From a virus: 38,384 nucleotides of DNA. The translations under genes were made by a program, and so were the position numbers. A model generated the notes under the pieces. That model made no database searches and was not told where the DNA came from. It saw nothing but the letters and a program-made list of their open reading frames with translations. Numbering within the stretch: position 1 is the first letter of the stretch; each line of letters opens with the position of its first letter. The stretch spans positions 5,604 through 43,987 of IMG/VR virus record IMGVR_UViG_3300000117_009450; one strand, given 5' to 3'. Positions 1-38,384 of the stretch are shown here, in pieces.

Positions 1-651
1 GGTATAGCAATTGAAGAATCTTTACATGATCCTGGTAATTTGCAAGAAGGAGAAAATCTAATATTACCAGTAATTAATCCAGATAAACAAAAAGATACAG
101 ATGGTCAAGCGGGTTTACATATTTTAGATATGGTACAGTTTGCTAAGGCTGATTGGACAGCGCAAGCTAATCATGGATTAAGAAAGGATTTTGAAGATAA
201 AGTATTATTATTTCCAAGATTTGATAATTTAACTTTAGGAATACAATTAGAAAAAGAAGGCAAAAATGTACTTGAATCTTCATTAGATAATCTTTATGAT
301 AATGTTAGTGACTGTATTTTAGAAATTGAGGAATTAAAAAACGAATTGACTACAATCGTAATGAGCCAAACTAGCACAGGACCAAATGCTAGAGACAGAT
401 GGGATACTCCGGAAGTCAAACTGCAAAATGGTAAAAAGGGCAGATTAAGAAAGGATAGATATAGTTCTTTATTGATTGCTAATATGATGGCTAGGCAGGT
501 AAAAAGTCCTGATTTACGACCTAACTTTGACATGATTGGTGGTAATTTAAGAGATGTTCCTAAACAAAAAGGAGATATGTATAAAGGACCAGAATGGTTT
601 ACATCGGCTGTAAATCAAGATGATATATATCTTGGTGTATACAGACAATAG
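1..651 (+). CDS. terL: Terminase large subunit, C-terminal part (5' end outside window)
   Basis: The frame is open from base 1, so this is the end of a longer gene; the TTG at 40 is not a credible start. About 216 residues remain, matching the nuclease end of a large terminase, the motor that pumps DNA into the prohead and cuts the concatemer. The stretch KADWTAQANHGL, then TGPNARDRWDTPE, then a basic GRLRKDRYSSLLIANMMA segment is the usual end of these proteins; the Asp in KDRYSSLL fits the last conserved acidic residue of the RNase H-like nuclease. The ATPase domain would lie upstream of the window. The portal gene starts 32 bases after the stop, the classic TerL-portal order. The family call is from motif memory, supported strongly by the neighbours. 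Confidence 0.85.
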   Translation, partial: GIAIEESLHDPGNLQEGENLILPVINPDKQKDTDGQAGLHILDMVQFAKADWTAQANHGLRKDFEDKVLLFPRFDNLTLGIQLEKEGKNVLESSLDNLYDNVSDCILEIEELKNELTTIVMSQTSTGPNARDRWDTPEVKLQNGKKGRLRKDRYSSLLIANMMARQVKSPDLRPNFDMIGGNLRDVPKQKGDMYKGPEWFTSAVNQDDIYLGVYRQ

Positions 652-683
652 AATCACAATACTATTACATTTAAAACGAGCAT

Positions 684-2870
684 ATGTCAGAAGAAAAAGA
701 ACAAAACGAAAAAATTAAAGATGCAGAGCCTCTACAAAAAGAAGAGGCTTATATTTTATGGGGAGATGATGACAGTAGCAGAAATGAGGCTATGAAAGCT
801 TCTGCTGGAGCATTAGAAGAGTATGATGCTGTACATTCTGCGAAGGCACACAGATTTAGATCAGATTATTCTGGCTTAGATAATTCAACAGATGGCAGAC
901 CCGGATTGACCAGAAGTGACTATGATTACTTCCGTCCTTCTGAAAGAGTGCCAGTAAAAATCAAAGCTATTATCAGAAAAGCTGATGATATTTACCAAAG
1001 AGTAGGATTGGTAAAAAACGTTATTGATCTTATGGGAGACTTTGGAGGCCAAGGTATTAGATTAGTACACAAAGTTAAAAAGACAGAAAGATTTTATCAA
1101 GAATGGTTTAGAAGAGTAAATGGTAAAGATCGTAGCGAAAGATTTTTAAATAATCTATATAAAACAGGTAATGTTGTCATCAATAGACAAACAGGAAAAT
1201 TAAGCAGTAAGTCTATTAATCAAATGTATGCAGCTAATGCTGCTGCTGATATATCTCTATTAAGTATTGATAATGCTGTGGCTTCTAGAGAAATCCCATG
1301 GATCTATACTTTTATCGACCCTTCTTGTATTGATGTATCTGGTGGTGCTATGTCTTCATTTGTTCAAAACAAAACATATGAATTGACCTTACCAGCTCAT
1401 TTAAGAAAACTTATAAATGCTCCCAAAACAGATCAAGAAAGACAGGTCATTGCTAATTTGCCATTAGCTATTATAGAAGCAGCTAAAAGTAAAAACAAAT
1501 ACCCATTAGATCCTACAAAGACTTTGGTTTATCATTACAAAAAAGATGATTGGCAAAGTTGGGCATATCCTATGATATATGCAATTATGGATGACATTAC
1601 TGTAATCGAAAAATTAAAGCTAGCAGATATGGCAGCTTTAGACGGGGCTATTTCTAATGTTAGAATATTTAAATTAGGTAATCTTGAACATAGAATTGCT
1701 CCTACAAAAAGCGCAACAGCAAAGTTAGCACAAATTCTTGGAAATAATGTTGGTGGAGGTACAATGGATTTGGTTTGGGGTCCAGATATTGAATTGCTGG
1801 AATCTAAAACTAGTGTTCATCAGTTTTTAGGAGAGGGTAAATATACTCCTCATTTAAATAGTGTTTATGCGGGATTGGGTATTCCTCCAACTCTTACTGG
1901 AACATATGGAGCAGCAGGTACTACTAATAACTTTATTAGCCTAAAAACATTAACACAAAGACTACAATATGGAAGAGATGTTTTGGCTCAATTTTGGGAA
2001 CAAGAACTTAGAATTGTACAAAAGGCTATGGGTTTTGCTAGCCCTGCCCGTATAGAGTTTGATAGAATGGATTTGAGCAACGAAGAATCAGAGAAAGCTT
2101 TATTAATACAGTTAGCTGACAGAAGCATCATTTCAGAAGAAGTCTTGAAGAAAAGATTTGGTTTTGATGATGATATGGAAAACACTAGAGTAAAAAGAGA
2201 ACACAAGGCCAGAAAGAATAAAAAGATGCCACCGAAGAATGGGCCATTTAGTGATAATGTATTAGATTCTTCTTTAAAGAAACTTGCTTTACAGTTGGGT
2301 TTGGCTACGCCTAGCGAAGTAGGTTTAGACCTATTACCTAATCAAAATGGTCAGAAAAATATGAACGATATCAAAAAAGAAATAGAATTAAGTAAACAGC
2401 CTAAAACCAAAACTGGTGCTCCTGGTGAAGGCAGACCCAAAAACTCTAAGGATACGCAAAAACGCAAAGAGAAACAATTTGCTCCTCAAACTGGTGCTAG
2501 TCTTATTCTTTGGGCAAATAAAGCACAAGATGATATAGCTAAAGTATTACATCCAATATTATTAGACTTTTATCAAAAGAAAAATCTTAGAAGCTTATCT
2601 AGTCAAGAGTATGACGAGTTAGATACAATTAAAACAAAAATATTATTTACGATCAATCCACATACAAAAGTTAGTGAAGAAATTGTAAAATCTGCTATGA
2701 ACAAAATTAATAATTCTGCAGTACATCAAGCAATATCTATGTATGATAAATGGAGATTCAATTTGCAATCTGAAATAAATGCCGAAATGTCTGTTGAAGA
2801 ACAGAAGCAGGCAAAGGCCATATTTTATAGTTTGGTGTATTCATCTGATGTCCATTCTACGGAGAAATAA
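684..2870 (+). CDS. Portal protein
   Basis: At 728 residues this is a large portal protein, the dodecameric ring at the head vertex through which DNA enters and to which the neck binds. Visible signs are an N-terminal acidic tail, the segment IYQRVGLVKNVIDLMGDF near residue 110, a central IPWIYTFIDPSCIDV stretch near residue 205, a long helical core (about 310-500) and a GLGIPPTLTGTYG segment near 395 typical of portal proteins. After about residue 510 comes a Lys-rich, low-complexity linker and then a helical C-terminal extension (about 610-728). The ATG at 684 has only a weak upstream purine run. It lies between terminase and prohead protease, as expected. The C-terminal extension is longer than the minimal portal fold and has no function I can assign. 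Confidence 0.88.
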   Translation: MSEEKEQNEKIKDAEPLQKEEAYILWGDDDSSRNEAMKASAGALEEYDAVHSAKAHRFRSDYSGLDNSTDGRPGLTRSDYDYFRPSERVPVKIKAIIRKADDIYQRVGLVKNVIDLMGDFGGQGIRLVHKVKKTERFYQEWFRRVNGKDRSERFLNNLYKTGNVVINRQTGKLSSKSINQMYAANAAADISLLSIDNAVASREIPWIYTFIDPSCIDVSGGAMSSFVQNKTYELTLPAHLRKLINAPKTDQERQVIANLPLAIIEAAKSKNKYPLDPTKTLVYHYKKDDWQSWAYPMIYAIMDDITVIEKLKLADMAALDGAISNVRIFKLGNLEHRIAPTKSATAKLAQILGNNVGGGTMDLVWGPDIELLESKTSVHQFLGEGKYTPHLNSVYAGLGIPPTLTGTYGAAGTTNNFISLKTLTQRLQYGRDVLAQFWEQELRIVQKAMGFASPARIEFDRMDLSNEESEKALLIQLADRSIISEEVLKKRFGFDDDMENTRVKREHKARKNKKMPPKNGPFSDNVLDSSLKKLALQLGLATPSEVGLDLLPNQNGQKNMNDIKKEIELSKQPKTKTGAPGEGRPKNSKDTQKRKEKQFAPQTGASLILWANKAQDDIAKVLHPILLDFYQKKNLRSLSSQEYDELDTIKTKILFTINPHTKVSEEIVKSAMNKINNSAVHQAISMYDKWRFNLQSEINAEMSVEEQKQAKAIFYSLVYSSDVHSTEK

Positions 2871-2872
2871 TA

Positions 2873-4492
2873 ATGGTAATATATGATCAAGAAAAAGAAG
2901 ATGGTATTAGTATCAAGCTATTAACTGCTGGCTCTATTAGTTATGCCAGTTCTGTTGTTCCAGCAGAACCTACAGAATCTATCAAAAACTTAAAAAGTTT
3001 AGCATCTTATTCAGACAAAGATCTTTATTATGTTCAATCTATTCTAGTTAGCAGTAATTGGAATAAAAATGATGACATATTTGATAAAGCAGAAGTATGG
3101 GCAGCAAAAAATACTCCTGAAGATAAACCAACAAACCTAGAGCATGATGAAAATACAATAATTGGTCATATTGTTTCTAACTGGCCAATTGACGCTGATG
3201 GGAATATTCTTTCTGAAGATATTAAGGCTTCAGAAGTTCCTGACAAATTTCATATCGTAACAGCTTCTGTAATCTATAGAGGATTTAGCGACCCTAAGCT
3301 TAAAATTAGAAGTGAAGAATTAATAGAAGAAATTGAAAATGGTAGTAAATATGTTAGTATGGAATGTTTTTTCAATAATTTTGACTATGGTTTAATTGAC
3401 AAAAGTTCTGGTACTTATAAAATATTAAATAGAAATCATGATACAGCATATTTAACCAAGTATTTGAGAGCATATGGCGGATTAGGAGAATTTGAAAATT
3501 ATAAAATTGGTAGAGTTTTGAGAAATATTACTTTCAGTGGTAAAGGTTTTGTTGATAAACCAGCTAATGAAGAGAGTATAATTTTTACAAAAAATAATAT
3601 GTTGCCAGAAAAAAACGAAGAAAATGAAAAAATAGGTGTATTTGATAATCAAACACGTTCACATTTAATGGAGACCGAAATTATGGCCGAAAACAAACAA
3701 GAGACAGAAGAAATGTCCGAAGATTTAGAAGCTGCAAAGGCAGAACTTTCTGAGAAAGTTGAAGCTCTTGAAGCACAAATTGCAGAACATAACAAGGCTC
3801 AAGAAGAAGCAGCTAAGGCTTGCGAAGCAGATGTTTTGGCCATGAAGGAAAAACTTGAAGCTGATCATTGTGGTCAAAGAGACTCAATGAAAGATGAGCT
3901 TGAAGCAGGTTATCATGATAAGATGAAGGCTATGAAAGAAGAACTTGAAGCTGTTCATCATGATGAAATGAAGAAAAAGGAAGAAGAAAAAGAAGTTGAA
4001 AAAGCTGAATTGACTGCTATGTATGAAAAGAAATTAGCAGAACAAGAAGAGCTAGTCGGAACATACAGACAAAAAGAAGAAGAAAGAATGATGGCTGAGA
4101 TGTATAAGAAGAGAATGGCCACATTAATCGAAGCAGGTTTAAGTGAAGAAGACGCTGAAGCTGCCACCAAGACATTTGAATCTTTTGATGATGAAAAATT
4201 TGAGGCTATTGTAGCAACGCTCAATAAAGTTTCTACACAAGATCCTAAGCCAGAAGAAGTCGAAGCAGCTGAGGCTGAAGAAGCAACAGAAGCTGAGGCA
4301 TCCAAGGCAGAAGAAACTTCAGAAGAAGCTACAGAAGAAGCCGAAGAAACTTCAGAAGCATCAGAGGTGCTTGATAGCATCGAAGTTGAAGAAGAAGTTA
4401 ATCTCGGAGTTGGTCAAGAAACAGATTCCGAAGTAGAAAATACAAGAGCGGCTCTTGTAGATTTTGTGTATAGTAGACTCGGCAAGAAGTAA
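2873..4492 (+). CDS. Prohead protease fused to coiled-coil scaffold
   Basis: This 539-residue protein has two parts. Residues 1-250 look like a herpesvirus/T4-type prohead serine protease: NLEHDENTIIGHIV carries the probable catalytic His91 and YVSMECFF the probable nucleophile Ser162, followed by the usual ITFSGKGFVDKPANEESI end near residue 230. Residues 270-450 are a Glu/Lys/Ala-rich coiled coil with degenerate MKEELEAxHHDxMK repeats. Residues 460-510 are a Glu/Ala/Thr-rich acidic stretch, and a short helix ending RLGKK may contact the capsid protein. The fusion suggests a combined protease and internal scaffold that is cleaved during maturation. The start has ACGGAGA seven bases upstream and follows the portal stop by two bases. 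Protease family is seen from motifs; scaffold role is inferred from composition and position. Confidence 0.85.
   Translation: MVIYDQEKEDGISIKLLTAGSISYASSVVPAEPTESIKNLKSLASYSDKDLYYVQSILVSSNWNKNDDIFDKAEVWAAKNTPEDKPTNLEHDENTIIGHIVSNWPIDADGNILSEDIKASEVPDKFHIVTASVIYRGFSDPKLKIRSEELIEEIENGSKYVSMECFFNNFDYGLIDKSSGTYKILNRNHDTAYLTKYLRAYGGLGEFENYKIGRVLRNITFSGKGFVDKPANEESIIFTKNNMLPEKNEENEKIGVFDNQTRSHLMETEIMAENKQETEEMSEDLEAAKAELSEKVEALEAQIAEHNKAQEEAAKACEADVLAMKEKLEADHCGQRDSMKDELEAGYHDKMKAMKEELEAVHHDEMKKKEEEKEVEKAELTAMYEKKLAEQEELVGTYRQKEEERMMAEMYKKRMATLIEAGLSEEDAEAATKTFESFDDEKFEAIVATLNKVSTQDPKPEEVEAAEAEEATEAEASKAEETSEEATEEAEETSEASEVLDSIEVEEEVNLGVGQETDSEVENTRAALVDFVYSRLGKK
3670..3685 (+). promoter_or_regulatory. 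Candidate internal ribosome-binding site and start for a separate scaffold
   Basis: GGAGA at 3670-3674 lies eight bases before an in-frame ATG at 3683, which is codon 271 of the protease-scaffold gene, exactly where the coiled coil begins. Initiation here would give a free scaffold of 269 residues, in the manner of the nested protease/scaffold genes of phage lambda. The motif and spacing are seen; use as a start is inferred. Confidence 0.4.
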
Positions 4493-4517
4493 ACCTAATT
4501 ATAAACGGAGAATTAAA

Positions 4518-4970
4518 ATGGCTCTAAAACCAGATCGCATTGAAAGTCAAGTTGACGTTTCATTTTTCATGAATACTGCTGAAACTAGAGGTGGCGTTGC
4601 TACTCTTAGTACAGGTGGTAGTGGTGTTGCTATGGACGACAGCGCTGCTGTTGTTGCATATGCTGCTACCGCTAGTGGTAAAGTTCCTATGGGTGTTCTT
4701 TTAAACGATGTCGTTGACATTGATTTAACTAGACAGCATATTAACTATCATAAAGACGAAGTTTCTGTTGGTAGCAAGGTCGCTCTTTTAAGAGTTGGTC
4801 AAGTTACTACTAATTCTATCGACGGCACACCAAGTGCTGGAGATAAAGCTTATGTAGGGGTTAGTGGTCTTATCACTGATACCGCAGCAGCTGGTGCTTA
4901 TCAAGTTGGTACCTTTTTGAGTAAAAAAGATGCCGATAATTATGCTAAAGTATCTATCAATATCGTATAA
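4518..4970 (+). CDS. Putative capsid decoration/stabilisation protein
   Basis: A 150-residue protein starting MALKPDRIESQVDVSFFMN, rich in Gly, Ala, Ser, Thr and Val and without Cys. The β-rich pattern with phrases such as GVLLNDVVDID and SAGDKAYVGVSGLIT fits small proteins commonly found just before the capsid gene in aquatic phages, probably coating the outside of the shell. An in-frame ATG exists 54 bases upstream inside the scaffold gene, but the ATG at 4518 has a strong AACGGAGA site six to eight bases away, the same signal used by the capsid gene, so I use it. A strong ribosome site and position beside the capsid gene imply high expression. Decoration function is inferred; a head-fibre base is the main alternative. 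Confidence 0.65.
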   Translation: MALKPDRIESQVDVSFFMNTAETRGGVATLSTGGSGVAMDDSAAVVAYAATASGKVPMGVLLNDVVDIDLTRQHINYHKDEVSVGSKVALLRVGQVTTNSIDGTPSAGDKAYVGVSGLITDTAAAGAYQVGTFLSKKDADNYAKVSINIV

Positions 4971-5003
4971 CTTAAACCCTTGTAATCAACGGAGAAATTT
5001 AAA

Positions 5004-6014
5004 ATGTCAGATAATATTAATAAGTTTCAGCCTTCTCCAGAGCTAACAGAACTTCTTAAACGTTCTGGGTCAGCTAATAGAGAAGAATCTTTAAACGCTA
5101 ATGCAGAGTTTGCAAAGGCTTTAGAACTTCCACTACGCCAAGGTGTTTTAAGTGGTAACATTCTAGACGGTATCTTTGAAGCTGTTCAGTTAGCTCCAGG
5201 TGCTACTCCAGAATTTCCATTAGACTTCTTGTCTCCTGGAAGTGAAAGGGACTTTGTAGCTTATACAATCCCTAATCATGGATACATTCCAGAACGTCAT
5301 GTCGAAGGTGATTATGTCATGGTTCCAACTTATGATGTTGGTGCTAGCATTGATTATCTTTTAAAGTATGCTCGTGACGCCCGCTGGGACGTAGTTGGTC
5401 GCGCCATGGAAGTGCTTGAGCATCAATTCGTCAAGAAGATGAATGACGATGGATGGCACACACTTTTAGCCGCTGGTGTTGATCGTAACATTGTTGTCTT
5501 CGACAGCGATGCTGACGCAGGTCAGTTCACTAAGAGACTTGTTTCTCTTTTAAAGACTGTCATGCGTAGAAATGGTGGAGGCAATTCTGCTTCTAACAAC
5601 AGAGGCCAGTTAACAGATCTTTATGTTTCACCAGAAGCTATGGAAGATCTCAGAAACTGGAATGTTGATCAAGTTGACGAAGTTACTCGTAGAGAAATCT
5701 ACACAGCTGCTGATGGCGCTGTTAACAGAGTCTTTGGTATCAACCTTCATGACCTCGATGAGCTCGGTGTTGGTCAAGAATATCAACAGTTCTACAGCAA
5801 TACCCTCAGCGCAAGCATGGGTGGTAGCGATGAAGAAATCGTTGTTGGCCTTGATCTTCGCAAGAGAGACAGCTTCATCATGCCAGTTAGACAAGAAGTT
5901 CAGATCTTTGAAGACGATACCTTACATCGTCAGAAGAGAGCTGGTTTCTATGGCTGGGCTGAAGTTGGCTTTGCTGTTCTTGATAATCGTAGAGTGCTTC
6001 TCGGTTCTCTATAA
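5004..6014 (+). CDS. Major capsid protein (HK97 fold)
   Basis: A 336-residue protein in the capsid position after portal, protease-scaffold and decoration genes. It shows an N-terminal helical arm, a PLDFLSPGSERDFVAYTIP segment near residue 71, a long central helix around KYARDARWDVVGRAMEVLE, and the C-terminal KRAGFYGWAEVGFAVLD common in HK97-fold capsid proteins of environmental phages. It has no Cys. The ribosome site ACGGAGA is strong, and local codon use shows more C-ending codons than the neighbouring fibre genes, as expected of the most abundant protein. A rho-independent terminator follows directly. The N-terminal arm may be trimmed by the upstream protease, but no cleavage site can be fixed by eye. 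Confidence 0.9.
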   Translation: MSDNINKFQPSPELTELLKRSGSANREESLNANAEFAKALELPLRQGVLSGNILDGIFEAVQLAPGATPEFPLDFLSPGSERDFVAYTIPNHGYIPERHVEGDYVMVPTYDVGASIDYLLKYARDARWDVVGRAMEVLEHQFVKKMNDDGWHTLLAAGVDRNIVVFDSDADAGQFTKRLVSLLKTVMRRNGGGNSASNNRGQLTDLYVSPEAMEDLRNWNVDQVDEVTRREIYTAADGAVNRVFGINLHDLDELGVGQEYQQFYSNTLSASMGGSDEEIVVGLDLRKRDSFIMPVRQEVQIFEDDTLHRQKRAGFYGWAEVGFAVLDNRRVLLGSL

Positions 6015-6044
6015 TAAGTTTATACTTAGTAAGACTTTTCAAAG

Positions 6045-6075
6045 AAAAGGGCTAGCGATGTGCTGGCCCTTTTTG
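6045..6075 (+). terminator. Rho-independent terminator after capsid gene
   Basis: A 12-base-pair stem (6045-6056 with 6062-6073, one T-G wobble) closes a five-base loop and its 3' arm ends in a run of T. It lies 31 bases after the capsid stop and would separate head transcripts from the fibre cluster or protect the 3' end of capsid mRNA. Confidence 0.85.
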
Positions 6076-6087
6076 CTTTATATAGTG

Positions 6088-6095
6088 TATAAATA
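6088..6095 (+). promoter_or_regulatory. Candidate T4-type late promoter element TATAAATA
   Basis: TATAAATA lies in the only sizeable gap of the head region, 44 bases before the next start codon and just after the terminator. It is identical to the T4 late-promoter core. No convincing sigma70 -35 box is at the right spacing. The octamer can arise by chance in AT-rich DNA and also occurs inside a gene near 15038, so support rests on position. Confidence 0.3.
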
Positions 6096-6131
6096 AATGA
6101 GCAGAAACGCCCCAATTTATAGAGAGCAATT

Positions 6132-6536
6132 ATGAGTGCAGCCCAATATGACTTTTCAATAGAACAAGGTTCCTCTTTTAGATTGTCATTAGTATATAAA
6201 GATTCAAATAATGTTGCAATAGATATTACAAATTGGTGCGCCAGGTTGGTATGGAAAACCAATTCAAATCTTACACAAACATATTCTAGTGGTAATTCAG
6301 ATCTTTCTAATTATAAATTTACCATAGATGGGCCTAATGGAAAACTTCTTTTAGAATTTCCTGCAACAACTACAAATGGCTTTGATTTTACTAGTGCTAA
6401 ATATGACTTAGAGCTACAATCAGATAATGATTTTTATAGTGGTGGCGGTAAATATACTATTAAATTATTATTCGGAAATACTAGTATTGTTAAGAGATAT
6501 AGTAAATCTACTACAGCTTTGGGATGCCAATCATGA
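6132..6536 (+). CDS. Small virion/appendage protein with QGS-type N-terminal module
   Basis: A 134-residue β-rich protein, paralogous to the N-terminal domain of the protein at 13455. YDFSIEQGSSFRLSLVYKD here aligns with HNFTIDQGSDFAIQFIFQD there, and LLLEFPATTTNGFDFTSAKYDLEL with IDIQFPAELTKDFTFITAVYELDF. Such modules recur in aquatic phages next to fibre genes and recall baseplate upper-protein N-terminal domains, so a docking role on the virion is plausible. It is the first gene after the capsid terminator and overlaps the next gene by ATGA. The ribosome site is weak (AGAGAG). I cannot say whether it belongs to head or tail. Confidence 0.6.
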   Translation: MSAAQYDFSIEQGSSFRLSLVYKDSNNVAIDITNWCARLVWKTNSNLTQTYSSGNSDLSNYKFTIDGPNGKLLLEFPATTTNGFDFTSAKYDLELQSDNDFYSGGGKYTIKLLFGNTSIVKRYSKSTTALGCQS

Positions 6537-6751
6537 GCGACTATACGGTTGATGTCACCAATGAATCACATACAATTCAAATCGAGACATCTATCGATTG
6601 TGCTACCTGCTCAAGTGTTGAGGTTACCAAAACACAACCTAGTAATATTGGAGTAGCCACAGGCTTTGCTAAAGAAGACGTATTTGCTACAGATATTATT
6701 GCCCTAGATAGCTTTGTAGCAGCTCTTGGCATGGACGGTGGGACACCATAA
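6533..6751 (+). CDS. Small hypothetical protein (fibre cluster)
   Basis: A 72-residue protein starting MSDYTVDVTNESHTIQIET, with an alternating β-strand pattern and one CATC pair near residue 24. I chose the ATG at 6533 because it forms an ATGA overlap with the preceding stop, implying translational coupling; an in-frame ATG nine bases upstream is possible. Pairing of a QGS-module protein with a tiny β protein is seen again, loosely, at 13455/14668. I do not recognise a function. Confidence 0.55.
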   Translation: MSDYTVDVTNESHTIQIETSIDCATCSSVEVTKTQPSNIGVATGFAKEDVFATDIIALDSFVAALGMDGGTP

Positions 6752-6795
6752 ATAATTAATAATACATAAGGACTATATTTTTAAAAGAGGTTCAC

Positions 6796-8424
6796 ATGCC
6801 CCGTATATCGCTAATTCAGATCAGAAAAGGAACTACCGCTGAATGGAATAGTGCTAATCCTGTTTTAGGTAGTGGCGAACCAGGATATGATCTTGATCTT
6901 AATCATCTTAAATTGGGTGATGGTAATAATAATTGGAATAGTATCCAGCCCATAGGCTCTTCTTTACATCCAAATATTAATGCTTCTGATTCTAGTGACA
7001 ATAATTTAGCTAATCATTTTGTTAGAAATTTGTTGCTAGACGAAAATGGTCATGTTACAGGTATATACGTTACCAATTCTGAGCAAATAGAGCTTTCTAC
7101 AGATCCTTCTCCTCAACTAGGTGCTGATCTTGATACTAATGGCAATAATATATTGTTTGGAGATAATGAGCAGGCTATTTTTGGTGATGGTTCTGACCTA
7201 TTGATTTATCATGATGGAAGCAATAGTTTTATTGATGAAGAAGGAACTGGATCACTTAATATTAGAGGACCCGAGTTAAATCTAAAAAGTTCTAGCAATG
7301 AACTTTATTTCCAGGCAGTATCTGATGGTTCAGTATCTCTCTATTATGACGGTTCTAAGAAATTTGAAACAACAGCCACAGGGGTCTATGTTCTCAATAC
7401 CCTTACTTCTGCAACAGGTATACATGACACAATAGATCTTTCTTTAATGGATGAGTTATCTAGCCCTACACATCAAGAAGGTAGGCTGTTTTATGATAGT
7501 GAAAATCATGCTTTAGTTGTTTATAATGAAGAGTCTGAAGTTACACAACAATTGGGTCAAGAAGAGTATTTAAGAGTTAGAAACAATACTGGTGCTACTA
7601 TTACAAATGGCACTCCTGTTATTATTACGGGCTCTCATGGAAATGCTGCTCCAACTATAGCTCCTGCAAATGCTGCTAGTGATATTAATTCTCGTGTTGT
7701 AGGTATAGCCACACATGATATTGAAAATAATAGTTTTGGATATGTAACTACTTATGGTATTGTTAGACATATTGATACTTCTTCTTTCAGTGGTGGAGAT
7801 GAAATATTTTTATCCACTACCCCTGGAGAATTAACTGCGACATGTCCTGTTATACCTAATTATTGCGTACCTATTGGCTATGTTATCAGAAGTCATGCTG
7901 CTAATGGTTCTGTTTTAGTAGAATTAGGAAAACATAAATTAGGAGGAGGAGATTTAAAGTCTGAAGCAAATTTAAATTTACAGGGCATACCTTTTGTTAG
8001 CACTGTAGGTTCAGATAGGTCTGGAGGATTGTTAACAGACGCTAATTTAGTTTACAATAGTGGTGTTCAAGAGCTAAATCTGGGCACTGGAGGTATTAGA
8101 TTTAGTGATGGAACTACTCAAACTACATCTGCTGGTGGTGTAAATAAAGATTATGTGAGCGTTACTTCTCACTATACATTAACTACTGATAATGATGTAG
8201 TTTTTGTAAACAGTAGTGCGGCTTTGGTAAATGTGTATATTCCTACAGCTAGTGGGATTGGTGGTAAAGAAATTATAGTTAAGAAAACTGTTGGTTCTAA
8301 TAATGTGGTAATTAATACTATAGTTGGTACAGAAACAATTGATGGTAATTCAAGCTTTACAATAACAAATAATTATGAAAGTGTAACTTTAATATCAGAT
8401 AATACAAATTGGTTTATAATATAA
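6796..8424 (+). CDS. Tail/head fibre protein with Mtd-like N-terminus
   Basis: A 542-residue modular fibre. Residues 1-55 (MPRISLIQIRKGTTAEWNS, then GEPGYDLDLNHLKLGDG) match the N-terminal β-prism repeat found in Mtd-like and other phage receptor-binding proteins. Residues 130-205 carry the LLIYHDGSNSFI ... SLYYDGSKKFETTATGV repeat known from cyanophage structural proteins. A β-rich middle follows (about 225-385). Residues 453-542 form a C-terminal module (HYTLTTDNDVVFVN ... SDNTNWFII) shared with the next gene and the distal protein at 29919. It probably forms a trimeric adhesin fibre. The ribosome site AGAGG is well placed. Which virion part it attaches to is unknown; its place between capsid and connector genes allows a head fibre. 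Confidence 0.75.
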   Translation: MPRISLIQIRKGTTAEWNSANPVLGSGEPGYDLDLNHLKLGDGNNNWNSIQPIGSSLHPNINASDSSDNNLANHFVRNLLLDENGHVTGIYVTNSEQIELSTDPSPQLGADLDTNGNNILFGDNEQAIFGDGSDLLIYHDGSNSFIDEEGTGSLNIRGPELNLKSSSNELYFQAVSDGSVSLYYDGSKKFETTATGVYVLNTLTSATGIHDTIDLSLMDELSSPTHQEGRLFYDSENHALVVYNEESEVTQQLGQEEYLRVRNNTGATITNGTPVIITGSHGNAAPTIAPANAASDINSRVVGIATHDIENNSFGYVTTYGIVRHIDTSSFSGGDEIFLSTTPGELTATCPVIPNYCVPIGYVIRSHAANGSVLVELGKHKLGGGDLKSEANLNLQGIPFVSTVGSDRSGGLLTDANLVYNSGVQELNLGTGGIRFSDGTTQTTSAGGVNKDYVSVTSHYTLTTDNDVVFVNSSAALVNVYIPTASGIGGKEIIVKKTVGSNNVVINTIVGTETIDGNSSFTITNNYESVTLISDNTNWFII

Positions 8425-8443
8425 TACAAGGGAGAGAAACAAA

Positions 8444-9949
8444 ATGTCATACAGGCCTATAGATAGAAATGCAAATGGAATAGTTTTTTTTGGTGATGCA
8501 GCTACAGATGCTACTTTTGAATCTAATAGTGGTTTAACATATGACGCTAGTGCTTCAGCACTAAAAATACCTAATGGAGGAACCATAGGTAGTCAAGGAG
8601 ATGCTGATGCTATTGCCATAGCTAGTGATGGTGTTGTAACCATTAGTCAAAATCTTTCTATTACTGGAGACTTAACAGTAAATGGTTCAACTACTACTGT
8701 TAGCACGACCAATACAGTTGTTTCGGATACATTAATAGAATTAAATAATGGCGCTAGTACTAATGCTAATGATTGCGGTATTGTAATTGAAAGAGGTAGT
8801 ACTGGAGACAATGCTATATTTGTATGGGATGAAAGTGTTGATAAATTTACTTTAGGTACCACTACTGCTACCGGAGCTAGTACTGGTAATCTGACTATTA
8901 CAACAGGAACTCTTGTTGCCAATGTTGAAGGTGACGTTACTGGTGATGTCACTGGTAACGCTGATACAGCTACCACTTTAGCTACTGCAAGAGATTTTAC
9001 ATTAACAGGTCAGGTTACAACAGATAGTGCTACATCTTTTGATGGTAGCGGTAATGCTGCTCTTGCTGTGTCCTTAGCTGCTGCTGCTATTACCGGACAA
9101 ACGGCAGAAACTAGCATAGCTAATGATGACCTTATTCTTATTTATGACACCTCAGAAGCCGCTTTACGCAAGATGACCAAATCAAACTTTGTGTCTGGCC
9201 TTGGTGGTGGTGGTATGGCCAACTTTGTTATTGGTGATGGAACAACAACACAAACAATTGATGATGGCGAGACAATTACTTTTGCTGATGGTACAGGAGC
9301 CGAGTTTGTTGTTAGCGCAACTAATACTGTTACTGTAAATTCTGTAGACAGTGAAATTGATCATGATAGCTTAAGCAATTTTGTGGCTAATGAACATATA
9401 GACCATACTAGTGTTACTTTAACAGCTGGCGATGGTCTTACTGGTGGCGGGGATATCAGTGCTAACAGAAGCTTTGCTGTTAATGTAGATGATAGTACTG
9501 TTGAAATTAATAGTGATGCTGTAAGAGTCAAAGATCTTGGTATTACAACAGCTAAATTGGCTGCTGATGCTGTAGATGGAACAAAGCTTGCTGATGATGC
9601 TGTTGATAGTGAGCACTATACTGATGGATCAATTGATACTGCGCATCTTTCAGCTAGTTCTGTAACAGAAGCTAAAAGAAGTAGAACTACTGCTGCAGTA
9701 ACAACAACAAGTACGATTTCTTCAGATGTAAATTTAGTTACTACTGGAGGAACAGATAAGACACTAACTATGCCTAGTGTCTCTGATGGACAAATAGTTT
9801 ATGTAAAGAAAGTAGATAGTGGAGCAGGTAATGTCGTTATCCAAAGGGGTGGCTCAGCTACCATTGATGGAGCTACGACAGTTTCGCTATATGCCCAATT
9901 TGAAAGTATGACCTTGGTATGCGACGGAACTAATTGGCATATTGTATAA
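8444..9949 (+). CDS. Fibre-like structural protein
   Basis: A 501-residue Ala/Thr/Asp/Gly-rich protein. Residues 77-106 hold the LTVNGSTTTVSTTN ... IELNNG module of T4-like cyanophage structural proteins. Residues 145-190 are a VEGDVTGDVTGNADTAT linker seen in many phage fibres. Near 323-345 is a GDGLTGGGDISANRSF β segment. Residues 366-400 hold roughly 11-residue repeats of the TAKLAADAVDGTKLADDAVD type. The end (424-501) is the same module that closes the preceding protein, here finishing CDGTNWHIV. It starts 19 bases after the previous stop with a GGGAGAG site. It probably forms part of the same fibre or a second one; the partner is inferred. Confidence 0.72.
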   Translation: MSYRPIDRNANGIVFFGDAATDATFESNSGLTYDASASALKIPNGGTIGSQGDADAIAIASDGVVTISQNLSITGDLTVNGSTTTVSTTNTVVSDTLIELNNGASTNANDCGIVIERGSTGDNAIFVWDESVDKFTLGTTTATGASTGNLTITTGTLVANVEGDVTGDVTGNADTATTLATARDFTLTGQVTTDSATSFDGSGNAALAVSLAAAAITGQTAETSIANDDLILIYDTSEAALRKMTKSNFVSGLGGGGMANFVIGDGTTTQTIDDGETITFADGTGAEFVVSATNTVTVNSVDSEIDHDSLSNFVANEHIDHTSVTLTAGDGLTGGGDISANRSFAVNVDDSTVEINSDAVRVKDLGITTAKLAADAVDGTKLADDAVDSEHYTDGSIDTAHLSASSVTEAKRSRTTAAVTTTSTISSDVNLVTTGGTDKTLTMPSVSDGQIVYVKKVDSGAGNVVIQRGGSATIDGATTVSLYAQFESMTLVCDGTNWHIV

Positions 9950-9975
9950 TTTTAACCTAAATAGTAAGGAATAAT

Positions 9976-11601
9976 GTGCAGAGTATAACGCTCCAAACAA
10001 ATGATACAGCAGTTGCTGCTGGTGATCAGTTAGGACAAATACAATTTGCTGCTTCTGCAGAATCTGATGGAGGAGCAGCTACTAATGTGTCCGCAAAAAT
10101 AGAAGCTGTCGCTGAAGCTGCTTTTCAATCGGCTTCTCATGCAACGGCTATAGCCTTTTCTGTTGCGACTAGTGATGCAAATGCTCCTAGCGAATGTCTT
10201 AGGATTAGCAATGATGGAAAGGTCGGATTAGGCACGGCTACTCCAACAGCAAAACTTAATGTTGAAGGGGGTGTTATATTTAATGACACCGGAGCTAATG
10301 TTGATTTTAGAGTAGAAGGTGACACCGATGCAAATCTACTATTTTTAGATGCTTCTTTAGACGCAGTCAGAATTGGAGAAAGTAACGACGGAAGTATTAA
10401 TTCTAAACTACATGTTTATGAGGCAAACAAAACAAATAGCACATATTCTAGAACCATTAACGTTTTAGGTAGGGCCTATTCTACTACCAATGGATCATAT
10501 TATCATATAGGGCTTAATAGTAGACCAGAAAAATATTTAAGTGCATCAACTACTGATGGAGGATATTGCATAGGAGTTAATGCTGTTCCTGTTATTTATT
10601 CTCCAGATGGAACTAATGTTTTAGCTGAGGTAACAGCTTTTCGATGCAATCCTTCTATTAACAGTGCTGCTTCTAATGTTACTGTTACAAACGCATATGA
10701 TATTAAGACTGTTCCTTATTTTCAAGGAACGAACAACACCGTAACAAATCACTATGGGCTATATTTAGGTAACGCTGGTGCTGGTGGAACAACTCCGACA
10801 AATGAATATGGTGTTTATCAAGACAATACTGCTGCTACAAATTATTTTGGTGGAACATTAGATGTTAGAGGAGCGGCTGTATTTAATGAAGGTGGAGCAG
10901 CTGTTGATTTTAGAGTTGAAGGGGACACTGATACTCATTTACTTTTTGTGGATGGAAGCGAAGATAAAGTAGGCATAGGTACCAATAGCCCAGCATATAC
11001 TTTACATATAGATGGCAATATAGGTCTTACAAATCAGGGTTTTTATGCTTCTCCTACAGGAGTTATGATAGGGGTAAATGGCTGGACATACAATGATGGA
11101 CAAACGACGCTATCTCATGGTAGGTTTGGTGAAGATGGCGATGCACAGAATAGTTCTTATGTGTTAAGATGTACTACTAGCAATGCTACTTTTACAACAG
11201 CACAAAATAATGCTGCAAATTTAGTATTGGCTTCGAATAGAACTATGATGTTCACAGCTAATATAGTTGCAAGGAGAACAGATCAGGTTAATGCTTCCAA
11301 TTCAGATAATGCAGCATATCTACTAACAGGCTGTTTGCATAATGATGGCTATGGAGCTGCACTGGTTGGTAGTGTTGCTAAAACGGTCATAGCAGAAACA
11401 GATAGTAATTGGGATGTTCAAGCAACCGTCACTGGTGCTGGGGCTGGAGGTACAGATAATTTAAACATACAAGTCAAAGGAGCCTCTAGCAAAACTGTCA
11501 ACTGGGTTGTCAAATTAGATTTATTAGAGGTTGGAGGAGATGTCAGTGGATATACAGAAACTAATATTTTAGGCAAAATAGACACAGAAGAATTACCATA
11601 A
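9976..11601 (+). CDS. Fibre-like structural protein with GTG start
   Basis: A 541-residue fibre-like protein beginning at GTG, five bases after an AAGGA site; the overlapping ATG at 9974 runs into a stop after four codons, so the rare start is well supported. It contains two copies of a module, GTATPTAKLNVEG ... VDFRVEGDTDANLLFLD (about residues 83-135) and VFNEGGAAVDFRVEGDTD ... GIGTNSPAYTLHIDG (about 290-345), typical of aquatic phage fibres. Between them is a Tyr/Asn-rich β segment, and the C-terminal 200 residues are β-rich without the end module of the two upstream genes. It lacks a classical N-terminal docking module, so it may bind the end of the preceding fibre. Receptor contact is inferred only. 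Confidence 0.7.
   Translation: MQSITLQTNDTAVAAGDQLGQIQFAASAESDGGAATNVSAKIEAVAEAAFQSASHATAIAFSVATSDANAPSECLRISNDGKVGLGTATPTAKLNVEGGVIFNDTGANVDFRVEGDTDANLLFLDASLDAVRIGESNDGSINSKLHVYEANKTNSTYSRTINVLGRAYSTTNGSYYHIGLNSRPEKYLSASTTDGGYCIGVNAVPVIYSPDGTNVLAEVTAFRCNPSINSAASNVTVTNAYDIKTVPYFQGTNNTVTNHYGLYLGNAGAGGTTPTNEYGVYQDNTAATNYFGGTLDVRGAAVFNEGGAAVDFRVEGDTDTHLLFVDGSEDKVGIGTNSPAYTLHIDGNIGLTNQGFYASPTGVMIGVNGWTYNDGQTTLSHGRFGEDGDAQNSSYVLRCTTSNATFTTAQNNAANLVLASNRTMMFTANIVARRTDQVNASNSDNAAYLLTGCLHNDGYGAALVGSVAKTVIAETDSNWDVQATVTGAGAGGTDNLNIQVKGASSKTVNWVVKLDLLEVGGDVSGYTETNILGKIDTEELP
10222..11013 (+). repeat. Duplicated VDFRVEGDTD module within fibre gene
   Basis: Two diverged copies of a roughly 50-residue module lie at about 10222-10377 and 10843-11013, sharing the VDFRVEGDTD core, a following LLF-D segment and a GIG motif. 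Their divergence at DNA level indicates an old internal duplication. Confidence 0.6.
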
Positions 11602-11614
11602 AAAAGAGGGAAAT

Positions 11615-11923
11615 ATGTCATTACCAATATTGTCAGCAGCATCGCCAACCACCATACCTGCAAAAGTATACGACAGAGTATGGGTAGAAGAAATTGTTAT
11701 AAAAGGCCCAGACCCTAATGGCGAAGTATCTGGAGAAGTTAAATTACATAAATATGGCATGTTTGATGGGGCGGCAGAGCTAGACCCAAATGGCGGAGAA
11801 TGGATTAGAATAGACAATATGCTAGCAGAATCAGCCGTAGATGCTGACTTAGCAAGTGCTATGGTTTCGTTAATATCTTATGTTATGAAACTAGGAAAAC
11901 AAAAGAATATTATATCTGATTAA
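11615..11923 (+). CDS. Hypothetical 102-residue protein closing the fibre cluster
   Basis: A small acidic protein starting MSLPILSAASPTTIPAKVYD. The middle is β-like (WVEEIVIKGPDPNGEVSGEVKLHKY) and the end helical (AVDADLASAMVSLISYVMKLGKQ). The ribosome site GAGGGA is well placed, 13 bases after the preceding fibre. No signal peptide, membrane segment or Cys is present. Small proteins of this kind often follow fibre genes and may be fibre-tip or assembly partners, but I do not recognise a family. Confidence 0.6.
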   Translation: MSLPILSAASPTTIPAKVYDRVWVEEIVIKGPDPNGEVSGEVKLHKYGMFDGAAELDPNGGEWIRIDNMLAESAVDADLASAMVSLISYVMKLGKQKNIISD

Positions 11924-11931
11924 GAAAAGAT

Positions 11932-12858
11932 ATGGAAAACAAAGTAGCAATTTTGCTTTGGCTTTATCATACGGATATGGCCCAGGAATTTTATGATATA
12001 TTATATAATTTTAAAGATATATCAGATATACATTTAGGGCTTTGTTTAGAAAACGATAATCTAGAAGCACTAGAGATTTTCAATGATCTGCCTAAAAGCA
12101 TACTGTATCATCATAATGTTGGTGGAGACATACTTCCTTTCTTAAAACAATTACAAAATATAGATAATCAAATATTTATCAAACTACATTCTAAGAAAAG
12201 TGGTTGGGGCATTAACAATCAGGGCAACTGGAGACTTATGCTTTTGGACAGTCTACTAGACACACCTGATGAATTATTAAAAAATATAGACAGGATGCAA
12301 ACAAAGAATATAGGATATTTAGGACCTCCTAGTTTTATGTGCCATGATTTTGAACTTAAAAATAAAGAGAAGATTAAAGAACTAGAATATAAATTAAATA
12401 TACCAAAGGTAACCAAAAGAGTATTTTCTGGTGGCAACATGTTTATAGGCCAGACTTTATTATATAAAAATACATTAGATCACCACTATAATACTTTATA
12501 TGATCTTTTATCTAAAGAGGCAGGAAAAGTATCTGATCTTAAAAGTGGTACATACTGTCATGCTATGGAAAGAATACTTGGCTATATATCTAACAATAAA
12601 ACTTACTCATCGGGGAAGTGCTTTATAGACACTATCAAAATTAAAATATTATCCAAAAATACAGATCACAAATATTTACATTTTAGAACTTTGTCCAATA
12701 ACGACATTTATTGTGTTGAACAACCAAATATATATGGAAAGATCATAGAACAAAATAAGGATGATTTTATAGTAGAGTGGCAACATAAATTGTCAGAAAA
12801 GCAGAAATATCAAAAAATATCAAAAAATACTTATATTAATACTAAGCATATAGGTTAG
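11932..12858 (+). CDS. RgpF-like (rhamnan synthesis protein F family) glycosyltransferase
   Basis: A 308-residue protein. The motif series matches the RgpF/rhamnan synthesis F family, which adds or extends surface sugars: HHNVGGDILPFLKQL (near residue 60), IFIKLHSKKSGWG (80-92), WRLMLLDSLL (100-109), IGYLGPP (127-133) and GGNMFIG near 167, where the family has a G-x-MFW-type segment. No signal peptide or membrane segment is visible, so it would act in the host cytoplasm. It starts eight bases after the preceding small protein, with a weak purine-rich site, and ends against the connector gene. Very high A+T and many Lys, Asn and Ile codons suggest separate acquisition. A likely role is glycosylation of virion proteins or change of host surface sugars; sugar donor and acceptor are unknown. 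Confidence 0.75.
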   Translation: MENKVAILLWLYHTDMAQEFYDILYNFKDISDIHLGLCLENDNLEALEIFNDLPKSILYHHNVGGDILPFLKQLQNIDNQIFIKLHSKKSGWGINNQGNWRLMLLDSLLDTPDELLKNIDRMQTKNIGYLGPPSFMCHDFELKNKEKIKELEYKLNIPKVTKRVFSGGNMFIGQTLLYKNTLDHHYNTLYDLLSKEAGKVSDLKSGTYCHAMERILGYISNNKTYSSGKCFIDTIKIKILSKNTDHKYLHFRTLSNNDIYCVEQPNIYGKIIEQNKDDFIVEWQHKLSEKQKYQKISKNTYINTKHIG

Positions 12859-12915
12859 GTGTATAGAAGATTATATTTATCCACCAGCTTATACCTAAAG
12901 AAAATAGGTCAAATT

Positions 12916-13440
12916 ATGTCATGGCAAATTGAAATACCTTTGATAGTTAGAACTCTTATTAGTGATTTGGCTGATTCACCCACCTATACTGACGACAGAT
13001 TACAACAAACTATAGTTATTGCAGCTTCTTATGTTCAAAGAGAAATGAATTTTGATACAGAATATAATATTGATTTAGTTAATTTGACTATTACTCCTGA
13101 TCCAGCCGTGGCTTCCACAAGAGATGAAGATTTTATAGGCTTTTCTGCATTAAGAGCAGGTTGTTTTTTAGACCAAAGTACTTTCAGAACAAAAGCTGCT
13201 AGTGAAGGAATTAGAACGCAGCTAGGACCTGCTAATTTGTCTGTAGCTGGAAATTTAAAGGGTTATCAGATGATTTTAGAAACTGGACCTTGTGCTATGT
13301 ATGATAAGCTAAAACTAGAATATGAAATTGGCAATATTAAGTATGTTAAGGCTATACTTAGTCCTTTTGTTGGTAACAAGTTTGACCCAAGAAGTCTTTT
13401 AAGCGACCATGGAGACAGAGACCGCACCTTTTATTCTTAA
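12916..13440 (+). CDS. Putative head-tail connector/adaptor protein
   Basis: A 174-residue protein from MSWQIEIPLIVRTLI. An in-frame GTG at 12859 abuts the previous stop and would add 19 unlikely basic residues, so the ATG at 12916 is preferred. The pattern of an N-terminal helical pair with SPTYTDDRLQQTIVIAASYV, a central DEDFIGFSALRAGCFLDQSTFR, and the C-terminal LSPFVGNKFDPRSLL is one I associate with conserved connector-region virion proteins of aquatic tailed phages. Helices at both ends fit an adaptor that binds the portal. The virion role is well supported by context; the exact adaptor, stopper or terminator identity is not. Confidence 0.6.
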   Translation: MSWQIEIPLIVRTLISDLADSPTYTDDRLQQTIVIAASYVQREMNFDTEYNIDLVNLTITPDPAVASTRDEDFIGFSALRAGCFLDQSTFRTKAASEGIRTQLGPANLSVAGNLKGYQMILETGPCAMYDKLKLEYEIGNIKYVKAILSPFVGNKFDPRSLLSDHGDRDRTFYS

Positions 13441-13454
13441 CATAAGGATTACAA

Positions 13455-14666
13455 ATGGCAGTTACACATAATTTTACTATAGACCAAGGTTCAGATTTTG
13501 CTATTCAATTTATCTTCCAAGATGTGAATGGTAATAATGTTGATTTAACACAAGGTGTTGTTTCTTTTAGATTTCAAGGCAACGACTCAAGTACACCTCA
13601 GTCTTTTTTGAGCACAGATGCTGCTCCTCCGGGGTTGCCTAATAGATATGTAACATCTAATAATGCTGGGCAAATAGATATTCAATTTCCAGCAGAGTTG
13701 ACTAAGGACTTTACATTTATTACTGCTGTTTATGAATTAGATTTTCAGCCTGAACTTGCTGATCAAACTCAAGTGTCTAATACAATTATCTCTAGAGGTA
13801 CTATTGGACTAATACCAAAGTCATTTAATAGTTTTGTTAGTGGAGGATCGGGAGATTCTGAAGAGGGAGATGTAACAGACAACATCATTAGTGGTAATTC
13901 TACTGGTGGTGATCAGTGCGCCTCTGCTTGTCTAATATTAGATTCAGATTCTATTGTTTATCGTGCTAGTGGCATACCTATTTTAGACAATCAAGATAAC
14001 TATAGTGCAACAGAATTTATCGATAATTTAAGACCAATACAAAAAATAGAAGTTGGTATTAACGGCTTGAAACATAGTAGTCCCCAAGACCTAACCTTAT
14101 TACTTGATCCTCCAACTGGCAATACTGTTTTATTATCTAGTAATAGTAAAATTAGTAATTATGATGAAACCAATACTGCTAATAAATTTAATTTTGTTTT
14201 TTCAGACAGGGCTCCTGCTACCCAATTCATACAGGATGTTCCTCATAACGGCATGTGTCAAATACAAGACAAAACAAGTATTACAAAATACAGTAGTCAC
14301 ACACTAGAACCTTCTTTTAATCATTTATATGGCACTGCAAATACTGGTGTTTATAAGTTATATATTAATGATAATGATCCTATAGGTACTGGTATTATTG
14401 ATAACTGGGAACTTATTATTACTTATTCCGGTATTCCAATATCGGCTACTCCTACTCCAACAGCTACAGTAACCCCTACTGTAACACCAACAATTTCTCT
14501 AACGCCTTCTGTAACACCGACTAATACTATAACACCAACGCTAACCCCAACTCCAACGATTTCTGTAACTCCAACGATTTCTGTAACCCCAACACTTACA
14601 CCAACTTCTGGACTAGCTCCAACACCAACTCCTAATCCGACACCAACTACTACAGCTTGCCCATAA
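13455..14666 (+). CDS. Appendage protein: QGS module, P-domain, Thr/Pro-rich tail
   Basis: A 403-residue three-part protein. Residues 1-130 are the QGS-type β module shared with the protein at 6132. Residues 154-327 resemble the proprotein-convertase P-domain, a jelly-roll β sandwich: IQKIEVGINGLKHSSPQDLTL, then a Pro/Gly loop, FNFVFSDRAP, and GVYKLYINDNDPIGTG followed by IIDNWELIITYSG. Residues 328-403 are an almost pure Thr/Pro/Val/Ser tail (TPTISVTPT type). P-domains occur mostly next to secreted peptidases or as binding modules; no peptidase domain is present here, so binding is the likely role. The ribosome site is AAGGA six bases from the ATG. It interrupts the connector genes, so it may decorate the neck or head. 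Domain call by motif; location inferred. Confidence 0.7.
   Translation: MAVTHNFTIDQGSDFAIQFIFQDVNGNNVDLTQGVVSFRFQGNDSSTPQSFLSTDAAPPGLPNRYVTSNNAGQIDIQFPAELTKDFTFITAVYELDFQPELADQTQVSNTIISRGTIGLIPKSFNSFVSGGSGDSEEGDVTDNIISGNSTGGDQCASACLILDSDSIVYRASGIPILDNQDNYSATEFIDNLRPIQKIEVGINGLKHSSPQDLTLLLDPPTGNTVLLSSNSKISNYDETNTANKFNFVFSDRAPATQFIQDVPHNGMCQIQDKTSITKYSSHTLEPSFNHLYGTANTGVYKLYINDNDPIGTGIIDNWELIITYSGIPISATPTPTATVTPTVTPTISLTPSVTPTNTITPTLTPTPTISVTPTISVTPTLTPTSGLAPTPTPNPTPTTTACP
14440..14663 (+). repeat. Thr/Pro-rich low-complexity repeat
   Basis: Degenerate six- to eight-residue units of the TPTISVTPT type encode the C-terminal tail of the P-domain protein. Codons vary (ACT, ACA, ACC, ACG with CCA, CCT, CCC), so the repeat is kept at protein level rather than by recent DNA slippage. 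A very similar but longer tract lies at 37745-38384. Confidence 0.8.
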
Positions 14667-14667
14667 T

Positions 14668-14877
14668 ATGACAGTAAATCTTTTACAAACCGTACTAAAT
14701 AATACAACTGTAATTATTAAATTTACAGAACCTGTAATTACAAATTTTAATTTTACAACTAACGTTGTGACTATTGCTGTGCAGCAGAAAAGTGAAAATA
14801 AAACATCATTAAGTAATGAAAGAATACTTGCTGGAGATGGGAATATAGAATCAATTACTTCTAGGGAGATACAATAA
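14668..14877 (+). CDS. Small hypothetical protein
   Basis: A 69-residue protein, MTVNLLQTVLNNTTVIIKF at the start, with β-strand-like alternation and no Cys. It begins one base after the preceding stop and its own stop overlaps the next start (TAATG), so translation is probably coupled on both sides. No separate ribosome site is visible. Its place resembles that of the 72-residue protein at 6533, also directly after a QGS-module gene, but the sequences share no clear motif. Function unknown. Confidence 0.5.
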   Translation: MTVNLLQTVLNNTTVIIKFTEPVITNFNFTTNVVTIAVQQKSENKTSLSNERILAGDGNIESITSREIQ

Positions 14878-15395
14878 TGGTTGATTTTTCAGCCTTAAAA
14901 AATTTATATAATCAATCTATGGATCAAATACTAGGAGATACTGGTTTAGTAGTACCTTGTACATTACATTTTTCAAACAAAGGCAAAGATACGGTTTGTC
15001 CCAATTGTCTTTTTGATCCGATCTCTAGATTATCTGGGTATAAATATAATGGTACTGGTCCAGTAAGTTTTGTAGATGGTACTGTGTGTCCTGTGTGCGA
15101 AGGCCAAGGAACAATAACAGGATCAGCTAAAACCAAAACACTTAAACTGGCTGTTATTTTTGATAGTAAATATTTTGTAAATTGGTCTTCTAGTGTGGGA
15201 GATATTCCAGACGGTGCTGTTCAAACCATTTGTAAAACTTCATTAATAGAAGACATTAGAAATGCTCAATCTATGACTGTAGATACAAATATTTCTGCTT
15301 ATGGCAACTACTCTTATAGCAGAGCTGCAGATCCACAGCCTGCTGGTTTAGGAGATCATAGATATCTTATAACTTTTTGGAGCAGGTCTCCATGA
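14877..15395 (+). CDS. Zinc-ribbon-containing connector/neck protein
   Basis: A 172-residue protein. Two paired Cys motifs, CPNC near residue 41 and CPVCEGQG near residue 70, form a probable zinc ribbon; the second is of the DnaJ-like CxxCxGxG kind. An extra Cys lies at about residue 28. The C-terminal half is β-rich and ends in HRYLITFWSRSP. Virion proteins with this paired-Cys insert are common in the neck region of aquatic tailed phages. It overlaps both neighbours (TAATG upstream, ATGA downstream), placing it in the connector block. A structural zinc site in a head-closure or tail-completion protein is my best reading; nucleic-acid binding is an alternative. Confidence 0.55.
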   Translation: MVDFSALKNLYNQSMDQILGDTGLVVPCTLHFSNKGKDTVCPNCLFDPISRLSGYKYNGTGPVSFVDGTVCPVCEGQGTITGSAKTKTLKLAVIFDSKYFVNWSSSVGDIPDGAVQTICKTSLIEDIRNAQSMTVDTNISAYGNYSYSRAADPQPAGLGDHRYLITFWSRSP

Positions 15396-16033
15396 AATTT
15401 ACAGCAAAAGTATTAGAGTCTGCAAGAAAAGTAACAGCAGATATTGCCAAAGCTTTACAGGGTCAAGTTCAATCTGTTTTTAGAAAGGCAAAACCTAAAA
15501 TAGAAAGAGATATTTCTAGACTTATAGCAAATTCTTTAAGAACAGAACCAGAATACGGAGCATTGAAAGCTGGTAAACTTAGATTGGAAATAGGTATTGC
15601 TGATACATCAGTAGTAGATGAGGTTGTAGATTTATTTGCTCAATCTATCAGTTTTAATATTAATCAAGTTAAAGTTGGCTCAAAAGGGATAGATGCTGTT
15701 TTATCATTTACTATTGTGGGTAGTGATGATTTTGAAAAAATATTACAATCTAATGCGGCTGTTATTACTACAGAAAATGGAGCTATGTTACCCTGGTTAA
15801 CTTGGCTTTTATTAAAAGGTGGTGATGAAATAGTATTACAAAATAAAGTTTTGTTCAAACCTAGTCCAGCCAGTAGAACTGGTCAAGCTATTATGATCCC
15901 TACAAAAGGTGGAGGATGGAGAATACCAGCTAGATATATTGGTACAGAATCAAATAATTGGGTCACCAGAGCTTTATCTAAAATAGAACCAGATATTCTC
16001 AGCGCTATGAAAAAATATATTGAAAGAGGATAA
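15392..16033 (+). CDS. Putative tail-completion/neck protein
   Basis: A 213-residue protein. The start at 15392 overlaps the upstream stop as ATGA and has GGAG nine bases before it, better than an in-frame ATG 15 bases upstream. The N-terminus is a basic amphipathic helix (SARKVTADIAKALQGQVQSV), followed by an α/β middle and GGGWRIPARYIGTESNNWVT near residue 175, then a C-terminal helix. Size, helix-first layout and position between connector and tail tube fit an HK97 gp10-like or similar tail-completion protein. The call rests mainly on gene order. Confidence 0.5.
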   Translation: MKFTAKVLESARKVTADIAKALQGQVQSVFRKAKPKIERDISRLIANSLRTEPEYGALKAGKLRLEIGIADTSVVDEVVDLFAQSISFNINQVKVGSKGIDAVLSFTIVGSDDFEKILQSNAAVITTENGAMLPWLTWLLLKGGDEIVLQNKVLFKPSPASRTGQAIMIPTKGGGWRIPARYIGTESNNWVTRALSKIEPDILSAMKKYIERG

Positions 16034-16035
16034 TA

Positions 16036-16944
16036 ATGAGTAATAATTATGAACCGGGTTTTAAAAATGTTACTTCTGTAGGCAAAAGAGAAACTTTGTC
16101 TGCAATCGAAGATAATATTAAAGACTTTTTAGATTGGTCTTTTGTTAATATAGGAGGATTCATAAATGTACAAATTCCTACTAGTGGCATTTCTGGAGCT
16201 AGTCATCATAAATTATCTTTAGTGTCTGATCCTACTTTTACAGGTAACAAGGTATGGGAAGCCAAAAGGAAAGAATGGGTATATGAGACAGGCGTCAGTT
16301 TTAATGGTTCTCAGCCCATAGAAATCAGTGGAGTATATCTAAATAATACTTTTTTAGAGGCTCCAACAGGATCTGGTGGTTATACCTATACTCTAAATTA
16401 TCAGGATGGCAGGGTGTTGTTTGATAATCCTGTCAATAAAAGTAGTGATGTGGAGATAGAATATTCTTACAGATATGTACAAACTTATAAATCTAGTGTG
16501 GATAATGGACTAGAAATCAATCCTGATGTTTTGGCAGCTCATAGAATAGATATGCCAGCAGTCTTGATAGAAATGACTGATAGGACTATACAACAACCAT
16601 ATCAAATAGGAGATGCTGAAAATAAAATATTTCAAGATGTATTATTACATGTTGTATGTGAAAATCCAGTAGAGAGAAACAATATAGCTAACGCACTTTT
16701 GGTTCAAAAAGACAAAATGCTGCACCTTTATGATATTAATAAAGTTGTACAAAGTGGTGTATATCCTTTAAGTAGAAATGGTAATATTAATCCTGATAGA
16801 TTAAATTACGATAAAATAGTAGAAAACACAGAATATTTAGACAAAAAGGCTTATATACAAAATTCGGTCATTACAGAATTTAATACAGTTGCGAATAGTA
16901 TTTATCACAATATAGTGCGTTGGACAATTGAAATTTTCCCTTGA
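16036..16944 (+). CDS. Putative tail terminator/connector virion protein
   Basis: A 302-residue protein starting MSNNYEPGFKNVTSVGKRE, two bases after the upstream stop, with AGAGGA five bases before the ATG. It has an N-terminal helix (AIEDNIKDFLDWSFVNIG), a β-rich first half with DGRVLFDNPVN near residue 135, and an α/β second half (NKIFQDVLLHVVCENPVERNNIANALL) that recalls tail-terminator folds. It is the last gene before the tail tube, the normal position of a terminator or neck protein. I recognise the type from aquatic phages but no named family. Confidence 0.5.
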   Translation: MSNNYEPGFKNVTSVGKRETLSAIEDNIKDFLDWSFVNIGGFINVQIPTSGISGASHHKLSLVSDPTFTGNKVWEAKRKEWVYETGVSFNGSQPIEISGVYLNNTFLEAPTGSGGYTYTLNYQDGRVLFDNPVNKSSDVEIEYSYRYVQTYKSSVDNGLEINPDVLAAHRIDMPAVLIEMTDRTIQQPYQIGDAENKIFQDVLLHVVCENPVERNNIANALLVQKDKMLHLYDINKVVQSGVYPLSRNGNINPDRLNYDKIVENTEYLDKKAYIQNSVITEFNTVANSIYHNIVRWTIEIFP

Positions 16945-17007
16945 TTTAAAAGCCTTGGTGTATTTACAAATTAACAACCTTATTTCGTTTGCTAACGGGA
17001 GATCAAA

Positions 17008-18192
17008 ATGCCAACCAATAATAGAGTCTTTTACGCTACACAGCTAATTCACTTAAATCCACAAAATACAGACGGTTCAGCAGTTTCAAGTCAAAACTAT
17101 ACGCCTAGATCTGTACAAAGTGTGGGAATTACAACAAATTTTAATCTTACAGAAGTTTTTAGTGTCGGTCAGTTAGAAGTTTATGATCAGCCAGAAGATT
17201 TGCCAGAAATTGAAGTAACAATGAATAAGGTTTTGGATGGCACTCCTCTTTTATACCATCTTTGTTTAGCGGGTGATACAGCAAGTAGTTCTAGCATTGC
17301 TGGTGGTATTAATAAATCTCTTACAGAAATTGGCAATAATAGGGTTAATTTTTCTCTCGGCGTTTTTTCAGACACAAATACTGCAGCTACAGGCACTCCC
17401 GACAGTTTTGTAACTTGTAGCGGCATGTATCTATCTAGTTTCACTTACACGTTTGGTGTTGATGATAACTTTACAGAAGATATTACTCTTGTAGGTAACA
17501 GTAAAATTTGGTCAACAGGTGATAGAACCGGTTTTACAGACTTCCATGCTGCTAAGACAGGCAGTGCTGGCAATTTGTTTAATGCTGTATTTGGTGGAGC
17601 TGGTCGTAGCTCACAGCATACTGCTAGAAGAATGAATATCGATTATGCTGCTTCTGTTTTCCCAGAAGGTAGTGGTGGTATTAATCGTCCTGGTGCCGAT
17701 AAGGGATATAATGATGATGCTGGTACTGGTGGTTCTAAACCATATTATCAGAGTGTTACCTTAAGTAGTGACCTTGGTCGTGAAGAAATTAGACAACTTG
17801 GACAGTTTGATCCATACTACCGTTACATTACGTTCCCAACAGAAGTAACATCAGAATTTGAAGTTGTTGCATCTGAAGGCGATTTCTTAGATGCTAGTGA
17901 CTTTGCTGGCGCAAGCGCTTGCACTAGCGCTTTTACACAATTAGCAGAGAAACCTATTCGAATTGTAGTTTGTAGTCCTGGATCAGCAGCAAACACCTCT
18001 TTAGGTTTTGATTTAGGTACAAAAAATAAGGTTACCAGTGTTAACTACGGTGGTGGTGATGCTGGTGGAGATAATGTTGCTGTTAGTTACAGTTTTAGAA
18101 ACTTTAATAGTTTCAAAATTGACGCCAGTGGTGATTATGCTAGTCCTGCATTTAACATTAATTCTAGTGCTGATACCCCACCGGCTAACTAA
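17008..18192 (+). CDS. Major tail (tube) protein
   Basis: A 394-residue β-rich protein with the strongest ribosome site of the tail region (AACGGGAGA). The segment SVQSVGITTNFNLTEVFSVGQLEVYDQPEDLP near residues 31-62, then VDDNFTEDITLVGN near 148 and a C-terminal VSYSFRNFNSFKI, fit a tube protein of the lambda gpV/T4 gp19 fold, enlarged by insertions (about 170-260, Gly-rich) that may be exposed on the tail surface. No sheath gene lies before or after it, and tail chaperone genes and the tape measure follow, supporting siphovirus morphology. C-ending codons are enriched as in the capsid gene, consistent with abundance. Confidence 0.8.
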   Translation: MPTNNRVFYATQLIHLNPQNTDGSAVSSQNYTPRSVQSVGITTNFNLTEVFSVGQLEVYDQPEDLPEIEVTMNKVLDGTPLLYHLCLAGDTASSSSIAGGINKSLTEIGNNRVNFSLGVFSDTNTAATGTPDSFVTCSGMYLSSFTYTFGVDDNFTEDITLVGNSKIWSTGDRTGFTDFHAAKTGSAGNLFNAVFGGAGRSSQHTARRMNIDYAASVFPEGSGGINRPGADKGYNDDAGTGGSKPYYQSVTLSSDLGREEIRQLGQFDPYYRYITFPTEVTSEFEVVASEGDFLDASDFAGASACTSAFTQLAEKPIRIVVCSPGSAANTSLGFDLGTKNKVTSVNYGGGDAGGDNVAVSYSFRNFNSFKIDASGDYASPAFNINSSADTPPAN

Positions 18193-18222
18193 TTAAATAA
18201 CAACAATAAAGTAAGGATTTTT

Positions 18223-18378
18223 ATGGAAGAACAACTTTATTCATTATTAGGAAAGCTTTATGTAGAAGCTCTAAACTCCCAAAAGGTAATAGAGCTTCTG
18301 CAAAACAAGCTACAAGAAAAAGAAAAGACCATACAGGAATTACAAGGCAAAAAATCTCAAGAAGTTTTGAATGACTAA
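18223..18378 (+). CDS. Small coiled-coil protein between tube and chaperone genes
   Basis: A 51-residue protein, MEEQLYSLLGKLYVEALNSQ at the start, with a good AAGGA site seven bases before the ATG. It is predicted by eye as one continuous helix with heptad spacing and many Gln, Glu and Lys residues, ending KSQEVLND. Its stop overlaps the next gene's start by eight bases. Small coiled-coil proteins with this beginning recur beside tail genes of aquatic phages. It may help assemble the tail tube or hold the chaperone; that is inference. Gene-length cutoffs would easily miss it. Confidence 0.6.
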   Translation: MEEQLYSLLGKLYVEALNSQKVIELLQNKLQEKEKTIQELQGKKSQEVLND

Positions 18379-19438
18379 TGAACAGATTGATCTTTTACTA
18401 AACAGGATACTAAGTGGCAGTTTAATTTTTTTCTATAACGATGAAGAATATGAATTAAAATGCCCAAGCCCCAAACTAAAGTACCAATCTTGTATTGTGT
18501 ATGATCAAATTTTGTCAGATGAAAAATACAACACTTGGATAAAAGAGGAATATATGAGTAGGATGATGATTACATTAGGTTTATGGGATAAAGATTCGGA
18601 TAAAATGATTATAACATTAGAAAAAAAGATAGAAGACTTAAAACTAAAACTATACGAAAGTCTTAAAAGACCAGATCAGTTTAAGATTAATAAAAGGGCC
18701 ATAAAAGACTCTAGGAGGTCATTAAATAAATTAAATAATATTAAGGCTAATTTTAGAAATAACACCTTAGAAGGATATGCAGAGTCTATTAAAAGTGAGT
18801 ATATTTTATATCATACAATATACAAAGACAATGAAAGACTTTTCCCACGACCATTTTCTAATAAAGACAATGATGTATCGTATGCCCTATTTAATAATTT
18901 AATTCAGGAAATATATAAAAACTCTACAACTATGGAAGATATGAAAGAGTTAGCTAGAAGTGGACAGTGGAGAGCCTATTGGAATTGTAGTAAAGAAAAT
19001 ATTTTCCCTAAAACTGCTACAGAATGGACAGATGATCAAAGGCTTTTAGTTAGCTTTACTAGAATGTATGATAACGTTCATGAACATCCAGAATGTCCTG
19101 ATGAAAAGGTTATTAACGATGATGATGTTTTAGACGGTTGGTTTATTTATCAGAAAAAGAAAAGAGAAAGAGAAAAGAAAGAAAACAAAAGCAACAGATC
19201 TTTTCAAAGTGGTAGCAGCAGAAATATGGATAGGGCTCAAGAAGTATTTTTAACACCTAATGAAGACCAAAGCGTTGAAGAAATTATGGACTTAAATGAT
19301 ACGGGTTCTAAAATTAAGATTAAGGAAAGAATGAATTTTATTAAACAAAAAGGAGAGGTTAAAGAAGCTGAGTTACCAGATGTACAAATAGATTTAGCAA
19401 ACCAAAGAGCAGAAATGATGAGGTCAAGGAAACGATGA
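18371..19438 (+). CDS. Putative tail assembly protein
   Basis: A 355-residue, highly charged, mostly helical protein. It begins MTNEQIDLLLNRILSGSLIF and contains a long Lys-rich helix (about 85-140), LARSGQWRAYWNCSKENIF near residue 195, a conserved-looking VINDDDVLDGWFIYQKKKRE near 245, and a basic C-terminus ending RAEMMRSRKR. Position between tube and tape measure, overlap with both neighbours, and composition suggest a tail-assembly chaperone rather than a virion component. It overlaps the next gene by ATGA with AAGGA just upstream. No nuclease or ATPase motif is visible. Moderate certainty that it acts in tail assembly. Confidence 0.5.
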   Translation: MTNEQIDLLLNRILSGSLIFFYNDEEYELKCPSPKLKYQSCIVYDQILSDEKYNTWIKEEYMSRMMITLGLWDKDSDKMIITLEKKIEDLKLKLYESLKRPDQFKINKRAIKDSRRSLNKLNNIKANFRNNTLEGYAESIKSEYILYHTIYKDNERLFPRPFSNKDNDVSYALFNNLIQEIYKNSTTMEDMKELARSGQWRAYWNCSKENIFPKTATEWTDDQRLLVSFTRMYDNVHEHPECPDEKVINDDDVLDGWFIYQKKKREREKKENKSNRSFQSGSSRNMDRAQEVFLTPNEDQSVEEIMDLNDTGSKIKIKERMNFIKQKGEVKEAELPDVQIDLANQRAEMMRSRKR

Positions 19439-19725
19439 ACAACGACAAACAGCAATTAATATACAATATAGAAAAAAGGTTTAAAACTACTATGATTGGT
19501 AGTTTAGCCCAATTCGAAAAAAGATTCCAACACTTGTGGGAAGATGAAAATATAGATGAAGACAGAAGAGAATACTATAGTGAATTATGGCAAGATACTA
19601 GGGATGAAGTCTTGAATAATGGTAACCATCAGTCTAGATCAGCGCTAAAAGATTTAAAAACCTATCTTTTTCCAAACACTATAAAAAACAATTATAAGTT
19701 TTATTTCAAAGAAGGAGATGAGTAA
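19435..19725 (+). CDS. Small tail-region protein
   Basis: A 96-residue helical protein containing FKTTMIGSLAQFEKRFQHLW and a WQDTRDEVLNNGNHQSR motif, both of which I associate with conserved small proteins near phage tail-assembly genes. It overlaps the preceding gene by ATGA and ends one base before the next start, so all three are probably translated together. No metal site or membrane segment is seen. Role in tail assembly is inferred from place. Confidence 0.55.
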   Translation: MNNDKQQLIYNIEKRFKTTMIGSLAQFEKRFQHLWEDENIDEDRREYYSELWQDTRDEVLNNGNHQSRSALKDLKTYLFPNTIKNNYKFYFKEGDE

Positions 19726-19726
19726 T

Positions 19727-20626
19727 ATGGACACTAAATCATTTAAGGTTGAAGTAGATGGAGAAGAAAAAGAATTTGTTATTCGCACTCCTTCATTACA
19801 AGATCAAAGAGAAGCCCAAAAGGTTTACAATCAAGCATTTACGGATGCTATTAAGAGTAAAGCTGTTGTTAGAGCCAGATTGGACGATCTACTCAAAGAA
19901 CAGGGACTATGGGATGATGAAAAGCAAGTTAAATTTGATACACTACAGAAAGAGATTAGTGAATCAGAAGCCAGGTTAGCTAAAGGAGGCTTTAGTTTAA
20001 AAGATGCTAGAAATGTAGCTATTCACATAAAAGAGCTTAGGGCTGAAATGCGCGACCTTATAAGCGTAAGAACTAGCCTTGACAACCATAGTGCAGAAGG
20101 ACAAGCTGATAATCAGAGATTTAATTACTTAGTGTCTGCTTGTGTGGTGTATAAAGAAGATAATAATAAGAAGTATTTTAATAGTATGGAAGATTATTTA
20201 GAAAAGGCTACAGACCCTGTAGCTATATTGGGTGCGCAACATTTGGCAAATATGCTTTATGGTTTAGATAATGACTATGAATCAAATTTACCAGAAAATA
20301 AATTTTTGAAAAAGTACAAATTTGTAGACTCAGAATTTAGATATATTAATAAAGAAGGTAAGACAACAGATAAAGACGGAAAGCTGGTTGACAGCGAAGG
20401 TAGATATATAGACGCAGAAGGTAATTTTATTGATAAATATGGTAACCGTGTGGATGGAGAAGGAGAATACGTTGCAGAATTTGAACCTTTTTTGGATGAC
20501 GAGGGCAATCCTGTTGTTGCTGATGAAGAAGAGACAGCCGCTTCTTCCGAATCCCAAGAAAAATCCGAAGACAAACCCAAAAAATCCACAAGGGCCAAAA
20601 AATCTCCCAAGGCCGCTGCAGAATAG
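19727..20626 (+). CDS. Tail assembly chaperone-like protein with heptapeptide repeat
   Basis: A 299-residue protein. AAGGAG lies nine bases before the ATG at 19727, whereas the in-frame ATG at 19718 directly abuts that site, so the later start is chosen. Residues 1-195 match a chaperone-like protein common in aquatic tailed phages: RTPSLQDQREAQKVYNQAF, LDDLLKEQGLWDDEKQ and SLDNHSAEGQADNQRFNYLV. Residues 200-262 form nine tandem seven-residue units (VDSEGRY, IDAEGNF, IDKYGNR and others). The end is Glu/Ser- then Lys-rich (KKSTRAKKSPKAAAE). It lies directly before the tape measure, the place of G/GT-type chaperones that coat the tape measure during tail assembly. No canonical -1 slippery heptamer was found. 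Confidence 0.65.
   Translation: MDTKSFKVEVDGEEKEFVIRTPSLQDQREAQKVYNQAFTDAIKSKAVVRARLDDLLKEQGLWDDEKQVKFDTLQKEISESEARLAKGGFSLKDARNVAIHIKELRAEMRDLISVRTSLDNHSAEGQADNQRFNYLVSACVVYKEDNNKKYFNSMEDYLEKATDPVAILGAQHLANMLYGLDNDYESNLPENKFLKKYKFVDSEFRYINKEGKTTDKDGKLVDSEGRYIDAEGNFIDKYGNRVDGEGEYVAEFEPFLDDEGNPVVADEEETAASSESQEKSEDKPKKSTRAKKSPKAAAE
20324..20512 (+). repeat. Nine-unit 21-base (heptapeptide) tandem repeat
   Basis: Nine consecutive seven-residue units follow the pattern [VIT]-[DN]-x-[E/D]-G-x-x: VDSEFRY, INKEGKT, TDKDGKL, VDSEGRY, IDAEGNF, IDKYGNR, VDGEGEY, VAEFEPF, LDDEGNP. Units 1 and 8 are degenerate. DNA copies are strongly diverged, so selection holds the protein pattern. Confidence 0.8.
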
Positions 20627-20658
20627 CAATTGTGTTTTAAATATTGTGTTTCACAAGA

Positions 20659-20700
20659 ACCCTCTAGCTCATGTATGTGTGCTAGGGGGTATCTGCTTTT
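20659..20700 (+). terminator. Hairpin before tape measure gene, possible weak terminator
   Basis: A 10-base-pair stem (20659-20668 with 20681-20690, one T-G wobble) encloses a 12-base loop and is followed by CTGCTTTT. The T run is short, so it may attenuate rather than stop transcription, or act as an mRNA structure between the chaperone stop and the tape measure start. Confidence 0.5.
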
Positions 20701-20714
20701 AGGACTAAAACAAT

Positions 20715-23700
20715 ATGGCTAATGCTTTTAACTTAACTGCTCAAATCAATATCAGAGGACCATCCAATGTTAATAAGGTTGTGTCTGGTATTCAGAAACA
20801 ATTAAATGGTCTTAATGCTAATGTTAATCTTGGTATTAATAGGAGTACAACCAAAACTCTTGCGGCCGCTAATAAACAATTACAAGCAATTAATGCTAAT
20901 TTAAATAAAGTTGCTGGTTCTGCTACTAGAGCAAATACTTCTATGGCTCAGTTTGCTAAAAGCGCGAACAGTTTGGGTGGCACAGGTAATGTAGCTAGTA
21001 AAATTAATAGTGCTAGTAAAGCAACACAACAGCTGGGTAAAAATGCTAAGATTAGTTTTAAAGATATTAAACTGGCTCGTACAGAAATAGAAGAGTTTGG
21101 TAGACAATCGGCTTTGGCTATTAGAAGATTTACTGCTTTTGCTAGTGTTACTAGTGTTATATATGGTGTTAACAATGCTATTAATAGAGCACTAGGAGAC
21201 TTTGTTAAGTTTGATAGACAATTAGTAAGAATTTCTCAGGTTAGTGGTACGGCAGTTAGTAACCTAAAAGGTTTACAGGGTACAATCGGAGATCTTGCGA
21301 CATCTATTGGTGTTTCCAGTTCTAGTCTTGCAGAAATTTCTGTTACTTTAACACAAGCTGGTTTTAGTGTTAGAGAAGTACAAAAAGCCTTGAGAGCTCT
21401 TGCTCTTACAGATGTTGCTCCTACATTTAATAATTTGAACCAAACAGTTGAAGGTAGTATTGCTTTACTCAGACAGTTTAGCATCGGTGCTGGTCAATTA
21501 GAGGCTAGTCTTGGTAGTATTAATGCTGTTGCTGCTAAGTTTGCTGTAGAATCTAGCGATATCATTGCTGCTATTCAGCGTGCCGGTGGTGTGTTTGCTG
21601 CTGCTAGTAGAGGTGTTAGTGAAGGAACAAATGCTTTAAATGAATTTATTGCGGTATTTACTGCTGTTAGGTCTACGACGCGTGAAGGTGCGGAAACTAT
21701 TGCTACTGGTTTAAGAACGATTTTCACTAGATTGCAAAGAGAAAGCACAATAGATGCTCTGAAAGAATTCGGAGTTAGTCTGCAAGATGCACAAGGTAAG
21801 TTTGTTGGAGCATACAAAGCTGTACAGCTATTAAGTGAAGGCTTAGGAGGCTTAGACCCTAGAGATATACGTTTTAGTAAAATTGTAGAAGAGTTGGGTG
21901 GATTTAGACAAATTGGTAAGGTTATTCCTCTTATTGGACAGTTCGCAACAGCGCAAAAGGCTTTGTCTGTAGCAAATCAAGGACAGGGTTCTTTAGCAGA
22001 AAGTAATGCTAAGGCTCAAGCAGCTTTGGCTATTCAATTTGCAAGAGTTAGAGAAGAATTTTTAAGACTTGTTAGAGATGTTGCTGGCACAGATAGCTTC
22101 AAGGGTCTTGTTACTCAAGCCCTAAATTTAGCTAGTGCTTTAATTAAAGTAGCAGATTCTGTTAAAGGTATTGTTCCTATTCTTGGCTTGCTTGCTGCTG
22201 CTCGTGGAGCTTCTGCTATAACACAATTTGGTAGAGGTTTTGGTGGTGGACTCAGAAGAACTCAAGGCTTTGCTAGTGGGGGTACGGTTCCTGGTAGTGG
22301 TAATACAGATAGTGTTCCAGCGATGCTTACTCCTGGTGAGTTTGTTCTTAGAAAAAGTTCTGTAAGAGCTATCGGTACTGAAAAACTACACAAGATGAAT
22401 AAATTTAGCGGAGGAAGTTTGGTTAAACAAACACAGTTTACAAGAACTGGAAAGTTTCTGTCTAACACTTATGGTTCGTTAAGAAAAAAAGTAGACCCAA
22501 AAGCAAAATACTCAGCTGATATCAACCCAATTCCGGTACCAACAGCAACTGTTTTACCTAGTATGAAAGCTAGAGCATCTAAGAAACCTGGTATGTATCA
22601 TTGGGAAAATTTCGAAAAAGCTGTTGCTTCAAAATATGGTTTACAAGCTGCTGGTGGCAGAAGTTTTTTAGATTATCCTGGGTCTTTAGGAGAGGCTAAG
22701 TTTTTGAAAAAGGGTGCTACTTATGCAAATGACAAAGAGACAGGATTTTTAAAGGGAAACAACAACCAAACAATGCTTGCTAAGTATGTAGGGCACATGC
22801 TTAATAAAGGACAATATGCTCCTGGAGAAGTTGATGTTTATTATCCTGAAAATATAAATGAGATTAGAAAAAATCTCCCAAAGCCAAAAAGAGAAGCAAC
22901 CGGCGGAAGTATACAAGATACAGTACCGGCAATGTTGACGCCCGGTGAATTTGTAATGAATAAGAAAAGCGCCAAAGCTGTTGGTTATGGTAATCTAAGA
23001 AAGATGAATACTAGACCACAAGGTTTTAATAAGGGCGGTGTTGTTGGTTTTAATACTGGTGGCTTAGCAGCTATGAAGGGTAGAGGAGGAACTATTGACA
23101 TTAGTTCATTTAACTCTCAATTAGCTGGCTTAGAAAACGCTTTTGCTAGTATGGGTGCTCCTGTAGATCAATTAACTAATGCTGTGATGAAAAATGGTAA
23201 AGTTAGCTATAATTCATATAGAGCGTTAATCAGACAATCCAAAGCCAATATCGATCTTGCAAGATCTAGCGCTAAAACTAGTGATGACTTGAAAAAAGTT
23301 GCAGCTATGGAAAAACAATTGATGGCAATTAGGAAAAAGGGTGCTGCTCAAGCAAGAGGCGGCGGAGGCGGAGGTGCTGCATTAGCTAAAATGTTTGATC
23401 CCCAAAGTATGTTTTATTTTACTGCTGCTCTTGGTAGCGCATCTGTTGGTTTAGAAAGTTTTGACACGGCAGTAACAACGGGCATATCAACAACAATCAA
23501 CTCATTATTGGCTATGGGATTAACTGTTTCAACTGCCGTTCAAACATTTAGTGCTTTATCGACCGCTCTTGCGGGTACAAGAATAGCTTCTATAGCTGCA
23601 AGTCTTGGACTTACTGGCGTTGGTGCTGTATTAGGTCCGATTACAATAACTATGGGTGTTCTTGCGGCTGCTGTTGCTGGCACTATTGCTATTTTTCAAG

Positions 23701-26700
23701 GACTCGATGCTGCAGCAAAAAAACGTTTAGAGCAAGAGCGCAAACAGGCTCAATCTGGTTTAGACACTGCCGCTACTAGAACAACAAAAGCTTTAGAAAA
23801 ACTATCAAAAGAAGCAAGTGCTGTCAATTTCCAAGAAGCTATTGGGGCTGCTGCAAGTCAAGCAGGAGCAAGTGACGCACTAGCAAGGACCACATTAACA
23901 GGAGTAAGTCAAGATAGACAAAACGTTTCTCTTGAAAATCCTTCAAGTTTTAAGAGATGGGCAAGAGACGCTGCTGCAAATCTTACTTTTGGTTACGTCG
24001 ACAGTCTACAAGACGCTACTGATAATAACAAAAACAGAGCACAAGAAGCAGCTAAAAAATTAGCAGATATATATGGCAAACAAGCCGCTGCGCAAATGAG
24101 TCTAGCAACAGCAAGATTTAATGCAGGATTTACTTTAGGTGATCTTTCAGGGGACGCAGCAAAAAGAAGACGAGGCGGCACTCTTACAGAAGCAGAAACA
24201 ACAAATGCAGATATATTTGATAGTTTAGTAGAAGCAAGACTTAAATCTGATGAAATATATATACAATCTCAAATAAAAGCAGCAGAATCAAATAGACAAT
24301 TAACTACTGCTGAAATTAACCAACACAGAGACAGAGTTAGAAGTCTTGTGGAATTAGATAATAGTGAAGCTAACCTAGCTTCTAAAATCGCAGAAAACGC
24401 TAGGGCTCAAGAAGCAGCTAGACAAATTGCATATCAATTATCTAAAAATTTCATATCATTAAATAATAAAATACAAGCATCTGCTAACATAATAGATGCA
24501 GAAAGTCAAGCTAGACAAAGTTCTATAGAATCTTTAGCTGCTATTGCTGACGGATCCTTGAAAATAGCAGAAGTTGCAGATCGAGCTAGTATTGCTCTTA
24601 ATAATTTAGCTGGAGCAACTCCACAAGAAAGACAACAAGCATTAACTGCAACAAGAAATAATTTAACTTCTGTTTTGGGACGAGATAGGGCTAATGAAAT
24701 TACTGCTTTGTCAGGTCTAGATGTAGACAGTTTACAATCAGGGGTTGAAGACGTAATTTCAAGAACACCAGTAAACAAGTTGTCTGGAGCAATTCAAGCG
24801 CAATTGGCTGGGGGCGTTGACAGACAATTAGGGCCTGGCGCTTCAGCAGACACAAGAAAACAGTTTAAGGCATTGTCAGAACAAACTGGTAAACAAATAG
24901 AAAACAGAATAAGCGCTCTTAATGCAGACGATCCAGATTATAATAGAAAAAGACAAGCTATTATTGATGAAGAAACAGACAAATTTAATGAAGCACTAGA
25001 GAAAACAACAGATGCAGCAAGAGAAACTGCTACCACTATTAATGATCAATTAAATAAAGCTTTAAATAATTTTGCATCAAATCTCAATCAAGCCGCTGCT
25101 CTTGAAGCAAAAGCTCAAGAACTTAGATATGCAGGAATTAAACAGCAAGAATCAAATAATAATAGAATAAGTCAAATTATGACAAGGGAATCTTCTGTTA
25201 CTCCATCTTCTATTGCTGCTAGAGGACGTAACGAAGCTATGGCTCTGGCTGGAACTACAGACCCAAATAGTATTAAAAACAATATTTTAGCAGGAACAGA
25301 TCGTATCGGACGATTAAGAGAAAGATTAGATGAATCTACAGACCAAGGAGAAAGAAAATTATTAATAGAAGCTATAGATAATGAAACAAGAAGTATCAAC
25401 AATAATAGAAAAGCTTTAGATGTTTTATCAGAAACTACTCAAGAAGTTATAGATTCATTATTAGAAGAAGCAGAAACAAGAAATGCCCTACAAGATGCCA
25501 ATAAACAATTTGCTGATACCTTACTAACATCTGGTCCAGCAGAACTCAAGGCTCTTGATGAGTCTCTTGTTAGGGCTAATCAAAGACTTAATGGATTTAT
25601 TCCACAAGCTGGTGCTAGCGAAAGAAAGAAATTCTTTGAACTGCTCAAATCAACAGGTAGTGTGCGTCAGGCTCAACAGGGCGTAGCTGCTGATATGAGA
25701 AAAACAGATCTTCAAACTTTAGATCAAACAAGAGCTAGTAGAGAACTTCTTTTGTCTAACCAAATTTTTCAGCAGTTAACAGCACAAGGTGTTGATAAAC
25801 AGACAGCTAGTGTACAAGCCGGTCAACAAGCTAGACAAAGAATTAGAGAAGATGACGCTAACATTTATGCACAAATGGGTGGAGAAGCTGGTCTTGGCGC
25901 ACTAGGTCGATCAATAGTTGGCGCTGCTACAGCTACTATGTTTGATCCTCGTAATGATCCTGTTATGGGAGCGCTTGCAGACAGCTTAAATAATCAAGTA
26001 GGTCAACAAGCAGAGTTAAATACTACTTTAGTAAATTTAAACCAAACCCTTGCTGATCTGACTAGGGAAATGGGAGAAGATGCATATCGAAAAAATGTTG
26101 AGTCAATAAATCCAGCAAGAAGAAGTATGGGTGGTTTAATTTATGCTTCTGACGGACAGTATATTAACTTTAAACCTAAAGGTACAGATACAGTACCTGC
26201 AATGCTAACTCCTGGTGAATTTGTTGTTAATCGTCAGGCCACACAAAAGAACATGGGGTTATTACAGTCTATTAATGGTGGTCAGGTTAATACTTATTCT
26301 GGTGGTGGAAAGGTTTCTTATCTTAGAGGTGGTGGTTTTGCTCAAAGAGATACAAATAAAGATGGTGTGATTACTATAGGAGCAGAAGATGCTAGTGGAT
26401 TAAGAGACCCTAATGGTGATGGAAGAATTACATTTGCAGAATATATGGTTGGAGAAGCCAGAACAGATCCTAAGATGAGGGCCGCTGCTGAAAGTATGAA
26501 TAAAGCTTTGAATAAACCTATGAGAAATGCAACAGATTTCTTAAGGGCTGAAGGCGTAGCAGATATGGTTGATACTTTTGGTCCTTCGGCAGAAAGTCTT
26601 GCAACATATCAAAAAATAGAAGATGAAGAGTTCCAGAGATCACTGGATGAATATGATCGAATATACGGAGTAGATGGTAAGGGCGGTATTAAGGATACTG

Positions 26701-29700
26701 ACGAATTTTTCAAAGCAAGAAATAAATTTGAAAAAGATTTAGGTAGTAATAAATTTGCTTTTGATTTCTTCAGAAAAAGAAGAGATAGAAACAAACAAGC
26801 TGGACGACCAAATATGGGATTAAAAGGTAATTTTACTGCCGCTAATCTTTATAAAGGTTTTAGAGATGAATATGATAGAGAATTACAGGCCACATTAGCA
26901 AATAATAAAGAAATGACTCCAGAGGAAGCAAGACAAGCAACTCTGGATAAGATTTATGGAGAGAAAGGAATCTTTGAATCGTTTGGGGGTACAAGAGAAG
27001 GTTTTGAAAGACAATTAGATAGAAGAGATCTGGCTCGAAGTTCTGTTGGTAGTAGTTCAAATTTCAGGGCCGCTAATAAATCAGGAATAGAAGCTGCAAA
27101 ATATGCAAAGAGAAGAGGAGAAGATCCTCAAGAAGCGTATTTTGAAGCTAGAAATCAAGCATTAAGAGAAAATATCAATCGGAAAAAAACCAATATATTA
27201 AGAAATTTTGAAGCAGGTAGGGGTGACGATCTTTCTTTGGAAGAACAGCGCATGCTAGGAATTAGTAAAGAAGAGTATAGTGCTTCAAACGCTAATAGAA
27301 AAGCCCAAATAAATAAAGAATTGATGGATCCTACTACAGAAAGAGGCAAGTCGGAGGCAGGAGTTACCGCGCGATCAGAAAAGCGTGAAGCGGATATAAA
27401 GGCCAGAGTCGATAAAAGGATGAAAGAATATCAAGACGGCATGGATGAGATCATGGTACGATCTAAGATAGAAGCAGAAAAGGAATTGGAAGAACAACGT
27501 ATAGCAGACTTAGAAAGAAAATATGGTCCAGAAACTGTTGCTAGGATCAGGAAGGAGCAGCAAGAGAAAAATGACAAATTTGATGAAGAGTATGGCACAG
27601 ATTTCGGATCAGCTACTAGTGACCAGATGAAAGCAAGAATTCTTAGAGAAGAACAAGCGGCTACTATGGCCGAGCGCAATAAAAGAACGAAGGATATAGA
27701 AGCAAAAGCTGTAAAAGCTGTTGAGGAAAGAAAAGAAAGAATAAAAATACAGGAAGAAGTATTAGCAAGAGAGGCTGAAGCAGAACAAGCTCAAAAAGAT
27801 CGTTTAGATTTTCTTATTTCAGAAACTAACCAACGTATTAAAAATAAGCTTAATGAAATAGATGTTGCGAAGTTGCCATATGAAACAGCTATGGCTTATC
27901 TAAATCCATTTGATGCAACAGCAGCAGACGATACAGAAATTTCATCTAAAAAAGCAGAACTTAATAATATATTTAAAGCCAGATATGCATTAATGCATCT
28001 TAAAAATCCTGAAAGATATGATGCTCCAAGGAATATAGCTGATGTATATGATTTCTTAAACAAAGAAGGTCTTAATCCCGATACAGGAATAGCTTCAGCA
28101 GGTAGATCATTTACTACTACTGGAGAATTTGGCAGAATAATGGAGAAAGATGCTCGAGCTCAAAAAAATATAGATCTTGGTTATGATATGGGCATGGTAC
28201 CAGTAAGAGCTTTGTCTGCGGTTGCGCTTGGTCCATTATCCTCATTCTTATTGGATACATCAGCTACTTATGCTGCTTCTGGTAAAGATACAGAAGGAGC
28301 AGCGGTAGATGCTGGTATATCAGGAGCTATTGAGCTTGGTCTGAATGCTATTTCTCCGACTATAGCTAAAGTTTTTAAACAAATTCCATTTGAAGCCTTA
28401 ACAAAAAATCGTTCTCTAGGTGTAGTAGACTTATTTCAAGCAGTATCTGCAAGATCGAAAGCTGCAGCTTCTGAAACAGCCTCCAGAAATAAAGCAGCTA
28501 ATAGAGCAATAGTTAAGACTTTGAAAAAAGGTCTGGGCCGTGAACCAACAGCTAATGAAGTAATGGCTTTTAGTGAAGCATTTAATGTTGATGGAAATGT
28601 TGACGGGGCGGTAGCTTATGCTAGAGACTTTGCAGATATGCCTGGTACTGATGTATTTAAAATAGATATTAGAAAATTAGTGACAGGCACTGCAGATGAA
28701 GGGGATGTAAGAGCTTTCTTGCTGCCTGATAGTAACTTTAAGAAACCACCAACAGTAAGAGCACAAAGATTGTTGGACGAAAAGAGTTTGCTTGAAGGAT
28801 CTGAAAATTTAGGTCCTATGACTAGAGAGCAAAAAGCTGGTTTAGAAAATTTTTACAGAAGAGATGCTGAAATTGAATCCTTGCTTCCTAAAGAAGGTCT
28901 AAAATTTGATTCTGTAGTTCCCGATAGCGATCTCTATCAAATCTCACCTCCACCAACAAATAGGACGCCAACAAGTTATAAACAAGCACCGCCACCAGTT
29001 GGAGCTCCTATTGATATACCTGGAGTTAATAGTATCGATGACCTAGTAGATCCTAGGATGCCAACAAGTTTTAAACAAGCACCACCAGCAAACACAATAC
29101 CATCAGCTAATAAACCTTTACAGTCTAGTTTAACCCCAGCGGATAGAGGTGCCCAAGCGAAACAAATTATCAATAATGTCCCTGCAGCTTCTAGAACAGA
29201 AGCAGAAACTGCTCTCGTTAATCAAGCTATTACAGATCCAGACATACTAAAGACTATGCGCAAAGGAGGAATGGTATATGCTAGTAACGGTATGTTAATT
29301 CCATATCGACCACAAGGAACAGATACAGTTCCAGCTATGCTAACTCCTGGAGAATTTGTGGTCAATAGAAATGCTACTAGTCAATATTTACCAGTTTTAA
29401 GAGCTATCAATAGCGGATACAATACTCACGGTCAAATGGTTAATCATCTGGCTCGTGGAGGAGTAGCAGGTTCACCTCAATATCTCCAAAATGGTGGATT
29501 AGCAGCTGGGGGTGTTAATAATGGTGTATCAGTTAATAGTCAAATTGGAGGAATAGAAGAATTAAAAGCCGTTGTAAATCAGCTAAATGAAGCTATATCT
29601 GGTGGTACAGAAAATATGACAAATGTCGCTACACAAATCTCAAATACGTCTCAATCTCTAGCTTCTGGAGCTCAATCTTTGAATGAAGCTGGTACAAATA

Positions 29701-29906
29701 TACCAACTCAGATTACACAACAGCAAAGACTCACCGTGGATCATGCTGGCATACCACAGAATATAGGAGCAGAATTTGGGAAATCAGCAGACTATGCTAT
29801 TGGCCAAGCAGACGCAAGATCAGCACAACAATTAAATGATCTTAATACTGCAAATGAAGGCGCATTTGGTTTACCATCTCCTAATAACAACTCTACTATA
29901 TCTTAA
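20715..29906 (+). CDS. Tape measure protein (3063 residues)
   Basis: A giant tail tape measure, which sets tail length and passes through the tube during DNA ejection. Residues 1-150 are Asn/Ala-rich helices. Residues 160-440 form the TP901-type core (FDRQLVRISQVSGTAVSNLKG, FAVESSDIIAAIQRAGGVF, TIATGLRTIFTRLQRES). About 470-505 and 898-1000 are hydrophobic and may span membrane on ejection. Four TDxVPAMLTPGEFV segments recur near residues 531, 734, 1826 and 2875. Residues 625-715 hold an insert with D653 and E660-A-K662. Residues 1879-1909 hold two EF-hand-type loops. Long coiled coils (1020-1780 and 2050-2350) and a Pro-rich stretch with duplicated PTSYKQAPP/PTSFKQAPP motifs (about 2750-2795) follow. 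Start: ATG after AGGA at ten bases. No lysozyme or peptidase motif was recognised. Confidence 0.92.
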   Translation: MANAFNLTAQINIRGPSNVNKVVSGIQKQLNGLNANVNLGINRSTTKTLAAANKQLQAINANLNKVAGSATRANTSMAQFAKSANSLGGTGNVASKINSASKATQQLGKNAKISFKDIKLARTEIEEFGRQSALAIRRFTAFASVTSVIYGVNNAINRALGDFVKFDRQLVRISQVSGTAVSNLKGLQGTIGDLATSIGVSSSSLAEISVTLTQAGFSVREVQKALRALALTDVAPTFNNLNQTVEGSIALLRQFSIGAGQLEASLGSINAVAAKFAVESSDIIAAIQRAGGVFAAASRGVSEGTNALNEFIAVFTAVRSTTREGAETIATGLRTIFTRLQRESTIDALKEFGVSLQDAQGKFVGAYKAVQLLSEGLGGLDPRDIRFSKIVEELGGFRQIGKVIPLIGQFATAQKALSVANQGQGSLAESNAKAQAALAIQFARVREEFLRLVRDVAGTDSFKGLVTQALNLASALIKVADSVKGIVPILGLLAAARGASAITQFGRGFGGGLRRTQGFASGGTVPGSGNTDSVPAMLTPGEFVLRKSSVRAIGTEKLHKMNKFSGGSLVKQTQFTRTGKFLSNTYGSLRKKVDPKAKYSADINPIPVPTATVLPSMKARASKKPGMYHWENFEKAVASKYGLQAAGGRSFLDYPGSLGEAKFLKKGATYANDKETGFLKGNNNQTMLAKYVGHMLNKGQYAPGEVDVYYPENINEIRKNLPKPKREATGGSIQDTVPAMLTPGEFVMNKKSAKAVGYGNLRKMNTRPQGFNKGGVVGFNTGGLAAMKGRGGTIDISSFNSQLAGLENAFASMGAPVDQLTNAVMKNGKVSYNSYRALIRQSKANIDLARSSAKTSDDLKKVAAMEKQLMAIRKKGAAQARGGGGGGAALAKMFDPQSMFYFTAALGSASVGLESFDTAVTTGISTTINSLLAMGLTVSTAVQTFSALSTALAGTRIASIAASLGLTGVGAVLGPITITMGVLAAAVAGTIAIFQGLDAAAKKRLEQERKQAQSGLDTAATRTTKALEKLSKEASAVNFQEAIGAAASQAGASDALARTTLTGVSQDRQNVSLENPSSFKRWARDAAANLTFGYVDSLQDATDNNKNRAQEAAKKLADIYGKQAAAQMSLATARFNAGFTLGDLSGDAAKRRRGGTLTEAETTNADIFDSLVEARLKSDEIYIQSQIKAAESNRQLTTAEINQHRDRVRSLVELDNSEANLASKIAENARAQEAARQIAYQLSKNFISLNNKIQASANIIDAESQARQSSIESLAAIADGSLKIAEVADRASIALNNLAGATPQERQQALTATRNNLTSVLGRDRANEITALSGLDVDSLQSGVEDVISRTPVNKLSGAIQAQLAGGVDRQLGPGASADTRKQFKALSEQTGKQIENRISALNADDPDYNRKRQAIIDEETDKFNEALEKTTDAARETATTINDQLNKALNNFASNLNQAAALEAKAQELRYAGIKQQESNNNRISQIMTRESSVTPSSIAARGRNEAMALAGTTDPNSIKNNILAGTDRIGRLRERLDESTDQGERKLLIEAIDNETRSINNNRKALDVLSETTQEVIDSLLEEAETRNALQDANKQFADTLLTSGPAELKALDESLVRANQRLNGFIPQAGASERKKFFELLKSTGSVRQAQQGVAADMRKTDLQTLDQTRASRELLLSNQIFQQLTAQGVDKQTASVQAGQQARQRIREDDANIYAQMGGEAGLGALGRSIVGAATATMFDPRNDPVMGALADSLNNQVGQQAELNTTLVNLNQTLADLTREMGEDAYRKNVESINPARRSMGGLIYASDGQYINFKPKGTDTVPAMLTPGEFVVNRQATQKNMGLLQSINGGQVNTYSGGGKVSYLRGGGFAQRDTNKDGVITIGAEDASGLRDPNGDGRITFAEYMVGEARTDPKMRAAAESMNKALNKPMRNATDFLRAEGVADMVDTFGPSAESLATYQKIEDEEFQRSLDEYDRIYGVDGKGGIKDTDEFFKARNKFEKDLGSNKFAFDFFRKRRDRNKQAGRPNMGLKGNFTAANLYKGFRDEYDRELQATLANNKEMTPEEARQATLDKIYGEKGIFESFGGTREGFERQLDRRDLARSSVGSSSNFRAANKSGIEAAKYAKRRGEDPQEAYFEARNQALRENINRKKTNILRNFEAGRGDDLSLEEQRMLGISKEEYSASNANRKAQINKELMDPTTERGKSEAGVTARSEKREADIKARVDKRMKEYQDGMDEIMVRSKIEAEKELEEQRIADLERKYGPETVARIRKEQQEKNDKFDEEYGTDFGSATSDQMKARILREEQAATMAERNKRTKDIEAKAVKAVEERKERIKIQEEVLAREAEAEQAQKDRLDFLISETNQRIKNKLNEIDVAKLPYETAMAYLNPFDATAADDTEISSKKAELNNIFKARYALMHLKNPERYDAPRNIADVYDFLNKEGLNPDTGIASAGRSFTTTGEFGRIMEKDARAQKNIDLGYDMGMVPVRALSAVALGPLSSFLLDTSATYAASGKDTEGAAVDAGISGAIELGLNAISPTIAKVFKQIPFEALTKNRSLGVVDLFQAVSARSKAAASETASRNKAANRAIVKTLKKGLGREPTANEVMAFSEAFNVDGNVDGAVAYARDFADMPGTDVFKIDIRKLVTGTADEGDVRAFLLPDSNFKKPPTVRAQRLLDEKSLLEGSENLGPMTREQKAGLENFYRRDAEIESLLPKEGLKFDSVVPDSDLYQISPPPTNRTPTSYKQAPPPVGAPIDIPGVNSIDDLVDPRMPTSFKQAPPANTIPSANKPLQSSLTPADRGAQAKQIINNVPAASRTEAETALVNQAITDPDILKTMRKGGMVYASNGMLIPYRPQGTDTVPAMLTPGEFVVNRNATSQYLPVLRAINSGYNTHGQMVNHLARGGVAGSPQYLQNGGLAAGGVNNGVSVNSQIGGIEELKAVVNQLNEAISGGTENMTNVATQISNTSQSLASGAQSLNEAGTNIPTQITQQQRLTVDHAGIPQNIGAEFGKSADYAIGQADARSAQQLNDLNTANEGAFGLPSPNNNSTIS

Positions 29907-29918
29907 GGCCAAAAAGAC

Positions 29919-32900
29919 ATGAATAATGTACATATTTTTGAAAATGTAGGATTAAAATGTAAGACAGAAAATAATAAAATTATTCTATTAAAAACCTTGG
30001 TCGGATATAATAATTTCCAAGACTCACAAGTAGGCTCTTCTGTACCATATTTAATTAGGAATGTTGCCCAAAAGAAATATGAAGTAGGTGTTGGTGAATT
30101 AGGTAAAGATAAGGATTTTTATATTGTTAGAGAAAAGGTAATATCCTCTTCTAATAATGGTGATCCTGTAGAACTTATAGGGGTTGATAGTGAATTCTAT
30201 ATCTTTGCTAATGAATATAATTTTAATACAGCCTTTAATAATGTCATACTTAAAGACGACAGTTTTGATGTAGATAATGTTAGAGCTATATATATAGTAG
30301 ATACTTCCAAAGGTTCTATTTCTGCCACACTACCACCCGCCCAAGCCAATCAATCATTAGTAGTAGATTTTAAAACAGTTAATAATGCTAGTGGTCAATT
30401 AGTAATTAAATGTTCTGAAAATTATACCGTTCATAGTTTGCCCGGTAAAGATAAACATATCACATTAGTCTGTACTGGTTCTAAATGGGTTCCACTACAA
30501 GATAACCAAAAACAACAAACTACTTTTAGTAAATTCTCAAATCCATCTTTTTCTGCACAAGCTGATCCTGCTGGAGCTACTGGCTCATTACAGTATAAAG
30601 TTGACGCTACAACCTTTGGCGACACCAAAGCATTTTTTGGTCCAAATGACACAATACTATTAGGTGGCACAGGAATAGTTGATAATGCTCATATTATATT
30701 GCCTACCACTGGCGTTGGCGCTAATAATAATGTGATATTTAATAACCAACATGCTAGTGGTGATTTTACTGTTCATGGTAGTGCTAGTGGTATAGGCTTA
30801 TCGTTTAGTCATGATGGAGGTCTAGGACTTAATGTTCCTACAGGACATTTTGCTCCCTCCAGTGGAGATGTAATATTTTATGGTAGCGGCGATTTTAATG
30901 ATGCTAGAAAAAATCTATTCTTTTCTTATGATGGTAGACTAGGTATTAATATTCCTTCTGGTAGTAGACCACAAACCGTTGCTCATTTCATAAATGTTTC
31001 TGATTGTTCAGAGACTTTAAGACTAGAAAATAAAGCAGTTTGTCATCCAGCAAATCTTACATTATTACATAACCCACCCCTCTCCACTATTCCTGCTAAT
31101 AGCACCATAGCTACCATCGCTATGTCCTCTAAAAATAGTGCTAGTAATGAAGTAGATTATGTACAATTATTGGGTAGGGTTTTAGATTTTACTAATGGTC
31201 AAACTAAAGGTGAATTTGGTTTAATTGTAAACAGTGGTAATGCCGCTATTCAAACCATAAAAACTAACGCTAGTCAAACATCACTAAATCATGGGACTTC
31301 TAGATTATCTGTCTCCGACAGTTCTGCTGGTATTGCTAGTCCAGAAATTACATTTTCAGGCACAAGTATAAATTTTGTTGATTTAGCTTCAGGCCAATCT
31401 GGAGTTGTTAATTTTGGCACAATTAATACTAATCTTATCACACCCAATACATTAAAATTAGACACATTAAGCACAAACAGTTTATTAACAGTTAATTCTG
31501 ATAAAGAAGTTGTAGCAGCAAGCACAGGAAATGCAATAGCTATTGCAAATGCTCCTTCTGGTAGAATACTATCAACAGAAGCTAATGGTATTGTCACTAC
31601 AGACATTAGTCTTGATGATTATTTCAGAACTAATAGAGATGTTATTTATAATAGTTTTCCAAAGAGACAAGCAGAAGGTTGTCTACAACAAATCATATTT
31701 ATTGAACCAAATGTATCAGAGAGAGAATTTTCTATCGGTGATCAGATAGAAATAACTGACGCTGATGGTACTGTGACATATAATTTTGTTACTGGTATAT
31801 CTTCTAATAATGGCATAATTACTACTTTAAATTGTGCTGATCTAATTAGTTCATCTACTATTCCTGGCATATCTGTTCAGTCAATTACTAAAGGCTTTAC
31901 TCTTACATTAGAAAAGTATGTAGATCCAGAGATTACTGCATTAAACGATTCTACATTTATAGTTTTAAGTACACAACCTGGACAAAATACTATATTTAAT
32001 GGAGATAAAGCCAACCTGGGATTTACTGTTTATGCTGACTCTTTAGTTCCAGCATTAGACATTAGACCTTCGGGAGCCAATCCCGCTAGAGTATTTACTG
32101 GTCAGTATTATAGTTATTCTACACAAGCAAATAGTGCTCCTTTAACAATTTTAGTAGACGCTTCTGGTAGAGGAACCAGTGAGTCAGCATACAATACCGC
32201 TAATTTTAATAATGCTGCTATTCCCAGATGGTCTGGTTTTGTAACTGATGTAGGTGTTAATGGTCGACCTAGTGCTTTTGGCACCTTTGATCAGCAAGGT
32301 AATGTTGCAGAATGGATAGCTGTAAATACTCAACAGCATAATACAAGTGAGTCTAGGTATGTAGCAGGTGGTAATTTTGCTAGTACTTTAGAACAAATGA
32401 AGGCTGTTGAAGCTTTAAGTTCTATGTCAGGAGCATCTGGTGTTGGTATTAGACTTGCTAGTGTGTTTAATAAACAAGATAGTGATTATATTAGTGGTGT
32501 GCTAGGCTTAAACTTTGCAGATATTACCAATCCATTAAATATATCATCTGCCACAGGATTACAACTATATAATAGTAGTACAGATACATTTTCTGATTTA
32601 ACCTTTTCTGGTCTTGGAACAGTTACAAGACAGTACAGAATGGGTATAAATGAAATTACTAACAGGCAATATGTAGAATTCTTAAATGCTATAGGTTCTG
32701 GAAATGCAGGCGATGTACTAAACTTATTTGATTCCAGAATGGAAACAAGTGTTGCTGGAGGTATTGAGAAAACTAGTTCTGTAATATGTGCCCCAAGAAA
32801 CATGTTACATACGTATAGTGTGAAAACAGACTATGATAATAAACCAGTTAATTTTGTTAATTATTTAAGTGCTGTTAGATTTGCTAATTGGATTAATAAT

Positions 32901-35702
32901 GGCGCTCCAACAGGCTTAACCGTTAGTCCTGATGTTATAACAGAATCTGGAGCATATAATATTGCATTACAGGGTGGTGGTATTTATGCAATTAGTAAGG
33001 ATGCAAATGCAGAATATTATCTTCCAGATATAAATGATTGGTATAAAGCAGCATACTTCCAACCAGGGACAGCAGTTGCTCAATCTGGAACATCAATCCT
33101 TCTTAATGCTAATGATGTAGGAACGCTTTCTACAAAAAATGATATCCAAGCAGCTGTTACTATTGGTGGTAATGTAGTAGTATCTAGTGGAGACTTAAAT
33201 GTTTCAGGTGTACTAGCTGCAAGAGATTTGGAAATTCTTAACGATTCTGGAGAAAGTGTTATACAAACTGCTAATGATACAGAAATAAATATTCTTGGTG
33301 TAGAACAAGGACAAAATTCTTTAAGACTTGTCAATACAGAAAATGGTAAATTACAAATTGGTCCTAATCCTAGCTTAACACTTAGTGGTGCTGGTGCTTT
33401 AGATGGTAGTTATTTTACAGGTTTTTCAAAAGCAAAAACAACTATAGCATCTACCGGTGAAGTTAAAATTTTATCACAACTTCCTGTTATATTTAGTGGT
33501 ATTAGCACACAAAGTCTTACTGTAAATACTTTATCTTTCCAAGATGAAGAAGGTAATATAAGAGACTTTTTCAATGGTCCTGATGGCGGGTTTGTTTACA
33601 AAACAGGAGCATCTAGCTCTAATGCTTCTGATCAATTAAAATTTGACGCAGGGGAAATAGTTTATACTGGAGTAGAGATTAGTGGGCTGTGTCCTTTATA
33701 TACAGATAACCTTAATAGAGTAAGATCATATAAGCTTTTGAAGTATGAAACTGACTATGTTGAACTAAGCGGAATGTTTAATCCGATAGAATTACAGGTT
33801 GGTCCTGACAATACGACTTTATCTGGATCTTTCTTGGTTCATCAGGGCGAAGGTCCTATGAAGTACGTGATTAACGACTTCTTATCTGCAGAGGGTTTAA
33901 CCTATCAAAGATACGCAAAAAGACTAGTTCGTGTAGATGTGTTTAGTAAAAAAGTAAGTTTTGTAGAGCCTCCTCTAGAACCTAAAATACCTGGTATTGC
34001 TGAGGGTTTGCCTCAACTAGATGATTTGGATTCTGAATATTCATTTGGTGATACTATAGCTATTATGCATACAGGCAATAATGAAATTGAATATGTAAAA
34101 TTGGCTGCACAAGCTAGAGGTCCATTTGATGGTCCTGATTTTCTTTATGTAGGAGATACTCCGTTATTTGGTGAAGGCGCTGGAGTAGAAGGTGAGAATA
34201 CTATTAGTTCATTCTTTTGTCCAGGTGTTAAAGGTAATGAGCTAGATGGTGGTGACGATGTACCAGAGTTTACTGGTATTATGTATTCAATAACCAGGTC
34301 TTCTACTCTTAAAAATGGTTTGGGTTACGGATTATTTCCTCAAGACCCTCCTGCTATTAGTGGTTTTAATTGCGGCAATGACTCTTATGAGCCTATTGAG
34401 AATAATGAGAGTGCTGAGTTTACATTTAGACCAAGTTCTCAAAACGTTATTAGTACTAGGCCAACGACTAGTACTATGTTTAATAATGTTGGAGAAAACA
34501 TTGACTTCGCAATATATGGACGTACCAAATTCCAATACAATAGATATAATCCGAATATACATGATGCAAGTGATGAAAAGGGTGGTCGTCCTTCTGGTTT
34601 AATTCCAAGTTTTATGGTTGATGCCAATATAGGAAATGCTGCTAGTGGGGAACTTCCTTCGGGAGTTTTCTTTATAGATTGGGCAGATGCAGAAAAAACT
34701 ATTCCAACAGGATTTAATTTAGATCAAAGAGGTAAAGTTCTTGTTAATACAGAAACTCCTTTTGTTATGAGTTCATTAAGCAAGGCTATTTCTGTTGAAC
34801 CTAGTGGATTTCCTACTTTGGATCTTGTTGCTGATTTGACAGTAAATGGTTATACATATTCTAGAGGATTAATAACTGATCACATTTATCTATCTGGTAT
34901 AGATCCTAATACTTATATTCCTGGCGCTATATTGACAACAGATGTTACTGGTAGAGTCATTTCTCTACAGCCAGAGCTTCCTCCTAGTGTTCCTGGTCCG
35001 CCTACTTTAATTAGCGGTTCTGCTGGTAATACTAGTGTTGATTTAGATTGGTTCGCTCCAGTAGAAAACGGTGGCAAGCCAATATTAAATTACATAGTAG
35101 AATACAGCACCAATAATGGGGTAACATGGACTGCTCCTATTGATATTATAAATCCTAATACTGGTAAAAATATTACAGGATTAACTAATGGTCTAAATTA
35201 TATCTTTAGAGTTAGGGCGGTAAATGAAATTGGACAAGGACAATGGTCAGAACCTAGTGCCCAATTTACTCCTAGTTCTAATTTTCCAGGGGTTGTTAGA
35301 GAGCTTAATTTGAGCAGAAGAGACGTTACTGATCCTGTTACTGGTGATGTAGTATCAAATACTATAGAGGCAACGTGGGCTGTTCCTTTAGAAGCTGGTG
35401 CTAGTCCTATCGCACAATATATAATTAGATATAAACCATTTGATGGTTTGTCTTGGATTACCAAAGAGCCAATTACCGCAACATCATCTAGTTCATATAC
35501 TTTTGATTTAACAGGATTGCTTTCTGGTCCTACATATTTGGTTAAGGTTACAGCACAAAATAATTATGGAGAAGGAGAACCTAGTATTGAGCAGTCAGTT
35601 GGCACTGATCCTCCTCCTACAGAGCCAGAACCACCACCAAACCCTAATGATTTTGGAACCATAGAATTTTCAGGATCTTGTTCTACTCAAATAACAACTT
35701 AA
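29919..35702 (+). CDS. Large distal tail/receptor-binding protein with permuted FGE-like domain and two FnIII domains
   Basis: A 1927-residue modular protein 12 bases after the tape measure. Residues 1-120 are an unrecognised β-rich start. Residues 125-197 repeat the end module of the fibre proteins at 6796 and 8444 (TLVCTGSKWVPLQ). Residues 230-720 are β-rich fibre-like. Residues 727-1050 carry both halves of an FGE-sulfatase/C-type-lectin-like domain in swapped order. Residues 1060-1660 are β-rich with LTVNTLSFQDEEG-type fibre phrases. Two fibronectin type III domains lie at about 1687-1787 and 1790-1897 (PGPPTLISGSAGNTSVDLDW, GLTNGLNYIFRVRAVNEIG). The end is Pro-rich with one Cys. No catalytic Cys occurs in the FGE-like C-half, so binding, not catalysis, is likely. 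Probably the distal tail or central fibre. Confidence 0.75.
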   Translation: MNNVHIFENVGLKCKTENNKIILLKTLVGYNNFQDSQVGSSVPYLIRNVAQKKYEVGVGELGKDKDFYIVREKVISSSNNGDPVELIGVDSEFYIFANEYNFNTAFNNVILKDDSFDVDNVRAIYIVDTSKGSISATLPPAQANQSLVVDFKTVNNASGQLVIKCSENYTVHSLPGKDKHITLVCTGSKWVPLQDNQKQQTTFSKFSNPSFSAQADPAGATGSLQYKVDATTFGDTKAFFGPNDTILLGGTGIVDNAHIILPTTGVGANNNVIFNNQHASGDFTVHGSASGIGLSFSHDGGLGLNVPTGHFAPSSGDVIFYGSGDFNDARKNLFFSYDGRLGINIPSGSRPQTVAHFINVSDCSETLRLENKAVCHPANLTLLHNPPLSTIPANSTIATIAMSSKNSASNEVDYVQLLGRVLDFTNGQTKGEFGLIVNSGNAAIQTIKTNASQTSLNHGTSRLSVSDSSAGIASPEITFSGTSINFVDLASGQSGVVNFGTINTNLITPNTLKLDTLSTNSLLTVNSDKEVVAASTGNAIAIANAPSGRILSTEANGIVTTDISLDDYFRTNRDVIYNSFPKRQAEGCLQQIIFIEPNVSEREFSIGDQIEITDADGTVTYNFVTGISSNNGIITTLNCADLISSSTIPGISVQSITKGFTLTLEKYVDPEITALNDSTFIVLSTQPGQNTIFNGDKANLGFTVYADSLVPALDIRPSGANPARVFTGQYYSYSTQANSAPLTILVDASGRGTSESAYNTANFNNAAIPRWSGFVTDVGVNGRPSAFGTFDQQGNVAEWIAVNTQQHNTSESRYVAGGNFASTLEQMKAVEALSSMSGASGVGIRLASVFNKQDSDYISGVLGLNFADITNPLNISSATGLQLYNSSTDTFSDLTFSGLGTVTRQYRMGINEITNRQYVEFLNAIGSGNAGDVLNLFDSRMETSVAGGIEKTSSVICAPRNMLHTYSVKTDYDNKPVNFVNYLSAVRFANWINNGAPTGLTVSPDVITESGAYNIALQGGGIYAISKDANAEYYLPDINDWYKAAYFQPGTAVAQSGTSILLNANDVGTLSTKNDIQAAVTIGGNVVVSSGDLNVSGVLAARDLEILNDSGESVIQTANDTEINILGVEQGQNSLRLVNTENGKLQIGPNPSLTLSGAGALDGSYFTGFSKAKTTIASTGEVKILSQLPVIFSGISTQSLTVNTLSFQDEEGNIRDFFNGPDGGFVYKTGASSSNASDQLKFDAGEIVYTGVEISGLCPLYTDNLNRVRSYKLLKYETDYVELSGMFNPIELQVGPDNTTLSGSFLVHQGEGPMKYVINDFLSAEGLTYQRYAKRLVRVDVFSKKVSFVEPPLEPKIPGIAEGLPQLDDLDSEYSFGDTIAIMHTGNNEIEYVKLAAQARGPFDGPDFLYVGDTPLFGEGAGVEGENTISSFFCPGVKGNELDGGDDVPEFTGIMYSITRSSTLKNGLGYGLFPQDPPAISGFNCGNDSYEPIENNESAEFTFRPSSQNVISTRPTTSTMFNNVGENIDFAIYGRTKFQYNRYNPNIHDASDEKGGRPSGLIPSFMVDANIGNAASGELPSGVFFIDWADAEKTIPTGFNLDQRGKVLVNTETPFVMSSLSKAISVEPSGFPTLDLVADLTVNGYTYSRGLITDHIYLSGIDPNTYIPGAILTTDVTGRVISLQPELPPSVPGPPTLISGSAGNTSVDLDWFAPVENGGKPILNYIVEYSTNNGVTWTAPIDIINPNTGKNITGLTNGLNYIFRVRAVNEIGQGQWSEPSAQFTPSSNFPGVVRELNLSRRDVTDPVTGDVVSNTIEATWAVPLEAGASPIAQYIIRYKPFDGLSWITKEPITATSSSSYTFDLTGLLSGPTYLVKVTAQNNYGEGEPSIEQSVGTDPPPTEPEPPPNPNDFGTIEFSGSCSTQITT
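32101..33068 (+). other. Circularly permuted FGE-sulfatase/C-type-lectin-like domain (protein residues 727-1050)
   Basis: First comes the part that ends ordinary family members: YYSYSTQANSAP, SAFGTFDQQGNVAEW, YVAGGNF and GVGIRLAS. A linker of about 55 residues follows. Then comes the part that normally begins them: YRMGINEITNRQYVEFLNA, NKPVNFVNYLSAVRFANWIN and YYLPDINDWYKAAYFQPG. Neither half has its missing partner in the usual order nearby. The join falls between WYKAAYFQP and YYSYSTQ, which are neighbours in ordinary members. Confidence 0.7.
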
Positions 35703-35714
35703 AAGGTAAAAATT

Positions 35715-36488
35715 ATGGCAGGACCACAATTTAGAAGAGATATTTCAACAACTAACATACCATCAAAAGACCAAATAGAAATTGGAGAAATAGTTATTAA
35801 TGCTGTAACTGGTAGACTTTATACTGTTACAGTCAACCCTCCTATTGTAGCTGGCGGTTCTCCGACTAAAGGAGAAGTTATTGAATTTGTGGGCTCTCTT
35901 GTATGTCAACAAGAGACATCAGTTCCAGAGATTATTTTTTCAGATACTACTGGATTTTGCTGTTTGGGTGATACTTTAGGAGTTGAAGTTAGTGGGTTAC
36001 AAGAAAATACTAATTACACATTCTCAGTGTCTGAACTTACAGAAAATAGTAGTTCAATAAATTTAGCGTCTGCAAATTACACCAACTATACAGGAAGTGT
36101 GAACGGTACTGATATTAATTATTTAAAGTCTGCTATTGTTCCTGTTAGCATCAATACTTCTGATAATAAATCTGCTGTAAGCATATTTGAATTTAATGTT
36201 TTATCTGAAAATGATCTAATTACTAGTAAAGTTGTTAGTGTTAAGTGTAAAGATTGTTCATCATCAACAACCGATTCTGGAAGTGACTCGGATGATGGTT
36301 CGGATGACGGAGATACTAGTGTACAAGCTACTATTAGTCCCACATCTACTAGCTCTCCAGCACAGACAGTTTCATCTCCATCACCACCACCACCGCCACC
36401 GCCTACGGTTCCATCTTCGCCACCACCACCGCCACCGCCTACGGTTCCATCTTCGCCATCGCCACCACCACCATCTTATGGATATTAA
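35715..36488 (+). CDS. Tail appendage protein with polyproline tail
   Basis: A 257-residue protein. The N-terminus (SKDQIEIGEIVINAVTGRLYTV) looks like a short virion-docking β segment. Residues 70-185 are β-rich with six Cys in total (CQQ, CCLG, CKDC), which may form disulphides or a metal site. Residues 187-205 are Ser/Asp-rich (GSDSDDGSDDGD). The last 45 residues are polyproline (SPSPPPPPPPTVPSS repeated). It starts 12 bases after the large distal protein, with AAAGG nine bases before the ATG. Acidic linker plus stiff polyproline arm suggests a surface-exposed spacer. Function is otherwise unknown. Confidence 0.6.
   Translation: MAGPQFRRDISTTNIPSKDQIEIGEIVINAVTGRLYTVTVNPPIVAGGSPTKGEVIEFVGSLVCQQETSVPEIIFSDTTGFCCLGDTLGVEVSGLQENTNYTFSVSELTENSSSINLASANYTNYTGSVNGTDINYLKSAIVPVSINTSDNKSAVSIFEFNVLSENDLITSKVVSVKCKDCSSSTTDSGSDSDDGSDDGDTSVQATISPTSTSSPAQTVSSPSPPPPPPPTVPSSPPPPPPPTVPSSPSPPPPSYGY
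36384..36455 (+). repeat. Perfect 2 x 36-base tandem repeat in polyproline tail
   Basis: Two identical adjacent 36-base units (36384-36419 and 36420-36455) encode PPPPPPTVPSS-type sequence. Identity at DNA level, unlike the diverged Thr/Pro tracts elsewhere, indicates a recent duplication or slippage. Confidence 0.9.
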
Positions 36489-36503
36489 AGGAATAAATTT
36501 AAT

Positions 36504-38384
36504 ATGATACCTGAAAATAATTTTATATTATCAGAATGTGAATGTGGCACGCTAATATCTTTTCCTGAGATAGATTTACAATCTACGAATCCTCCTTTTT
36601 CTCTATCTGGTACTAATAATGTTATTATAGAATTTAGTATTGTCGATGCTTATCCTAAAGATGCTACAGCTACTGTTGTACCAAGTGCTTATAATATACA
36701 AAAACCTAGTAAGTTCACACCACAAACAAGTGTTAAGATAATATCAGAATATAATTTTGGTACACATGTGTTATTGCAGATGAATTGTAAAGATAGATAT
36801 GGTAGAATTCTATATAGCGCTTATCAAAAAATTGTTTGTAGTCCAGCAGGAGGTAGAATTTGTGAAGAACCAACTAAATCACGTAAACAAGATCCTAATA
36901 TAATTTTAGAGAAACGTAATGGCTGGAAATACAATTATAATGATCATACGGTAGCATTATTTTTATATAATAAAAACCTGTATTCAGATGCGACTATTGC
37001 TAAATTAGAACGTAAAAATACTAATGTATTGCCTTTAAGGTTGTTCTGTGAGAATGGCACTTTTCCAGACTATATTACTGATCAAGTAGATAGCACTATT
37101 GAAAACAATTGTGCTATTAGTGTTAATAATAGAAAAATAGCACCAATTCCTGCTATTAGTATGCTGGTGGAAAAATATGCGGATACCACAGTTAAAGTAG
37201 GGGAAATAATTTATAATCCTAAGGTTTATGTTAAATCAGATATTATTACAGTAGATAAAGACAACACTTCTGCTACAGGGGTTTTTGATGGTTCTCGTAT
37301 TGAATTATCAAATGATAAACGATTACAACATTTATTACAAACAGATATTGATGCTAATGCTTTTGTATTAAATGAAGGAGATAACCAATTTACTATTAAT
37401 GGTCGTGCATTTGATAAAAACCAATATTTGTGTTATTCTGTTGGCACATATGAATTAGATGTTCCTGAAGATCATCCTATAGCTTTTCTTAATAAAGGAT
37501 TAGAAGAATATATATCTTATAGTGGTAATCCATCTAAAGAGAAAACTAGAGCCGTTAATATAGTTGAAGATCCTAATAATGATTATATACCAACTCATCT
37601 TCATGGCGATTATAAATTTTACTATGGTAATGTAACTCTGACTGTTACTTCTGGCATAAATAATATGCCTATTAGTTACTATAGTTATTATAATGGATTT
37701 TTAGGAGGTAAGGATAGATTAGTTTTTGCAGAAACCTATGCTCCAACACCTACGCCTACTGTTACGTCCACTCCATCTGCAACTCCAACACTCACCCCTA
37801 CTATTTCCCTTACTCCTTCTATTACTCCTACAACTACTACAACTCCTACAAGCACACCGACCACAACACCTACACAAACTCCTACTGCTACTGTAACTCC
37901 AACGGTCACTCCTACTATTTCTGTTACTCCTAGCATAGCACCTTCTAATACTCCAACCGCTAGTGTGACACCTACTAATACCCCTACTGTTAGTGTTACA
38001 CCTACCAAGACTCCTACTGCTACAGCAACATTGACACCTACCGTAACACCAACAATTAGTGTAACACCTTCTGTAACTCCAACACTTACTCCTACAATTT
38101 CAGTTAGTCCAACAGTAACTCCTACGATTTCTGTAACTCCATCTATTACGCCTTCAATAACACCGACTATTTCTGTTACGCCTACTATAAGTGTTACTCC
38201 TACTTTGACACCAACAAATACTACAACTCCTACTGTAACGCCTAGCAACAGTCCTACTCCTAGTATCACACCTAGCAACACACCGACTGCTAGTGTAACA
38301 CCAACACATACTCCTACTGTTTCAGTTAGTCCAACCAATACCCCTTCCACTACTCCTACGAATACCGTAACCCCTAGCGTTACA
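36504..38384 (+). CDS. Appendage protein with cupredoxin-like domain and mucin-like Thr/Pro tail (3' end outside window)
   Basis: The frame is open from the ATG at 36504 to the last base, 627 codons, so the C-terminus is missing. AAAGGA lies 11 bases upstream of the start. Residues 1-300 are β-rich, with four Cys in the first 125 residues (ECECGTL, NCKDRYG, VCSPAGGRIC). Residues 305-410 resemble a cupredoxin-like domain of aquatic phage and bacterial proteins: VPEDHPIAFLNKG, FYYGNVTLTV, then ISYYSYYNGFLGG, where copper-binding relatives would have C-x2-H-x2-M. From residue 414 on there are over 210 residues of Thr/Ser/Pro/Val repeats. Third of the distal appendage genes; probably a surface-exposed spike or fibre. 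Domain call is by motif memory and moderate. Confidence 0.6.
   Translation, partial: MIPENNFILSECECGTLISFPEIDLQSTNPPFSLSGTNNVIIEFSIVDAYPKDATATVVPSAYNIQKPSKFTPQTSVKIISEYNFGTHVLLQMNCKDRYGRILYSAYQKIVCSPAGGRICEEPTKSRKQDPNIILEKRNGWKYNYNDHTVALFLYNKNLYSDATIAKLERKNTNVLPLRLFCENGTFPDYITDQVDSTIENNCAISVNNRKIAPIPAISMLVEKYADTTVKVGEIIYNPKVYVKSDIITVDKDNTSATGVFDGSRIELSNDKRLQHLLQTDIDANAFVLNEGDNQFTINGRAFDKNQYLCYSVGTYELDVPEDHPIAFLNKGLEEYISYSGNPSKEKTRAVNIVEDPNNDYIPTHLHGDYKFYYGNVTLTVTSGINNMPISYYSYYNGFLGGKDRLVFAETYAPTPTPTVTSTPSATPTLTPTISLTPSITPTTTTTPTSTPTTTPTQTPTATVTPTVTPTISVTPSIAPSNTPTASVTPTNTPTVSVTPTKTPTATATLTPTVTPTISVTPSVTPTLTPTISVSPTVTPTISVTPSITPSITPTISVTPTISVTPTLTPTNTTTPTVTPSNSPTPSITPSNTPTASVTPTHTPTVSVSPTNTPSTTPTNTVTPSVT
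37745..38384 (+). repeat. Long Thr/Ser/Pro repeat tract (continues past window)
   Basis: At least 640 bases of degenerate units, mostly TPTISVTPS, TPTNTPTVS and TPSNTPTAS types. Nearly every third or fourth residue is Pro and most others are Thr, Ser or Val. Codon choice varies widely, so the pattern is held at protein level. The reverse strand is open through it only because of the composition. Confidence 0.9.

Follow-up and report, generated by a model that had tools for sequence, protein, structure and literature searches.

C-type-lectin and formylglycine-generating enzyme (FGE) folds are classic ligand-binding scaffolds in phages. The FGE-sulfatase family (PF03781, the SUMF1/FGS domain) has the motifs of both of its halves in common with the domain described here, but in our domain the order of the halves is swapped and the catalytic cysteine pair is gone; this permuted FGE domain is a new variant form of an already known domain. 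Among solved structures, CarF (PDB 5aoh; spore coat protein CotH in the chain list) is nearest in sequence to the permuted profile, which it matches in two segments (E 2.8e-13), and nearest in fold to the normal-order homologue. CarF itself has the normal order, and its two segments match the permuted profile in reverse. The closest sequence relatives, with up to ~40% identity to the window domain and in canonical order, are PEP-CTERM-type FGE-domain proteins of Planctomycetota, Verrucomicrobiota and others; all of these are normal-order, single or in tandem, and many normal-order copies end in PEP-CTERM-type signals. TvpA, Mtd and TaqVP are FGE-type C-type-lectin-fold variable proteins of diversity-generating retroelements (DGRs), and Mtd is a Bordetella phage protein that determines host tropism (PMC5006420, PMC6328139). 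All three have the normal order and are diversified by a reverse transcriptase, whereas the permuted domain is conserved and none of 22 related records yielded a reverse transcriptase. The NC1 domain of collagen IV is likewise a topological variant of the C-type-lectin-like superfamily, in which segments are swapped between subdomains with no circular permutation (PMC3779223). This is the nearest case in the open-licence literature, our searches of which turned up no circular permutant with an FGE or C-type-lectin fold.

The window, by which we mean the whole stretch of 38,384 nucleotides analysed, is part of a metagenomic virus record of 43,987 bases. The permuted domain lies within a long tail protein gene, and the parts of the locus are as follows.

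20715..29906, + strand: tape-measure protein, 3063 aa, immediately upstream of the tail protein (PF10145, E 1.7e-21)
29919..35702, + strand: tail protein with the permuted domain, open reading frame (ORF) of 1927 aa, directly following the tape-measure ORF
29919..32018, + strand: conserved N-terminal 700 aa, common to orthologues with and without the permuted domain (alignment and scan)
32097..33068, + strand: circularly permuted FGE-type domain, residues 727-1050 (PF03781 in swapped order; AlphaFold; 38 contigs with this breakpoint)
32097..32462, + strand: canonical C-terminal half (YYSYSTQAN, GNVAEW, GGNF, GIRLAS), first in the chain (PF03781 profile 153-254)
32463..32594, + strand: junction linking the two canonical ends, C to N, including the usual N-terminal strand region (LNFADITNPLNISSATG)
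32595..33068, + strand: canonical N-terminal half (YRMGINEITNRQY, VRFANW, YYLPDINDWYKAAYF), second in the chain (PF03781 profile 33-124)
34998..35261, + strand: fibronectin type III domain, first of two stretches (PF00041, E 5.9e-23, best 1694-1781)

The first-pass annotation had read this arrangement as a circular permutation from six motifs, all of which are found in ORF 29919-35702 in the order given: FGTFDQQGNVAEW (aa 787-799), GGNF (817-820) and GVGIRLAS (841-848), followed by MGINEITNRQYVEFLNA (aa 908-924), AVRFANWINNG (985-995) and YYLPDINDWYKAAYF (1033-1047). It had also described a joint of about 55 residues. The gap between the C-half and N-half motifs is indeed ~55-60 residues, but the new linker proper is shorter, because the domain's usual N-terminal strand region takes up much of this length. 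The junction (32463..32594) is conserved among members of the window's type, and was compared with the junctions of the other permuted type and of bacterial tandem arrays. As had been proposed, the break falls between elements that are adjacent in normal members (WYKAAYF and YYSYSTQAN).

Comparison with the PF03781 profile supports this assignment. The whole protein matches with E 7.6e-11 and 42.6 bits (curated cut-off 23.3), and the two halves do so in swapped order: profile positions 153-254 fall at window 32205-32459 (E 1.8e-5), upstream of positions 33-124 at 32619-33059 (E 4.0e-9). The window domain therefore departs from the canonical motif order of the family. In the native order the two halves reach 49.1 bits in two stretches, whereas rejoining them as N plus C yields one match, which spans positions 33-254 of 255 and scores 59.4 bits. 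A complete normal-order copy, which would have argued against the permutation, is absent from the record: its only two PF03781 matches both lie in ORF 29919-35702. We then compared the domain with L194, a bacterial homologue in the normal order. Once rejoined, the sequence shares 42% identity with it over 252 residues (score 402), against a score of 274 over 135 residues for the native order and 82 for the best of 200 shuffles. When circular cuts were tried at every fifth residue, the best ones against L194 fell exactly at the GIRLAS-to-LGTV junction, where the old C end meets the old N end. All 64 aligned permuted members match PF03781. A profile of the permuted family matches solved CarF, SUMF2, FGE and TvpA structures, with the segments reversed in the printed alignments (CarF, SUMF2 and an FGE). 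The halves are thus homologous and swapped, the old ends are joined and the new ends are placed in the loop region that follows the WYKAAY helix, as in a true circular permutant. Residues 727-1050 very probably constitute one autonomous FGE-type (C-type-lectin-fold) domain in circularly permuted form.

Two breakpoints occur in the family. In the majority (type A), the domain starts NxANFNxxADW and ends after YxxYATQSDxxPT, while in the window's type (type B) it starts at ~YYSYSTQAN and ends WYKAAYF. Both breaks come after the WYKAAY helix and, judged against the published topology, both may map to the alpha2-beta2 'insert 2' region (PMC6328139). The natural ends of the FGE-type fold are adjacent antiparallel strands (PMC6328139), and should therefore be easy to close. 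Three loci (L039, L050 and L067) have the type B break but the short linker of type A, and L050 groups among type A in the domain tree; the break therefore appears to have moved more than once. Several type A proteins carry Thr/Pro-rich linkers around their domains. At L245 (IMGVR_UViG_3300009180_000021) at least four permuted domains stand in one open frame, with N-halves near aa 477, 1342, 2093 and 2448.

The carrier was described from the start as a phage tail protein, and its setting agrees: the type B gene directly follows the tape measure. At all type B loci with the upstream side covered, the end of the tape-measure ORF lies -17 to 57 nt from the type B gene, the outlier L099 being left out of type B in this count, and PF10145 is present in 20 of 23 records searched. 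The tail protein family is conserved over residues 1 to ~1120. PHROGs profiles give a minor tail protein match across the first fibronectin type III region and nothing convincing for the permuted domain itself, for which NCBIfam returned noise only. The tape-measure open frame reaches 7577 aa in the contig of L219 (G010), and ~2961-6457 aa in others of the group. Upstream of the tape measure, the window also contains ORFs with matches to the RgpF rhamnan synthesis protein (11932-12855; PF05045, E 7.9e-13) and to the proprotein-convertase P-domain (13455-14663; PF01483, E 1.2e-7), and at 6796-8421 a putative tail-fibre ORF matches the N-terminal domain of the major tropism determinant at its N-terminus (PF18454 Mtd_N, E 3e-13).

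A scan with the N-terminal 700 residues of the tail protein returned 48 loci. In four of them (L297, L300, L304 and L311) the N-terminal region is complete and a long ORF lies upstream, but the FGE domain is absent. The left flank of L300 corresponds to residues 618-690, and its right flank, aligned from L319, to 683-742 (score 76 against a shuffle maximum of 56). This boundary rests on L319; L308 is weak, and in the window itself the right flank has diverged too far for alignment at this point. Flanks were aligned pairwise; a joint alignment of several orthologues is misleading past the insert. The domain of ~330 aa is cleanly absent from L300, and its flanks are contiguous where carriers have the domain. 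In a tree of the N-terminal region these four loci fall inside the carriers with support 99-100, and the permuted unit was therefore lost whole. Given the clean empty site and the loss implied by the tree, the permuted unit behaves as one module, a removable piece within a conserved tail protein whose gene stands right behind that of the tape measure. Some shorter relatives (L326, L330, L331 and L333) have only the first ~430 residues in common with the tail protein and differ at their ends, some with Thr/Pro repeats. In L306 (IMGVR_UViG_3300012000_000001) the type B gene stands in two frames of 840 aa, with the C-half region cut short, and 406 aa, as if split by a frameshift.

The FGE-type C-type-lectin fold has been described as a general ligand-binding fold (PMC6328139), and the likeliest role of the permuted domain, one we favour on balance, would be that of a tail module that binds a ligand or mediates adhesion and has no catalytic activity. 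In the domain, the dN/dS between the window and its sister contig is 0.13, near the 0.114 of the N-terminal 570 aa and below the 0.24-0.28 of the flanks. The permuted domain is under strong purifying selection, and so low a dN/dS does not look like that of a fast-evolving receptor-binding surface; the receptor-binding head tentatively suggested by the first-pass annotation is a putative assignment. These values, like the presence of the domain in most orthologues, suit the main rival reading, in which it is a conserved structural element of the tail tip (for trimer stabilisation or baseplate contact) and binds no ligand or receptor. Orthologues that lack the domain nevertheless keep the rest of the protein, and we regard a purely structural role as possible, if only tentatively. 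The tail protein beside the tape measure is a specific candidate for host binding.

The first-pass annotation had also proposed structure prediction, with separate folding of the two halves as the outcome that would count against it. The AlphaFold model of the window domain, built with 64 rows, is instead one confident unit (pLDDT 86.9, pTM 0.87), which supports folding of the predicted domain as a whole. The normal-order homologue, taken as a control, was modelled at pLDDT 92.6 and pTM 0.92, and Foldseek placed it with CarF (8.8e-11), TvpA (2.2e-9) and FGE (4.9e-9), each at probability 1.00. The permuted model had no significant Foldseek match in PDB or BFVD, CarF alone being sensible (E 0.3 over 106 columns); on the simplest reading, it is left unplaced because an order-dependent method fails on it. 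Between the permuted model and the normal-order control, which are separate models of sequences 42% identical after rejoining, 84% of aligned secondary-structure states agree. An FGE-type fold for the permuted domain is thus strongly indicated by the modelling.

These models also bear on the idea that the locus holds two half domains, acquired in separate events and each completed by a partner half from another chain or a neighbouring domain. Multi-copy type A arrangements in other phage proteins and the segment swapping in the C-type-lectin-like NC1 domains of collagen IV (PMC3779223) lend it some plausibility. However, the two halves jointly cover the PF03781 profile once, the monomer is modelled confidently as one unit, the empty-site orthologues lack the unit as one piece, and type A copies likewise amount to one full complement, split elsewhere. 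We consider two half domains improbable and retain the single closed domain.

Because the permuted-family profile matches TvpA (2y3c, E 1.5e-7), we also considered a DGR target like Mtd or TvpA, a reading that we judge very unlikely. Comparison of the two nearest relatives shows a conserved domain and no hypervariability, and no reverse transcriptase (PF00078) was found in 22 related records, which include the 52-kb contig of the nearest relative (the window's own record lies outside this set). With dN/dS at 0.13 and no reverse transcriptase in those records, a hypervariable head of the Mtd/TvpA kind was therefore dropped.

Since the window comes from a metagenomic virus record, a chimeric contig could in principle have joined a normal domain's two halves the wrong way round, but we give this practically no credence. 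An independent contig, IMGVR_UViG_3300020442_002375, has the same gene in the same order, with the domain 92% identical and the whole protein 89%, and assembly error, the remaining objection anticipated at the outset, is ruled out by this second contig. With a four-member alignment as query, collinear matches spanning nearly the entire permuted domain came from ~40 virus contigs, most of them at 33-47% identity, and permuted copies occur in at least 82 virus contigs from 66 datasets, so that the artefact is already refuted. Just as negligible is a working formylglycine-generating enzyme or related sulfoxide synthase on the virion: the PF03781 match does exceed the cut-off, but the carrier is a tail protein, and the FGE chemistry is not expected, as the first reading had foreseen, because the catalytic cysteine pair between RGGS and GFR is absent, with no Cys between GGNF and GIRLAS in the window domain and none of 22 type B copies having two in that stretch.

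The search for homologues of the same order was productive once it was opened by a [DE]WYKAAY DNA pattern in virus contigs and continued with separate profiles for each half. A single-sequence scan of viral contigs had found only the near-identical sister contig, and the first scan of genome contigs had found nothing. By contig, the window's breakpoint occurs in 38, the other breakpoint in 59 and both in 15. Virus loci hold 194 permuted and 28 normal-order units (some loci overlap), while bacterial loci hold no true permuted unit, 84 normal-order units and 21 more inside normal tandem arrays; these counts are not unbiased frequencies, because retrieval of loci relied on motif-based patterns and, on the bacterial side, on a phage query. 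One bacterial locus (L126), at first flagged as permuted, turned out to consist of tandem normal-order PEP-CTERM proteins. In 586 genomes from the phyla of L137 (Planctomycetota) and L158 (Cyanobacteriota), only partial matches of the normal-order type appeared under strict limits, at which weaker permuted copies could be missed. A PEP-CTERM-type signal ends 20 of the 24 non-redundant normal-order units on virus contigs (19 by regular expression, 1 by eye), and most of these units are therefore probably bacterial genes. A 6.2-kb contig classed as viral (L104, IMGVR_UViG_3300043438_003422) carries five tandem PEP-CTERM FGE-domain genes and is probably bacterial sequence.

Because the same rearrangement recurs in at least 82 virus contigs and in none of the bacterial relatives examined, the permuted order is a real, inherited variant, and it is largely missed by ordinary sequence and structure searches. 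tblastn with the window domain and with a type A domain gave no match in 50,697 phage records, lenient limits included, which together with the lack of a significant PDB or BFVD structure exposes an annotation blind spot for a domain common among uncultured phages. In the same records, three hits to the type B domain of L206 (E 0.07-0.7) were taken as noise.

We next considered how the permutation arose. An unrooted tree built from 229 columns of 88 canonicalised domains separates normal from permuted order by one change with moderate support (81), and the window lies inside a clade of 15 type B rows (starred in that tree) with support 97. In bacterial tandem arrays the C-to-N junction measures 16-23 aa in 11 of 21 cases and is longer in the rest, close to the median of 20 in type A permuted junctions, and the two are alike in sequence style (GFRLAS...VxVGDxxNxxDxxGxGxV). 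The likeliest origin would be that a normal domain was duplicated in tandem and the outer halves were then lost, a route that fits because the tandem-array junctions resemble the permuted type A junction in size and style. In the permuted domain the old C-terminal strand (GIRLAS) runs through the linker into the old N-terminal strand, with the new domain ends in the loop after the WYKAAYF helix. The domain would thereby be attached from the loop side of its fold and present a different face. We lean towards a virus-restricted, largely single-origin family of permuted FGE-type C-type-lectin-fold domains, which would serve as exchangeable and lossable modules in tail and structural proteins of uncultured phages and escape order-dependent annotation. 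It offers a well-documented case of natural permutation and module loss: there are at least two breakpoints, the bacterial relatives have the normal order, tandem arrays are plausible intermediates, and an orthologue shows the empty site. Both orders can also stand in one protein: L262 27-5402 (on the contig of L072 and L076) encodes a permuted type A domain (N-half at aa 1050) and, after it, a normal-order one (N-half at aa 1237), and the latter groups with the bacterial domains in the tree.
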